Program-made: the position numbers and the translations under genes
In this document: positions 1 to 64,000 of the stretch, in pieces
Position numbering within the stretch: the first letter of the stretch is position 1
Layout of the letters: each line of letters starts with the position of its first letter
The notes under the pieces: generated by a model
The model's database searches: none
Told to the model about the DNA's origin: nothing
What the model saw: the letters and a program-made list of their open reading frames with translations, nothing else
Assembly (NCBI GenBank): GCA_014860355.1
Contig: JACZJV010000012.1
Span: forward strand, 1 to 64,000
Length of the DNA: 64,000 bases
Direction of reading: 5' to 3'
DNA from: Burkholderiales bacterium
GTDB taxonomy: Bacteria; Pseudomonadota; Gammaproteobacteria; Burkholderiales; SG8-39

Positions 1-80
1 TTTTTCTCTTCGCCGCAAGCGGCGAGCGTGAGCGCCGCGACCGCGGCGAAAATGGCGAGACTGATCCGCGTGCCTTGCAT
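1..80 (-). CDS. Lipoprotein N-terminus (partial, runs off the window)
   Basis: Only the first 26 codons are in the window. They encode a positively charged start, a hydrophobic stretch and the lipobox LTLAAC followed by GEEK, so the product should be exported, lipid-modified at this cysteine and anchored in a membrane. The ATG at 78-80 has an AGGGAGA ribosome-binding site about 5 bases upstream. The mature function cannot be seen. It lies downstream of the cytochrome c gene on the same strand with about 100 bases between them, so co-transcription is possible. Confidence 0.7.
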   Translation of the reverse strand, partial: MQGTRISLAIFAAVAALTLAACGEEK

Positions 81-182
81 GGAATTCTCCCTGAAAATAA
101 TCGACGCATCGGAACACCACCCGGCCCAGGCAGCCCGCGCCAGACGCAACGAGACGGCCTCAAGCCGACCTAGAACTCTGGT

Positions 183-497
183 CTACTTGAAGGACAGCAC
201 CCATTTCACCAGAGTCTTGACATCTGCATCCGGTACGGTCGCATTGGGCGGCATCGGAATCTGCCCCCAGACACCGGCGCCGCCTTTCTTGACCTTGCCG
301 ATCAGCTTGGCCTCGGCGCCGGCATCACCCTTGTACTTGGCGGCGACGTCCTTGTAGGCCGGACCGATGATCTTCTTGTCCACGGTGTGGCAGGCAAGAC
401 AATTGTATTTTTTTGCCAATGCTTCCGAGGCGAGCGCATTACCGGCGCTGGCGAGCACTGCGGCCGATATGAATAGACAGCTTGCTAGGGTCTTCAC
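183..497 (-). CDS. Class I cytochrome c (c551/c552 type)
   Basis: This 104-aa protein is a small periplasmic electron carrier. Residues 1-23 form a signal peptide ending in ALA. The heme-binding motif is C33-L-A-C36-H37, and M82 in the IPMPPN segment is the expected distal heme ligand, the pattern of the monoheme c551/c8 family, whose usual mature length (about 80 aa) matches. The start is GTG with AAGGAG spaced 5 bases upstream; no ATG gives a complete signal peptide. It probably shuttles electrons to a terminal oxidase or reductase, but no partner gene is adjacent. Confidence 0.9.
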   Translation of the reverse strand: MKTLASCLFISAAVLASAGNALASEALAKKYNCLACHTVDKKIIGPAYKDVAAKYKGDAGAEAKLIGKVKKGGAGVWGQIPMPPNATVPDADVKTLVKWVLSFK

Positions 498-548
498 TGA
501 TGCTCCTTGGGAAAGTATGGAAGTATGGATACGCCAAGCTGCGGCATG

Positions 549-2654
<2,106 letters not shown>

Positions 2655-2887
2655 GGCATGTATCCGTGAGACCTAATTCGCGCCCCCTCTTGTCTCGGAG
2701 CTGCAATCTGGCGCGGACGAAAAGCCGTCCGTACGTAATCGGCGATCTTGGATAAAAACCCCAAAACTGCGTTTTGGGGTTAACCATAACTGGGTTTTCC
2801 GTGCGGATGGCCTTTCATCCGTACGGAAAGCCCGGTTGGCGCGCGCAGCGCGCAGGACTTTCCAAAACCCGCACGAATGCCGCCCCG
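2655..2887. other. Intergenic region with two further dyads beside the ilvD terminator
   Basis: No gene is supported here. Besides the ilvD terminator at 2759-2779 it holds an imperfect 11-bp hairpin at 2799-2826 (arms CCGTGCGGATG and CATCCGTACGG, 6-base loop, one mismatch) and a 6-bp hairpin at 2714-2731 (GGACG arms). Both contain a TCCGTACG-like core, so they may be remnants of one small palindromic repeat. Confidence 0.5.
2759..2779 (-). terminator. Rho-independent terminator of ilvD
   Basis: On the minus strand CCCCAAAAC-GCA-GTTTTGGGG forms a perfect 9-bp stem with a 3-base loop followed directly by TTTTTA. It lies about 110 bases after the ilvD stop codon and before the DUF255 gene, so it should separate these two units. 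Confidence 0.8.
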
Positions 2888-4570
<1,683 letters not shown>

Positions 4571-4680
4571 TACGTTCTCCTTGGTTTTGCATATTCCCGG
4601 GAACCCGTTGCAGACTGATATTCGCAGCGGGTTGGCTTAGGGGGGATGAGGGGAAACACCCCTAGCTTTTCGACCACGGT

Positions 4681-5634
4681 CTAGATTCGCGTTGGAGTCC
4701 GAGACGATAGCACCGGCTCCCGCTTGAGACAACCGAGTACGGCGCCGCCGGCGACCAGCACGAAGCCTGCGGCATGATAAACAAGCAGCCGCTCGCCGAT
4801 GAACAGGGTGGCAAATATACTGGAGAACACCGGCATCAGGTGGATTAGAATGCCGGCGCGCACCGCGCCCACGCGCTCCACGCCGTAGCTGAACAGGGCG
4901 GTCGAGACCAGGGTGGCAAGCGCGCCGATATAGAGCAGGCCGAGCATTTCGCGCGTTCCCAGATGCACGCCTCCGGCGCCCGCCCATTGGAGCGCGGCGA
5001 AAGGCAGCGTCAGCAATTCACCCATCAGTGCCATGACGAACACAAAAGCGAACAGGGACAGGGACTGCGGCCGGTGCGGCAGGCCCAGGGTATATATTGC
5101 CCATAGCACCATGCCACCCAGCATCAGCAGGTCGCCGTGATTGAACTGCAATTGCAGCAGCGCGCGCAGGTCGCCATGTGCCAGAATCAGGAGCACTCCC
5201 ACGAGTGAGGTCGCCAGTCCGATGCTCTCCGACCGGCGCGGGCGGCGGCCGCGCCAGCCCCAGCTGATCAGAATGATCAGCACTGGAATGGTCGAATTGA
5301 GCAGGCCCAGATTGATAGCCGTACTCTGCGCAAGTCCGGTAAAGATTAAGGCGCTTTGAGGCGCACCGCCGACGACGCTCAGGAACAGAAAGCGCTTCCA
5401 GTCGCGGCGTATGGCCTGCACGATCTTGACCCGTTCCGGCCACACCAAGGGCAGCAATACGGCAAATGCCACGCCCCAGCGTGCCGCCGCCATGACCAGC
5501 GGCGGTATCGTTTCCATGAGCGCGCGAGATACCACACCGATGCTGCCCCAAAGCGCGGTGGTGCAAATCAAAGCCAAATAGGCGGGGGTACGCGGAGAAG
5601 TGAAAATGGAAGCCATGGTATTACGCGAAGGCAT
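4681..5634 (-). CDS. EamA/DMT-family transporter
   Basis: A 317-aa integral membrane protein with about ten predicted hydrophobic segments arranged as two EamA repeats, for example ALICTTALWGSIGVVSRAL near the N-terminus and FIGERLLVYHAAGFVLVAGG near the C-terminus. Proteins of this drug/metabolite transporter superfamily usually export amino acids or other small metabolites; the substrate cannot be read from sequence. The first ATG is used here, but M7 (MASIF) is also possible. It is transcribed in the same direction as ilvD, 110 bases upstream. Confidence 0.88.
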   Translation of the reverse strand: MPSRNTMASIFTSPRTPAYLALICTTALWGSIGVVSRALMETIPPLVMAAARWGVAFAVLLPLVWPERVKIVQAIRRDWKRFLFLSVVGGAPQSALIFTGLAQSTAINLGLLNSTIPVLIILISWGWRGRRPRRSESIGLATSLVGVLLILAHGDLRALLQLQFNHGDLLMLGGMVLWAIYTLGLPHRPQSLSLFAFVFVMALMGELLTLPFAALQWAGAGGVHLGTREMLGLLYIGALATLVSTALFSYGVERVGAVRAGILIHLMPVFSSIFATLFIGERLLVYHAAGFVLVAGGAVLGCLKREPVLSSRTPTRI

Positions 5635-5717
5635 GATCTCGCGATGGTGAATCGGTTGCGAATACGCTTTACAATGAGGTGTGCATTCTAATCCCCCGTG
5701 GGCATCGAACAGGCTCC

Positions 5718-6497
5718 ATGTTGATCCATCCCCAGATTGATCCGGTCGCGATTGCGATAGGTCCGCTGGCGGTGCGCTGGTACGGGCTCATGTACCTGGC
5801 CGGCTTCGGCGCCGCGTTTCTGCTCGCGCGCAGCCGCATCAAGCGGGGGATGAGCGGGGACATCTCGTACGCCGTATTCGACGATCTGTTTTTTTTCAGC
5901 GTGCTCGGTGTGGTGCTGGGCGGTCGCCTGGGCTACGTGTTGTTCTACAAGCCGGCCTACTATTTCTCGCACCCGCTGGAAATTCTGGCGGTGTGGCAGG
6001 GAGGCATGTCTTTTCACGGCGGGTTTCTGGGCGTACTTCTCGCGATGCTGTACGTCGCGCGCAAACAGCGCATCGGCTGGCTTGCGATCACCGATTTCAT
6101 CGCGCCGCTGGTACCGCCGGCGCTGGCCGCCGGGCGCATCGGCAACTTCATCAACGGCGAGCTGTGGGGACGGGTTACCGATCTGCCATGGGGCATGGTG
6201 TTTCGCGGCGCCGGTCCCCTGCCGCGCCATCCCTCGCAGCTGTATCAGTTTGCCCTCGAAGGCGTGCTGCTGTTTTTCGTCCTTTGGCTTTATTCCTCGC
6301 GGCCGCGCCCCAGGGGCGCGGTCTCGGCGGTGTTCCTGATCGGCTACGGCGTGCTACGCTTTGGTGTCGAATTCTTTCGCGAACCAGACGATTTTCTGGG
6401 CCTTTTGGCGTTCAACCTGTCCATGGGTCAATGGCTTTCGCTGCCCATGATCATGATCGGCATCGCCATGCTCGCCTGGGCCACGAGAAAGGAGTAA
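5718..6497 (+). CDS. lgt: Prolipoprotein diacylglyceryl transferase
   Basis: Lgt moves a diacylglyceryl group from phosphatidylglycerol onto the lipobox cysteine of prolipoproteins in the inner membrane. The protein shows the family opening [16 protein letters not shown], the essential histidine segment MSFHGGFLG, and the signature [14 protein letters not shown]. About seven membrane segments are visible. I start at the ATG at 5718 (259 aa) because the family starts at this methionine; an upstream in-frame ATG at 5679 would add 13 unlike residues. Confidence 0.95.
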
Positions 6498-6533
6498 TGT
6501 AATCTGTAATCTATCCGCAGGAAGGAGGCAGCC

Positions 6534-6746
6534 ATGGAAGAGAGCGAAACGCTACACTCGGCGCTGCAGCAGCGCGTCCGCGAGCTACAGATGGAACACG
6601 ACGACCTGGACGACGCCATTGCGCGACTGTCGGAAAATCCTTTACCCGACCAGCTGCGCCTGCAGCGCTTGAAAAAGCGCAAGCTATTGCTCAAAGACCA
6701 GCTTACTTTTCTGGAACGCCAGCTCGATCCGGATGTCATGGCCTAA
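6534..6746 (+). CDS. YdcH family protein (DUF465)
   Basis: A 70-aa, highly charged, coiled-coil-forming protein (HSALQQRVRELQMEHDDLDD, then a LKKRKLLLKDQL segment), typical of the DUF465/YdcH family, which is common and uncharacterised. A very strong ribosome-binding site, AGGAAGGAGG, precedes the ATG. It follows lgt on the same strand after 36 bases and may be co-transcribed. Confidence 0.85.
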   Translation: MEESETLHSALQQRVRELQMEHDDLDDAIARLSENPLPDQLRLQRLKKRKLLLKDQLTFLERQLDPDVMA

Positions 6747-6769
6747 GCGGTGATCGGGCAAGCGCAGCC

Positions 6770-7153
6770 TCAGCCGCGTTTGCCCGATAGCAGCCCGGGC
6801 TTGAGTCCGGTCGCCACGCTCGCGTTCTCCAGCCGCAGAAATGTTGCGTAGCCTTCCGGCGCGATGGCGAAGCCGTAAGACAGACTGCCGTTCAGGCGCA
6901 CCGCCTGCGGGCTGAACAGGTTCGCGCCGGCATTGAAGCCGGGCAGGTGCACGTAAGCCACCGGGTTCTCGGCGCAATCCGGGCATACGCCCGACTCTCC
7001 TGCCAGGGTTATCTGCCTTGGATCGGCATGCATGGCGACCAGGTATCCGCGCAACTCCACCTCCCGTCCGGACAAAGCCTCGGCGCGCTTGCTGAAAGTC
7101 ATGCGCGGAGTGCCGATGTGATCGAACAGGTCGCGAAAAGATATGCTCTGCAT
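6770..7153 (-). CDS. Conserved hypothetical protein
   Basis: A 127-aa soluble protein without signal peptide. The central part, VELRGYLVAMHADPRQITL, looks like a beta-rich OB-type strand pattern and is followed by a CPDC pair (residues 57-60) that could bind a metal, then alternating hydrophobic strands. I do not recognise the family and assign no function. It is convergent with the YdcH-family gene (stop codons 23 bases apart) and follows a TauE/SafE gene on the same strand. Confidence 0.6.
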   Translation of the reverse strand: MQSISFRDLFDHIGTPRMTFSKRAEALSGREVELRGYLVAMHADPRQITLAGESGVCPDCAENPVAYVHLPGFNAGANLFSPQAVRLNGSLSYGFAIAPEGYATFLRLENASVATGLKPGLLSGKRG

Positions 7154-7182
7154 GGGGCTACAGTCTAGCGCAGCGCGCCCGT

Positions 7183-7923
7183 TCAGCCCAGCGCCCGGGC
7201 TATGAGGGAGCCGCCCGCTGCAAACAGCATCAGCGCCACCAGACGCAGTAGCAACTCGTGTGAAATGCTCCGGAACAGGCGCGATGCGAGGCTGACGCCG
7301 ACAAATGCCGCGGGCAACACCGCGACCGCGGCGAGCAGCACTTCGCGCTTCAGCAGCAGGCCGGTAAGTGCAAAGGCCATGACGCGCATGCCTATGCTGA
7401 ACACGGTGGTAAGCGTGAGCGTCGCGCGAAACTGCGCCTTTGCCAGGGGCCTGTGGGAAAGATAGATGGCATAGGGTGGCCCGCCCGCACCGAACAGGGT
7501 GCTGGTGATGCCACCGAAGAATCCTGCGATATAGGCCCAGCCGACGCCGACGATTGCGCCCCCTGGTCGGCGCAGCAGGCTGTAGCTGGCGTAGAGCAGC
7601 ACGAACACGCCGAGTGCGAGCATCGCGCCGGCTCGCGGCAGATTGACCAGCACGGTTACGCCGACTACGGTGCCCAGCAGTACCAGCGGCACCATGCGCA
7701 CGAGTTCGCTCTTGATTGCGTCGGCCGGATGTTGAAATCCGATGCGCAGCGCGTTGGCGAGATCCATCAGGGCGAACACCGCAAGCGCAAACGGCAGAGG
7801 CACGAAATGCGTCGCAAGCGGTATGGTCACCAGCGAGGAGCCGAAGCCAGTGATGCCGTAGACCAGGGAGCCTAGAAAAGCGATCCCGGCGAACAGCAGC
7901 AGCAGCCCGGGGTCATCCGGCAT
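7183..7923 (-). CDS. TauE/SafE family membrane permease
   Basis: A 246-aa integral membrane protein of the TauE/SafE (sulfite/sulfonate or organic anion exporter) family, with two repeats each carrying a glycine-rich motif (GITGFGSSLVTIPL near the start; GFFGGITSTLFGAGGPPYAIYL in the middle). The start MPDDPGLLLLFAG at 7923 fits the family; longer readings overlap the upstream dehydrogenase gene in another frame. Only 14 bases separate it from that gene, so the two are probably one transcript and the permease may move the substrate or product of the dehydrogenase. Confidence 0.88.
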   Translation of the reverse strand: MPDDPGLLLLFAGIAFLGSLVYGITGFGSSLVTIPLATHFVPLPFALAVFALMDLANALRIGFQHPADAIKSELVRMVPLVLLGTVVGVTVLVNLPRAGAMLALGVFVLLYASYSLLRRPGGAIVGVGWAYIAGFFGGITSTLFGAGGPPYAIYLSHRPLAKAQFRATLTLTTVFSIGMRVMAFALTGLLLKREVLLAAVAVLPAAFVGVSLASRLFRSISHELLLRLVALMLFAAGGSLIARALG

Positions 7924-7937
7924 CGGCGCGCCGGTGC

Positions 7938-10900
7938 CTAGCGGCCCGCAGGCGCTGCCAGCGCCCGGGCCAACACCTGCGCGACGTGCACTGCCTCGCG
8001 TTCTGCGCCGCCAGCTTCCCGAGTTTTCAGACCGTCGTGTATCTGATGGCGGCAACTGGTGCCGTCGGCGACAATAAGCGTATCGGCACCGGCCTTGCGC
8101 AGTGCCGGCAGCAACGACGCCTCGGCCATTTTCAGCGAGACTTCGTAGTGCTCCGCGTCGTAACCGAAGGCGCCAGCCATGCCGCAACAGCCGGACTCCA
8201 CAGTTTCTACTTTCAATTCCGGAACCAGTCGCAGCACTTGCTCCACCGAGGACATCGCGCCGAAGGCTTTCTGGTGGCAATGACCGTGCAGCAATGCCTT
8301 TTTCTGCGGCAGCGCGCGAAGCTCGAGCTTAAGCCGGCCGGCCTGATGCTCCGTGGCGAGAAATTCCTCGAACAGCACGGCCCGTTCCGCCAATGCATCG
8401 GCAGCGGCACCGGGGAGCATGGACTTGAATTCGTCGCGCAGGGTATATAGGCACGAGGGTTCCAGCCCGATGATGGGAAGGCCGCGCTCGACAAAAGGCT
8501 GCAGGGCGGCGATGGTGCGCCGCGCCTCCGCCCGGGCTTCGTCCACCATGCCGCTGGCGAGGAAGGTGCGGCCGCAACACAGCGGGCGCGCATCTTTATC
8601 ATCGGCTGCGCGCGCGGTTAGTACTCGATAGCCCGCCGCCTCCAGCACCGCGCGCGCAGCGCGCGCGTTGTCCGGCTCGAAGTAATTGTTGAAAGTGTCG
8701 GTCAGTAGCACTACTTCGCGCGCCGCAGTATCGCCGCGCTGCGTCCTTGTCGCGTCCAGATGGAAAGCATCTCCGCGCCACCTGGGCAGGGAACGCCGGG
8801 CCGCGAGGCCTAGCAGCGATTCGCTCAGGTGGGCCAGCCCCGGAACGGCGTCGCGCAGGTTGGCGAGCCCATGCAGGCGCGCCGCCCAGGGCGCGTAGCG
8901 CGGCAGATGGGCGATCAAGCGCTCCTTGAATGAGCGGCCGTGGCGCTTGTGATAGTGGTGCAGAAACTCGATTTTCATTTTCGCCATGTCCACGCCGGTG
9001 GGACATTCGCGCTTGCAGCCCTTGCAGCTCACGCACAAATCCATGGCCTCGCGCAGCGCCTCCGAAGTGAAGGCGTCGGCACCCAATTGTCCGGACAGGG
9101 CAAGGCGCAGGGTATTGGCGCGGCCGCGGGTGAGATCGCGCTCGTTGCCCGTGGCGCGGTAGGACGGACACATGGTACCGGCGTCGAATTTGCGGCAATG
9201 GCCGTTGTTGTTGCACATTTCCACGGCCGCAATGAATCCCCGGCTGGAAGCGGCGGCGGCAGGGGAGGCCTCGGCATCGGTTGCGTTCCATTCGCTCCAA
9301 TCCAGGGCGGTATCGAGTTGCTGTGCGGCATACCCCGGTTTGAAGCGAAACAGGCTGCGGTCGTCCTGCCTGGTGCCGCGCACGATCTTGCCCGGATTCA
9401 TCAGGCCGCGCGGGTCGAACAGGTCCTTGATTTCCTCCAGCGCCCGCATCAGCCGCGCCCCGATGATGGGTTCGATCCACTGCGTGCGCACCAGGCCGTC
9501 GCCGTGCTCGCCCGAATAGGCCGCGCCCTTGTAGCGCCTTACCAGCTCGCAGGCCTCTTCGGCGATTGCGCGCATTTGCCTGGCGCCGCCTTCCTTCATA
9601 TTGAGCACCGGACGCACGTGCAGGGTGCCGACCGAGGCATGTGCGTACCAGGTGCCGCGCGTTCCGTGCCTGGCGAATACCTGGGTCAGCTTCTCGGTAT
9701 ATTCGGCGAGATGTTCGAGCGGTACGGCGCAGTCCTCGATGAAGGACACCGGCTTGCCTTCGCCTTTCATCGACATCATGATATTGAGACCGGCTTTCCT
9801 CACCTCCCACACATCCTTTTGCAGCGCCGCGTCGGTGATCTCGACCACGCCGCCGGGATACCCGAGCTCGGCCATGAGTTCCACCAGCTGCCTGAGCTTT
9901 GCGAGCTGCTCGCCGCGATCGTCGCCGGCGAATTCGACCAGCAGTATCGCGTCCGGGTCGCCCCTGAGAAAGCGGTTGACGATGGGCTTGAACGCCGCAT
10001 TTCCGCGCGCGAGTTCTATCATCGTGCGGTCCACCAGTTCCACCGCCGTCGGCGCTAGCTTGACGATGTGCTGCGGTGCTTGCATCGATAGCTGGAAAGT
10101 CGGGAAATGGCACACGCCCAGAGCCTTGTGTTGCGGCAGCGGCGCGAGATCCAGGTGGATGCGCCGCGTATAGGCGAGCGTGCCCTCCGAGCCTACCAGG
10201 AGGTGCGCGAGGTTATGCGGACGCAGCTCGCCCTCTGCACCCGGCTGCACCATGTCGATGTTGTAGCCCTGCACCCGGCGCAACACCTTGGGCCAGCGCG
10301 CCTCGATCTCCGCCGCCTCGCGCCGTACGACCGCGTGCACGCGCGCGACCAGCGCCTGATAGGCCGGCGGCGCGCCTGAGATCGCATCGCTAGTGCCAAA
10401 GTGGAATTCGGCGCCGTCGGCGAGCAGCGCGTCGATACCGCGCACGTTGTGCACCATATTGCCATAGCGTATCGAACGCGAGCCGCAGGAGTTGTTTCCG
10501 GCCATGCCGCCCAGGGTTGCCTGCGCACTGGTGGAAACGTCCACCGGAAACCAAAGGCCATGCGGCTTGAGATAGGCGTTCAACTGGTCCAGCACCATGC
10601 CTGGCTGCACCACGGCCGTGCGCGCAGTCTTGTCGAACTCAAGGACGCGATTCAGGTATTTGGAATTGTCTATGACCAGGGCTGCGCCTACGGTCTGGCC
10701 GCACTGCGAGGTGCCGCCGCCGCGCGCCAGTATGGGCACGCCCTGGTCGGCAGCGATCTGGATGGCTAGGCGCGCGTCCTCCTCGGTCTGCGGCACCACC
10801 ACGCCCACCGGTTCGATCTGATAAATCGACGCGTCAGTGGAATAGCGGCCGCGGCTCGCGGCATCGAACAGGACCTCGCCCCGGATCTCGCGCCGCAGCC

Positions 10901-10973
10901 GCGCGGCGAGCGCACTGTCGCCTGCGCGCGCGCGCTGGGTAGCGGTCGACACTTGCTTTGGTGCTCGGTCCAT
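7938..10973 (-). CDS. FAD-linked oxidase / Fe-S protein, YdiJ-type D-2-hydroxyacid dehydrogenase
   Basis: This 1011-aa protein fuses a GlcD-like FAD-linked oxidase (FAD-binding PCMH domain about residues 45-280 with GMAGNNSCGSRSIRYG; FAD-oxidase C-domain to about 545) to a GlcF-like iron-sulfur part. The [4Fe-4S] ligand motif CVSCKGCKRECP lies near residue 650, and CCG motifs (CCGRTF near 798, GCCGMAGAFGY near 925) mark the heterodisulfide-reductase-type domains. Length and order match YdiJ, reported as a D-2-hydroxyglutarate dehydrogenase, and related D-lactate dehydrogenases. The precise 2-hydroxyacid substrate is not determinable. It is followed closely by a TauE/SafE permease. Confidence 0.9.
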   Translation of the reverse strand: MDRAPKQVSTATQRARAGDSALAARLRREIRGEVLFDAASRGRYSTDASIYQIEPVGVVVPQTEEDARLAIQIAADQGVPILARGGGTSQCGQTVGAALVIDNSKYLNRVLEFDKTARTAVVQPGMVLDQLNAYLKPHGLWFPVDVSTSAQATLGGMAGNNSCGSRSIRYGNMVHNVRGIDALLADGAEFHFGTSDAISGAPPAYQALVARVHAVVRREAAEIEARWPKVLRRVQGYNIDMVQPGAEGELRPHNLAHLLVGSEGTLAYTRRIHLDLAPLPQHKALGVCHFPTFQLSMQAPQHIVKLAPTAVELVDRTMIELARGNAAFKPIVNRFLRGDPDAILLVEFAGDDRGEQLAKLRQLVELMAELGYPGGVVEITDAALQKDVWEVRKAGLNIMMSMKGEGKPVSFIEDCAVPLEHLAEYTEKLTQVFARHGTRGTWYAHASVGTLHVRPVLNMKEGGARQMRAIAEEACELVRRYKGAAYSGEHGDGLVRTQWIEPIIGARLMRALEEIKDLFDPRGLMNPGKIVRGTRQDDRSLFRFKPGYAAQQLDTALDWSEWNATDAEASPAAAASSRGFIAAVEMCNNNGHCRKFDAGTMCPSYRATGNERDLTRGRANTLRLALSGQLGADAFTSEALREAMDLCVSCKGCKRECPTGVDMAKMKIEFLHHYHKRHGRSFKERLIAHLPRYAPWAARLHGLANLRDAVPGLAHLSESLLGLAARRSLPRWRGDAFHLDATRTQRGDTAAREVVLLTDTFNNYFEPDNARAARAVLEAAGYRVLTARAADDKDARPLCCGRTFLASGMVDEARAEARRTIAALQPFVERGLPIIGLEPSCLYTLRDEFKSMLPGAAADALAERAVLFEEFLATEHQAGRLKLELRALPQKKALLHGHCHQKAFGAMSSVEQVLRLVPELKVETVESGCCGMAGAFGYDAEHYEVSLKMAEASLLPALRKAGADTLIVADGTSCRHQIHDGLKTREAGGAEREAVHVAQVLARALAAPAGR

Positions 10974-11003
10974 AAAAGCTCGAACCCGGATGAATTCTGC
11001 TGG

Positions 11004-11663
11004 CTACGCGGCTGCGGTTTCGGCCTGGCGCATGGCCTCGAGCAGGGCCTGCGGCCCTTGCGCGCCGGAGACCGCGAGCTTGCCATTGAAAATGAAAAAA
11101 GGCACGCCTTGCACACCGATCGCGCGCGCGCGCTGATCTTCCTGCTCCACCGCCTGGCGCGACTGCGGGTCGGCCAGGCATTGCTCCACCTTGGCCCGAT
11201 CCAGGCCGGCGGAAGTGGCGATGGCAAGCAGGTTTTCCGTCCTGGTCAAATCGACGCCTTCGAGAAAGTAAGCTTGCAACAGGGCTTCCTTGACCCGGTC
11301 CTGCAAACCGCCGGCCAGCGGCCCCGCGGCGCCGGCCAGCGCGATCAGGCTGTGCGCCGCGACCGTATTGGGCTGGCGCACGATGCGGTCAAACGCGAAC
11401 GCAATGCCGTACTCCTTACCGACTCCGGCCACGCGCGCATAGACGTCCTTGGCCCGCGCGGCGCCGAATTTCTGCAGCACATATTCCTGCCGGCTCATGC
11501 CTTCGGCGGGCAGCTGCGGATTGAGCTGAAACGGCCGCCAGGTGACGCTGGGTTTGTCCGCATCGGGGTTTTGCTGCGCATACAGCGCGAGCGCAGCCTC
11601 GATCTGGCGTTTGCCGATGTAGCACCAGGGACAGACCACGTCGGAAATGATGTCGATGTTCAA
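11004..11663 (-). CDS. DsbA/FrnE-like oxidoreductase
   Basis: A thioredoxin-fold protein of the DsbA/2-hydroxychromene-2-carboxylate isomerase-like FrnE group. It lacks a signal peptide, so it acts in the cytoplasm. The family opening NIDIISDVVCPWCYIGKR contains the CPWC active site, and the C-terminal GVQGVPFFIFN motif carries the cis-proline. I choose the TTG at 11663 (219 aa) because AAGGAGG sits 5 bases before it and family members begin here; an ATG at 11696 would add 11 residues but has no ribosome-binding site. Confidence 0.85.
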   Translation of the reverse strand: MNIDIISDVVCPWCYIGKRQIEAALALYAQQNPDADKPSVTWRPFQLNPQLPAEGMSRQEYVLQKFGAARAKDVYARVAGVGKEYGIAFAFDRIVRQPNTVAAHSLIALAGAAGPLAGGLQDRVKEALLQAYFLEGVDLTRTENLLAIATSAGLDRAKVEQCLADPQSRQAVEQEDQRARAIGVQGVPFFIFNGKLAVSGAQGPQALLEAMRQAETAAA

Positions 11664-11819
11664 GATGCCCTCCTTGCTCTGCTTTGGCGCTGCCATGGGG
11701 ATTCAGGGGTGAAACGGGCTTCGCCGGCACTTCTTCCGCCGCTGGTCCTGCAGCAAAACGAGGGGCGGGTTCCGCAATGCTGAATGCGCCATCCCAGCAC
11801 GCCATGCTACCTTACTACA

Positions 11820-12524
11820 TTACTCGACCGGCTTGCTTGCCAGCGCGTCCAGCACCACTGCCATTTTGTTGCCGAGGTGGCTGCGCAGCAGCGCCGGCAG
11901 CAACACGCTATCGCGACGCGTCAGCGCGTCGAGGATTTTCTGATGCTCCTCCACCGCATGGTCCCAGCGATCGCGTGAGAGATTGGCCATGTAGCGCGCG
12001 CGGCGCACATGGCCGTTTAGCGCGCGGTAAGTGTTGGTGAGCGTCGCATTGCCGGCGCATTCGACCAGGCGCAGGTGAATCTGCTGGTTGCAGCGGAAGT
12101 ACAGCGTGAGTTCGCCGCGCGTATGGTGCGCCAGCATCTGGTAATGCAGCGCCCGGATCTCGGCGACGTCGGCTTCGCTCGCATTGGCACAGGCAAGTTC
12201 CCCGGCGAGCGCTTCGAGCGCGCCCAGGAGCACAAACATTTCCCGCACGGTCGTGGCAGTGATGCGGGTAACGATAGCGCCGCGGTTGGGCAAGAGTTCG
12301 ACCAGGCCCTCGGAGGCGAGAAATTTGATCGCCTCGCGCACCGGTGTGCGCGAAGTGCGCAGGCGTTCGCACAGCACGCGCTCGTTCAGTTTCACCCCCG
12401 GCGCCAGTTCGCCCTGAATGATCAGGTCGCGCAGTCGCTCGAGCACTTCCGCGGCCAGCAGGCGTGGCTCGGCGGCAGACGCAGAGCCGCTGTCCGTTGC
12501 ACGATTTCCGGAATCTTGATCCAT
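11820..12524 (-). CDS. GntR family regulator, FCD (FadR C-terminal) type
   Basis: A transcription factor with an N-terminal winged helix (LLAAEVLERLRDLII ... TSRTPVREAIKFLASEGLVEL) and a C-terminal all-helical FCD ligand domain with the metal/ligand-binding histidines expected in FadR-type repressors. Ligands are usually organic acids. It is divergent from the aminotransferase-TRAP-CoA-transferase genes. The -10 box lies at 12546-12551 with the operator arm at 12536-12546, so the transcript starts near 12539. That makes the ATG at 12524 (234 aa) more likely than 12536 or 12602. It probably represses itself and the divergent operon. Confidence 0.88.
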   Translation of the reverse strand: MDQDSGNRATDSGSASAAEPRLLAAEVLERLRDLIIQGELAPGVKLNERVLCERLRTSRTPVREAIKFLASEGLVELLPNRGAIVTRITATTVREMFVLLGALEALAGELACANASEADVAEIRALHYQMLAHHTRGELTLYFRCNQQIHLRLVECAGNATLTNTYRALNGHVRRARYMANLSRDRWDHAVEEHQKILDALTRRDSVLLPALLRSHLGNKMAVVLDALASKPVE

Positions 12525-12535
12525 GGCGTAAGTCA

Positions 12536-12574
12536 TTTTGTATGCATAATACGCTAGGCGAGCTAGCTTGGCAA
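12536..12574 (-). promoter_or_regulatory. gntR promoter with overlapping operator arm
   Basis: On the minus strand TTGCCA (12569-12574), a 17-base spacer and TATTAT (12546-12551) form a good sigma-70 promoter. The 11-mer TTTTGTATGCA (plus strand 12536-12546) overlaps the end of the -10 box and the start point, the expected place for autorepression. Confidence 0.7.
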
Positions 12575-12614
12575 TCCGAGTATAACGCTTTAAAGACAGC
12601 ATATTACGAAATTG

Positions 12615-12655
12615 TTGACTGATCCAGATGAGGCATGATTAAATTGCATACAAAA
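12615..12655 (+). promoter_or_regulatory. Promoter of the aminotransferase-TRAP operon with operator arm
   Basis: TTGACT (12615-12620), an 18-base spacer and TTAAAT (12639-12644) form a probable sigma-70 promoter. It is followed at once by TGCATACAAAA (12645-12655), the exact reverse complement of the 11-mer in the gntR promoter. The position just after the -10 box suits repression by the GntR protein, relieved by an organic-acid ligand. Confidence 0.65.
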
Positions 12656-12705
12656 TAGGGCCCAGCGATCAGGCTGTCCGGCCCGGCATACGAGGAGTCT
12701 CTGCC

Positions 12706-13905
12706 ATGGCCTATAAGAGTGGTCGTCATTTTCTGCAAATTCCCGGGCCCACCAATGTACCTGACCGCATCCTGCGCGCAATCGACCATCCCACCATGGA
12801 CCACCGTGGACCGGAATTCGGGCCCATGGGCCTGGAGATCATCGACGGCCTGAAACACATATTTCAGACGCAGCAGCCCGTGGTGATTTACCCGGCTTCC
12901 GGCACGGGCGCCTGGGAGGCGGCGCTGGTCAACTCGCTCTCGCCCGGCGACAAGGTGCTGATGGTCGAAACCGGGCATTTCGCCAGCCTGTGGCAGAAGA
13001 TGGCAGCCAAGTTCGGCCTGCAGGTTGAGCTGATCGCCACCGACTGGCGCCGGGGTGCGGACCCCTCGGCGCTAGAAGCAAGACTGAAAGAGGACAAGGC
13101 GCACGCGATCAAGGCCGTGTGCGTGGTGCACAACGAAACCTCCACCGGCGCCACCAGCCGCATCGGCCCCATACGCAAAGCGATCGACGCCGCCGGTCAT
13201 CCCGCGCTGTTCATGGTGGACACGATTTCCTCACTCGCGTCGATCGACTACCGCCACGACGAATGGGGGGTGGACGTGACCGTAGCCGGCTCACAGAAGG
13301 GGCTGATGCTGCCGCCGGGCCTGTCGTTCAACGCGGTCAGCGAGAAGGCACGCAAAGCCGCGCAGTCTGCGAAGCTGCCCAGATCGTATTGGGCCTGGGA
13401 GGACATGATAGCCGCCAACAAGACGGGCTATTTTCCCTATACGCCGGCGACCAACCTGCTCTACGGCCTGCACGAGGCGATCAAGATGCTGCGCGAAGAG
13501 GGTCTGCCGCAGGTGTTCGCGCGTCATGCGCGCCATGCCGAAGCGACGCGGCGCGCGGTGCGCGCCTGGGGCCTGGAAATCCTCTGCGCCAATGCCGAGG
13601 AATACAGCAACACCCTGACTGCGGTGATGATGCCCGCCGGACACGACGCCGATGCGCTCAGAAGGAAAATTCTACTAGCCTACGACATGTCGCTGGGCAC
13701 CGGACTGGGCAGGCTTGCGGGCAAGGTGTTCCGCATCGGCCACCTCGGCGACTTCAACGATCTTGCCCTGATGGGGACCCTCGCCGGGGTCGAAATGGGC
13801 TTGGCATTGTCCGGGGTCCCGCACCAGCAGGGCGGGGCGCAATCCGCCCTGAGCTATCTGACCGGTGACGCCCGCGCCGAGTCCGCGCAAAGCGCCGCAG
13901 CTTGA
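12706..13905 (+). CDS. Serine--glyoxylate aminotransferase (AGXT/SgaA family)
   Basis: A 399-aa class V PLP-dependent aminotransferase. The opening FLQIPGPTNVPDRIL, the PASGTGAWEAAL segment and the PLP-lysine motif VAGSQKGLMLPPG (K198) are those of serine-glyoxylate / alanine-glyoxylate aminotransferases, which convert glyoxylate to glycine at the expense of serine. GAGGAG precedes the ATG. It is first in a run with two TRAP transporters and a CoA-transferase, suggesting that the imported carboxylate is processed through glyoxylate or hydroxypyruvate. Confidence 0.9.
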   Translation: MAYKSGRHFLQIPGPTNVPDRILRAIDHPTMDHRGPEFGPMGLEIIDGLKHIFQTQQPVVIYPASGTGAWEAALVNSLSPGDKVLMVETGHFASLWQKMAAKFGLQVELIATDWRRGADPSALEARLKEDKAHAIKAVCVVHNETSTGATSRIGPIRKAIDAAGHPALFMVDTISSLASIDYRHDEWGVDVTVAGSQKGLMLPPGLSFNAVSEKARKAAQSAKLPRSYWAWEDMIAANKTGYFPYTPATNLLYGLHEAIKMLREEGLPQVFARHARHAEATRRAVRAWGLEILCANAEEYSNTLTAVMMPAGHDADALRRKILLAYDMSLGTGLGRLAGKVFRIGHLGDFNDLALMGTLAGVEMGLALSGVPHQQGGAQSALSYLTGDARAESAQSAAA

Positions 13906-13989
13906 TTGCAGTACCCGCCCCGCGCGCCGGGACGGTAATGTGTTGAGGCTGCCCGCATCCGCAGGGCAGCAATTTCGAAGGAGGAACAA

Positions 13990-14964
13990 ATGAAACTACT
14001 GAAACTGGGAAGCATCGTAGCGCTGTGCGCGGCACCCCTCATTGCCGCTGCGCAAGGCATAGAACTCAAGCTCGGGCACGTGGGCGAGCCGGGCTCCCTC
14101 ATTGGTGCTGCGGCGGATGAATTTGCCAAGAACGCCAATGCCAAACTTGCCGGCAAGGTCAAGATCACCGTATACGGATCGAGCCAGCTAGGCGGCGACA
14201 AGGAAATGCTGCAAAAACTGAAACTGGGGACGGTCGACATGGTCGAGCCTTCGACCGTGATGGGCTCGGTGACCGACATCTACGGCGTATTCGAGATGCC
14301 CTATCTGGTCAAGGACCGCAAGCACATGCAGCGCATCGAAAAGGAGCTGTACTGGTCGAAGATCGAACCCGAGCTGGCGAAGAAAGGCTACAAGACGCTG
14401 GCGCTGTGGGAAAACGGCTACCGCCATATCACCAACAACAAGCACCCGATCGACAAACCATCCGACCTGGCCGGGATCAAGCTGCGCGTACCCAACAGCA
14501 AGTGGCGGGTGAACATGTTCAAGGCCTACGGTGCCAATCCCAGCCCGATGAAATTCTCCGAAGTGTTCACCGCGCTGCAGACCGGCGTCATGGACGGACA
14601 GGAAAATCCGCTGGCGCAGATAGCGAGCGGCAAGTTCTACGAGGTGCAGAAGTTCCTGTCCCTCACCGGCCATGTCTATTCCCCCGCGTATCTCGTGGTC
14701 AGCACCCCCCACTGGGCCAAGCTGCCGGCCGACGTGCGCAAGGTTCTGGAGCAGACCGCCAAGGAAACGCAGGCCTTCGTCTATGCAAAAGCCGAGAAGG
14801 ACGACGAGGCATTGCTGGCGAAAATGAAGACGACGGGGATCAAGGTTAACGTCGCCGACAAGGATGCGTTCATCGCCGGGTCGAAACCGATCTACGAGGA
14901 GTTTTCCAAGGAAGTGCCGCTCGCCAAGGAGGTCATCGAGCGCGCGATCGCGCTGGGCAAATAG
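13990..14964 (+). CDS. TRAP transporter substrate-binding protein (DctP), system 1
   Basis: A 324-aa periplasmic binding protein with a signal peptide (residues 1 to about 21, ending AAA) and the DctP fold. KLRVPNSKWRVNMFKAYGANPSP carries the arginine that normally binds the ligand carboxylate, and EVFTALQTGVMDGQENP is the family signature. AAGGAGG stands before the ATG. It delivers a carboxylate to the DctQ/DctM pair that follows. The ligand is unknown; context suggests a small organic or 2-hydroxy acid. Confidence 0.93.
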   Translation: MKLLKLGSIVALCAAPLIAAAQGIELKLGHVGEPGSLIGAAADEFAKNANAKLAGKVKITVYGSSQLGGDKEMLQKLKLGTVDMVEPSTVMGSVTDIYGVFEMPYLVKDRKHMQRIEKELYWSKIEPELAKKGYKTLALWENGYRHITNNKHPIDKPSDLAGIKLRVPNSKWRVNMFKAYGANPSPMKFSEVFTALQTGVMDGQENPLAQIASGKFYEVQKFLSLTGHVYSPAYLVVSTPHWAKLPADVRKVLEQTAKETQAFVYAKAEKDDEALLAKMKTTGIKVNVADKDAFIAGSKPIYEEFSKEVPLAKEVIERAIALGK

Positions 14965-15044
14965 CCGCCGGAGCCGGGGGCGGGAGCCCCCGCCTGCGCT
15001 GAGGCGAGCAGGGACCCATATCAAACAAGATCGGAGGCAGCGGC

Positions 15045-15551
15045 ATGAGTATCGATGTAATCCGCAGGCGCTACGAACGCGCGCTGGAGTGGCTGACCGT
15101 GGTCCTCATGGCAGTTCTTGCCGCGGAGGTAACGGTAGGTGTGATATTCCGTACCGCCGGTTACTCTCTGGTCTGGTACGACGAATTCGCAGCCATCCTG
15201 CTCGCCTGGCTCACCTTCTACGGTTCGGCGCTGGCTTCGGTGAAACGGGCGCACATCGGTTGTCCTGAAGTAATGATGCTGCTGCCGCGCGGGCTCAAGT
15301 TCGCCTTCCGCCTGACCGCCGAGTTGCTCACCATCGGCTTCTTCCTGCTGATGGGCTGGATGGGATACCAGGTGCTGGGCGTGCTCGACACCGACTATCT
15401 GATCACCATGCCGTCGATCCCGGTGAGCTGGGTGCAGTCGGTGGTGCCGATCAGCGCGGTGCTCATCGTCGCCGCGGAACTCATCACGCTGCCCAAGGTG
15501 CTGGCCAATGCGCTGGCAGTGCCCGGAACCTCCGCGGGGGCGTCGCACTGA
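15045..15551 (+). CDS. TRAP transporter small permease (DctQ), system 1
   Basis: A 168-aa inner-membrane protein with four hydrophobic segments and the DctQ pattern (AAEVTVGVIFRTAGYSLVWYDEFAAILLAWLTFYG, here seen at residues 26-60). It forms the membrane complex with DctM. TCGGAGG precedes the ATG, and its TGA overlaps the ATG of the large permease gene by one base, indicating translational coupling. Confidence 0.92.
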   Translation: MSIDVIRRRYERALEWLTVVLMAVLAAEVTVGVIFRTAGYSLVWYDEFAAILLAWLTFYGSALASVKRAHIGCPEVMMLLPRGLKFAFRLTAELLTIGFFLLMGWMGYQVLGVLDTDYLITMPSIPVSWVQSVVPISAVLIVAAELITLPKVLANALAVPGTSAGASH

Positions 15552-16834
15552 TGGAAATACTGCTCTTGTTCGCATGCGTACTGGCTCTGGTGGTCATCGA
15601 TGTTCCGATCGCCGTGTCGCTGGGCATCGTCGCAATTGCCGCCACGGTGTACACCCAGGGCACCGCGGGCCTGCCGAATTTTCCTATCGTCCTGTTCAGC
15701 GGCGCCACCAACTTTCCGCTGATCGCGATCCCGCTGTTCATCCTCGCCGGCGCAATCATGAATTCATCCGGCATCTCCAGGCGGCTGATCAACTTCGCTT
15801 CTGCGCTGTTGGGGTTTATCCGCGGCGGCTTGGCCATGGTGGGCATCGGTTCGTCGATGTTCTTCGCCGAGCTCTCGGGTTCCGCGGTGGCGGGGATCGC
15901 GGCCCTCGGACCCATACTCATTCCGGCGATGAAATCCAAAGGCTACCCGGCACCGCTCGCGGCCGCGGTGATGTCCTCGGCGGCCACGCTTGCGATCATC
16001 ATTCCGCCCTCGATCCCGATGATTCTATATGCGGTCATGGCCGAAACTTCGGTAGTGAAAATGTTTGTCGCGGGCATCATTCCCGGCATCCTCGGCGGCC
16101 TGGGCCTCATGGGCGCGGCGTACGGGTTCGCGCGCCGCTACAACCTGCCGATTGAGGAAAGATTCAATTGGAAGCGCCTGCGCAGCTCTTTTCGCGAGGC
16201 TTCCTGGTCGTTCGTGCTGCCTATCATCATCCTCGGCGGCATATTCGGCGGATTCGTGACGGCCACCGAGGGCGCCGCCCTGGCGGTGGTGGCGGCGCTC
16301 TTCCTCGGGATGGTGGTTTATCGCGAGCTCGACCTGAAACAGCTCAAGGACACCATGGTCGACGGCGGCGTGCAGACCGCGGTGGTAATGCTGCTGGTGG
16401 CGGCCTCGGCCTTGCTGGGCTCGTATCTGACCGAGATCCAGGCACCGCAGAACCTTGCAAAAGCCGTCTCCGATCTCACCACCAACCAATATTTCGTCCT
16501 CGCACTGTTGAACGTGGTATTCCTTCTGCTAGGCATGTTCCTGCACTCGGCCGCGGCGATCATCCTGGTGGTGCCGGTGGTCATGCCGCTGGTGCACGCG
16601 GCGGGGATCGACCCGATACATTTCGGGCTGGTGGTCACGCTCAACCTCGCCATCGGCCAGCAGACCCCGCCGGTAGCCAGCGTGCTGATGGTGGCCTGCT
16701 CCATCGCCAAGGCGAGCGTGTGGGATGTCAGCAAGGTCAATATCTATTTCATCGGCGTACTGTTCGCCCTGCTGATGTTGGTCACTTACGTACCGATCGT
16801 CGGCCTCGGGCTGGTGCATCTCTTCTACGGGTAA
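15551..16834 (+). CDS. TRAP transporter large permease (DctM), system 1
   Basis: A 427-aa membrane protein with about twelve segments, the Na+-coupled channel subunit of TRAP transporters. Typical signatures are IPLFILAGAIMNSSGI, the SSMFFAELSGSAVAGIAALG helix and IPPSIPMILYAVMAETSVVKMF. The ATG overlaps the dctQ stop. No terminator is visible after it, and the second TRAP system begins 284 bases later with its own promoter. Confidence 0.94.
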   Translation: MEILLLFACVLALVVIDVPIAVSLGIVAIAATVYTQGTAGLPNFPIVLFSGATNFPLIAIPLFILAGAIMNSSGISRRLINFASALLGFIRGGLAMVGIGSSMFFAELSGSAVAGIAALGPILIPAMKSKGYPAPLAAAVMSSAATLAIIIPPSIPMILYAVMAETSVVKMFVAGIIPGILGGLGLMGAAYGFARRYNLPIEERFNWKRLRSSFREASWSFVLPIIILGGIFGGFVTATEGAALAVVAALFLGMVVYRELDLKQLKDTMVDGGVQTAVVMLLVAASALLGSYLTEIQAPQNLAKAVSDLTTNQYFVLALLNVVFLLLGMFLHSAAAIILVVPVVMPLVHAAGIDPIHFGLVVTLNLAIGQQTPPVASVLMVACSIAKASVWDVSKVNIYFIGVLFALLMLVTYVPIVGLGLVHLFYG

Positions 16835-16992
16835 TATAGGCCAAGGGCGAACTCGAATCCGGCGACGACTGATACTGCCTCGCGCTGCGGCGTGGGGGCA
16901 ACAAGGCGTTTCTGGCATAGCGGACGCTGCAGCTCAAAAGCAAACGGGTGTCGGATGCGGCATGAAAATGCTGCGGCGCAATGCCGATAGTT

Positions 16993-17021
16993 TTGTGTCC
17001 CCGCCCGTGGCGGCCTAAAAT
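16993..17021 (+). promoter_or_regulatory. Probable promoter of the second TRAP system
   Basis: TTGTGT (16993-16998), a 17-base spacer and TAAAAT (17016-17021) lie about 98 bases before the dctP2 ATG, in the 284-base gap between the two TRAP systems. No copy of the GntR arm TGCATACAAAA is seen here, so the second system may be controlled separately. Nothing else was recognised in this gap. Confidence 0.5.
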
Positions 17022-17118
17022 GTCGCCGTCCATTGGGCTCACAGCGATAACCGTACGCCGACCCACCTGGGATGCACCAAGAACATAGACCGTTTCGACA
17101 AACCTGGAGGAAGTATCA

Positions 17119-18120
17119 ATGATCAAGCTAAAACACATCGGCATCATGGCGGCGCTGGCCACGGCAGCGGTGGGCGGTTCCGCGCTCGCTGCAAACGTCA
17201 CGCTGCGCGCCGCACACCAGTTCCCCGGCGGCAAGGGCGATGCGCGCGACGAGATGGTGCAGATCATCGCGCGCGAGGCCAAGGCTGCGAACGTCGATCT
17301 CGAAATCCAAGTCTATCCAGGCGCCTCGCTGTTCAAGCCGAACGAGCAATGGAATGCGCTGGTCAACGGCCAGCTCGATATTTCCTCTTTCCCGCTCGAC
17401 TACGCCAGCGGCAAGGTGCGCGCCTTCGGCGCGACGCTGATGCCCGGTTTGGTGCGCAGCCACGAGCGCGCCGCGCGCCTGAATGACTCCAAGTTCATGA
17501 AGGACATCAAGGCCAAGATCGAAAAGGCCGGCGTGATCGTGTTGTCGGACGCCTGGCTTGCCGGCGCGGTTGCCTCGAAGAAGGCCTGCATCCGCACGCC
17601 GGCCGACATCAAGGGCCTGAAAATCCGCTCCGCCGGCCCCACTTTCGCCGCCATGTGGCAGCAGGCAGGTGCTTCCATCGTCTCGATCCCGAGCAATGAA
17701 GTCTATAACGCCCTGCAGACGGGCGTCGCCGAAGCAACCGATACCAGCACCGGCAGCTTCGTGTCCTTTAGAATCTACGAGCAAGTGAAATGCATCACCG
17801 CACCCGGCGAGAATGCCCTGTGGTTCATGTACGAGCCGGTGCTGATGTCGAAAAAAGCCTTCGACAAACTGAACAAGAAACAGCAGGAAACCCTGCTCAA
17901 AGCCGGAAAAAAGGCGCAGGACTACTTCAGTAAGGAAGCCAAGGGCCTGGACGACAAGATGGTCAAGGCGTTCAAGGACAATAACGTCGAGGTGGTCACG
18001 CTGACGCCGGCTGAATATGACGCCTGGATCAAGGTCGCCAAGGAAAGCTCCTACGCCACTTTCGCCAAGGAAGTGCCGGACGGCAAGCAACTGATCGACG
18101 AGGCGCTGAGCGTCAAGTAA
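17119..18120 (+). CDS. TRAP transporter substrate-binding protein (DctP), system 2
   Basis: A 333-aa periplasmic binding protein with signal peptide (about residues 1-25, ending ALAA) and DctP fold. GLKIRSAGPTFAAMWQQAGA holds the ligand-binding arginine, followed by EVYNALQTGVAEATDTS. It differs clearly from system 1 in sequence and carries extra cysteines (KKACIRTP, EQVKCITAP) that could form a disulfide. TGGAGGAAG precedes the ATG. The ligand is unknown and is probably not the one taken by system 1. Confidence 0.92.
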   Translation: MIKLKHIGIMAALATAAVGGSALAANVTLRAAHQFPGGKGDARDEMVQIIAREAKAANVDLEIQVYPGASLFKPNEQWNALVNGQLDISSFPLDYASGKVRAFGATLMPGLVRSHERAARLNDSKFMKDIKAKIEKAGVIVLSDAWLAGAVASKKACIRTPADIKGLKIRSAGPTFAAMWQQAGASIVSIPSNEVYNALQTGVAEATDTSTGSFVSFRIYEQVKCITAPGENALWFMYEPVLMSKKAFDKLNKKQQETLLKAGKKAQDYFSKEAKGLDDKMVKAFKDNNVEVVTLTPAEYDAWIKVAKESSYATFAKEVPDGKQLIDEALSVK

Positions 18121-18210
18121 CCCCAAACCTGGCGGCGTGCGGCGCTCGCCGCCCGCCGCTTGGTTTTCTTTGACCTGACCGGCCTGCGGGCCGGGAGCAA
18201 TGGAACGTTC

Positions 18211-18729
18211 ATGGACCTGTTTGTGCGCAGCGTCAAGCTCCTATCCCGGTTGTTCGGCTACTTCGCCGCTGCACTGACCGCGATCAGCGTCGTCGTCGTC
18301 TGCCATATGGTGTTCGTGCGTTATGCCCTCAATCAGAACACTATCTGGCAAACCGATTTCGTCACCTACAGCCTGGTTGCGGCGACCTTCATCGGCAGCC
18401 CCTACGTGCTGATGGGGCGCGGCCACGTCAACGTCGACATCCTGCCGCTGTTCTCGGGACCGCGGCTGCGCTGGTGGCTGGCGCTGTTCGCTGGCGCAGT
18501 GACGCTATTCTTCTGCATCGCGATGAGCGCGCTCTCCTTCCATCTTTGGCGCGAGTCCTGGGTCAACAACTGGGCGTCCGACACCATGTGGCGGGTGCGC
18601 CTGTGGATTCCTTATTCCGCCTTGCCCATAGGCCTCGGCCTGCTGACCCTACAGTGCCTGGCCGATCTGATCGGCCTCATCAGCGGCCGCGAACCGCCTT
18701 TCGGCATCGCCAAGGCGCATCGCGCGTGA
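18211..18729 (+). CDS. TRAP transporter small permease (DctQ), system 2
   Basis: A 172-aa inner-membrane DctQ protein with four hydrophobic segments (LFGYFAAALTAISVVVVCHM, FVTYSLVAATFIGSPYVLMG, a further pair near residues 90 and 140). I start at the ATG 18211, MDLFVRSVKLLS, because upstream codons lack family character. It couples the dctP2 and dctM2 products. Confidence 0.87.
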   Translation: MDLFVRSVKLLSRLFGYFAAALTAISVVVVCHMVFVRYALNQNTIWQTDFVTYSLVAATFIGSPYVLMGRGHVNVDILPLFSGPRLRWWLALFAGAVTLFFCIAMSALSFHLWRESWVNNWASDTMWRVRLWIPYSALPIGLGLLTLQCLADLIGLISGREPPFGIAKAHRA

Positions 18730-18796
18730 GCCCGACCGGCCGTCCCAAGGGCCGCATTTTCGATATGTCCTTGGCGCGCAGCGACAAGGTAATCCT

Positions 18797-20113
18797 ATGA
18801 GTCCCGGCACCCAGGGGGCGCTGGTCCTGCTGATCACGCTGGCGACTCTGCTATCGGGCGCGCCGGTCGCGTTCAGTCTGGGTACAGTCGCAATCGTATT
18901 CATCGCGGTGTTCCAGGGCTTCGATGCGCTGCAGGTGGTGGCCGAGACCTTCTACGCGGGACTGAACGACTTCACCCTGGTATCGATTCCGATGTTCGTC
19001 ATGATGGGAGCGGCGATCGGCTCCTCGCCCGCGGGCAAGGATCTTTATGAGGCGCTGGACCGCTGGCTCTACCGGCTGCCCGGCGGGCTGGTGATTTCCA
19101 ACCTCGGTGCCTGCGCGCTGTTTGCCGCGCTCACCGGCTCCTCCCCCGCCACCTGTGCAGCGATCGGCAAGATGGGCATTCCCGAGATGCGCAAGCGCGG
19201 CTACCCCGACGACATTGCGACCGGCTCGATCTGCGCCGGCGGCACGCTCGGCATCCTGATTCCGCCCTCGATCACCTTGATACTCTATGGCATCGCCACC
19301 GAGACTTCGATCGGGCGCCTGTTCCTTGCCGGCGTGTTGCCGGGCCTGATGCTCACCGGGCTGTTCGTGCTGTGGACGCTGTTCCTCATGTGGAAGCGGG
19401 GGTTTCGCGCGCACGCGGCGGCGTTTCGCTACACCTGGAAGCAGAAATTCCAGTCCGTACCCAAGGTGGCTCCTTTCCTCGCGATTGTCGTGGGCGTCAT
19501 GTACGTGCTCTACGGCGGCATCGCAACGCCCTCGGAAGCGGCCGGCGTAGGCGCGGCGCTGTGCGTGGTGATGGCGGTGGTGATCTATCGCATGTGGAGC
19601 GCAAAACAGTGGTGGGCCATCCTGCGCGACACCACCAGGGAATCGGTGATGATCCTGATGATCATCGCGGCCTCGGTGGTGTTCGGCTACATGCTTACCT
19701 CGCTCTATCTGACGCAGACGCTGGCGACCGCGATCGCGGCGCTCGAGGTCAATCGCTGGGTGCTGATGGCGCTGATCAACCTGTTTCTGTTGGTCGCCGG
19801 CTGCTTTATTCCCCCCGCGGCAATCATCCTGATGACCAGCCCGATCCTGCTGCCCATCATCACCGCGGCCGGCTTTGACCCGGTGTGGTTCGGCGTGATC
19901 CTGACCATCAACATGGAAATCGGGCTGATCAGCCCGCCGGTCGGCCTCAATATTTACGTCATCAACGCGATCGCGCCGGACGTGAAGCTGATGACCATCA
20001 TGCGAGGTGCCTACCCTTATGTGCTGTGCATGATACTGGCGATCGTGATCCTGAGCGCGTTCCCCGAGATCGCGACCTGGCTGCCCGACCGCATGATGGG
20101 TGGCATCAAATGA
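18797..20113 (+). CDS. TRAP transporter large permease (DctM), system 2
   Basis: A 438-aa membrane protein with about twelve segments and DctM signatures (IPMFVMMGAAIGSSPAGKDL, LTGSSPATCAAIGKMGIPEM, GGTLGILIPPSITLILYGIA). It is the ion-coupled channel of TRAP system 2. The ATG is preceded by a weak AAGGT. It is followed after 82 bases by a CoA-transferase gene on the same strand, probably in the same transcript. Confidence 0.93.
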   Translation: MSPGTQGALVLLITLATLLSGAPVAFSLGTVAIVFIAVFQGFDALQVVAETFYAGLNDFTLVSIPMFVMMGAAIGSSPAGKDLYEALDRWLYRLPGGLVISNLGACALFAALTGSSPATCAAIGKMGIPEMRKRGYPDDIATGSICAGGTLGILIPPSITLILYGIATETSIGRLFLAGVLPGLMLTGLFVLWTLFLMWKRGFRAHAAAFRYTWKQKFQSVPKVAPFLAIVVGVMYVLYGGIATPSEAAGVGAALCVVMAVVIYRMWSAKQWWAILRDTTRESVMILMIIAASVVFGYMLTSLYLTQTLATAIAALEVNRWVLMALINLFLLVAGCFIPPAAIILMTSPILLPIITAAGFDPVWFGVILTINMEIGLISPPVGLNIYVINAIAPDVKLMTIMRGAYPYVLCMILAIVILSAFPEIATWLPDRMMGGIK

Positions 20114-20195
20114 ACCTGACCCGGCGCGGCAGCCCTGTTTTCTAGCGCCGTACCCACGCAAATCCACCGACCTTTTTTGCAGAAAGCCCAAGCCC

Positions 20196-21419
20196 ATGTC
20201 CGGTCCACTGTCCCACATTCGCGTACTCGATCTTTCCCGCGTGCTGGCCGGCCCCTGGGCCGGCCAGAACCTGGCCGACCTCGGCGCCGAAGTCATCAAG
20301 GTCGAACGGCCCAAGTTCGGCGACGACTCGCGCACCTACGGCCCGCCCTGGGTAAAGGACAGGGAAGGGCGCGATACCAAGGACTCGGCTTATTTCACCT
20401 CGGCAAACCGCGGCAAGAAATCGATCACCCTCAACATCTCGAAGCCCGAGGGCCAGAACCTGGTGCGCGAACTTGCACGCATTTGCGACGTCCTGATCGA
20501 GAATTACAAGTTCGGCGACCTGGCGCGCTACGGCCTCTCCTACGACGACCTGAAACTAGTCAACCCGCGCCTGATCTATTGTTCGGTCACGGGTTTCGGC
20601 CAGACCGGCCCGTACCGCGAGCATCCCGGCTATGATTTCATGATCCAGGGCATGGGGGGGATGATGAGCGTCACCGGCGAACCCGACGGCGCTCCCGGTG
20701 GAGGACCGCAGCGCGCAGGCGTCCCGGTGGCCGACATCATCACCGGCATGTACGCCAGCATTGCCATTTGCGCCGCGATCGCCCACCGCGCCGAAACCGG
20801 CATAGGCCAGCACCTCGATCTGGCGCTGCTCGACTCGCAGATCGCGCTGCTCGCCTATCAGAACACCAACTACTTCGCCACCGGCAAACCGCCCAAGCGC
20901 ATCGGCAACCTGCACCCGAACATCGTGCCCTACCAGCCGTTCAAGACCGCCGATGGCAGCGTGATTCTGGCTTGCGGCAACGACAACCTGTTCCGTAAGT
21001 TCTGCGCAGCTGCCGGTTGCGCCGAACTCGCCGACGATCCGCGCTTCGCCGGCAACGGCAAGCGCGTGGAGAACCGCACCGAGTTGACGCGCCTGCTGCA
21101 GGCGGTGTTCTCCAAGCGCAGCACCAAGGAATGGGTCGAGCTGCTTGAAGCAGCAGGCGTGCCCAACGGCCCGATCAACGATGTGGCGCAGGTATTCGAG
21201 GAGCCGCAGGTGCGGGCGCGCGGCATCAAGGTCGAGCTCGACCACCCGGTCGCAGGCAAGCTGCCGACGGTTGCAAGTCCGATGCGCTTTTCCGCCACGC
21301 CGGTGGAGCACAAGCTCGCCCCGCCGGTGCTCGGCCAGCATACCGAGGAAATCCTGCGCGGCCTGTTGCAGCTGGACGACGCCGCGATCGCCAGGCTGCG
21401 TGCAGACGGCACGGTCTAA
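20196..21419 (+). CDS. CaiB/BaiF (class III) CoA-transferase
   Basis: A 407-aa family III CoA-transferase, of the group including formyl-CoA transferase and succinyl-CoA:carboxylate CoA-transferases. The opening RVLDLSRVLAGPWAGQ, LADLGAEVIKVE, and the segment GYDFMIQGMGGMMS with the expected catalytic aspartate are present. The start MSGPLSHIRVLDL at 20196 fits the family; the open frame extends 32 codons further upstream. Its place behind two TRAP systems suggests CoA activation of the imported acid. The exact acid is not determinable. Confidence 0.9.
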   Translation: MSGPLSHIRVLDLSRVLAGPWAGQNLADLGAEVIKVERPKFGDDSRTYGPPWVKDREGRDTKDSAYFTSANRGKKSITLNISKPEGQNLVRELARICDVLIENYKFGDLARYGLSYDDLKLVNPRLIYCSVTGFGQTGPYREHPGYDFMIQGMGGMMSVTGEPDGAPGGGPQRAGVPVADIITGMYASIAICAAIAHRAETGIGQHLDLALLDSQIALLAYQNTNYFATGKPPKRIGNLHPNIVPYQPFKTADGSVILACGNDNLFRKFCAAAGCAELADDPRFAGNGKRVENRTELTRLLQAVFSKRSTKEWVELLEAAGVPNGPINDVAQVFEEPQVRARGIKVELDHPVAGKLPTVASPMRFSATPVEHKLAPPVLGQHTEEILRGLLQLDDAAIARLRADGTV

Positions 21420-21467
21420 GAACCCGCGGCAAATATCATTTCGTTGCGGCCTGATGTTTGAGAGGCA

Positions 21468-21491
21468 AGGGGCGATCTCCCCCCTGTTTTT
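21468..21491 (+). terminator. Terminator after the CoA-transferase
   Basis: AGGGG (21468-21472) pairs with CCCCT (21481-21485) across an 8-base loop and is followed by GTTTTTG. The stem is short but the U-run is good. It lies about 50 bases after the stop and between convergent genes. Confidence 0.5.
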
Positions 21492-21544
21492 GTAGTCCCC
21501 GAGGCGGCTGCCGCGCCCGCGCCCATGGCGTGACCCAGCACGCG

Positions 21545-22339
21545 CTACCAGAGACTGAACAGCATCTTTCCCGCAAGCCCATATAGCAGCAGCGCGAATA
21601 CCTGCTTCAGGCGCTTTGTCGGCAGGCGGTGCGCGGCGGCGGCACCCAAAGGCGCGGTCAGGACGCTCGCGAACGCGATCCCCAATACCGCAGGCAGGTA
21701 CACGTAACCGACGCTGTACGGCGGCAGCTCGCCGTGTCCCCAACCCGCCAGGACGAAACCGACGCTGCCGGCAAGCGCGATCGGAAAGCCCACGATCGCC
21801 GACGTGCCTATCGCCTGCAGCATGGGCACATTGCAGTAAAGCGCGAACGGGATAGTGAGGAACGCACCGCCCAGGGCGGCAAGCGAGGAAACGAAGCTGA
21901 TGCCGAAGCCCACCAGCGCCGAGCCCAGGGCACCCGGCAGTTCGCGCGTAGGCTTGGGCTTGCGATCGATCAGGATATTGCTCGCGGCAATGAATACCAC
22001 GACGGTGAACAGCGCGGCGAACACCTGCGTCGATATCCAGACGGTAAGATTGGAACCCAGCAGTCCGCCGATCAGGATGCCAGGCGTCAACGCCAGTGCC
22101 AGATCCCAGCGCACCGCGCCGCGCATCGCATGGGCGCGCATGCTCGACACCGAGGTGAACAGAATGCTGGCCATGCCGCTGCCGACGGCAAGGTGCATGA
22201 TCTGCGATTTGGGCAGGCCCTGCGCCTCGAGCAGCATCACCAGCAGCGGCACCATGATGGCGCCGCCGCCGATGCCGAGCAGACCGGCGAAAAAGCCCAC
22301 TGCCGCGCCGATTGCGAGATAGCCCAGCCACCATTCCAT
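21545..22339 (-). CDS. TauE/SafE family membrane permease
   Basis: A 264-aa membrane protein of the TauE/SafE exporter family with two repeats: GAAVGFFAGLLGIGGGAIMVPLL at the N-terminus and GFGISFVSSLAALGGAFLTIPFA in the middle. About eight segments. It is a second, distinct family member in this window. It precedes no metabolic partner; the next gene on its strand upstream is a HAD phosphatase 7 bases away, so they may share a transcript. The transported anion is unknown. Confidence 0.9.
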   Translation of the reverse strand: MEWWLGYLAIGAAVGFFAGLLGIGGGAIMVPLLVMLLEAQGLPKSQIMHLAVGSGMASILFTSVSSMRAHAMRGAVRWDLALALTPGILIGGLLGSNLTVWISTQVFAALFTVVVFIAASNILIDRKPKPTRELPGALGSALVGFGISFVSSLAALGGAFLTIPFALYCNVPMLQAIGTSAIVGFPIALAGSVGFVLAGWGHGELPPYSVGYVYLPAVLGIAFASVLTAPLGAAAAHRLPTKRLKQVFALLLYGLAGKMLFSLW

Positions 22340-22346
22340 TTATCTG

Positions 22347-23144
22347 CTATCCCCGTGCGCCCAGCAGCCGCTGCACTAGTTCGACGAAGCCCGCGCCGCT
22401 GCGGCGGCTGCATACATAGGCCGGCGCGTCGCTCAGGCGTGCGCCGAAGTCGGCCACATTGGCCACGCCTACCGAATTCGAAAAGAACCTGAACATGGGC
22501 GCATCATTGGGAGAGTCGCCGACAAAGAGATACATGCTCTGATCGCGCGCGAGATCGACGCCATAACGCTCCTGCATCAGGGTGCGCGTCATGCCCAGCT
22601 TGTCATAATCGCCGAACCAGCCGTTGACGTGGATGGAACTGATCTTCGCTGTCATGCCGGCCGCGCGCATCAATTCTACGATCCGGTCCACTTCGGCCAT
22701 CGGCAGGCGCGGCACGTCCTCGCAAAAGTCGATGGCTAGATCGGCCTCGCGGTAGAGCTGGTCGGAGGCCAGCGCGCAGCCGGGCACTTCGCGCAGGATG
22801 CGCTCGCGCACGGCGACCATTTTTTCGCGGTTTGCGGCGCGCGCTCCTGCGTCGAACAAAAACCGCCGCACCAGTTTCTTTTGCTCGGTGTCGTAATAGA
22901 AATAGAAGGCTCCGTTCTCGCCCACCACCGCGTCGGCCGGCCACATGCGCGCGATATGGTCGCACCAGCCGGCTGGCCGGCCGGTGATCGGTATCACCAG
23001 CTTTCCGGCCGAACGCAGCCGCTCCAGCGCGGTGTAGGCGCGCGCGCCGAGTTTGCCCTCGCTGGTGAGCGTGTCGTCGATGTCGCAGAAAACGCCGCGG
23101 ACCTCCTTGAGGACATCGGCGGGCATCGCTGCGAGCGGCTTCAT
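22347..23144 (-). CDS. HAD-superfamily (IIB type) phosphatase
   Basis: A 265-aa HAD hydrolase. Motif I is FCDIDDTLTSEG (nucleophile and acid/base aspartates), motif II PITGRP, and the late motif FVGDSPNDAPMF supplies the Mg2+ ligands. The large IIB-type cap lies between about residues 80 and 190, as in phosphatases acting on sugar phosphates such as mannosyl-3-phosphoglycerate or sucrose-phosphate; the substrate is open. The ATG at 23144 has AGGCGAG close by and overlaps the stop of a glpD-like remnant as ATGA. Confidence 0.82.
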   Translation of the reverse strand: MKPLAAMPADVLKEVRGVFCDIDDTLTSEGKLGARAYTALERLRSAGKLVIPITGRPAGWCDHIARMWPADAVVGENGAFYFYYDTEQKKLVRRFLFDAGARAANREKMVAVRERILREVPGCALASDQLYREADLAIDFCEDVPRLPMAEVDRIVELMRAAGMTAKISSIHVNGWFGDYDKLGMTRTLMQERYGVDLARDQSMYLFVGDSPNDAPMFRFFSNSVGVANVADFGARLSDAPAYVCSRRSGAGFVELVQRLLGARG

Positions 23145-23242
23145 CGCTCGCCTGCGTAGCAAAGTCCGCGGCCGGCGGCATCGCGTGCAAGGTCAGCGCC
23201 GTTGGTGCCGCCGCCGATAATCGCAATGTCGTGGAGTTCCAT
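23141..23242 (-). pseudogene. Truncated glpD-like N-terminus (33 codons)
   Basis: A 33-codon reading frame starting MELHD and containing IIGGGTNGADLARDAAGRG, the FAD-binding dinucleotide motif typical of the first 30 residues of aerobic glycerol-3-phosphate dehydrogenase (GlpD). After GRGL the homology stops and the frame closes with CYAGER and a TGA that overlaps the HAD gene ATG. No further GlpD sequence is seen on either strand nearby. It looks like the stump left by a deletion, now acting at most as a short leader frame for the phosphatase gene. Confidence 0.65.
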
Positions 23243-23411
23243 TGAGCGAGGGGTTCCAATGCCGTACAGCCCCCGCGGGCGGCGACAGCGGCAGCGTACC
23301 GAATTATAGCAGCGCGGCGCACGCTCCCCCGCCGCATCAGGGCGAGCGGCCGGCAGGACAAGCCGCGTGCCGGGCACTACAATGGCGGTCCTTATTCCAA
23401 TTGAGATTGCC

Positions 23412-23756
23412 ATGACGACCACCCAGAGCCCCAGCGGTCTGACTATCGAAGAGCTTGTCCTTGGCGAAGGCGCAGCGGCCGCTGCGGGCAACAGCGTTAC
23501 CGTGCATTACACCGGTTGGCTCACCAGCGGCAGCAAGTTCGACTCGAGCAAGGACCGCAATGATCCCTTTGTATTCCACCTGGGCGCGGGCCAGGTCATC
23601 CGTGGCTGGGACGAGGGCGTGCAGGGCATGCTGGTGGGGGGTAAAAGGAAACTGACCATTCCGCCCGAGCTGGGCTACGGGGCGCGCGGTGCCGGCGGGG
23701 TGATCCCGCCAAATGCGACGCTGGTGTTCGAAGTGGAACTGCTCGCAATCGGCTGA
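23412..23756 (+). CDS. FKBP-type peptidyl-prolyl cis-trans isomerase
   Basis: A 114-aa single-domain cytoplasmic FKBP. The core motifs [49 protein letters not shown] and [23 protein letters not shown] are all present, matching the small FkbP/SlyD-unlike class used in folding. I start at the ATG 23412 ([15 protein letters not shown]), the normal family start; the open frame begins 15 codons earlier. Confidence 0.93.
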
Positions 23757-23832
23757 GCCGCCGCGCCCGGTCGCCACCCCTATCAACCGACTCTGGAACT
23801 CCTTCCAGCCGCCACATAGGGGCTGCTGTCAG

Positions 23833-23880
23833 TCGTCGCTAGGACTCCCTTCGGTCGTCGCTAGGACTCCCTTCGGTCGT
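23833..23880. repeat. 22-bp tandem direct repeat (2.2 copies)
   Basis: The 22-mer TCGTCGCTAGGACTCCCTTCGG occurs at 23833-23854 and, identically, at 23855-23876, followed by the first 4 bases of a third unit (described by its key blocks TCGTCGCTAGG and ACTCCCTTCGG). The second copy contains the stop codon and last codons of the cupin gene, so the duplication or loss of a unit would leave the protein unchanged up to its last residues. Confidence 0.85.
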
Positions 23881-24184
23881 AATGAACGGCGAGCCAAAAT
23901 GTGGGCGCCGCGGTCGATTCGACCCGATGCCGGCGATGAGGCGCGATATCGACGAAATCTCCCGGTTTCAACCGCCGTGACGCCGGCTCGTCTTCGAAAG
24001 CCAGGCTCGCCTCACCCTGCAGCAGCAACACCCACTCGCCCTGCGGCTGGTCGTACCAGAAACCAGGCGGGCTCGCCTGCCCGCTGGACACGATGCGCTC
24101 TATCCTCAATCCAGGGCGCGACAACAGCTCGACGAACTGCTCCGGGCCGGCATCCGGAAGCAATTCGTCATATAAATTAGGCAT
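23861..24184 (-). CDS. Small cupin-domain protein
   Basis: A 107-aa single-cupin protein. The two cupin motifs are visible as GEWVLLLQGEASLAFED (motif 1, degenerate in metal-binding histidines) and LKPGDFVDIAPHRRHRVEST (motif 2, with H residues), then FWLAVHY. Such proteins are often metal-binding or sugar/phosphomannose-isomerase-like; no substrate can be assigned. Its ATG overlaps the end of the upstream HicA-like gene by 8 bases, so they are translationally coupled. The last codons fall in a 22-bp tandem repeat. Confidence 0.82.
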   Translation of the reverse strand: MPNLYDELLPDAGPEQFVELLSRPGLRIERIVSSGQASPPGFWYDQPQGEWVLLLQGEASLAFEDEPASRRLKPGDFVDIAPHRRHRVESTAAPTFWLAVHYDRRES

Positions 24185-24470
24185 CTTTCAACCGCGGCTT
24201 GTCCGCTGCAAACAGCGTAGGCGTGACCCGGGCGCGGGCCAGATATTCGCGCAGATTCTTGACCCCCGAACGATCCAGCGTATTGCCGTGATGCGGGCGG
24301 TGCAGGACGTCCTCGTAGCCGTTGAGTTTGACTCGAAGGCGCGCACCGGATAGCGATTCGACCTCGGCCCCGAGATGGTGCAGCAGGGACTCGACTTCGC
24401 GCCAGTGAATGTTGGCGCTGATGGGGTCGCGAAAGATGGAATGGATCAGATGCTCGTGCTTGTGGCTCAT
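24177..24470 (-). CDS. HicA-like small protein (solitary)
   Basis: A 97-aa protein with the pattern of a HicA-related double-stranded-RNA-binding fold family: HSIFRDPISANIHWREVESLLHHLGAEVE at the N-terminus, then VLHRPHHGNTLDRSGVKNLREYL. Proteins of this type are annotated as HicA toxins, but no hicB antitoxin gene lies next to it; it is instead coupled to a cupin gene. A housekeeping RNA-binding role is as likely as toxicity. Confidence 0.65.
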   Translation of the reverse strand: MSHKHEHLIHSIFRDPISANIHWREVESLLHHLGAEVESLSGARLRVKLNGYEDVLHRPHHGNTLDRSGVKNLREYLARARVTPTLFAADKPRLKDA

Positions 24471-24542
24471 CGCAGATGGCCTCGCGCAGGAAATGGCTTG
24501 CGCACATGATAGCCGAGCCGGGAAAAGCGTGCTGCGGGGACG

Positions 24543-24568
24543 GCTGCCGCCGCGTGCCCGGCGGCAGC
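24543..24568 (-). terminator. Hairpin after the MXKDX gene
   Basis: GCTGCCGCC and GGCGGCAGC form a perfect 9-bp GC-rich stem with an 8-base loop, 15 bases after the stop of the methionine-rich peptide gene. There is no U-run, so it is either a weak terminator or a 3' stabilising hairpin for the peptide mRNA. Confidence 0.5.
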
Positions 24569-24582
24569 GCGAAAGACACGGG

Positions 24583-24816
24583 TTATTTCTTCATTTCGTC
24601 CTTGGCCATGGCGTCTTTCTTCATGGCGTCCTTGTTCATCGTATCCTGCTTCATCGTGTCTTTCTTCGTCGTGTCTTGCTTCATCGAGTCTTTTTTCATC
24701 TCTTCCTTGGCCATACTGTCCTTGGACATCGCATCCTTCTTCATGTCATCGGCGAGCGCGCTGCCGCCGGCCAGCATAAGTCCGATGGAAACGATGGCTG
24801 AGCTGATCTTGATCAT
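24583..24816 (-). CDS. Secreted methionine-rich pentapeptide MXKDX repeat protein (MrpX-like)
   Basis: A 77-aa protein: signal peptide at residues 1-22 (cleavage after ALA), then a mature 55-aa chain made almost only of MxKDx pentapeptides (MKKDA, MSKDS, MAKEE, MKKDS, MKQDT and so on; one unit has Thr in place of Met). Ten of 55 mature residues are methionine. The family is defined as penta-MxKDx (TIGR02953). In Azospira suillum a periplasmic methionine-rich peptide, MrpX, acts as a sink for hypochlorite and is re-reduced by the YedY1 enzyme. Here it directly follows such a molybdoenzyme gene (73-base gap), which supports the same role. Confidence 0.88.
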   Translation of the reverse strand: MIKISSAIVSIGLMLAGGSALADDMKKDAMSKDSMAKEEMKKDSMKQDTTKKDTMKQDTMNKDAMKKDAMAKDEMKK

Positions 24817-24889
24817 GGTGAACTCCCGGTTATGTGAATTGAAGAACCGGCGTCGGTAACGCCGGCGTTTCAGGGCGGCTGACTTGCAC

Positions 24890-25666
24890 TCAGCTGCCGC
24901 CGAACCAGTTGTACCCCTGGTCTTCCCAATAGCCCCCGGGGTAGGTGTTGGTGACGAAAATCGCCTGAATGTGTTTCGGGTTCTTGTAGCCGAGCTTGGT
25001 CGGCATGCGCAGCTTCATCGGGAAACCGTATTTCGGCGGCAGTGGCCGGCCGTTATAGCTCAGGGTCAGCAGCGTCTGCGGATGCAGCGCGGTGGCCATG
25101 TCGATGCTGGTGTAGTAGTCGTCAGCGCACTTGAAGCCGACGTACTTTGCGCCGGTATCAGCACCGACGCGCGCGAGAAACCCTGAAAAAGCGACGCCGC
25201 CCCACTTGCCGATGGCGCTCCAACCCTCGACGCAGATGTGGCGGGTGACCTGATCTACCTGCGGCAGCGCCCGAAGTTCGGCGAGCGACCAGGCGTGCCT
25301 GTCGGCCACCATGCCGGTGACTTCGAGCCGGTAGCTGTCCGCATCGATCTCGCGTATCTCGTCCTCGCCGTAATAGGCGTTGAACGGAAACGGCCGCGTA
25401 ATCATCGATTCGGGATAGGTCGGCGCAAGCCGCCTGGGATCGAACAACCAAGCCTGCACTTTGTCGTTGAAGCGCGACACCTTCATCAGCGCATGTTCCA
25501 CGCTTTCATCGTCCACGATTGCGCATCCGGTCAGGAGCGACAGCCCGCCCAGCGTGAGCGAGCGTTGCAGAAACATGCGGCGCGACGGCTGTTCGATGCG
25601 GCGCAGCGCTTCCTTCACCACGGCGTCGCCGTCGATCGCAAGCAGAGCAGGTGATTTTCTGATCAT
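24890..25666 (-). CDS. Tat-exported molybdopterin-dependent oxidoreductase (YedY1/MsrP-like)
   Basis: A 258-aa protein of the sulfite-oxidase molybdopterin fold. SRRMFLQRS (RR at 29-30) is a Tat motif, and LLTG-C48 is a possible lipobox, so it may be a membrane-tethered periplasmic enzyme. C145 in RHICVEGWS is the cysteine that ligates molybdenum; HPQTLLTLSYNGRPLPPKYGFPMKL is a family signature. YedY/MsrP enzymes reduce methionine sulfoxide in periplasmic proteins with electrons from a heme-b membrane partner. Such a partner is the next gene upstream (12-base gap), and a methionine-rich peptide gene follows. Methionine sulfoxide reduction is inferred from this context. Confidence 0.87.
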   Translation of the reverse strand: MIRKSPALLAIDGDAVVKEALRRIEQPSRRMFLQRSLTLGGLSLLTGCAIVDDESVEHALMKVSRFNDKVQAWLFDPRRLAPTYPESMITRPFPFNAYYGEDEIREIDADSYRLEVTGMVADRHAWSLAELRALPQVDQVTRHICVEGWSAIGKWGGVAFSGFLARVGADTGAKYVGFKCADDYYTSIDMATALHPQTLLTLSYNGRPLPPKYGFPMKLRMPTKLGYKNPKHIQAIFVTNTYPGGYWEDQGYNWFGGS

Positions 25667-25678
25667 CGGTATCGCTCT

Positions 25679-26281
25679 TTAACGGCCGCGGATCATGGTC
25701 AGCAGGGTACGTGGCACCAGCGCGACCATCGCCAGATGCACCATGACGAATGCGACCATCGCCGCCATGGCGAAGAAATGCACCCGGCGCGCGGTCTCAT
25801 AGCCACCCAGCAGTTCGCGCAACAGGGGGAACTGCACCGATTTCCACAGCACCAGCCCGGACAACACCAGCAGTACCGCGTCGACCATCACGAACAGATA
25901 GGCCGCGCGCTGCACCGCGTTGTACTGGCGCAGGTCCGCATGCGTCAGCCGGCCGCGAAAGGCGGCGCGCAGGTCGGCGACGATGGCGCGCGGCGACAGC
26001 GGAAAGAACTTGCGCACGATGCGGCCGGTGCCGGCGTTGCACAGCAGGTAGACCAGGCCGTTGGCGGCAAGCAGCCACATCGCCGCGAAGTGCCACTGGA
26101 TCGCGCCGCCGAGCCAGCCGCCGAGCGTGATGGCCTTTCCGAATTTGAAGTCGAACAGCGGCGAGGCGTTGTAAATGCGCCAGCCGCTCATCGTCATGAG
26201 CACGACCGCGAGCGCATTGAGCCAGTGCGTCACGCGCAGCCAGACGGGGTGGATGGGCAGGATGGCATCTGTCATGGACAT
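25679..26281 (-). CDS. Cytochrome b (YedZ1-like electron donor)
   Basis: A 200-aa integral membrane protein of the cytochrome b561/Ni-hydrogenase cytochrome b type, with about five membrane segments. H11 and H19 (HPVWLRVTHWLNAL), a histidine in QWHFAAMWLL and one or more in VHFFAMAAMVAFVMVHLAM are candidates for two b-type hemes. It should pass quinol electrons to the molybdoenzyme encoded 12 bases downstream. The DUF1223 gene lies 12 bases upstream, so the three form one operon. Confidence 0.87.
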   Translation of the reverse strand: MSMTDAILPIHPVWLRVTHWLNALAVVLMTMSGWRIYNASPLFDFKFGKAITLGGWLGGAIQWHFAAMWLLAANGLVYLLCNAGTGRIVRKFFPLSPRAIVADLRAAFRGRLTHADLRQYNAVQRAAYLFVMVDAVLLVLSGLVLWKSVQFPLLRELLGGYETARRVHFFAMAAMVAFVMVHLAMVALVPRTLLTMIRGR

Positions 26282-26293
26282 GTCCGCCGCGGT

Positions 26294-27076
26294 TCAGGAA
26301 AGCGCGCACTGCTGCGCGCTCAGCGCCTGAAGCACGCCGCCGGTAGTCTCGTCCTGCACAAAGGCGACCACCTCCAGCCGCGCGCAGCGCCAGGCCGCCG
26401 GCAGGGTGATCTCGCGCTGCACCCGTGCTGCGCCATCGCTCAAGCGGACCGGTCCGATCCATACACGCACGACATGGTCGTGCGCCAGCGTCACCCCGCC
26501 GTTTTCGCCGCGTGTCACTTTCGACACGAGGCCGCTTTCAGCCAGAGCCAGATACAGCGCCGCGGGCTCCGACCCGGCACGCGCCGTCGCCTCGGCTTCG
26601 AGCGCGAGCACACCGCCAGGCACAATGCTGCCGCGCACGCGGATAGTCGCCGCCGCCGGTCGGGCGTTCAGCTGCCGTACGCGGTCCCGCAGTTCGCCCC
26701 GCCATGCGCGCAGTTCGGCACCACCGACGAAAAACTGGGGCGTATAGACCGTCTTCTGCTGCCTGGTGCGCACCAGCCAGCTTTGGCGCTCGCCGAATCC
26801 ATCCTGGGCATACGGGTCTTTCCAGCCTATGTAGTCCCAATAGCCCACGTGCAGGGCCAGCGGCACTGCCTCGGCCGCCCGATCCAGCGTCTGGCGCAGA
26901 CGGCTGAGTTGCTGGTCGGCCGGCGGACAGCTGGAGCAGCCCTCTGAGGTGTAGAGCTCAACCAGCGCAGCCGTGTTCTGCCCGCTGCGCGCGTCGCAGG
27001 CCGCGAAAGCGGTCAGCGGCAGGGCTGCGATGAACACGGCGGCGAGCATGCAGAGGGTGTATCCACGCGAACTCAT
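26294..27076 (-). CDS. DUF1223 secreted thioredoxin-like protein
   Basis: A 260-aa protein with a signal peptide (about residues 1-26, ending FAA) and the DUF1223 pattern: VELYTSEGCSSCPPADQQLSRL with C47-S-S-C50, then PLALHVGYWDYIGWKDPYA and YTPQFFVGG. The fold is thioredoxin-like and the CxxC suggests thiol-disulfide work in the periplasm; the biochemical role is not established. It is the first gene of the DUF1223-cytochrome b-molybdoenzyme operon, and an exact SigF-type promoter lies 80 bases upstream. Confidence 0.88.
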   Translation of the reverse strand: MSSRGYTLCMLAAVFIAALPLTAFAACDARSGQNTAALVELYTSEGCSSCPPADQQLSRLRQTLDRAAEAVPLALHVGYWDYIGWKDPYAQDGFGERQSWLVRTRQQKTVYTPQFFVGGAELRAWRGELRDRVRQLNARPAAATIRVRGSIVPGGVLALEAEATARAGSEPAALYLALAESGLVSKVTRGENGGVTLAHDHVVRVWIGPVRLSDGAARVQREITLPAAWRCARLEVVAFVQDETTGGVLQALSAQQCALS

Positions 27077-27155
27077 GAGTCAGACGCCTTTCAGATAGAT
27101 GGAACGGCAACGCATTGCGCGCCGGCGGCAGCGCATGGTTAGCGTTCTGAGTGTT

Positions 27156-27183
27156 AGTTCGCCGGCTAGCGGCGGCGGGTTAC
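27156..27183 (-). promoter_or_regulatory. SigF-type ECF promoter of the DUF1223-cytochrome b-molybdoenzyme operon
   Basis: On the minus strand GTAACC (27178-27183), exactly 16 bases, then CGAACT (27156-27161). This equals the GTAACC-N16-CGAA motif that I recall for SigF/NrsF-type ECF sigma factors, and the same motif precedes msrB and overlaps the sigma gene. Distance to the DUF1223 ATG is 79 bases. Confidence 0.75.
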
Positions 27184-27235
27184 AGCGGCGCGCGCAAATT
27201 GACACGCAGTCGCGGCAATCCGGCTTCGGCGCAGC

Positions 27236-27868
27236 CTACTTGTGGCCCCAGACTTCCTGCACTCTGGCATCCCGGCCGCAGCCGCGGCGATAGTAGGCAT
27301 AACGTATCGGGTTCTTGTTGTAGTAGTCCTGGTGGTACTCTTCGGCCGGGTAGAAAGCAGAGGCGGGGGCGATCTCGGTATACACTTGCTGGAACCTGCC
27401 GCTTTTCAGCAAAGCGTCGCGGCTCGCCTCGGCCATCTTTCGCTCCTCCTCGTTCTGCCAGTATATGGCGCTGCGGTATTGCGTACCGACGTCGCAGAAC
27501 TGGCGGTCTTTGACGGTCGGATCGATATGGCGCCAGAAGTACTCGACCAGCTGTTGATAGCTCACCTTGGCCGGGTCGTAGCTTACGCGTACCGCCTCGG
27601 TATGGCCGGTAGCGCCGGCGCTGACCTGCAGGTAGCTGGGATTCGGCGTCTTGCCGCCGGTGTACCCGGATTCGGTCGCAGTCACGCCCGGCAACTTGTC
27701 GAAGTCCGCTTCCAGGCACCAGAAGCAGCCGCCTGCGAATATGGCCGTCACGGTACCCGTCGCCTTGTCCGCGGGTTTCGCCGGCTGCGTACCAGCGGCA
27801 AGTACTATCCCGCCCAGCAGCAGCGTGGCAACCGCGGCAATGCTGATCCACCACGCACAGGTCTTCAT
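27236..27868 (-). CDS. msrA: Exported peptide-methionine (S)-S-oxide reductase
   Basis: A 210-aa MsrA. Residues 1-25 form a signal peptide or membrane anchor (CAWWISIAAVATLLLGGIVLA), so unlike cytoplasmic MsrA this enzyme should work in the periplasm. The catalytic motif is GG-C48-FWCLEADFDKL, followed by VTATESGYTGGKTPNPSY and the C-terminal YHQDYYNKNP. It reduces the S-form of methionine sulfoxide. The ATG at 27868 overlaps the msrB stop (ATGA), so both are one transcript. Confidence 0.95.
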   Translation of the reverse strand: MKTCAWWISIAAVATLLLGGIVLAAGTQPAKPADKATGTVTAIFAGGCFWCLEADFDKLPGVTATESGYTGGKTPNPSYLQVSAGATGHTEAVRVSYDPAKVSYQQLVEYFWRHIDPTVKDRQFCDVGTQYRSAIYWQNEEERKMAEASRDALLKSGRFQQVYTEIAPASAFYPAEEYHQDYYNKNPIRYAYYRRGCGRDARVQEVWGHK

Positions 27869-28371
27869 GTGCGCAAGTCCGGCAGCTTTTCGGCGCGCGG
27901 GACAAAATTCAAGGCGACACCATTGTTGCAATAGCGTTTGCCGGTCGGCTGCGGACCGTCATCGAAGACATGACCCTGATGCCCGCCGCAACGCACGCAG
28001 TGATACTCCTCGCGCGGATAGATAATCTTGAAATCGGTCTTGCTCGCCACCGCGCCCGGCAAGGCTTGCCAGAAGCTCGGCCAGCCGGTGCCGCTCTCAT
28101 ATTTTTTACTGCTGTCGAACAATGGCAGATAGCATGCTGCGCATACGAACGTTCCGTCCCGCTTCTCGTGGTTCAGAGGACTCGTGCCGGCGCGCTCAGT
28201 ATCCTCCTCGAACAGTACGCGATAGGCGGGGGGCGACAACTGGGTAGCCCATTCGGCCTTGGATTTGCGCAACGCCGGGCCGCCCCCGTCTTTCGCCCGG
28301 ACCTGGCCAGTGCCGATAATCGGCAAGGCGGACAAACCCAATAGCCATTTCAGTGATCTACGACGATCCAT
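27865..28371 (-). CDS. msrB: Exported peptide-methionine (R)-S-oxide reductase
   Basis: A 168-aa MsrB. The N-terminus RRRSLKWLLGLSALP resembles a Tat signal, so it should be periplasmic. Zinc ligands are C77/C80 (CAAC) and C125/C128 (CVRC); the catalytic cysteine is C148 in KRYCNNGVALNF, and GTGWPSFWQ is the family signature. It reduces the R-form of methionine sulfoxide, complementing the coupled MsrA. An exact SigF-type promoter lies about 105 bases upstream. Confidence 0.95.
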   Translation of the reverse strand: MDRRRSLKWLLGLSALPIIGTGQVRAKDGGGPALRKSKAEWATQLSPPAYRVLFEEDTERAGTSPLNHEKRDGTFVCAACYLPLFDSSKKYESGTGWPSFWQALPGAVASKTDFKIIYPREEYHCVRCGGHQGHVFDDGPQPTGKRYCNNGVALNFVPRAEKLPDLRT

Positions 28372-28475
28372 ATAGTTCTCCGTGAGTCAGTGCGCGTGAC
28401 CTTAACACAGCATCCGGATACCGGATACCGGCCAGCGTGCGCGGCGACGCCGTGCTTTTGCGCTCTGTTACAGGT

Positions 28476-28503
28476 GATTCGCCTGGAACTGGCGAACGGT
28501 TAC
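28476..28503 (-). promoter_or_regulatory. SigF-type ECF promoter of msrB-msrA
   Basis: On the minus strand GTAACC (28498-28503), exactly 16 bases, then CGAATC (28476-28481), reading toward msrB. It is an exact match to the motif also found ahead of the DUF1223 operon and at the sigma gene. Confidence 0.78.
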
Positions 28504-28558
28504 ACGCTGGTGCACAATTCGTGAGCCACCGAAAAGATCCAGTTTGCCCGACGCGCTT

Positions 28559-28586
28559 GTAACCAAAGGCCAGGATGCAACGAATG
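28559..28586 (+). promoter_or_regulatory. SigF-type ECF motif at the sigma factor gene
   Basis: GTAACC (28559-28564), exactly 16 bases, then CGAATG (28581-28586), reading into the sigma gene. The -10 part overlaps the first possible start codons (28575 and 28584), so a transcript from here would begin inside the annotated reading frame. Autoregulation is suggested but the start codon is then unclear. Confidence 0.6.
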
Positions 28587-29147
28587 CTAGTAGCAAGCCG
28601 GCTAAACGCAGGCGAGCAGAGGCTCAGAGATCTGCTGCTGCGCGGGCTCGCCGGCGACGAGCCGGCCTACCGCGCTTTCTTGCAGGAACTGAGCGCGCAT
28701 TTGCGCGCTTTTCTGAGACGGCGTCTCGTACGCTTGCCGGACGAGGTGGAGGACCTGGTGCAGGAATCGTTGCTGGCTGTACACAACCAACGCCATACCT
28801 ATGACGTCGGACAGCCGCTCACGGCCTGGATTCACGCGATCGCAAAGTACAAGCTCGTCGATTTGCTGCGCCGGCGCTCAAGGCAGGATGTGCTCACCGA
28901 CCCCTTGGACGACGAACTCGACCTGGCCTGCGCCGCTGAAACCGAGGCCGCAGACGCGCGCCGCGATCTAGGCAAGCTGCTGCTGCAGTTGCCTGAGCGG
29001 CAGCGTTTGCCCATCGTGCATATGAAACTGGAAGGCCTGTCGGTGGCGGAAACTGCCCGGCTCACGGGCATGTCTGAGTCGGCGGTTAAAGTAGGGGTGC
29101 ACCGCGGCCTGAAGGCACTGGCGGCAATAATCAGAGGCGACAAATGA
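28575..29147 (+). CDS. sigF: ECF sigma factor, SigF/NrsF type
   Basis: A 190-aa sigma-70 family ECF factor. Region 2 spans about residues 30-100 ([59 protein letters not shown]) and region 4 about 125-185 ([40 protein letters not shown]). It is followed with a 4-base overlap by a DUF1109/NrsF anti-sigma gene, the arrangement of SigF systems that respond to hypochlorite or heavy-metal/oxidative stress. ATG 28575 or 28584 gives the family length, yet both lie at the -10 box of a SigF motif, so the true start is uncertain. Confidence 0.88.
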
Positions 29148-29785
29148 GGACCGACGATCTCGTGACCATGCTGGCGACCGGTGCCGGCGCGGTGCAGCCA
29201 AACCAGGCGGCGCGCCGCTATGCGACTGCCCTCGGCTGCGGCGCCCTGGGTGCCGCACTGCTGATGGCGACTCTGCTCGGCCCGCGTCCCGATCTGGCCG
29301 CGGCGTTCCTGCAACCGATGTTCTGGGTCAAGCTCGCGTTTGTCGCGTCCTTTGCCACGGCCAGTCTGTTCGCCGCTTTGCGGCTGTCACGGCCGGGCCA
29401 GCGTCTTGCCTGGGTGCCGGGCGTGCTGAGCGCGCCGGTGTTGGCGATCTGGCTGCTGGCAGCAATCGTGCTGGCGCGGGCCGAGCCGGCACAACGTGCC
29501 GCCCTCTTCTTCGGCGATACCTGGAACTCGTGTCCATTCCTGATAACGACCTTGTCCGCGCCGGCTTTTTTCGCGGTGGTGTGGGCGATGCAGGGGCTAG
29601 CCCCGACGCGCTTGCGCCTAGCCGGCGCTGCCGCAGGGCTGCTTTCGGGAGCCGTGGGCACGCTGTTGTATAGCCTGCACTGCCCGGAAATGGATGCGCC
29701 TTTTATCGGCTTCTGGTATCTGCTCGGTATGCTGATCCCGACCACGCTCGGCGCCCTGCTGGGTCCGCGTCTGCTGCGCTGGTAG
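29144..29785 (+). CDS. nrsF: NrsF-type anti-sigma factor (DUF1109)
   Basis: A 213-aa membrane protein with six hydrophobic segments and the DUF1109 pattern: short cytoplasmic N-terminus ([15 protein letters not shown]), first segment with [15 protein letters not shown], and the conserved late motif [22 protein letters not shown] with a cysteine. Another cysteine lies in [11 protein letters not shown]. In SigF systems NrsF holds the sigma factor at the membrane, and its cysteines are candidates for sensing oxidants. The ATG overlaps the sigma stop codon by 4 bases, which ensures balanced synthesis. Confidence 0.9.
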
Positions 29786-29877
29786 CCGCGCGCCGACCGT
29801 CGCTGCCGGCCCGGACGCAGCGTAAGACCATGGCCAATCCGGGTTAAACTTGCGCCACCGAGTCACCGGAAACACCG

Positions 29878-31074
29878 ATGCGCTGGCGTATGACTTCCCT
29901 GCTGCTCAATCTCGCCCATGCGATCGATCATCTGATGCTGCTCGTGTTCGCGACCGCCGTATCGGCCATCGCGCACGACTTCGGCGTCGGGCGCTGGGAG
30001 GATCTGATGCCCTACACCACCGGGGCGTTCCTGATGTTCGGCCTCGGTTCCTTCCCTTCGGGCCGGCTGGGAGACCTCTGGGGCCGGCGCGCGATGATGC
30101 TGGTATTTTTCTTCGGCATGGGTGCTTCGGCCGTACTGATTGCGCTCACCCGCAACCCCTGGCAGCTGGCCTTGGCGCTGGGTTTGATGGGCGCCTTTGC
30201 GTCGATCTACCATCCGGTGGGAATCCCGATGTTGCTGCGGCACGCGCGCAAGCCAGGCATCACCATAGGCATCAACGGCATGGCCGGAAATCTGGGCATA
30301 GCCGCCGCTGCCATCCTGACCGGGTTCCTGATTCAATACACAGACTGGAGGACGGCGTTCATCGTGCCCGGCCTCATATCGATCGCCTGCGGCCTGCTGT
30401 TCATGAACATCGCTCCGGTGGAGGAGGGCGCGCCCGGAAAGCAATCCGTCAGGCAGATAGAACTTCCGACTGCCACCAGAAACAGGGTTTTCCTGGTAAT
30501 GACCATGCTGGCCATCACCACCAGCATCCTGTTCAACTTTACTACCAACGGCAACGGCGAGTTGCTCAAGGCCCGGTTGCCGATTCTGGTGCAACAACCG
30601 GCTTTGCTCGGCATGCTGCTCGCGGTGGTGTACGCGCTGTCTTCAGTGTCACAGCTGGCGGTAGGACGCCTGATAGACCGCTTTCCGATACGCAACGTGA
30701 TGCTCGGTATCATCGCCCTGCAGGGCCCAGTATTTCTGCTCTCGGCGTTCAGCCAGGGCTGGATGCTCTACGCGGCCATGGTCATTTTCATGGTGCTGGT
30801 CTTCGGATCGATTCCATTCACCGACGCGATCATTGCGCGTTTCGTCGATGACAGCATACGCTCGCGCGTGAGCGGCATGCGCCTGGCGGTATCCTTCAGC
30901 GTGAGCTCGATGGCCGTCTGGGCGCTGGGACCGGCGGTCAAGGCGGCTGGCTTCAGTTTTGCGCTGCTGGTGCTGGGAGCAGTGGCCATTTGCTCGCTCC
31001 TGATCACCTGGCAATTGCCCGACGAGCAAAGTATCCGCAAAGCTTCTGAGGTGCCTGGTCCGCAGGCTGCCTGA
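29878..31074 (+). CDS. MFS transporter
   Basis: A 398-aa major facilitator with about twelve segments. The loop 2-3 motif appears as FPSGRLGDLWGRRAMML (about residues 58-74), and a matching loop in the second half is QLAVGRLIDRFPIRNVML. Typical of small-molecule exporters such as sugar or fosmidomycin-resistance-like carriers; the substrate is unknown. The ATG at 29878 lacks a strong ribosome-binding site and M5 is an alternative. Confidence 0.87.
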   Translation: MRWRMTSLLLNLAHAIDHLMLLVFATAVSAIAHDFGVGRWEDLMPYTTGAFLMFGLGSFPSGRLGDLWGRRAMMLVFFFGMGASAVLIALTRNPWQLALALGLMGAFASIYHPVGIPMLLRHARKPGITIGINGMAGNLGIAAAAILTGFLIQYTDWRTAFIVPGLISIACGLLFMNIAPVEEGAPGKQSVRQIELPTATRNRVFLVMTMLAITTSILFNFTTNGNGELLKARLPILVQQPALLGMLLAVVYALSSVSQLAVGRLIDRFPIRNVMLGIIALQGPVFLLSAFSQGWMLYAAMVIFMVLVFGSIPFTDAIIARFVDDSIRSRVSGMRLAVSFSVSSMAVWALGPAVKAAGFSFALLVLGAVAICSLLITWQLPDEQSIRKASEVPGPQAA

Positions 31075-31173
31075 ACGGCATTTCATGCGGTCTTGACCGG
31101 CGCTCCGCGCATTCTGCCGGCGCGCATCCGCCATGGCGGGCCGCGGCAGTCCCGTCGGCGCTGGAGCATTGAA

Positions 31174-31190
31174 ACAAATCTGATATTTGT
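31174..31190. promoter_or_regulatory. Palindromic site before the cysteine-rich protein gene
   Basis: ACAAAT-CTGAT-ATTTGT is a 6-5-6 perfect dyad ending 15 bases before the ATG of the small cysteine-rich protein; outer TTGA and CAA extend it imperfectly. The position suits an operator overlapping a start point. I could not match it to a known regulator. Confidence 0.45.
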
Positions 31191-31205
31191 CAACACGCCC
31201 GCAAA

Positions 31206-31490
31206 ATGGAAATGTCAAAGTTCCGACCAGTTCGCGAAGGGATTCTGATAGTGTTCGAGGTTCCTGCAGCCGTACTCAAACAGGCCAGCAAGTGTCAGCA
31301 CGACTATTCCTGCCTGGCTACCGGTCGGTGCGGCGAAAGTTCGATGTGCGAAGTCGAGACGGTTCATGCCGAAAACGTACTGTGCGTACTCGCCGGGAAC
31401 TGGCCCCAGTGTGCCTACCACCTGGATTTCGGCGGGGCCAGGTTTTGTGTGTGCCCGGTGCGTTGCGCAATTCACCAGCAACAAGGGTAG
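31206..31490 (+). CDS. Small cysteine-rich conserved hypothetical protein
   Basis: A 94-aa protein with nine cysteines (C30, 36, 42, 48, 60, 69, 81, 83, 87) and several histidines, in the pattern HDYSCLATGRCG, MCEVETVHAENVLCV, PQCAYHLDFG, FCVCPVRCAIH. No signal peptide. Regular spacing suggests binding of a metal or an Fe-S cluster. The pattern has the look of a conserved betaproteobacterial family, but I cannot name it. It is preceded by a 17-bp palindrome. The 131 bases before it and the 174 after it show no other gene. Confidence 0.6.
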   Translation: MEMSKFRPVREGILIVFEVPAAVLKQASKCQHDYSCLATGRCGESSMCEVETVHAENVLCVLAGNWPQCAYHLDFGGARFCVCPVRCAIHQQQG

Positions 31491-31664
31491 TGGCCCTTCC
31501 GCCTGAGCGCCAGGGGCGATGAAGTTCGAGCTTTTGCGTCCCTGCCGGGCCGGCCGCGCATGCCGGATTCAGGTGACCGGATCGAAGCGCCCGCGCGCCG
31601 CCGTTACGGCATGGCCGTGCGTGCAGTAGAATGGACCGGAGAGCAATGAAGAGGAGAACACCGC

Positions 31665-31982
31665 ATGCGAGGCACCGTCTTCGTAATATTCGCGCGAGAT
31701 CGTGAATACGAGTTGAGGATCACCGCGGGAGACAAGCCGCTGCCGACGGCGCAGGAGGGCGACGCATGGCTGTCGCAGCAATTCGAGGAATTGGGCTGCA
31801 CCCCCAGGAGTCTGGTCGGAAAGGTGCTCGCTCTGGACAAGGTCCTGGAAGTTGCGCGCGAAGCGGGCGAGAAGCGCTTTGCCGGCGACATTGCCTGGGC
31901 CGAGGCCTACGCCCGCGCCGTGCTCGCCACCCTTGACCGCGAGGCCGTACGCGTCGACATCGCCGAGAACACGGTAGCCTAG
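31665..31982 (+). CDS. Hypothetical protein, 105 aa
   Basis: A soluble 105-aa protein, MRGTVFVIFARDREYELRIT at the start, acidic and mostly helical towards the C-terminus (VLEVAREAGEKRFAGDIAWAEAYARAVLATLD). No signal, membrane segment or known motif. AGAGGAGA lies about 8 bases before the ATG, which supports expression. I do not recognise the family. It is convergent with the cyclic-nucleotide-binding protein gene. Confidence 0.6.
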   Translation: MRGTVFVIFARDREYELRITAGDKPLPTAQEGDAWLSQQFEELGCTPRSLVGKVLALDKVLEVAREAGEKRFAGDIAWAEAYARAVLATLDREAVRVDIAENTVA

Positions 31983-32039
31983 ATCCAGAGGTGTGCAGCT
32001 CGGCGAGTCAGTTCCGGGCCACCGGCGTCAGGACTGCGT

Positions 32040-32924
32040 CTAGGCGACCTGTTGTGCCAATTGCTGCATGCGCAAGGCGATGGATTTCAGCAGCGACGCC
32101 CCGAACGCGGGCTTGGCCTTGACCAGGTCGAGAAAGTCGGTCCGGTTTATTGCCAGCAGCTTGCAGTCTGTCTCCGCGCTAGCCGAGGCCGCGCGCACGC
32201 AATTGTCGACCAAAGCCATCTCGCCGAACATCCCGCCCGGTCCCACGCGCTCGACCACGCTGTCGCCCACCGAGATGGCAGCGCGGCCTGCCAACACCAC
32301 GTACATGAATGCACCGACCGCGCCTGCGCTCATGATGACCTTGCCCGCCGCAAACTCGGCGGGTTCCGGCGCCGCAAGCGCAGCTTGCAGGCTGACCAGA
32401 GTCTTGCGGTCGAGGATGTCGCTGCGCTCGGCAGCGGCGCCCCGCGCCGCGCCGACGGCGCCCAGTCTGGCGATACTCTCTCGCAGCCGCTGAACCATGG
32501 TGCTCATCAACATCAGCGCGAATTCTGGTTTCTTTTCCAGTGCGGCGTGAAACTGCTTCTCGTCCAATGACAATACGCGGCAGTTGATCTTGGCCATCGC
32601 CGTCGCACTGCGCGGCAGGCCTGCGATGACCGCCAGTTCGCCGAACACCTGGCCGGGTCTTACCACACCGAAAAACTTGTTCCGGATCATCAGGCCGATT
32701 TCGCCCTCCAGCAGCAGGTACATCTTCGCGCCTTTGGAGAACAATCCTCCCGACTTCTCGTTTTCCGAGAAGATGGGCTTGCCGGCCGGTTTGTCTTCGA
32801 CCATACCTGCGCAGCGGAAGAACTCCAAAGCCAAGGCCGGCTGATAAAGCGGGCTGTGCGCGGCCAGTTGCGCAACGACTTCGGGGCGGGACACAGGTTT
32901 GGCCGAAAAATCGAGGTCGTCCAT
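32040..32924 (-). CDS. Protein with two cyclic nucleotide-binding domains
   Basis: A 294-aa protein with two cNMP-binding (CRP-like) beta-barrels: the first about residues 35-150 (MYLLLEGEIGLM, GQVFGELAVIAGLPRSATA), the second about 170-285 (FMYVVLAGRAAISV, GGMFGEMALVDNCVRAASA). The phosphate-binding cassette arginine is present in the first (PRSATA) and in the second as CVRAASA. No DNA-binding, kinase or transporter part is visible, so it may act through a partner. The ATG at 32924 is preferred over a TTG two codons upstream. It lies downstream of the rubrerythrin/rubredoxin genes on the same strand. Confidence 0.83.
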   Translation of the reverse strand: MDDLDFSAKPVSRPEVVAQLAAHSPLYQPALALEFFRCAGMVEDKPAGKPIFSENEKSGGLFSKGAKMYLLLEGEIGLMIRNKFFGVVRPGQVFGELAVIAGLPRSATAMAKINCRVLSLDEKQFHAALEKKPEFALMLMSTMVQRLRESIARLGAVGAARGAAAERSDILDRKTLVSLQAALAAPEPAEFAAGKVIMSAGAVGAFMYVVLAGRAAISVGDSVVERVGPGGMFGEMALVDNCVRAASASAETDCKLLAINRTDFLDLVKAKPAFGASLLKSIALRMQQLAQQVA

Positions 32925-33054
32925 GGGCAAGGATATTCTAGTCCTTAAATCAAGCGCGGACGATGTGGCGCTCTCGCGCCGGCGCGCCCTTGTGTACGAC
33001 CTCTTTTTCGATCACGCGCCAGTTCAGGCGTGCGGCGGTAAGCGTGACTGGAGT

Positions 33055-33082
33055 GGCCGCGCCCCGCGATGCAGGCGCGGCC
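33055..33082 (-). terminator. Strong GC hairpin between rubredoxin reductase and CNB genes
   Basis: GGCCGCGCC and GGCGCGGCC pair perfectly over 9 bp with a 10-base loop, 24 bases after the rubredoxin reductase stop. There is no U-run, so it may attenuate rather than end the transcript. Confidence 0.4.
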
Positions 33083-33105
33083 TTGGAAAACCCCTAGGCG
33101 CGCGC

Positions 33106-34248
33106 TCAGCCCAGCACTGGAGGCACCAGCTTTGTGAGCGCTTGCTTACGCGCGGTCGCCTCACCCACCAGCGCGTAGCCCAGTAGCTTTCCGGACTCGT
33201 CTTCGAACCTGGCCTCGATCCCGCCTGCTTCCCGCTGCAAAGTCCATGCGCCCGGAAGGTCGGGAGGTGGACACACGACCACGGGCACGGCCGGGGTCTT
33301 CACCACCACGGGCATCGCCGGATAGACGACGGCAGTCCGGGTTCCGCTGAGCGTTTTCGCCAGCGCACGGGCCGCCCGCATGATCGGCAGCACATAGGGT
33401 AGCGTCTGTCCGTCGACTTCGGCGCAATCTCCCAAGGCATAGACGTCCGCAGCACTGGTATGCAGCAGCCGATCGGTGACGATGCCGCGGTTGGTTTTCA
33501 GACCCGCGTTCCGCGCCAGCTGCAGGCGCGGCCTCAGGCCGATCGCAGAGAGCACCGCATCGGCATACAGCGCTGTTCCGTCCGCCAGATCGACCCGCAA
33601 TCCCGAGGCGACGCGCGACACGGCGCGCGCTGTAGTTCCCAGATGCCATTGGACGCCGCTCGCCTGAAGCGCCAGCCGCACTTGCTCGGCCGCAGCCTCG
33701 GGCAGCAGCCGACCCAGAGGCTGCTGCCCCGGGTCGATCACCTGAACCTCGTAACCGGCGCCGACCAGATCATTAGCGAACTCGCAACCGATCAGCCCTG
33801 CGCCCAGCAACGCCACGGCTTTCTTTCCTTGGATGGCCGCGCGAAAGCGCGCATAAGCGGCAAGGTCGTTGACCTGCATGAGCTCGTGCGCAGCATCTCC
33901 TCGCAGCGGCACCGCGATCGGATCCGCCCCAAGCGCAAGCACCAGCTTCGAGTAGCGGATATCCTCGCCGCCCGCGTGCAGCATGCGGGCCGCGGTGTCT
34001 ATGGTCTGTACTTCGATGCCGGCGACGATCCGCGCCTTGAGCTGGGCCGCCATCTGCTCGGCACTCGCAGTCGGGATCTGCGCCGCGGATTTTGCCGACG
34101 CCAGCGCGTTCGATAGCATGGGCTTGGAATAGAAGCTCCCCTCATCGCGGCTCACCATCGTCAGCGGCACGGACGGATCGAGCTTGCGCAGCTCGCGAGC
34201 CACGGTGTAGCCCGCAAGCCCGCTACCGACGATTACGACCGGTGCCAC
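33106..34248 (-). CDS. Rubredoxin--NAD+ reductase
   Basis: A 380-aa pyridine-nucleotide flavoprotein. The FAD motif VVIVGSGLAGYTVARELRKLD is at the N-terminus, the NADH motif VALLGAGLIGCEFANDL in the middle, and ADVYALGDCAEVDG is the second FAD motif; a small C-terminal domain follows, as in AlkT/RubB-type rubredoxin reductases. It passes NADH electrons to rubredoxin. The start is GTG at 34248, one base after the rubredoxin stop, because upstream residues belong to the rubredoxin gene in another frame. Tight coupling with rubredoxin and rubrerythrin defines the pathway. Confidence 0.9.
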   Translation of the reverse strand: MAPVVIVGSGLAGYTVARELRKLDPSVPLTMVSRDEGSFYSKPMLSNALASAKSAAQIPTASAEQMAAQLKARIVAGIEVQTIDTAARMLHAGGEDIRYSKLVLALGADPIAVPLRGDAAHELMQVNDLAAYARFRAAIQGKKAVALLGAGLIGCEFANDLVGAGYEVQVIDPGQQPLGRLLPEAAAEQVRLALQASGVQWHLGTTARAVSRVASGLRVDLADGTALYADAVLSAIGLRPRLQLARNAGLKTNRGIVTDRLLHTSAADVYALGDCAEVDGQTLPYVLPIMRAARALAKTLSGTRTAVVYPAMPVVVKTPAVPVVVCPPPDLPGAWTLQREAGGIEARFEDESGKLLGYALVGEATARKQALTKLVPPVLG

Positions 34249-34249
34249 C

Positions 34250-34420
34250 TCAGGCGACCGTCTCGGCCATGTCGAAATCGGCCTTCGCCACACCGCAATC
34301 GGGACAGGACCAGTCCGCGGGGATGTCCTCCCAGCGGGTTCCGGCAGGAATGCCGTCTTCGGGTATCCCCTTGGCTTCATCATAGATGAAACCGCACACC
34401 ACACATTCCCATGTTTTCAT
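34250..34420 (-). CDS. Rubredoxin
   Basis: A 56-aa rubredoxin read directly from the sequence: [18 protein letters not shown], then [20 protein letters not shown]. The iron is held by C6-x-x-C9 and C39-x-x-C42. It carries electrons from the reductase encoded 1 base downstream to the rubrerythrin encoded 26 bases upstream. The gene is short enough to be missed by a 60-codon cutoff. Confidence 0.96.
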
Positions 34421-34446
34421 TCGAGTGCTCCTGTTGGATTGATGGA

Positions 34447-34917
34447 TCAGTGCTGCGCCTGGGCCAGCGCCGCCCTGTACTGATTGGCGTGGCGTTCCTC
34501 GACCTTGGCCAGCGCGGCGAAGCGCTTGGCCGCTATTTCCAGCGTCCGGCGGAAGTTCTGCGCGTGCTCCTTGGATTCGGCGATCTGTTCGTCGAATTCC
34601 TTCGCTGCCGCGCCATTGCCCTCCTCGAGTGCGAGGTGATGGAATTTCGGGTACATCTCGGTGTATTCGTAGGTTTCGCCCTCGATTGCGATTTCCAGCG
34701 CCCGTGCTGGGCTGAGTCTGGCCTTGGGGTAGAGCAGATCCAGATGGCCGAAGGCGTGCTGCACTTCCTGGTCGGCGGTTTCCTCGAACACGCGCGCAGT
34801 GGCTTCGTCGCCTGATTCGCGGGCGAGCTTGGCGAAGTAGCGGTACTTGATGTGCGCCATGCTCTCGCCGGCAAATGCCGCCTCCAGGTTCTGAATGGTC
34901 ACGGATTCCGATTTCAT
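34447..34917 (-). CDS. Rubrerythrin (diiron domain only)
   Basis: A 156-aa ferritin-like diiron protein with the ligand motifs [15 protein letters not shown] (about 19-33), [16 protein letters not shown] (about 47-62) and [11 protein letters not shown] (about 114-124). It lacks the C-terminal rubredoxin domain of classical rubrerythrin; a separate rubredoxin gene follows, so the electron chain is split over three proteins. It should reduce hydrogen peroxide in the cytoplasm. The ATG at 34917 has AAAGGAG before it. It is divergent from an OxyR-type regulator. Confidence 0.93.
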
Positions 34918-35065
34918 GGTTGACTCCTTTGAGTTGGTTGCAGAACAGAGGGCTATCCCCCTAAAGGACGTTCCCTCCATGCCCCCTGAACCAGCGGCCG
35001 CTGCGGCAATTTATAACGGCCTCGTGCTTCAGGGTTATTGGTGCTACGGGGCGGATTTTGCATGC

Positions 35066-35114
35066 TGGACATAATCGAGTCTAACGACTAATATTTGTAT
35101 TTGTAATCGATTAC
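35066..35114 (+). promoter_or_regulatory. Promoter and palindrome ahead of the OxyR-type gene
   Basis: TGGACA (35066-35071), a 17-base spacer and TAATAT (35089-35094) form a good sigma-70 promoter. The perfect 12-bp palindrome GTAATCGATTAC (35103-35114) lies at the start point, 6 bases before the ATG, and AGTC-TAAC-GACT (35078-35089) lies in the spacer. These dyads between divergent oxyR and rubrerythrin genes are candidates for regulator binding, though no full OxyR four-box site is evident. Confidence 0.5.
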
Positions 35115-35120
35115 CTCGAT

Positions 35121-36068
35121 ATGGCCAACCTGCCTTCCCTGCGCCAACTCGGCTACCTGGTCGCGCTGGCCCAGCATCTCAATTTCACGCGCGCAGCCGC
35201 CGCCTGTTTCGTCACCCAGTCCACGCTCAGCGCCGGCTTGAAAGAATTGGAAACTACGCTGGGTGCGTCGCTGGTAGAGCGCGACCGGCAGACCGTGCTC
35301 ATGACCCCGCTGGGTACGGAAGTGGTCGAGCGCGCGCGGCGCCTGCTCGCCGCGGCCGAGGACCTGGCGGCGCTCGCGGCGGCTTCGGCCGAACCGATGA
35401 GCGGCGCGCTGCGTCTTGGAGCCATTCCGACAATCGCGCCCTTCCTGCTGCCGCGCGTACTCCCCGGTCTGCGTGACAAATACCCGGCACTGAAACTGCT
35501 GCTGCGCGAAGACGTAAGTGCCAACCTGCTGCAGCGGCTAGCGAGCGGACAGCTCGATTTTGCGCTGCTCGCGCTACCCTACGATACCGGGGATATGCAG
35601 GTGCGGCCGCTGTTTGACGACGAGTTCTGGCTGGTCGGACTCGGGAACGACCCGGCGCTGAAATCGAAGCGCGCGACGGTCGACGCGCCTGCCGCAGAGA
35701 ATCTGGTGTTGCTGGAAGAGGGCCATTGCCTGCGGGAGCACACGCTGGCGGCGTGCACCCGCACCGAGTCGAAGAATTCATCCGGTGTAGAGGCGACCAG
35801 CCTGCTGACGCTGGTGCAGATGGCCGACTCGGGTATAGGCCTCGCGCTGGTGCCGGAAATCGCGCTGAACAGCGGCTTGCTCAACGGAACGCGGCTCGTG
35901 GCGCGTCCGCTGACACCGCCCGCGCCCCGGCGCACCATAGCGCTGCTCGCGCGGCGCTCGAGTGCGCGGCAGGCGGAACTTGCGACGCTGGGCGAATTTA
36001 TCGAGGCTGCGCGCAAGCGCGACCATTACGCCGTCACCACCTCCCGCGGGCGGCGAGGCCGGGGTTAG
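35121..36068 (+). CDS. oxyR: LysR-family hydrogen peroxide sensor, OxyR type
   Basis: A 315-aa LysR regulator. The winged helix covers about residues 5-65 (LRQLGYLVALAQHLNFTRAA, QSTLSAGLKELE). The effector domain has the OxyR redox segment LLEEGHC203LREHTLAAC212, whose nine-residue cysteine spacing equals C199/C208 of E. coli OxyR, and EATSLLTLVQMADSGIGLALVPE follows as in OxyR. It should sense peroxide by disulfide formation. It is divergent from the rubrerythrin-rubredoxin genes, its likely targets. No ribosome-binding site is obvious. Confidence 0.88.
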   Translation: MANLPSLRQLGYLVALAQHLNFTRAAAACFVTQSTLSAGLKELETTLGASLVERDRQTVLMTPLGTEVVERARRLLAAAEDLAALAAASAEPMSGALRLGAIPTIAPFLLPRVLPGLRDKYPALKLLLREDVSANLLQRLASGQLDFALLALPYDTGDMQVRPLFDDEFWLVGLGNDPALKSKRATVDAPAAENLVLLEEGHCLREHTLAACTRTESKNSSGVEATSLLTLVQMADSGIGLALVPEIALNSGLLNGTRLVARPLTPPAPRRTIALLARRSSARQAELATLGEFIEAARKRDHYAVTTSRGRRGRG

Positions 36069-36197
36069 ACGGTGCAGACAAATCCGCGGTACGTGGCGCA
36101 ATCCGTTGCAAGACGAGAGTTGCGGCAGCCTATATAGGGGAGCGTGAGGGGAAGTGCCCTCCAATTTTCAAACGAATATCAAGGAGTGGCCATACCC

Positions 36198-37052
36198 ATG
36201 CCCCACCCGCGCGAATTGTCTTTGTCCGGTGCCGATGGCACGCCGCTTTCGGTTTCCGACTGGCTGATCGATTCTGCCGCTGGCGATGGCATCGTGCTAA
36301 TGCATGGACTAGGGGAACATCGCGGCCGCTACGCACATGTGGCGCGGTTTTTCAACGATTACGGTTTCTCGGTGCGTGCCTACGATCATCGCGGCCATGG
36401 TCGCTCGGGCGGGCCGCGCGGTGACGCACCCGATATCGAAACGCTGGCGCGGGACGCAAAAATTGCGCTCGATGACTTTGCGCGCAACCTGTCATCACCA
36501 CCGCTGCTGCTCGGTCACAGCATGGGAGGCCTGTTCGCAGCCTATTTTGCAACACGCGACTTGTCGCCGCTGCGTGGCCTGATCCTATCGTCGCCGGCGC
36601 TTCGGATCAGGCTGTCGGGGGCGCAGAAACTGCTGCTGCAGGTTCTCGGCGCGTTCGCGCCTGGATTCGGCATCCCGAACGGTCTCGATTCCAAATACCT
36701 GTCGCACCGGCAGGCGGTGGTCGATGCTTATGACAGCGATCCCCTGGTCCATACCAAGATCAGCGCACGCCTGTTGCGCGCCATGTTGCACGCAATTGAA
36801 CTTGCCCAAGCCCATGCGCCCGCGCTGGGCGTAAAGACCCTGCTGCTCGTGGCGGGCGAGGATCGCCTGGTCGATGCAGCCGGCAGCAGCGAGTTCTTCG
36901 GCCGACTGGCGCCGGGTGTCGGCTCGATGCACACGTATCCGGGGTTCTACCACGAGTTATTCAACGAGGTCGAAGCCGAGCGCGTATTCGGTGATATGCG
37001 CGCCTGGATAGCCGAATTGCGAGCCTCCGAACGCGGCGGGATTTGGCCCTAA
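36198..37052 (+). CDS. Alpha/beta hydrolase, monoacylglycerol lipase type
   Basis: A 284-aa alpha/beta hydrolase of the lysophospholipase/PldB-like group. The oxyanion segment is MHGLGEHRGRYAHVARFF, the nucleophile elbow GHSMGGLFAAYFA, the acid lies in AGEDRLVD and the histidine in GFYHELFNE. The substrate is probably a monoacylglycerol or lysolipid. The start MPHPREL at 36198 has AAGGAG about 11 bases before it; the frame is open for 18 codons more. Confidence 0.9.
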   Translation: MPHPRELSLSGADGTPLSVSDWLIDSAAGDGIVLMHGLGEHRGRYAHVARFFNDYGFSVRAYDHRGHGRSGGPRGDAPDIETLARDAKIALDDFARNLSSPPLLLGHSMGGLFAAYFATRDLSPLRGLILSSPALRIRLSGAQKLLLQVLGAFAPGFGIPNGLDSKYLSHRQAVVDAYDSDPLVHTKISARLLRAMLHAIELAQAHAPALGVKTLLLVAGEDRLVDAAGSSEFFGRLAPGVGSMHTYPGFYHELFNEVEAERVFGDMRAWIAELRASERGGIWP

Positions 37053-37194
37053 ACTGTGACGGGCCTGTTTTCCGGGTGACGCTCCGTGGCCGGATCCATA
37101 TGCATCCAGGGCCGCGCACTTTTGGTCCGGATATTCATCACCAGCCTCATGTCGCCCGGTGCATCCAGCGTGCCGACTTTCGGTACCATCATCT

Positions 37195-37599
37195 TCAGGT
37201 CTTGGGGGTGAAATCGAAATCGTCTTTTCCAGCAGCCGATGCAGCAGGCGTCGGTGCCGATGCGGGTCGCGCTGCAGCGGCCCGCATCGCTGCCGGTGAA
37301 AGGTTGGCCCCGGGCTCCGCAGATGCGCCGGGGGAAACGCCGTCCGAGGCAAGCGCGGCCTCCAGATCCTGCTGGATCTGCGCCACATCGAATGCAGCCC
37401 GGCCCTGCATGCGCAGCAATATGCGCGCGGGCAAGTCCTGGATGCGCGGCACGGCGGCGCGCACATTGGCTGCAGTGGTGAGCATGGGTACGGCGTGGTT
37501 GCTCCTGAAACCGGGCTCGGCGCGCTCGACGGCGTCGATAACCGCCGCCTGGGCCTTGGCGATGCCCATGAGGAGTTCCGCAAGCTGGGTATTGTCCAT
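37195..37599 (-). CDS. Hypothetical Ala-rich protein, 134 aa
   Basis: MDNTQLAELLMGIAKAQAAV opens a helical N-terminal half (to about residue 85); the second half is a low-complexity Ala/Pro/Ser linker (PAAMRAAAARPASAPTPAAS) ending in the charged tail KDDFDFTPKT. A short conserved tail behind a flexible linker suggests a protein-binding tag. GGGGGG lies 7 bases before the ATG at 37599. No family recognised; single gene between convergent and divergent neighbours. Confidence 0.6.
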   Translation of the reverse strand: MDNTQLAELLMGIAKAQAAVIDAVERAEPGFRSNHAVPMLTTAANVRAAVPRIQDLPARILLRMQGRAAFDVAQIQQDLEAALASDGVSPGASAEPGANLSPAAMRAAAARPASAPTPAASAAGKDDFDFTPKT

Positions 37600-37764
37600 C
37601 GCTGTTCCCCCCTTATGCATCCTGATTGGAATCCTGATTGATGCCAATGATACCCCGATCCACAGCTTGACCGAAGCCGGGTGCTTCCAGTTCGTGATGC
37701 TTGCTGCGCGCAGTCGCGATGCACGCTACCATACGAGAATGCGCACACCCGGGGAACGCACGAC

Positions 37765-38163
37765 ATGAACACCGCCAACGACACGCACTCCAAGGCTATT
37801 GGCTACATCCTCTGGATATTCGGCTTCACTGGCTCGCACCGCTTCTACTACGGCAGACCGGTCACCGGAACCATCTGGTTTTTCACCCTAGGCCTGCTCG
37901 GCATAGGCTGGCTGATCGACCTTTTTCTCATCCCGGGGATGGACCGCGAAGCCGACCTGCGTTTCCGCGCCGGCCGTGTGAATTATTCAGTTGCGTGGGT
38001 GCTGCTTACGTTTCTGGGCCTGTTCGGCGTGCACCGCATGTATATCGGCAAGTGGCTCACGGGGATTCTTTACCTGTGCACCGCAGGCCTGTTCGGAATC
38101 GGGTATCTGTACGACTTCTGGACGCTGAACGACCAGGTCACCGTGGTAAATTCATCCGGCTAG
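37765..38163 (+). CDS. TM2 domain-containing protein
   Basis: A 132-aa membrane protein with two TM2 units: AIGYILWIFGFTGSHRFYYG with GTIWFFTLGLLGIGWLIDLF, and VLLTFLGLFGVHRMYIGKWL with GILYLCTAGLFGIGYLYDFW. Each pairs two membrane segments around a short polar turn with the G-x-H-R-x-Y motif. The function of TM2 proteins in bacteria is unknown. The ATG at 37765 fits; GGGGAACG lies upstream. Confidence 0.88.
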   Translation: MNTANDTHSKAIGYILWIFGFTGSHRFYYGRPVTGTIWFFTLGLLGIGWLIDLFLIPGMDREADLRFRAGRVNYSVAWVLLTFLGLFGVHRMYIGKWLTGILYLCTAGLFGIGYLYDFWTLNDQVTVVNSSG

Positions 38164-38220
38164 GGGGCGCGATCGCGCGGCGACGCGTATGAATGCAGGT
38201 ACTGCGGCGCGGCTTGCCAG

Positions 38221-38244
38221 AAAGAAAAGGCAGCCGGGGCCGCC
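38221..38244 (-). terminator. Terminator of the atp operon
   Basis: On the minus strand GGCGG and CTGCC form a short stem around a 6-base loop, followed by TTTTCTTT, 23 bases after the atpC stop. It lies between convergent atpC and the TM2 gene. Confidence 0.55.
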
Positions 38245-38267
38245 CGTGTTGCCGCTCTCGATGCGCG

Positions 38268-38690
38268 CTATTTTCGCTGACGTATTTTGCGGATCGCCGC
38301 GATCTGGGCTGCAGCTTCGGCGAGTTCGGACATCGCCTTGGCGTATTCCATTTTTCCGGTCCTGTCCTGCAAATTTTCCTGCGCGCGCTTATGTGCTTCC
38401 TGCGCCTTGGCTTCGTCCAGGTCGTGGCCGCGGATGGCGGTGTCGGCGAGTACCGTGATCAGGTTGGGCTGCACTTCCAGGATGCCGCCGGCGACAAAAA
38501 TCAGCTCTTCCTCACCACCGCTCGCAGGCTTGATGCGCACCGTGCCGGGTTTGATGCGCGTGATCAGCGGGGTGTGCTTGGGATAGATGCCGAGCTCGCC
38601 TTCTTCGCCCGGCAGCACCACGAACTCCGCTTCGCCGGAGTAGATGGCTTCTTCGGCGCTGACGACATCTACGTGTATTGTGTGTGCCAT
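38268..38690 (-). CDS. atpC: F1Fo ATP synthase epsilon subunit
   Basis: A 140-aa epsilon subunit of the central stalk. The beta-sandwich opens with [30 protein letters not shown] (the typical AEFV/PGxEGELGI pattern) and the C-terminal helical hairpin contains [17 protein letters not shown]. It couples rotation and inhibits ATP hydrolysis. Last gene of the operon, 53 bases after atpD. Confidence 0.96.
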
Positions 38691-38743
38691 TGGGCTTAGA
38701 ACCTTTTTTCCCCGACCCCCGGTCTGCCGGGGGTCGTCTTTGC

Positions 38744-40135
<1,392 letters not shown>

Positions 40136-40179
40136 CTAAGCTAGGGGTTCAATTCGAATTCGGTTGGTCGATTGGGCCG

Positions 40180-41043
40180 CTACACCGCCGCGGCGCCGGC
40201 GACTATCTCCGACAATTCCTTGGTGATCGCTGCCTGGCGCGTCTTGTTGTAGATCAAGGTCAGCTCGTCGATGACGTTGCCGGCGTTGTCGCTCGCAGCC
40301 TTCATCGCCACCATACGCGCGCTCTGCTCGGACGCCATGTTCTCGGTCACTGACTGGTAGATCAGGGCTTCGATGTAACGGGTCAGGGTCTGGTCGAGCA
40401 CGGCCTTGGCATCGGGCTCGTAGATATAGTCCCAGGAGCCTTCCGGCGCTCCGAGTTTGTCGCCCGAGAGCGGCAGCAGTTGCTCCATCACCGGCTCCTG
40501 CTTCATCGTATTGATGAATCTGGTGTAGAAAATTACCAGCCGGTCGAAGCGGTCCTGGGTATAGCCGTCGAGCATGATTTTCAGTGCGCCTATCAGTTTT
40601 TCCATGTGCGGCTTGTCGCCCAGGCCAACTACGTGTGACACCACGTTGGCGCCCAGACGCTGCATGAAGCCCAGGCCCCTGTTGCCGATACAGCACACTT
40701 CGAAGTTCTCGCCCTGCGACTCCCACTCGCGCATCCTCGCGAGCGCCATCCGCAGAACGTTGGTGTTCAGGCCTCCGCACAAACCCTTGTCGGCGGTGAC
40801 GACGATGATGCCGACACGCTTCACCGTATCGCGCGTCACCATATAGGGGTGCCGGTACTCGGGATTGGCATGCGAGAGGTGCGCCGCGACGTTGCGGATC
40901 TTTTCGGAGTAGGGCCGGGCAGCGCGCGTGCGTTCCTGCGCCTTGCGCATTTTGGAGGCCGCCACCATTTCCATTGCCTTGGTGATCTTGCGCGTGCTTT
41001 GCACGCTCCTGATCTTGTTCTTGATTTCCCTTGAACCTGCCAT
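40180..41043 (-). CDS. atpG: F1Fo ATP synthase gamma subunit
   Basis: The 287-aa rotor subunit. The N-terminal helix ([32 protein letters not shown], positions 5-36) and the C-terminal helix with [31 protein letters not shown] are the two parts of the coiled-coil shaft; [14 protein letters not shown]-type signature is seen as [15 protein letters not shown]. Between atpA and atpD as usual. Confidence 0.97.
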
Positions 41044-41107
41044 TGCCTGTCTCTCGGTTCGTCAATCCGCTGGCGGCAAAGGTTTGCCGCCCCGCGATAC
41101 TGATCGG

Positions 41108-42652
<1,545 letters not shown>

Positions 42653-42688
42653 GCTATCTCCTGAACCATAAGTTTTTCCCGCTGCGGA

Positions 42689-43228
42689 CTAGCTCGCGAG
42701 CAAGCCGGTGGCCATCGCGTTCAGCTTGCCGCGCACCGAGCCGTCGATGACTTCATCGCCGATCACCACTCGCACTCCGCCGATGAGATCGCTGTCTATG
42801 CTCACCTGCGGATTGATTTTGCGTTTGAAGCGTTTTTCCAGATCGGCCACCAGGCTCGAAAGCTGTCCAGCATCCAGAGCAAACGCAGTGGTGATCTGGG
42901 CATCGACCACGCCTTCGCGCTCGTTCTTGAGTGTTTCGAATTGGCCGAAAATTTCGGGCAGCAGCGGCAAGCGGTCGTATTCAATCAAGAGGCCGACGAA
43001 ATTTCTTGCTTCCGCAGACAACTCGCCCGGGCACAGCGACAGGAACAATTCCTGCAACTGCGGGCCGGTCAGGTCATACTTGGCCAGGCATTCCTGCATG
43101 TCCGGATGCGCAACCACCTGCGCCATAACACGCATCGTGACCGACCAGGGGCCGAGCGCATCGCTGGCGTCGGCGAGGCGGAATACCGCTTCGGCGTAGG
43201 GCCGCGCGAGAGTAGCGTTCTCGGCCAT
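42689..43228 (-). CDS. atpH: F1Fo ATP synthase delta subunit
   Basis: A 179-aa peripheral-stalk subunit. The opening NATLARPYAEAVFRLAD and the C-terminal segment PQVSIDSDLIGGVRVVIGDEVIDGSV are the family patterns. It joins the b subunits to F1. It is separated from atpF by an unusually long 119-base gap holding a strong hairpin. Confidence 0.96.
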   Translation of the reverse strand: MAENATLARPYAEAVFRLADASDALGPWSVTMRVMAQVVAHPDMQECLAKYDLTGPQLQELFLSLCPGELSAEARNFVGLLIEYDRLPLLPEIFGQFETLKNEREGVVDAQITTAFALDAGQLSSLVADLEKRFKRKINPQVSIDSDLIGGVRVVIGDEVIDGSVRGKLNAMATGLLAS

Positions 43229-43240
43229 GACCTAGCTCAC

Positions 43241-43283
43241 GCCAATTTGGGGGACGCGCCCCCTAATGAGCCCCCGAATTGGC
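43241..43283 (-). repeat. Large hairpin in the atpF-atpH gap
   Basis: GCCAATTTGGGGG (43241-43253) pairs with CCCCCGAATTGGC (43271-43283), 13 bp with one mismatch that can form a G-U pair, around a 17-base loop that itself holds a CCCCC block able to pair with the GGGGG arm. A second small dyad (GCATT-GAATG-AATGC) follows near 43315. It lies just before the atpH start in the mRNA and could process or attenuate the transcript. Confidence 0.7.
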
Positions 43284-43347
43284 GGGTGCTGCCTGCGGCA
43301 CCGCGAATCAGGGAAGCATTGAATGAATGCAGCACCGGGTTCACAAC

Positions 43348-43818
43348 CTACAGCTCCCGCTTCAATTGGTTGAGCAGTTCGGCGTGGGCCTGGGCGTTGA
43401 CTTCACGCTTCAGGATCCTTTCAGCGCCGCTGACCACCAGGGCCGCCACCTGCTCGCGCAAGGCTTCCTTGGCGCTCGATACTTCCTGCTGGATTTCGGA
43501 CTTGGCGCCGGCGACCAGCCGCTCGCCCTCGGCCTTGGCCGAGTTCTTGGCCTCGTCTATCATCTGCAGCCCGCGCTTTTCCGCCTGGGCGATGATCTCG
43601 GCGGCGCGCGCCCGCGCCTTTGCGACCTCGTCGGCGGCGAGCTTTCCGGAGGTCTCCAATTGCTGCTTGCCTTGTTCCCCTGCGGCCAGGCCGTCTGCAA
43701 TCTGCTTTTGCCGCTCTTCGATCGCTTTCATCAGCGGCGGCCAAACGAATTTGACCGTAAACAGAATGAAAAGCGCGAACGAAATCGCCTGCGCGATCAG
43801 TGTTAGATTGATGTTCAT
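43348..43818 (-). CDS. atpF: F1Fo ATP synthase b subunit
   Basis: A 156-aa peripheral-stalk subunit: one N-terminal membrane helix ([22 protein letters not shown]) then a long charged helix ([36 protein letters not shown]) that forms the stator dimer. 56 bases after atpE. Confidence 0.97.
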
Positions 43819-43874
43819 GTTCGAGTTCCCCAGCGAGCCCGGTCCAATACGGGTGGACCAGCGATGCGGTCGAT

Positions 43875-45010
<1,136 letters not shown>

Positions 45011-45046
45011 TCTGTCTAGCCTGATTTGTCCATATACAAAGGCGCG

Positions 45047-45415
45047 CTAAGTCTTGTCGCCGGCAAACAACGCCACACTAAAAATCAAGATCGAAACGAC
45101 AAAGGATCCCAACAGCCCGACCACGACGACATCTTGATATAACGCCAATACGAGCCAAAGCAGCAATCCTGAGAGGAAAAGCTTGGCCACTTCAGCCTTA
45201 AGTGCGGCGAAAATGACCTCCCCAGCGGATTTGCCTTTTTCCCCTGCGCTTTTTGCAGCCAGAAATACAAATACCAGTCCGGCCGCAATGCTGATCAGGC
45301 CACCCAGGAGCGCCGAGATCGCGCCGTGAACACCCGCAAACCAAGCCGCAATCGATGCGATTATTATTGCGGCCAGCGCTTGCGACCCGAACACCGGGCG
45401 GAACTTTCGCCACAC
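45047..45415 (-). CDS. atpI: ATP synthase accessory protein I
   Basis: A 122-aa membrane protein with four hydrophobic segments (ALAAIIIASIAAWFAGVHGAI, LLGGLISIAAGLVFVFLAA and two after residue 75). AtpI assists c-ring assembly. The start is GTG at 45415, with GAGGA about 10 bases upstream and the transcription start near 45440. First gene of the operon. Confidence 0.88.
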   Translation of the reverse strand: MWRKFRPVFGSQALAAIIIASIAAWFAGVHGAISALLGGLISIAAGLVFVFLAAKSAGEKGKSAGEVIFAALKAEVAKLFLSGLLLWLVLALYQDVVVVGLLGSFVVSILIFSVALFAGDKT

Positions 45416-45445
45416 TCGCCGCTATCCTCGCTGCTAAACGCGCGG

Positions 45446-45475
45446 ATTATAGCGGTTTTGGCCGCACACGGTCAA
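45446..45475 (-). promoter_or_regulatory. atp operon promoter
   Basis: On the minus strand TTGACC (45470-45475), an 18-base spacer and the perfect -10 TATAAT (45446-45451) lie about 30 bases before the atpI start. This is the best sigma-70 promoter in the window, as expected for a highly expressed operon. Confidence 0.8.
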
Positions 45476-45506
45476 TTCAGAATTCGTCAATTGCGAGCGC
45501 AATGCG

Positions 45507-45520
45507 TTGATCCACATCAA
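45507..45520. promoter_or_regulatory. Perfect FNR/ANR-type box
   Basis: TTGAT-CCAC-ATCAA matches the FNR/ANR consensus TTGAT-N4-ATCAA without mismatch. It lies between divergent atpI and pcm, centred about 74 bases upstream of the inferred atp start point and 139 bases before the pcm ATG. Related CRP/FNR family regulators are also possible. Confidence 0.6.
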
Positions 45521-45652
45521 TATCGACGGGGGAGCTTGGAGGTACTCAGGCGTATCTTTAAACCAGGCTGCGAGCGTCAAAAATCAGCCGCGCCCGCCCT
45601 CCCTTTTTCGGGTTGCTGCGCCCGCCCGTGGCTAACACCAGCGGGGAGCAAG

Positions 45653-46435
45653 ATGACAAAGGCGGATGCGCGAACTAAACTTGAAATTGTGGCTTCCGAA
45701 CCAAAACGGCGTTTGATCCTGGGCGCGCTGGGCCTGGTCGCCGCTCTGGCTAGCGGCAGCGCCGAGGCAGAGGATCCGTACGCGCGCGCGCGCGATGCCA
45801 TGCTGAAAGAGATCGAGGCAATGGCCCGCGATACTGGCGAGGAGACAGGCCGCGCGGCATTCAGTGCAGGCGTAATGGCAGCCATGGCAAGAGTTCCACG
45901 CCACCGCTTCGTGCCCATGAGCTACAGTGCGCTCGCCTATGCCAACCGACCTTTGCCAATAGGGCACGGCCAGACCATATCCCAGCCCTACATCGTCGCA
46001 CTGATGACCGAGCTGCTGGACATCGACGCAGGCGACGCGGTGCTGGAAATCGGCACCGGCTCGGGCTATCAAGCCGCAGTGCTGGCCGAACTCACGCGCC
46101 AGGTGTATTCAATCGAGATTATCGAGCCCGTGGGCAAGCGTGCCGCGGTTTTGCTGTCGCAGTTGGGCTACAAGAATATAAGCACCAGGATAGGCGACGG
46201 CTACAACGGTTGGCCAGAATACGCCCCCTTCGATGCGATCATCGTCACCGCCGCCGCCCCGCAGGTTCCGCCGGCGCTGGTCGCGCAACTGAAGCCCGGT
46301 GGACGCATGGTAATTCCGGTCGGCGCAGAGGGCGAGGTACAGTTCCTGCATGTGATGGTGAAACAGCCTGACGGTACGATTTCTACCCAGCGCAGCTTGC
46401 CGGTACGCTTCGTGCCGCTTACTCGCAGCGACTGA
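45653..46435 (+). CDS. pcm: Exported protein-L-isoaspartate O-methyltransferase
   Basis: A 260-aa Pcm. Residues about 18-40 (PKRRLILGALGLVAALASGSAEA) form a signal peptide, so this repair enzyme should be periplasmic, unlike classical cytoplasmic Pcm. SAM motif I is VLEIGTGSGYQAAVLAEL; PRHRFVP and GHGQTISQPYIVALMTELL are substrate motifs. It methylates isoaspartyl residues in damaged proteins. I start at ATG 45653, with GGGGAG 5 bases before it; a long unlike open frame precedes. It sits in opposite orientation between parB and atpI. Confidence 0.9.
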   Translation: MTKADARTKLEIVASEPKRRLILGALGLVAALASGSAEAEDPYARARDAMLKEIEAMARDTGEETGRAAFSAGVMAAMARVPRHRFVPMSYSALAYANRPLPIGHGQTISQPYIVALMTELLDIDAGDAVLEIGTGSGYQAAVLAELTRQVYSIEIIEPVGKRAAVLLSQLGYKNISTRIGDGYNGWPEYAPFDAIIVTAAAPQVPPALVAQLKPGGRMVIPVGAEGEVQFLHVMVKQPDGTISTQRSLPVRFVPLTRSD

Positions 46436-46530
46436 GTCCGCCTGGCCATAAGAGCGGTTCCCAGAATCGGCGGCTCGTTCGGTAGGCCTGAAACCGGGTA
46501 TTACCGGTATTGGTGCTCCCGCCGCGAACT

Positions 46531-47370
46531 TCAACCCTTGAACTTCGACAGCAGATCGTCCAGGTGCTCGTGGCTGGCGTAGCTGATCACCAGTTTGCCG
46601 GCACCCTGCTTACCGGGCTTGATCTCGACCTTGGTGCCAAATCTTTCCGCGAGTTCTTCTTCAAAGCGCAGGATGTCGCCGCTGGTCCTGAGCTTGCTTG
46701 GTTTCTTTTGTTTCGGCTTGAGTATGTCCTGAACCGCTTTCTCCGTTTCGCGCACCGACAGGCCTTGCTCGGCTACCCGCTTCGCCGTGTCCTCTTGGCG
46801 CCGGCCTTCGAGCGCAAGCAATGCGCGTGCGTGGCCCATGTCGATCCTGCCTTCGTAGAGCAATGCCTGTACCGATTGCGGCAGGTTGAGCAAACGCAGC
46901 AGGTTCGAGGTCGCGGCGCGCGAACGGCCAACGGCCTCGGCCGCCTCCTGATGTGTCATTTTGAATTCGTTGATCAGGCGGTGAATGCCGCTGGCCTCTT
47001 CCAGCGGATTCAGGTTCTCGCGTTGGATATTCTCGATCAGGGCCATGGCGAGCGCGGCAGAATCGGGCACCTCCCGGATCAGCACCGGCACTTCGCGCAG
47101 GCCGGCCAGTTTCGCCGCGCGCCAACGCCGCTCGCCGGCGATGATTTCGTATCGACCCTTGGCCAGACTGCGCGCCAGGATAGGCTGCATCACGCCTTGA
47201 GACTTGAGCGAGCGCGCCAGTTCCTCCAGGGACGCCTGATCCATGCGCGTGCGCGGCTGATATTTGCCCGGCTGAAGCTCTTCGAGCTTCACCGATCTCA
47301 GGCTTTCGCTGCCGGCAGTTTCTTCGTCCTTCCCCAGCAGCGCGTCCAGTCCGCGTCCCAATCCTTTCAT
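46531..47370 (-). CDS. parB: Chromosome-partitioning protein ParB
   Basis: A 279-aa ParB/Spo0J-type CTPase. The N-terminal MKGLGRGLDALLG motif, the ParB/Srx domain with GERRWRAAKLAGL (CTP-binding) and IENIQRENLNPLEEA, the helix-turn-helix with MTHQEAAEAVGRSRAATSNLLRLL and a C-terminal dimer domain are all visible. It loads onto the parS sites seen at 50925-50940 and 51018-51033. Confidence 0.97.
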   Translation of the reverse strand: MKGLGRGLDALLGKDEETAGSESLRSVKLEELQPGKYQPRTRMDQASLEELARSLKSQGVMQPILARSLAKGRYEIIAGERRWRAAKLAGLREVPVLIREVPDSAALAMALIENIQRENLNPLEEASGIHRLINEFKMTHQEAAEAVGRSRAATSNLLRLLNLPQSVQALLYEGRIDMGHARALLALEGRRQEDTAKRVAEQGLSVRETEKAVQDILKPKQKKPSKLRTSGDILRFEEELAERFGTKVEIKPGKQGAGKLVISYASHEHLDDLLSKFKG

Positions 47371-47468
47371 TTCCTGATTCCTTAGTCCGTAACAATACGA
47401 GGGGATATCGCCCCGCGTGCTCCCCTAAATCGGACCATAGCAAAATGACCTTTGCTACGGCTAATAAC

Positions 47469-48248
47469 TCACGCGGGCGCGCTGGCCGCGCGCGATAGCA
47501 GCTCGTCGGCCAGCGCCATGTACGCCTGCGACCCCTTGCATGCTCTGTCCAGGCTCACTGCGGGTGCGCCGTAACTCGGTGCTTCGGCCAAGCGTACATT
47601 GCGCGGAATGATGGTCGCATACAGCTTGTCGCCAAAGTGCTGTTGCAATTGCGCCGAGACCTGCTGGGCGAGCGAATTGCGCGGATCGTACATGGTACGC
47701 AGCAAGCCTTCGATCTCCAGCACAGGGTTCAGATGCTTGCGCACTTTGCGTATGGTCTCTACCAGGTCGCTCAGACCTTCCAGGGCGTAGTACTCGCATT
47801 GCATCGGAATCATCACTGCGTCGGCAGCCACCAGGCCATTGAGGGTGAGAAGGTTGAGCGCAGGCGGGCAGTCCAGCAGAATGTAATCGTATTCGATCGC
47901 GATCGTACCCAACGCCGACTTGAGCCGCGTTTCGCGATTCTCCAGTTCCACCATTTCGACTTCGGCACCTGCGAGTTCGCGATTCGCCGGTACCAGGTCG
48001 TAGCCGCCGCTTTCGGATTTTTGCCGCACTGATTGCACCGTCGTCAATCCGAGCAGCACTTGGTATACGGAGGCCGCCAAATTGCGTTTGTCAATACCGC
48101 TTCCCATGGTCGCATTGCCCTGGGGATCGAGGTCGATCAGGAGCACGCGCTTGCCCGCGCCGGCGAGCCCGGCGGCAAGATTGACGCTGGTCGTAGTTTT
48201 GCCCACCCCGCCCTTCTGGTTGGCCACGGCAAGGATACGCGGCATCAT
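47469..48248 (-). CDS. parA: Chromosome-partitioning ATPase ParA
   Basis: A 259-aa ParA/Soj ATPase. The deviant Walker A is NQKGGVGKTTTSVNLAAGL (residues about 10-28), followed by LLIDLDPQGNATMGSG and YILLDCPPALNLLTLN. It drives origin segregation with ParB. The ATG overlaps the rsmG stop (ATGATG), and parB follows after 98 bases. Confidence 0.97.
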   Translation of the reverse strand: MMPRILAVANQKGGVGKTTTSVNLAAGLAGAGKRVLLIDLDPQGNATMGSGIDKRNLAASVYQVLLGLTTVQSVRQKSESGGYDLVPANRELAGAEVEMVELENRETRLKSALGTIAIEYDYILLDCPPALNLLTLNGLVAADAVMIPMQCEYYALEGLSDLVETIRKVRKHLNPVLEIEGLLRTMYDPRNSLAQQVSAQLQQHFGDKLYATIIPRNVRLAEAPSYGAPAVSLDRACKGSQAYMALADELLSRAASAPA

Positions 48249-48876
48249 CTTGCCTGGTGGTCCAGCCCGATCAGCACCAGATGCCGTGCGCCCTCCAGGC
48301 CGGGGACTGCGAGTGGCAGCACCTGCAGCACCTTGCAGTCCCGTGGCAGCTTTTCGATTTCCTCATAGGGATGCAGGCCCTTCATTGCGGCAAACATCCC
48401 GCCCGGGATGAGCAAGTGACGGGTGATGCGCACGAACTCGCCCATGTCGGAAAAAGCGCGCGAAATGATCACATCGAACCCGTTCTGCGTCTTCCACGCT
48501 TCGACACGTTCACTGCAAACCTCGGCATTTTTCATCGTCAATTCCATCACCGCCTGGTTCAGAAAGGCGGCTTTCTTGTGGTTGCAGTCGAGCAGGGTCA
48601 CATGCATTTCCGGGTTGGTGAGAGCCAGGGGAATGCCCGGCAGTCCGGCGCCGCTGCCCACATCCAGCAGGCGCCTGGCGTGCAGGTGCGGTGCCACCGC
48701 CAAGCTGTCGAGCAGGTGATGGCTCACCATTTTTTCCGGTTCGCGTATCGCGGTCAGGTTGTGCACGCGGTTCCATTTGTCGATCAGCGCAATATAGTCG
48801 AGCAGACGCTGCTGGATGTCGCTCTCCAGTGTCAATCCGAGTGCGATGAGCCCGCGCTTCAGTTGGTCGGCCGCGC

Positions 48877-48880
<4 letters not shown>
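48245..48880 (-). CDS. rsmG: 16S rRNA (guanine-527-N7)-methyltransferase
   Basis: A 211-aa SAM methyltransferase of the GidB family. The segment [27 protein letters not shown] and SAM motif [17 protein letters not shown] are typical. It methylates G527 of 16S rRNA. Start and stop overlap mnmG and parA by 4 bases each, giving a tightly coupled operon. Confidence 0.96.
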
Positions 48881-50862
<1,982 letters not shown>

Positions 50863-50924
50863 GCGCCCGCTGCGGTGTCAAAGAGGCGCGATTTTACGCC
50901 CATTTCCCTCGAACCGTAAGCTGT

Positions 50925-50940
50925 TGTTCCACGTGGAACA
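50925..50940. promoter_or_regulatory. parS centromere site 1
   Basis: TGTTCCACGTGGAACA is a perfect 16-bp palindrome matching the chromosomal parS consensus TGTTNCACGTGNAACA. It lies 63 bases upstream of the mnmG start, in the operon that encodes ParA and ParB. Confidence 0.93.
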
Positions 50941-50960
50941 AAGAGAAATACGGCAATCAC

Positions 50961-50980
50961 TGCGAACCAACAGGTTCGCA
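50961..50980. repeat. 8-bp stem inverted repeat between the parS sites
   Basis: TGCGAACC-AACA-GGTTCGCA is a perfect stem with a 4-base loop, followed by ATGACGG. It resembles the small palindromic repeats common in betaproteobacterial intergenic regions. Confidence 0.6.
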
Positions 50981-51017
50981 ATGACGGCGGACCGGCAAGG
51001 CTGGACGTGCTGTTTGG

Positions 51018-51033
51018 TGTTCCACGTGAAACA
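51018..51033. promoter_or_regulatory. parS centromere site 2
   Basis: TGTTCCACGTGAAACA matches the parS consensus, with arms differing from perfect symmetry at one position. It is 77 bases from site 1. The two sites and one hairpin occupy the 231-base gap between mnmG and livF; no gene is seen there. Confidence 0.92.
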
Positions 51034-51093
51034 CAAGGTTGCCGCGCGCAGCCAGGCATGCAGCTGGCGTGGCCCGCCTTGTGGCACCCCGGA

Positions 51094-51828
51094 CTACCCG
51101 GCGCCGCCGGAAACCAATCCGAGATAGCTTTCGATCACGCGCGGATCGGAGACGAGATCCGCGCTGGGACCCTCTACGGCAATCTCGCCTGTTTCGAGCA
51201 CATATCCGTAATCGGCTACCTGCAGCGCAGCGCGGGCGTTCTGCTCGACCAACAGGATGGAGACCCCGCTCTCGCGCAGGCCACCGATGACCCGGAAGAT
51301 GTCTCGCACGATCAACGGCGCCAGGCCCAAGCTGGGCTCGTCCAGCATCAACAGGCGTGGTCGGCTCATAAGCGCGCGGCCCAGCGCAAGCATCTGACGC
51401 TCACCGCCGGACAACGTCCCGGCAAGCTGCCGGCGGCGTTCCTGGAGGCGCGGAAACAACTGGTAAACCTGTTTGAAATCAGCGCCTATGGTTGGATCAC
51501 TTTTGCGATAGCGGTGAAAGGCGCCTAGTACCAGGTTGTCCTCCACCGTCATCGCGGCAAACAATTCACGCCGCTCGGGCACCAGGCACAAGCCGCGGCT
51601 GACGCGTTGTTCCGGTTCGATGCGCGCAATATCCTTCCCGGCATAACTCACGCTGCCGCGCGCGGGCAGCATACCCATTAGAGCCGCCAATAAGGTGGTC
51701 TTGCCCGCGCCATTGGGTCCGATGACCGTAACTATCCTTCCCTCCTCCACACGCAGCGCGGCCTGATGCACGGCTTCGACCTTGCCGTAGGCCACACACA
51801 ATCCGCGCACTTCCAGCAGCGCGCTCAT
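51094..51828 (-). CDS. livF: Branched-chain amino acid-type ABC transporter ATPase LivF
   Basis: A 244-aa ABC ATPase. Walker A is [16 protein letters not shown], signature [16 protein letters not shown], Walker [14 protein letters not shown], and the closing [22 protein letters not shown] is typical of LivF. It powers uptake of branched-chain amino acids or related amides with LivH, LivM and LivG. Its ATG overlaps the fused livMG stop. Confidence 0.94.
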
Positions 51829-53600
51829 TCGATTCCCCCGAGATAAGCTTCAAGCACCAGCGGGTTGGACTGAATTTCCTGGGGCAGCCCTTCGGCCAGT
51901 TTTTCGCCGAAATCCATCACTACCAGTCGGTCCACCAGTCTCATGACAAAATCCATGTCGTGCTCGACCAGCAGTATGCTCATGCCTTCCGACTTTAGTT
52001 TGCGCAGAAGCTCGGCGAGCGCGCGTTTTTCCTGATAGCGCAGGCCGGCCGCGGGCTCATCGAGCAGCAGCAATACCGGATCGGCACTCAGCGCTCGCGC
52101 AATTTCCAAGATACGCTGCTGGCCCAGCGCCAAATTTCCTGCCTGCTCGTGCATGCTCGCTCCCAAGCCCACGCGCTCCAGCTGGCGCGCGGCCTCCGCG
52201 AGCAGCATCGCTTCCTCAGCACGCTCCAGGCGCAGCGCGGCACTGATCGCCCCCTTGCTTCCGCGCAAGTGAGCACCGATGGCGACGTTCTCCAGTACGC
52301 TCATCGTAGGTAACAGGTGCACTTGCTGAAACGTGCGAGCCAAGCCGCGCGGAATGATGGCGCGTGCCGACAGGGTGTCGATGCGCTCGCCGCGAAAATG
52401 CACCTCGCCGCCAGTCCGCGGCAGCACGCCTGTAACCAAGTTGAATACCGTGCTCTTGCCGGCGCCGTTGGGACCAATCAGACCAAGAATCTCGCCGCTG
52501 TTCATGGTAAAGGACAGGTCGTTCACCGCCACCAGGCCGCCGAACACCTTGCGCACACTCTTGACCTCCAGCAAGAGCTCGCCCACAACCGGACGCACAC
52601 GCTGCGGCAGCGCCTGCGACGACGCCGGAATCGGCGTCCTCGAAGCGGGAAAAAAACGCACGGCCAGCGGCATGATACCCTCGCGTGCGCGCTGCAACAG
52701 CAGCACCAGCAGCACACCGAAGACGATCATTTCGAAGTTGCCGCTTTGCCCGAGGAGTTTGGGCAGCAACTCCTGCAGCCACTGTTTGAGGATGGTGAGT
52801 ATTCCCGCGCCGACCACTGCACCCCACACCGAGGCGGCTCCTCCGACCACCGCCATGAACAGGTACTCAATGCCAGCGTTGATCGAAAAAGGCGTTGGAT
52901 TTACAAAGCGAAGCAAGTGCGCGTAGAGCCAGCCTGACACGCTGGCGAGCAGTGCGGCGTGCACAAAGATGACTATCTTCATGCGTGCGGTGTCGACGCC
53001 GAAGCTCTCGGCCATCAAGCCCCCTCCTTTCAAGGCACGGATCGCCCGACCGGAACGCGAATCGAGCAGATTCTGCATCGACAAAAGCGACAACAACACC
53101 AGCAACCAGATCAGATAACTAAATTCGCGGCCGGTGTCGAGCGCAAGCCCGAAAAAACTAATTGCGGGGAGGCTGGAGATTCCATTGTGCCCGCCGAGAA
53201 ATTCCATGTTTCCGAATAGATAAAACAGGCTGATACCCCAGGCTATGGTTCCGAGCGGCAGGTAGTGGCCGGAAAGACGCAGGCTGATAAAGCCAAGGAA
53301 GACGGAAACAACGAAAGTAAGCGCTAACCCGGTCAGCAAGGTCAACCACGGCGACCAGCCATAGACGGTGCTTAGGTACGCCGTAGTGTAGGCGCCCAGG
53401 CCGACAAAAGCCGCCTGACCAAACGAAGTCAACCCGCCCACCCCGGTGAGCAGTACCAGTCCAAGCGCAACGATGCTGTACAGGCCTATGTAATTCAACA
53501 ACGTGACCTGGAACTCCGGCAACACCACGGGTGCGGCCAGGATGAAAGCGAGGAAGACGCCGAGCACTAGGCGCGAGCGCGGTATTCCTTTGCGGCTCAT
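51825..53600 (-). CDS. Fused ABC permease-ATPase LivM-LivG
   Basis: A 591-aa fusion. Residues 1 to about 300 are a LivM-type permease ([41 protein letters not shown] pattern, with about eight segments and [20 protein letters not shown]); after a linker with [13 protein letters not shown], residues about 345-591 are a LivG ATPase (Walker [42 protein letters not shown]). I start at ATG 53600, overlapping the livH stop. LivM-LivG fusions are known in Betaproteobacteria. The fusion fixes one permease half per ATPase. Confidence 0.93.
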
Positions 53601-54637
53601 TCCTCGTCTTCCTCGATATGATGGGTGGTGAGCGAACGCCAAACCAGCACCGGAATAATCAAGGTAAAGACTATGACTTCCTTGTAGGCGCTGGCCCAAA
53701 ACGAGGCGTAGGCCTCGAGCAGGCCCACCAGCAACGCGCCTGCAGCCGCAATGGGATAACTTACCAGACCGCCCACGATGGCACCGACGAAGCCCTTCAA
53801 TCCCACCAGGAAACCGGAGTCGTAATAGATAGTGGTAATCGGCGCAATCAAGACCCCGGATAGGGCGCCGATCAGCGCGGCGAGTGTGAAGCTCAGCTTG
53901 CCCGCCATCGCTGGCGAGACGCCCACCAGCCGTGCGCCGACGCGGTTGATAGCCGTGGCGCGCAGCGCCTTGCCGTAGATGGTGTGCTCGAAGAAAAGCA
54001 ACAGGGCCACAATCAGCGCCAGACTCGTGCCTATCACCCACAGGCTCTGTCCGGAGATCGTAAGCACACCGAGTTTCCAATGCGCATCAGAGAAAGCCGG
54101 GGTGCGCGAACCCTCGGCGCCAAAGAATACCAAACCCAGCCCAGTCATGGCGAAGTGCACCGCCACCGAAATTATTAGCAGCACCAGTACCGAGGCATTG
54201 GCCAGCGGTTGGTAAGCCAGGCGGTACACCATGGGTCCCAGCGGCACCACTAGGAGCAGTGCCAGCAATACCTGGAGAGTGAGTGCTGGCTTCTGTGGAG
54301 CCGCCCACCAGGCAAGGCAAAATAGGGAACCTGGGATGATGATATAGGTGAAAATGACGGCTGGGATGCGCCGCACCGCACCGAAGCGCAGCGCTTGCAC
54401 CGACTCCACGATCGCAACGGCCATGCCCGCGGCCAACAGCAGCCACGCCGTGCCTGGCAATTTGCCCAGTTGAAGGCTGGCGAGGGTAAGTGCACCATAG
54501 GCGACGAACTCGCCTTGCGGGATGAATATAACCCGCGTAACCGCAAAAACCAGCACCAGGGCCAGGGCCAGCAGCGCGTAGATCGCCCCATTCGTCAGGC
54601 CGTCCTGAATCAGAAAAAGGGCGATCTCGGAGTTCAA
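53597..54637 (-). CDS. livH: Branched-chain amino acid-type ABC permease LivH
   Basis: A 346-aa permease with about eight to nine segments; [22 protein letters not shown] is the LivH opening and [27 protein letters not shown] the conserved cytoplasmic loop. The start must be the TTG at 54637, since an in-frame TAA lies four codons upstream and no ATG is near. No binding-protein (LivK) gene is adjacent, so a remote one must serve this system. Upstream is a 137-base gap with no clear feature. Confidence 0.92.
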
Positions 54638-54774
54638 GTTTGCGGCTTAGTCCAGACTGGTCGAGTAGTGTTTGAAGCTGCTGCCGCACTTCATAACGCT
54701 ATCGCGGCGTTGAATTGCACGGCGTAGTCACAAGTGGATTTACCCGGACCCTATCATAAGGGCGCAGATCCGGC

Positions 54775-56103
54775 CTAATTTGCCCCAATTACTTCGTCGA
54801 TCGAACGCGCGAGCTTATCCACGGCTTCGTCGAGCTGCGCATCGCTGATGATGTAAGGCGGGGCGAGCATTACATGATCGCCGGCCACTCCATCGAGCGT
54901 ACCCCCCATGGGATAGCACATCAGTCCATTCTTCAGCGCGCCAAGCTTGAGCCGGGCGTTGATCCTTCGGTTTGGATCGAATGGCTTCTTGCCCTCACGC
55001 TCCTGCACCAGTTCAAGCGCCCAGAACAGGCCGCGGCCGCGAATTTCGCCTACATGAGGGTGCCCACCGAAGCGGGCGCGCAACCGCGCTTCAAGTCCGG
55101 CCCCGTGCTCGCGCACCTTGGCCAGCAGCCCGCGGCTTTTCACTGCACGCTGCACCGCAAGAGCGCCTGCGCACGCGCTAGCATGACCCGTATAGGTATG
55201 GCCGTGCTGGAAAAAGCCCGAGCCGCTTACCACGGCATCATAGATTTTTGCGCTTGCCAGCAGCGCGCCTATGGGTTGATACCCTGCGCCCAGGCCTTTG
55301 CCTATGCAAATGAGATCGGGCACCACGTTCTCATGTTCGCAGGCGTAGAGCGTGCCACAACGACCCATGCCGCACATGACCTCGTCCAGGATCAACAGTA
55401 CGCCATACTTGTCGCACACCGCGCGCACGCCGGCGAAATAGCCCGGAACCGGTGTCACGCAGCCCAGTGTCGCCCCACCCACGGTTTCCGCTATAAAGGC
55501 GATGACCCGATCCGGCCCCAGCCGCAGCACCTCTTCCTCGAGCTCGCTTACCAGGCGCTTGCCGTAGGCGACGTCACTCTCCCCCGGCTGTTTGCCGCGA
55601 TAGGCGTAACAGGGCGAGACATGCGAAACCTCGACCAGCAGAGGCTGAAACTGCTTGCGCCGCCAAAGGTTGCCGCCGGCGGCCAGCGCACCCAGAGTAT
55701 TGCCGTGATAACTCTGCCCGCGTGCGATCACATGAGTGCGCTGTGCCTGGCCGATTTCGACGTAATACTGGCGCGCGAGCTTGAGCGCGGCCTCCACCGC
55801 CTCCGAGCCGCCGGAGCAGAAATACACCCGCTCTATGCCTGCCGGCGCATTTTCGACCAACTCGCCCGCCAGCGCTTCCATGGGCTGGTTGGTGAAAAAT
55901 GAAGTATGCGCAAACGGCAGCTGATCCAGCTGCGCCTTGATCGCGTCGATCACTTCGCGATCGCTGTGACCCAGGCAGGACACCGCTGCGCCGCAACAGG
56001 CATCGAGATAGCGTTTGCCGTCCCTGTCTATGACATAAGGCCCGTCGCCGCCGACTGCAAGCGGATATTCGTGCTTTGGATTGCGATGGAAAACCTGGCC
56101 CAT
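54775..56103 (-). CDS. Class III PLP-dependent aminotransferase
   Basis: A 442-aa omega-aminotransferase-type enzyme. PYVIDRDGKRYLDACCGAAVS opens the fold, YFCSGGSEAVEAALKLAR binds phosphate, LLILDEVMCGMGRCG holds the PLP aspartate, and the PLP lysine is in LICIGKGLGAGYQP. The family uses diamines, beta-alanine, taurine or similar amines; the substrate is not fixed by sequence. The ATG at 56103 is preferred to a TTG 13 codons upstream. Confidence 0.9.
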   Translation of the reverse strand: MGQVFHRNPKHEYPLAVGGDGPYVIDRDGKRYLDACCGAAVSCLGHSDREVIDAIKAQLDQLPFAHTSFFTNQPMEALAGELVENAPAGIERVYFCSGGSEAVEAALKLARQYYVEIGQAQRTHVIARGQSYHGNTLGALAAGGNLWRRKQFQPLLVEVSHVSPCYAYRGKQPGESDVAYGKRLVSELEEEVLRLGPDRVIAFIAETVGGATLGCVTPVPGYFAGVRAVCDKYGVLLILDEVMCGMGRCGTLYACEHENVVPDLICIGKGLGAGYQPIGALLASAKIYDAVVSGSGFFQHGHTYTGHASACAGALAVQRAVKSRGLLAKVREHGAGLEARLRARFGGHPHVGEIRGRGLFWALELVQEREGKKPFDPNRRINARLKLGALKNGLMCYPMGGTLDGVAGDHVMLAPPYIISDAQLDEAVDKLARSIDEVIGAN

Positions 56104-56199
56104 GAAAGACTCTTTCTCGGTACTTGTTCCGGCACGACTCAAGCTAGCGCCGAATGAGGTGAGTTTGCGGAAATGGATGTCCTAAGTTGCAACGCATCC

Positions 56200-58032
56200 T
56201 CAGGGTGCGAGGCGCGTCTCCAGCAGTTGGCGCTCCAGCACCAGCGCTTGCGGCAGCTTGTCCTTGAGCTTGGCGAACAGTTCGTCATGCAACTGCAGTT
56301 CGCGCTCCCAGGCAGCACTGTCAATGTTGGTCACGCTGGCAAATTTTTCGGCGCTGAATTCCAGCCCCTGCCAATGCAAATCGTCGAACTCCGGCATCCA
56401 GCCCAGCGGCGTCTCTATGGCGTGCGCATCGCCCTGGCAGCGTCCTACGACCCAGCTGAGCACGCGCATATTCTCGCCGAATCCGGGCCAGACGAACTTG
56501 CCCTTGGCGTCCTTGCGGAACCAGTTGACCTGGAAGATGTGCGGAGGCCGCTTCACCTTCTTGCCCACTGCGAGCCAATGCTTGAAGTAATCGCCCATGT
56601 GGTAACCGCAAAAAGCGATCATCGCGAAAGGATCGCGTCGCACTACGCCTACCTGGCCGACTATGGCGGCAGTGGTTTCGGAACCCATGGTCGCGGCCTT
56701 GTACACGCCATCCTCCCAGTTGAAGGCTTCGACTACCAGCGGCGTGGTATCCGAGCGCCGTCCGCCGAACAGGAAGGCGGAAATCGGCAATCCGTTGGGG
56801 TCGTCCCAGGCGGGATCGAGCGAGGGACACTGCGTCGCCGGAACGGTGAAACGCGCATTCGGGTGCGCCGCGTTGCGACCACATCCCGGGGTCCACGCCT
56901 GTCCGGTCCAGTCGGTGAGCTTGGCCGGCGGCGTATCGGTCATCCCTTCCCACCAGATGTCGCCCTCCGGCGTCTCGCCAACGTTGGTAAATATGGTGTC
57001 GCTAGCTATCGATTTCATGCAATTGGGGTTGCTGTGGACGTTGGTACCGGGAGCCACGCCGAAATAACCCGCCTCCGGATTGATCGCGTAAAACTTACCG
57101 TCCTCGTGAGGTTTGATCCAGGCAATATCCTCGCCCACGGTTTCCACTTTCCAACCGTCGAATCCTGCAGGGGGGACCAGCATCGCGAGATTGGTCTTGC
57201 CGCAGGCGCTGGGAAACGCGGCCGCGACATAATTCTTCTGCCCTCGCGGATTGGTAATGCCAAGAATCAGCATGTGCTCGGCCAGCCAACCCTGGTCACG
57301 CGCCATCACCGAGGCGATGCGCAGCGCCAGGCATTTCTTCCCCAGCAGCGCATTGCCGCCATAGCCCGAGCCGTAAGACCAGATTTCCCGCGTTTCCGGA
57401 AAATGCACTATCCATTTCTCCGCGTTGCAGGGCCAACGTGCTGATTTCTCGCCTGCCGCCAGCGGAGCACCCACCGAGTGCAGGCAGGGAACAAAGTTTC
57501 CGTCCTCGCCGAGCACGTCAAACACCGCGCGCCCCATGCGGGTCATGATCCTCATGCTCACGACCACGTAGGGCGAATCCGAGAGTTCAACGCCGATGTG
57601 GGCGATGGGAGAACCCAGCGGCCCCATCGAGAAAGGCACTACGTACATGGTGCGGCCGCGCATGCAGCCTTCGAACAGGCGATTCAGCGTGGCGCGCATT
57701 TCGGCCGGCACGATCCAGTTGTTCGTCGGGCCGGCATCATCCTGCTTATCGCTGCAAATGAAGGTGCGTTCCTCTACCCGCGCGACATCGGACGGATCCG
57801 ACAGCGCCAGGTAGCTGTTGGGGCGCAGCTTGGGATTGAGCCCCTTCATCATTCCGGAGACAACCATTTCCTGGCACAGGCGCTCGTACTCCTCCTGCGA
57901 GCCGTCGCACCAGACAACACGCTCGGGCTTCGCCAGCTGCGCCATGCGGGCAACCCATTCCTTGACACCGCCGTTTCTGACGTATTCGGGAACGCTTGCA
58001 GCGGCGGTGTTGCTGGTATTGGATTGGTTCAT
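56200..58032 (-). CDS. pckG: Phosphoenolpyruvate carboxykinase (GTP)
   Basis: A 610-aa GTP-type PEPCK that converts oxaloacetate to PEP for gluconeogenesis (or the reverse, anaplerotically). The P-loop with the reactive cysteine reads [13 protein letters not shown] (about residue 275), and [14 protein letters not shown] precedes it; the metal-binding region GDDIAW-type motif reads [14 protein letters not shown]. Length is standard. It stands alone between an aminotransferase and tam. Confidence 0.97.
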
Positions 58033-58168
58033 AGTCGGTTAGCTCAAAAATTATTTGTGCAAAAGAATGATCTTGGCGTTCCGGCGCGCCATTGGCTGGC
58101 GATATTGTTTTTTGTATTCTACAACGAACCCCTCGGCTTTTTGTACCGGCCGCAGCTAGCTGCACTGC

Positions 58169-58933
58169 CTAGAGGCCGGCGACGATGAACAGGCGCCGGA
58201 AGGGAAACAGGGTTTTGCCGTCGGGCTGTCGCGGGTAGGCCTGCGCGACCCGGCGTCGATATTCCGCTTCAAAAGCAGCACGCGCCGGTGGCGCGAGCGC
58301 GTTGAGCAAAGGCGCGAGCCAGGTGCCCTTGGTCCACTCGGCGACCGGGTTATTACCTTCGAGGACCTGCAGGTATTCGGTTTCCCATATGTCGAGAGTA
58401 CGCGCCACCGGGGCAAGCAAGCGGTAGTAGGCCTCGGGCGCAAGTACCGGCTGCGCCCGCAGCAACCCCGCAAGCGCGTCGCGCCATGCCGGGCTAGCCG
58501 CGAGTTCGTGTATGAGGGTGTGCGAGGGTGCGCCGAAATTGCGCGGCATCTGTACCGCCAGCACGCCACCTGCGGCGACCTTTGCGCACAGACGCACGAA
58601 CAATGCCGGATGGTCGTCCAGCCAGTGCAGAGCCGCATTGGAAAAGACCAGGTCGAATTTCTCCGGCGGACTCCATGCGGCAACATCGATTTGTTCCCAG
58701 GCTATGTTCGACTCCAGCTTTCTCGCCTCTGTCAGCATCTGCGGCGAGCCGTCTACGCCGGTAATGCCGGCGCGAGGCCAGCGCTCACGCAGTATCCGGG
58801 TAACGTTGCCGGTGCCGCAGCCCAGATCGACCACGGTGCGGGGATATTCGGCAGGGATGCGCGCAATGAGATCCAGCGCCGGACGCAGACGCTGCCCGGA
58901 AAAGCGTGCGTATTGCTGCGGGTCCCAAGTCAT
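58169..58933 (-). CDS. tam: Trans-aconitate 2-methyltransferase
   Basis: A 254-aa SAM methyltransferase. MTWDPQQYARFSGQRLRPALDLIARI is the Tam opening, motif I is VVDLGCGTGNVTRILRERWP, and FDLVFSNAALHWLDDHPALF is a strong Tam signature. It methyl-esterifies trans-aconitate, a toxic by-product that inhibits aconitase. The ATG at 58933 overlaps the stop of the AbrB-type permease gene (ATGA). Confidence 0.92.
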   Translation of the reverse strand: MTWDPQQYARFSGQRLRPALDLIARIPAEYPRTVVDLGCGTGNVTRILRERWPRAGITGVDGSPQMLTEARKLESNIAWEQIDVAAWSPPEKFDLVFSNAALHWLDDHPALFVRLCAKVAAGGVLAVQMPRNFGAPSHTLIHELAASPAWRDALAGLLRAQPVLAPEAYYRLLAPVARTLDIWETEYLQVLEGNNPVAEWTKGTWLAPLLNALAPPARAAFEAEYRRRVAQAYPRQPDGKTLFPFRRLFIVAGL

Positions 58934-60003
58934 GCGTGTCTCGCGTTCAAACGCAGGAACAGCCGGTACAAAGGTGCAGTAGCAGTCACCAGCAGCAGCA
59001 CCCTGGTGACGTGGGCCGCGGTGACCAGGGGCACGCCCAAGCGCAAGGCTTTGGCGGTGATGCACATCTCGGCGATGCCGCCTGGCGCGGTGGCGAGCAC
59101 CATGGTCGGTATCGCCAGCCCGCCCAGGCGCGCCAGCAGCCACGCCGACAAGGCCGCCAGCACTATTGCAATCAGGACAGACGTGGCCACCACCAGCATG
59201 AAGCGCGGCGCTTTTCTGACGAACTCCTGCTCGAAGCGCGCGCCCAGGGTGCAGCCGATCAAGAGCTGGCCCGCATTCGATACCAGCCTGGGCATCGACG
59301 ATAGCTGCACTTCGGCTGTGGTCAAGGCGATGGTGAGCGCCAGAGGCCCGAGCATATACGCGTTAGGCACGCCGAGCCATGCGAGCAACGAACCCCCGAC
59401 CAGCCCCAAAACCAGGAGTTGCATCAAACCCATTGCATTCGCCGACGCAGAAACCTGATCGTAGGCATCGGCCCCGTGCGCGCCCAGGAAAGTCAGCGCA
59501 AACGGAATGATCACGACTACCATCATGATGCGCAGCGACTGCGCCAACGCAATGCGGTCGACTTTGGCGCCAAAGCGCTCGGCCAGGATCGCCATTTCGA
59601 CGGCACCGCCGGGCACACTGGCGAAGAAAGCCGTGGTCCTGTCGGTGTCGGTAAAACGCGCAAGGAACAGCCCACAAATCGCTCCCAGCGCCATTGCCAG
59701 CAGGGCGGCCGCGAACAGCACCGGCCAGGTTCCCAGCACCTGGTGTGCGACCTGCGGCGTGAAATACAGGCCCAGCGCCGTGCCTATGATCAGTTGGCCA
59801 AGCTGCCGTCCGCCCTTGGGCGCGCGCAGCTGCAGGCCCGACATTTTCAAGGTAGCCATCACTAGCAGCGGGCCTATCATCCAGGGCAGCGGCGTCCTGA
59901 GGTATTGCAACATTGCGCCGCCGAGGACGCAGACCATCAGCGCCTGCAGCGGCACAAAAACTTCCCGCCTCATCCATCTGGACGGCAATGAAATCCCTGT
60001 CAC
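58930..60003 (-). CDS. AbrB family membrane protein
   Basis: A membrane protein of up to 357 aa with two AbrB-duplication halves (LPWMIGPLLVMATLKMSGLQL ... FFASVPGGAVEMAILAERFGA and NAYMLGPLALTIALTTAEVQL ... VLATAPGGIAEMCITAKALRL). The repeated PGG-EM motif is characteristic; the family was once labelled ammonia-monooxygenase-like and is probably a transporter of unknown substrate. The longest start is GTG 60003; TTG 59988 has AGGGA 5 bases before it, and ATG 59973 is also possible. Confidence 0.87.
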   Translation of the reverse strand: MTGISLPSRWMRREVFVPLQALMVCVLGGAMLQYLRTPLPWMIGPLLVMATLKMSGLQLRAPKGGRQLGQLIIGTALGLYFTPQVAHQVLGTWPVLFAAALLAMALGAICGLFLARFTDTDRTTAFFASVPGGAVEMAILAERFGAKVDRIALAQSLRIMMVVVIIPFALTFLGAHGADAYDQVSASANAMGLMQLLVLGLVGGSLLAWLGVPNAYMLGPLALTIALTTAEVQLSSMPRLVSNAGQLLIGCTLGARFEQEFVRKAPRFMLVVATSVLIAIVLAALSAWLLARLGGLAIPTMVLATAPGGIAEMCITAKALRLGVPLVTAAHVTRVLLLVTATAPLYRLFLRLNARHA

Positions 60004-60404
60004 TTGATGCAGAAACGGGAAAGCCGGCGGGTATCCGCCCAGTTATTGAATTCTCGCTTCTTATTCATGTCGCCAGGACGCATAACAGATTTGGCACGGG
60101 CCATACCGGTGATTCCGGACTTTAACCCAAAAGCGATGTCGGCAGGACACCCGCCGGGGGCGGTGCGAGCGCGTCATGCTCATCGAGTGCTGACGCCCAA
60201 AGCGCCATGCCGCGCTAAGCACCCGGCATTGAAATCGGCAGGGCGCAGGTGCAATATGCCCCGGGTATATTGCTTGATAGCGCCTATCAGCGCAAAGCCG
60301 TTCCCATTGGACGGGCATGCCGAGACAGGCGGGGATGAAGTTTCCGCCGTTTGCGATGCCGCAAGCGGTAACATGACCGCCTATGCCACACCTTGTTTAA
60401 TATC
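60004..60404. other. 401-base intergenic region between divergent genes
   Basis: No coding region is convincing. The plus strand holds the dyad GATAG-CGC-CTATC with outer TTGC/GCAA at about 60270-60295, a possible operator, and TAATAT directly before the acyl-CoA dehydrogenase ATG. Nothing else recognised. Confidence 0.5.
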
Positions 60405-61559
60405 ATGAATTTCCAGCTGAGCCCCGAACAGAAACAGTTTCGCGATGCGGTGCGCGGCTTCGCCGAGCGTCACTTGCGCGCAGGCTCACTGAAGCGCGCG
60501 CACCAGGAAGAACACCCCTGGGACGTCGCGACGCTGATGGCTGAACAGGGACTAATGGGCATCGCGATGAAAGAGGAAGACGGCGGTCAGGGTGGCACAC
60601 TGATGGACGCAGTTATTGCCATCGAAACCGTCGCGTCGGTATGTCCGCGCAGCGCCGACGTGATCCAGGCCGGCAATTTCGGCCCGGTGCGCGTGCTCGC
60701 CGAATACGGCACGCCGGATCAGAAGGCCCGCTATCTCACCAGGATTCTTAAGGGCGCGTCGGTGATCACCGTCGGCATGACCGAGCCGGAAGCAGGCTCG
60801 GCCGTTACCGATCTCAAGACCACGGCCACGCCAGACGGTGACGGCTACCGCATCAATGGCGTCAAGGTTTTCCAAACCCACGCCTCCTACGCCGAAGTCA
60901 TGTTGACCTATGTGCGCTTCGGGCCGGGAGTGGGCGGCATCGGCTCGGTGCTGATTCCGCGCGACGCCGAAGGTTTCACGCAGGGCGTGCCATCGAAATT
61001 CCTTAACGGCGAATCCTGGGTGCAGACCTATCTCGACAACGTCTATGTCGGCCCGGAGAACGTCGTACTCAAAGAGGGCGGCTTCAAGAAGCAGATCGCC
61101 GGCTTCAACGTCGAGCGCATCGGCAATGCTGCCCGTTCGCTCGCCTTGGGCCGCTATGCCTACAACGTGGCGCGTGAATGGGCGCAGCAGCGCAAGCAGT
61201 TCGGACGGCTGCTGTGCGAATTCCAGGGGCTGCAGTGGAAATTCGCCGACATGAAAATGCAGCTCGACGCCGGCCAGCTGTTGCTCTACCGCGCCGCGGC
61301 CAACGCCGACGAGGGCATTCCATCAGCCGAGGAAACCGCCATCGCCAAGGCGTTCTGCAACCAGGCCGGATTTGACATCTGCAACGAAGCCATGCAGGTC
61401 ATGGGCGGCATCGGCTACACCGAGGAGACGCTGGTGGAGTATTGCTTGCGCAAGTGCCGCGGCTGGATGATCGCCGGCGGATCCATCGAGATCCTGAAAA
61501 ATCGCATTGCCGAAGGCGTGTTCGAGCGTAGCTTTTCGCAGCGGCCTCCGAAAACCTGA
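60405..61559 (+). CDS. Acyl-CoA dehydrogenase
   Basis: A 384-aa flavoprotein of the acyl-CoA dehydrogenase family. FQLSPEQKQFRDAVRGFAERH is the helical N-domain, TVGMTEPEAGSAVTDLKT the substrate/FAD signature, and the C-terminal QVMGGIGYTEETLVEYCLRKCRGWMIAGGSIEILKNRIA contains the FAD contact and the normal end. A catalytic glutamate is expected at EE in TEETLVE. It oxidises an acyl-CoA to enoyl-CoA; chain specificity is unknown. ATG 60405 is preferred to TTG 60393. The acyl-CoA synthetase gene follows. Confidence 0.92.
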   Translation: MNFQLSPEQKQFRDAVRGFAERHLRAGSLKRAHQEEHPWDVATLMAEQGLMGIAMKEEDGGQGGTLMDAVIAIETVASVCPRSADVIQAGNFGPVRVLAEYGTPDQKARYLTRILKGASVITVGMTEPEAGSAVTDLKTTATPDGDGYRINGVKVFQTHASYAEVMLTYVRFGPGVGGIGSVLIPRDAEGFTQGVPSKFLNGESWVQTYLDNVYVGPENVVLKEGGFKKQIAGFNVERIGNAARSLALGRYAYNVAREWAQQRKQFGRLLCEFQGLQWKFADMKMQLDAGQLLLYRAAANADEGIPSAEETAIAKAFCNQAGFDICNEAMQVMGGIGYTEETLVEYCLRKCRGWMIAGGSIEILKNRIAEGVFERSFSQRPPKT

Positions 61560-61670
61560 AACCCCTTCAGCCACCGGGACGCAAAGAGTAGATTTTCAGA
61601 TGACCGGCGCCGTCCTGCCGGGCATGCACCGCGTTCTCCTAGCCCGCGGCGGCCTAAGCTTTGGATTCTT

Positions 61671-63734
61671 ATGTCTGACCAAGAACTTTATAACGCAATC
61701 TTCGATCCCCGCACCATCGCGCTGATCGGCGCCTCCGGCGACGAGAGCAAGAACACGTCGCGGCCGCAGCGCTTCCTGCGCAGACACGGCTACGCCGGCC
61801 GAATTGTTCCGGTGAATCCCGGGCGCAGCGAAATTTTCGGCGAAAAGGCCTACCCGGACGTTGCTGCTGTGCCTGGTGCCATCGACCACGCATTCATCAT
61901 GGTGGCGACCGCCGCTGTACCGGCGGCGCTGCAACAATGCGTCGCCAAAAGCATCCCGGTGGTCACCGTCTACAGCGACGGATTCGCCGAAGCCGGCGCC
62001 GCCGGCCGCGCCCGGCAGCAGCAACTGAATGCGATCATCCGCGGCAGCGGCACGCGGCTCGTCGGACCGAACTGCATCGGCTTGCTCAGCACGCACACGC
62101 ACCTTGCGCTGTCGGTGAATGCCGTGCTCGAAAAGCTCGACATCACGCCGGGCGGGCTCGCCATCGTGTCGCAGTCGGGCAGCATGATGGGCGGGCTCAT
62201 GTCGCGCGGACTCGGGCGCGGCGTCGGCTTCTCGAAACTGATTTCGGTCGGGAACGAAGCCGACCTCGGCGTCGCCGAACTCGCCGGACTGCTGGTCGAC
62301 GATCCTCACACCGATGCCATTCTGCTGTTCATGGAAACCATCCGCGATGCGCCCCAACTCGCACGCACAGCCCGCCGCGCCTACGGCGCCGGCAAGCCGG
62401 TGATCGTATACAAGCTTGGCCGTTCCGAAGCCGGCCAGGACCTCGCGGCATCGCACACCGGCGCCATGGCCGGAACCGCCGAAGCGGCCGATACTTTCTT
62501 CAAGGCGCACGGGATGCTGCGCGTAGACACGCTGGAAACACTGTTCGAACTGCCGGCGCTGGTTCAGGGTCGCAGACCCGCCACGCGCTGCCGCGTCGCG
62601 GCAATGACCACGACCGGCGGCGGTGCAGCCTGTGTCGTCGACCGCATCGGCACCTACGGCGTCGATGTCGTCGGCCCCACAGACGGCTTGATCGCCGCCC
62701 TGGCGCGCCAAAAAATCACCATCAACGCGTCGCGCGTCACCGACCTGACGCTGGCCGGCGCTAGAAAGGAAATCTATGGCGTGGTGCTGAACGCGCTGCT
62801 CGCGTCCGATCACTGCGAACTGGTGCTTGCCGTCGTCGGCAGTTCGGCGCAATTCCAGCCGCAGATTGCCATCGAGCCCATCATCGAAGCCGACCGCCGC
62901 AACAAGGTGCTGGCGGTATTCCTCGCCCCGCACGCCGAAACCTCGCTGAGGCTGCTGGCCCAGGCAGGCGTCGCCGCCTTCCGCACACCGGAATCGTGCG
63001 CGGACGCGATTCGCGCCTGGTGTGAGTGGACGGCGCCAGTACCGATTCTGGCACCTGACGTCCTGGGCACCGCAAGCGCGCGGGCGTTGCTGGGCGGACT
63101 AGAGCACCTGAATGAACAGCAAGCCTGCGCCGTGTTCGCCGCGCTGGGCGTGCCACAAGCGCAGACTGCGGTAATGGCCGACGCCGATAGCAAGGTGGAC
63201 ATCGAGTTTCCCGTAGCCGCCAAAATACTGTCCTCAGACATTGTGCACAAGACCGATGCCGGGGGCGTTGTACTAAACCTCGGCGACGCCGAGGCGCTGA
63301 AGCAAGCGGCGCTGAATATTCTGGCACGTGTGCGCGAGCAACATCCGCAAGCGCGACTGGATGGCATACTTGTGCAACACATGGAGCAAGGCCTTGCGGA
63401 AGTCATCGTCGGCTACAAGCGCGACCCGCAGATCGGGCCGCTGGTGGTCATCGGCGTAGGCGGCGTCCTCGCCCAGATATATCACGACTTCGCCATGCGG
63501 CTCGCGCCGGTAACGCCGGAAATCGCGTTGGAGATGATCGCCGAAGTCAAGGGCCTGGCGCTCATCCGCGGTTACCGTGGCTCGCCGCCCGGCGATTGCG
63601 CTGCGCTGGCAAAAGCCGTGGCGGCGTTCTCGCGTCTGGCTGCCTTTGCAGACGTAGGCGAAGCGGAAATCAATCCGCTGATAGTCAAGCAACAAGGTGT
63701 AGTCGCGATAGATGGCCTGATCGTGAGACGCTAG
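61671..63734 (+). CDS. ADP-forming acyl-CoA synthetase (acetate--CoA ligase family)
   Basis: A 687-aa fusion of alpha and beta parts of an NDP-forming acyl-CoA synthetase. Residues 1-460 hold a CoA-binding Rossmann domain (IFDPRTIALIGASGDESKNTSRP) and two succinyl-CoA-synthetase-like domains (VGPNCIGLLS, IVSQSGSMMGGLM, and ASHTGAMAG with the phospho-histidine). Residues about 475-687 are an ATP-grasp domain (FPVAAKILSSDIVHKTDAGGVVLNL, VIGVGGVLAQIYHDFAMRL). It couples an acid to CoA with ATP. Neighbours suggest activation before beta-oxidation. Confidence 0.93.
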   Translation: MSDQELYNAIFDPRTIALIGASGDESKNTSRPQRFLRRHGYAGRIVPVNPGRSEIFGEKAYPDVAAVPGAIDHAFIMVATAAVPAALQQCVAKSIPVVTVYSDGFAEAGAAGRARQQQLNAIIRGSGTRLVGPNCIGLLSTHTHLALSVNAVLEKLDITPGGLAIVSQSGSMMGGLMSRGLGRGVGFSKLISVGNEADLGVAELAGLLVDDPHTDAILLFMETIRDAPQLARTARRAYGAGKPVIVYKLGRSEAGQDLAASHTGAMAGTAEAADTFFKAHGMLRVDTLETLFELPALVQGRRPATRCRVAAMTTTGGGAACVVDRIGTYGVDVVGPTDGLIAALARQKITINASRVTDLTLAGARKEIYGVVLNALLASDHCELVLAVVGSSAQFQPQIAIEPIIEADRRNKVLAVFLAPHAETSLRLLAQAGVAAFRTPESCADAIRAWCEWTAPVPILAPDVLGTASARALLGGLEHLNEQQACAVFAALGVPQAQTAVMADADSKVDIEFPVAAKILSSDIVHKTDAGGVVLNLGDAEALKQAALNILARVREQHPQARLDGILVQHMEQGLAEVIVGYKRDPQIGPLVVIGVGGVLAQIYHDFAMRLAPVTPEIALEMIAEVKGLALIRGYRGSPPGDCAALAKAVAAFSRLAAFADVGEAEINPLIVKQQGVVAIDGLIVRR

Positions 63735-63792
63735 AACGCCGGCCGCGAGGGCGGGCCACGAATATGCGACGGGATATTCAGGAGGGTTCTCA

Positions 63793-64000
63793 TGCTGATG
63801 CAACAATTGGCCGACTATGCGATACGCGAACAATCTTCCGCGCTGCCGCCCGAGGTCATCCACCACGCCAAGCGCGCGCTCATCGACTGGTATGCTTCGT
63901 TGCTGCCAGGCAGTATCGTCGCCCCGGCGGTTCTCCTGGAAAACGCATTTGCCGAAGACCTGGACCGAGGCCGCGCACGGCTGGGGACAGGGCGGCGCGC
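63793..64000 (+). CDS. MmgE/PrpD family protein (partial, 5' end)
   Basis: The first 69 codons of a MmgE/PrpD (2-methylcitrate dehydratase-like) protein: LADYAIREQSSALPPEVIHHAKRALIDWYASLLPGS is the family start. AGGAGG lies 6 bases before the ATG. The family dehydrates or isomerises tricarboxylic-type acids. It follows the acyl-CoA synthetase after 58 bases and is likely in the same operon. The 3' end is outside the window. Confidence 0.85.

Follow-up and report, generated by a model that had tools for sequence, protein, structure and literature searches.

Two predicted operators of an FCD-domain GntR regulator on the divergent promoters of an aminotransferase-TRAP locus in Burkholderiales

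Results

In the 64,000-nucleotide stretch of Burkholderiales DNA analysed here (the window), a gntR gene and an aminotransferase gene diverge from an intergenic region that holds two short sequences in exact inverted match. These two sequences are very probably two separate operators, through which the adjacent FCD-domain GntR protein would repress both its own operon and the aminotransferase-TRAP operon. Specifically, a GntR dimer on the gntR-side site (O1) would cover the -10/start region of the promoter for the gntR, DsbA-like and FAD oxidoreductase genes, while a dimer on O2 would cover the -10/start region of the aminotransferase-TRAP promoter. Without inducer, the bound dimer would block RNA polymerase at both promoters, and a carboxylate inducer at the metal site of the FCD domain would cause GntR to leave its operators; this inducer is perhaps a 2-hydroxy- or 2-oxo-acid such as glycolate or glyoxylate. 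The sites, their symmetry, their conservation, their overlap with the promoters of the window and their absence where gntR is absent were computed directly; binding and repression are what we infer from them.

Two complete palindromes in the intergenic region

The first-pass annotation had described TTTTGTATGCA at 12536-12546 and its reverse complement at 12645-12655 as two operator arms. The positions and the exact match are right, with 98 bases (12547-12644) in between. The exact 11-mer has a single forward-strand and a single reverse-strand occurrence in genome G000 (5,090,035 bases), both of them at this locus, and TTTTGTATGCA read backwards, which served as a control, occurs once. When up to two mismatches were allowed, the count in the window was ordinary (8 against 7.76 expected), and it is therefore the exact pair alone that stands out. 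A palindrome scan and a motif model over related divergons pointed to two complete palindromic operators instead of two arms, each of the form TTTTGHATDCAAAA:

12536..12549, minus strand: O1, predicted operator (TTTTGTATGCATAA on the plus strand), overlapping the -10/start region of the gntR promoter; 20.1 bits in the motif model
12642..12655, plus strand: O2, predicted operator (AATTGCATACAAAA), overlapping the -10/start region of the aminotransferase promoter; 19.2 bits in the motif model

Each palindrome of ~14 bp (TTTTGHATDCAAAA, core TGNATNCA) would be the type of site that one GntR dimer takes. Read toward each gene, both promoters of the window pass from the -10 box into GCATACAAAA, and the 11-mers match exactly in inverted orientation because the promoters are divergent and the operator faces the same way relative to transcription on each. 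Since O1 and O2 were the only sites that reached 10 bits in a scan of the window, the second set of TRAP genes (17119-20113) is without a site.

Genes of the locus

The genes on the two sides of the intergenic region are the following:

7938..10973, minus strand: FAD-linked oxidase with 4Fe-4S and CCG domains, 1011 aa, likely in the gntR operon
11004..11696, minus strand: gene for a DsbA-like protein, downstream of gntR on the same strand
11820..12536, minus strand: gntR, FCD-domain regulator, with its start at 12536 or at a second ATG at 12524
12706..13905, plus strand: class-V aminotransferase of the serine/aspartate-glyoxylate type (profile matches; 6pk1)
13990..14964, plus strand: DctP, TRAP solute-binding protein
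15045..15551, plus strand: DctQ, TRAP small permease
15551..16834, plus strand: DctM, TRAP large permease

The second ATG at 12524 is perhaps a likelier start of gntR than 12536; the homologue matches in loci L006, L009 and L011 begin at GntR residue 5, which is this second Met. O1 probably controls the gntR, DsbA-like and FAD-oxidoreductase genes together, the extent of this operon being judged from gene order. The FAD gene was placed between the site region and gntR in 11 of 84 related divergons, 10 of which carry a site. The aminotransferase matched the serine-glyoxylate aminotransferase 6pk1 (5.9e-109), and its score against the profile for BhcA (aspartate-glyoxylate aminotransferase, NCBIfam NF045640) was 473.5 bits, under the cutoff of 650. 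By their protein families, the gene products may take up a 2-hydroxyacid, oxidize it to the oxoacid and transaminate the latter. The predicted operators tie the FAD oxidoreductase, the glyoxylate-type aminotransferase and the TRAP importer into one probably co-regulated pathway.

The second TRAP set comes after a gap of 284 bases. A reading frame for a family III CoA-transferase (window 20100-21419) overlaps the end of its large permease gene and may therefore belong to that transport operon.

The sites are conserved across aminotransferase divergons

GntR homologues were gathered from related genomes and from genome contigs (best 80 of the contig matches). Among the first 110 GntR loci were 84 aminotransferase divergons, in which the aminotransferase gene diverged from gntR (73) or from an operon of the FAD gene and gntR (11); the other 26 loci were set aside and scanned separately. 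Dropping of identical regions left 81 distinct ones (3 of 84 dropped) and, in the later set, 110 distinct ones (10 of 120 dropped). The 81 distinct regions served to build the motif model, and the 29 later regions stood outside model building, though they are relatives of those within it. Shuffled controls preserved dinucleotides in the test of palindromic 8-mers and only the single-base content in the scans with the motif model.

When all 256 palindromic 8-mers were counted in the 81 distinct regions with one mismatch allowed, the top three were forms of TGNATNCA (z 19.9, 17.9 and 11.6): TGTATACA was present in 42 regions against 3.8 expected, TGCATGCA in 70 against 14.4, and TGAATTCA in 40 against 11.2. 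The fourth 8-mer, TATGCATA, had a z of 11.1 and overlaps sites of the O1 type; for the fifth, z was 4.1. The same three forms of TGNATNCA led in the 72 regions from outside the genus of the window. At more than 7 bits, the motif TTTTGHATDCAAAA gave at least one site in 80 of the 81 regions and two or more in 60, amounting to 143 sites against a mean of 2.15 and a maximum of 8 after shuffling. At 10 bits, all 29 further distinct regions had a site and 27 had two, while each of 20 shuffles gave 0-1 sites in total. Checking for sites near orthologous gntR-aminotransferase pairs, as proposed in the first-pass annotation, thus had a clear outcome: at 10 bits, at least one site was present in 109 of the 110 distinct regions and two or more in 85, with a single site in 24 and none in one (L105).

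The exact inverted match could also indicate that O1 and O2 are half-sites of one long inverted repeat, be it a single operator or a DNA or RNA hairpin, a reading that is suggested by the perfect reverse complementarity of the 11-mers and that we consider to have next to no likelihood. Each site is near-palindromic by itself, 24 of the 110 regions have only one site, and the 11-mers are exact reverse complements in just 8 of the 85 two-site pairs; such a match is therefore not a conserved property of the family. Of the 85 pairs, 22 have 8-bp cores that are exact inverted copies and 16 have exact direct copies; in 11 pairs both cores are palindromes in themselves, and in 36 the two cores differ. 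Within the genus of the window, the cores were inverted in eight of nine pairs and direct in one, this congener being among the 16 pairs that share a non-palindromic core in direct orientation.

The pattern TG.AT.CA is kept in 189 of 196 sites. The consensus published for the FadR subfamily, NyGT-Nx-ACNy, retains GT and AC (PMC4494728), while the sites studied here depart from it: GT and AC occur together in only 15 of the 196 sites, with one half in 94 and neither in 87. Likewise, the base after TG is H here and a fixed T in the site described for Atu1419 of Agrobacterium fabrum. The arrangement is thus of a familiar type; what sets it apart is the free base after TG, as opposed to the published consensus with GT and AC.

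Both sites lie on promoters

The promoter elements in the intergenic region are:

12546..12551, minus strand: -10 box of the gntR promoter, TATTAT (promoter scan)
12569..12574, minus strand: -35 box of the gntR promoter, TTGCCA, with a 17-base spacer (promoter scan); GGCAAT on the plus strand is kept in nine congeneric spacers, this genome included
12615..12620, plus strand: clear -35 box of the aminotransferase promoter, TTGACT (read from the sequence); TTGAC is kept in the same nine congeneric spacers
12639..12644, plus strand: probable extended -10 of the aminotransferase promoter, TGA-TTAAAT, with an 18-base spacer (read from the sequence)
12640-12645, plus strand: alternative -10 of the aminotransferase promoter, TAAATT, with a spacing of 19 (read from the sequence)

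Both promoters had been credited with recognisable -35 and -10 boxes, which is correct for the gntR side and for the -35 box of the aminotransferase side; the -10 box of the latter is weaker. TTGCCA-17-TATTAT is a good sigma-70 match and the sole promoter-like site that the scan found in 12350-12850, where an aminotransferase-side promoter was not reported. Since shuffled sequences already give an average of 0.5 promoter-like sites, the scan by itself is weak. The further claim that both 11-mers overlap the -10/start region of a divergent promoter agrees with what is read from the sequence of the window and, on the gntR side, with the scan.

To what extent this geometry is shared was seen from the 58 two-site regions. 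Toward gntR, 25 regions have a TA...T and 15 a TAT.AT that begins 9 bases ahead of the site centre, and 14 have a TTG[AC]C that begins 32 bases ahead of it, corresponding to a 17-base spacer. On the aminotransferase side, TA...T was found at -9 in 15 regions and TTGAC at -34 in nine; in six regions TTGAC lies only 19 bases before the centre. In over half of the 58 regions, these simple box patterns did not turn up at the usual register, and no promoter was placed there. With boxes off register, or with TTGAC at -19, the promoter-operator geometry is therefore not uniform across the divergons. Where boxes do sit at -9, the predicted operator extends over the end of the -10 box and the start, as the site of a repressor should.

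It is well established that RNA polymerase is blocked by a protein sitting on the -10/start region, and the box consensus sequences are likewise well established. The position of both O1 and O2 over such a region makes steric repression likely. That GntR binds the sites and instead activates one of the promoters is an idea that we regard as quite unlikely, even though the VanR-like FCD regulator Ms0535 of Mycobacterium smegmatis, which acts on TTGCATGCAA sites, was reported to be an activator (PMC4609117). The sites in the window cover the -10 end and the start region, where bound protein should block the polymerase, and in the descriptions of Atu1419, AlkR and HypR, sites over a -10 box go with repression.

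A third conserved block, with the consensus AAACARTRTATTA (here AGACAGCATATTA), is located at 12594-12606 of the window. It starts 55-56 bp before the centre of the aminotransferase-side site and is present within three mismatches in nine of nine congeneric regions. This block is perhaps an UP element or the site of another factor.

The regulator resembles VanR-type FCD proteins

Consistent with the first-pass annotation, the regulator is an FCD-domain GntR protein: Pfam FCD scored 90.4 bits (cutoff 24.3; 1.6e-25) and Pfam GntR 62.4 bits (cutoff 27; 3.2e-17). An N-terminal GntR winged helix is followed by a C-terminal FCD domain, which is the architecture of the FCD/FadR/VanR subfamily. In the predicted single-chain model (mean pLDDT 84.9) the effector domain has helices at 94-118, 121-139, 143-159, 164-184, 188-206 and 212-234; with six of these, and not seven, the model would place the protein in the VanR group. 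Atu1419, AlkR, TM0439 and McbR were among the first structural matches of this predicted model. Of the 50 Foldseek matches listed, AlkR of Pseudomonas aeruginosa (GntR/VanR; PDB 9isw) had the highest TM-scores with the model (0.80/0.91).

Residues E52, R63, T64 and R67 are invariant in 43 sequences and are spaced as the published DNA contacts of Atu1419 (Glu34, Arg45, Thr46 and Arg49). Also invariant in these sequences are N150, H154, H198 and H220, which make up the Asn/Asp and three His of the candidate metal ligands and whose spacing resembles that of Asn137, His141, His192 and His214 of Atu1419. Such residues would suit an effector that is a carboxylate and is held by way of a metal ion, a mode of binding that has been discussed for FCD regulators. 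Among the matches listed, no description of this regulator was found in the open-licence PMC literature.

Atu1419 (FCD, VanR group; PDB 6z74, 6za0, 6za3, 6za7 and 6zab) is similar in several ways. It recognizes a 10-bp palindrome, ATGTATACAT, with the same core as here; its sites lie over -10 boxes; the atu1418-1419 intergenic region, where its own promoter is located, has two sites; and its DNA-contact and metal residues have counterparts in the window GntR, with a match in fold and sequence. Unlike the window GntR, to which it is 26-27% identical in fold alignments, Atu1419 is described as a tetramer with sites 190 bp apart that serves hydroxycinnamate genes, with a folate as the proposed effector. 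For Ms0535, PMC4609117 reports a footprint on CCTTGCATGCATTCTTGCATGCAAGG, a pair of TTGCATGCA repeats 4 nt apart that are near-identical to the sites here, and binding that persists with one repeat mutated. In addition to its reported activator role, Ms0535 differs in its targets, which are its own gene and that of a permease within a single operon. AlkR is described as a repressor with a palindrome over -10 regions; its site, ATTGTCAGACAAT, differs in having an odd spacing, and it has one main site and belongs to an alkane pathway.

Sites and gntR are absent together

Three congeneric genomes (G003, G009 and G011) have the aminotransferase gene beside the Dsb and FAD genes and lack gntR at the locus. 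A search at E 1e-40 gave no gntR orthologue elsewhere in these genomes, G003 holding a homologue of 31% identity, and no site of 9 bits was present in the 350 bp upstream of their aminotransferase genes. A fourth congener, G001, has neither gntR nor the aminotransferase gene. By the gene tree, the gntR-less state could be due to one event or up to three, and a single deletion could account for the loss of gntR along with both sites. G008 has gntR and the aminotransferase gene on different contigs, and each of the two genes has its own site. Outside the divergon set, with the split G008 locus (L004) left out, 13 of 25 homologous loci have a site of 10 bits upstream of their gntR gene, while 12 were without.

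These data bear on the question of whether GntR could be a bystander, with the sites belonging to a different regulator or being duplicated core-promoter elements. Similar motifs also precede distant GntR homologues (31-36% identity) in four of seven loci (L026-L032), and the motif therefore does not single out this protein. We nevertheless judge a bystander role to be very unlikely, given that the sites are absent together with gntR in the three congeners, that they accompany gntR in the 13 loci outside the divergon set, that they have palindromic symmetry, and that near-identical sites were shown experimentally for the FCD relatives Atu1419 and Ms0535.

At the gntR-less congeneric loci L149, L150 and L151, the aminotransferase and Dsb genes are directly divergent. 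The intergenic regions of L149 and L151 share stretches such as TATTATTACATTACTTACG, which is not the operator.

Spacing follows the length of the intergenic region

The first-pass annotation had also raised looping between the two sites, and for this the spacing data give no support: the distance between the sites follows the length of the intergenic region, and the helical repeat of 10.5 bp was not singled out among the periods tried. Specifically, in those 85 regions out of 110 that carry at least two sites, inter-site distance correlated with intergenic length (Pearson 0.85, Spearman 0.78), p-values for this correlation not to be taken at face value since the sequences are related. Suvorova et al. 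(2015; PMC4494728) describe a class of double sites, each of which controls its own operon; in these FadR-subfamily divergons, as here, each of the two sites is near its own operon and the distance rises with intergenic length. On this ground we take O1 and O2, from their arrangement, to be separate operators of such a double-site divergon.

Alternatively, O1 and O2 might form one cooperative unit, in which a GntR tetramer binds both sites, loops the 106 bp between their centres and shuts both promoters. We consider this unlikely, although several observations speak for it. Atu1419, a related FCD regulator, is a tetramer that has two 10-bp palindromes at a distance of 190 bp, and a looping mechanism has been proposed (PMC7797058). 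The centre distance stays within 105-107 bp across nine congeneric genomes, among them this one, while site-to-ATG distances vary over 57-68 and the mean spacer identity is 54%; both promoters and the third conserved block may, however, fix the spacing within the genus. Some tests at a period of 10.5 were nominally positive as well. With 58 pairs, the nominal p was 0.002, and clustering by identity gave p 0.023 at 70% and 0.067 at 65%; with 85 pairs, p was 0.158, 0.048, 0.039 and 0.222 at cluster cuts of 65%, 70%, 75% and 80%. Against this, the test on distinct distances gave p 0.18, the unphysical period of 11.5 scored above 10.5 at all five cluster cuts with 85 pairs, and at the 75% cut the distances within one cluster range over 126-253 bp. 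Helical phasing does not count here as evidence of looping. The dependence of distance on intergenic length over the 85 pairs is the pattern that Suvorova et al. describe for separate sites, and AlkR, with the top TM-scores among the fold matches listed, is mainly a dimer.

Matches elsewhere in the genome and wider meaning

The pattern WWWTGHATDCAWWW occurs at five places in genome G000, two of which are O1 and O2, and the backwards control occurs at none. The three other places are:

C8:8040: near a CopG-antitoxin-like frame (under the Pfam cutoff)
C83:1538 (locus L144, around 1501): motif-like site, ATTTGAATTCAATA, on the 5' end of a hydroxyacyl-CoA dehydrogenase/enoyl-CoA hydratase gene
C86:14275: within an open frame of 755 codons that has no Pfam match

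None of these was an obvious regulon partner from its genes, and the GntR regulator looks local to its own locus by this pattern. The site ATTTGAATTCAATA perhaps serves another FCD regulator. With the looser pattern TTGYATRCA there were 53 strand matches (26 + 27), compared with 15 for the backwards controls; loci were available for 30 of the 53, and these 30 were scored.

The present data provide a precise and testable operator for a clade of regulators present in alpha-, beta- and gammaproteobacterial records. This operator code extends the published knowledge of FCD regulators and leaves the accepted working of such regulators unchanged. A more far-reaching proposal, which we put forward as a long shot, is that a widespread proteobacterial clade of VanR-type GntR proteins with a relaxed operator code of its own, TG-H-AT-D-CA, in which the GT/AC base conserved elsewhere is free, gates an uncharacterised pathway of a hydroxyacid oxidase and a glyoxylate-type aminotransferase as two half-operons, each gated separately, with looping by a tetramer kept in some lineages such as the genus of the window.

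Two of the homologous loci (L066 and L070) come from metagenome bins titled 'Bordetella parapertussis'. Their GntR proteins are 65-66% identical to that of the window and stand amid uncultured Burkholderiales-type bins, and these titles may be misassigned.
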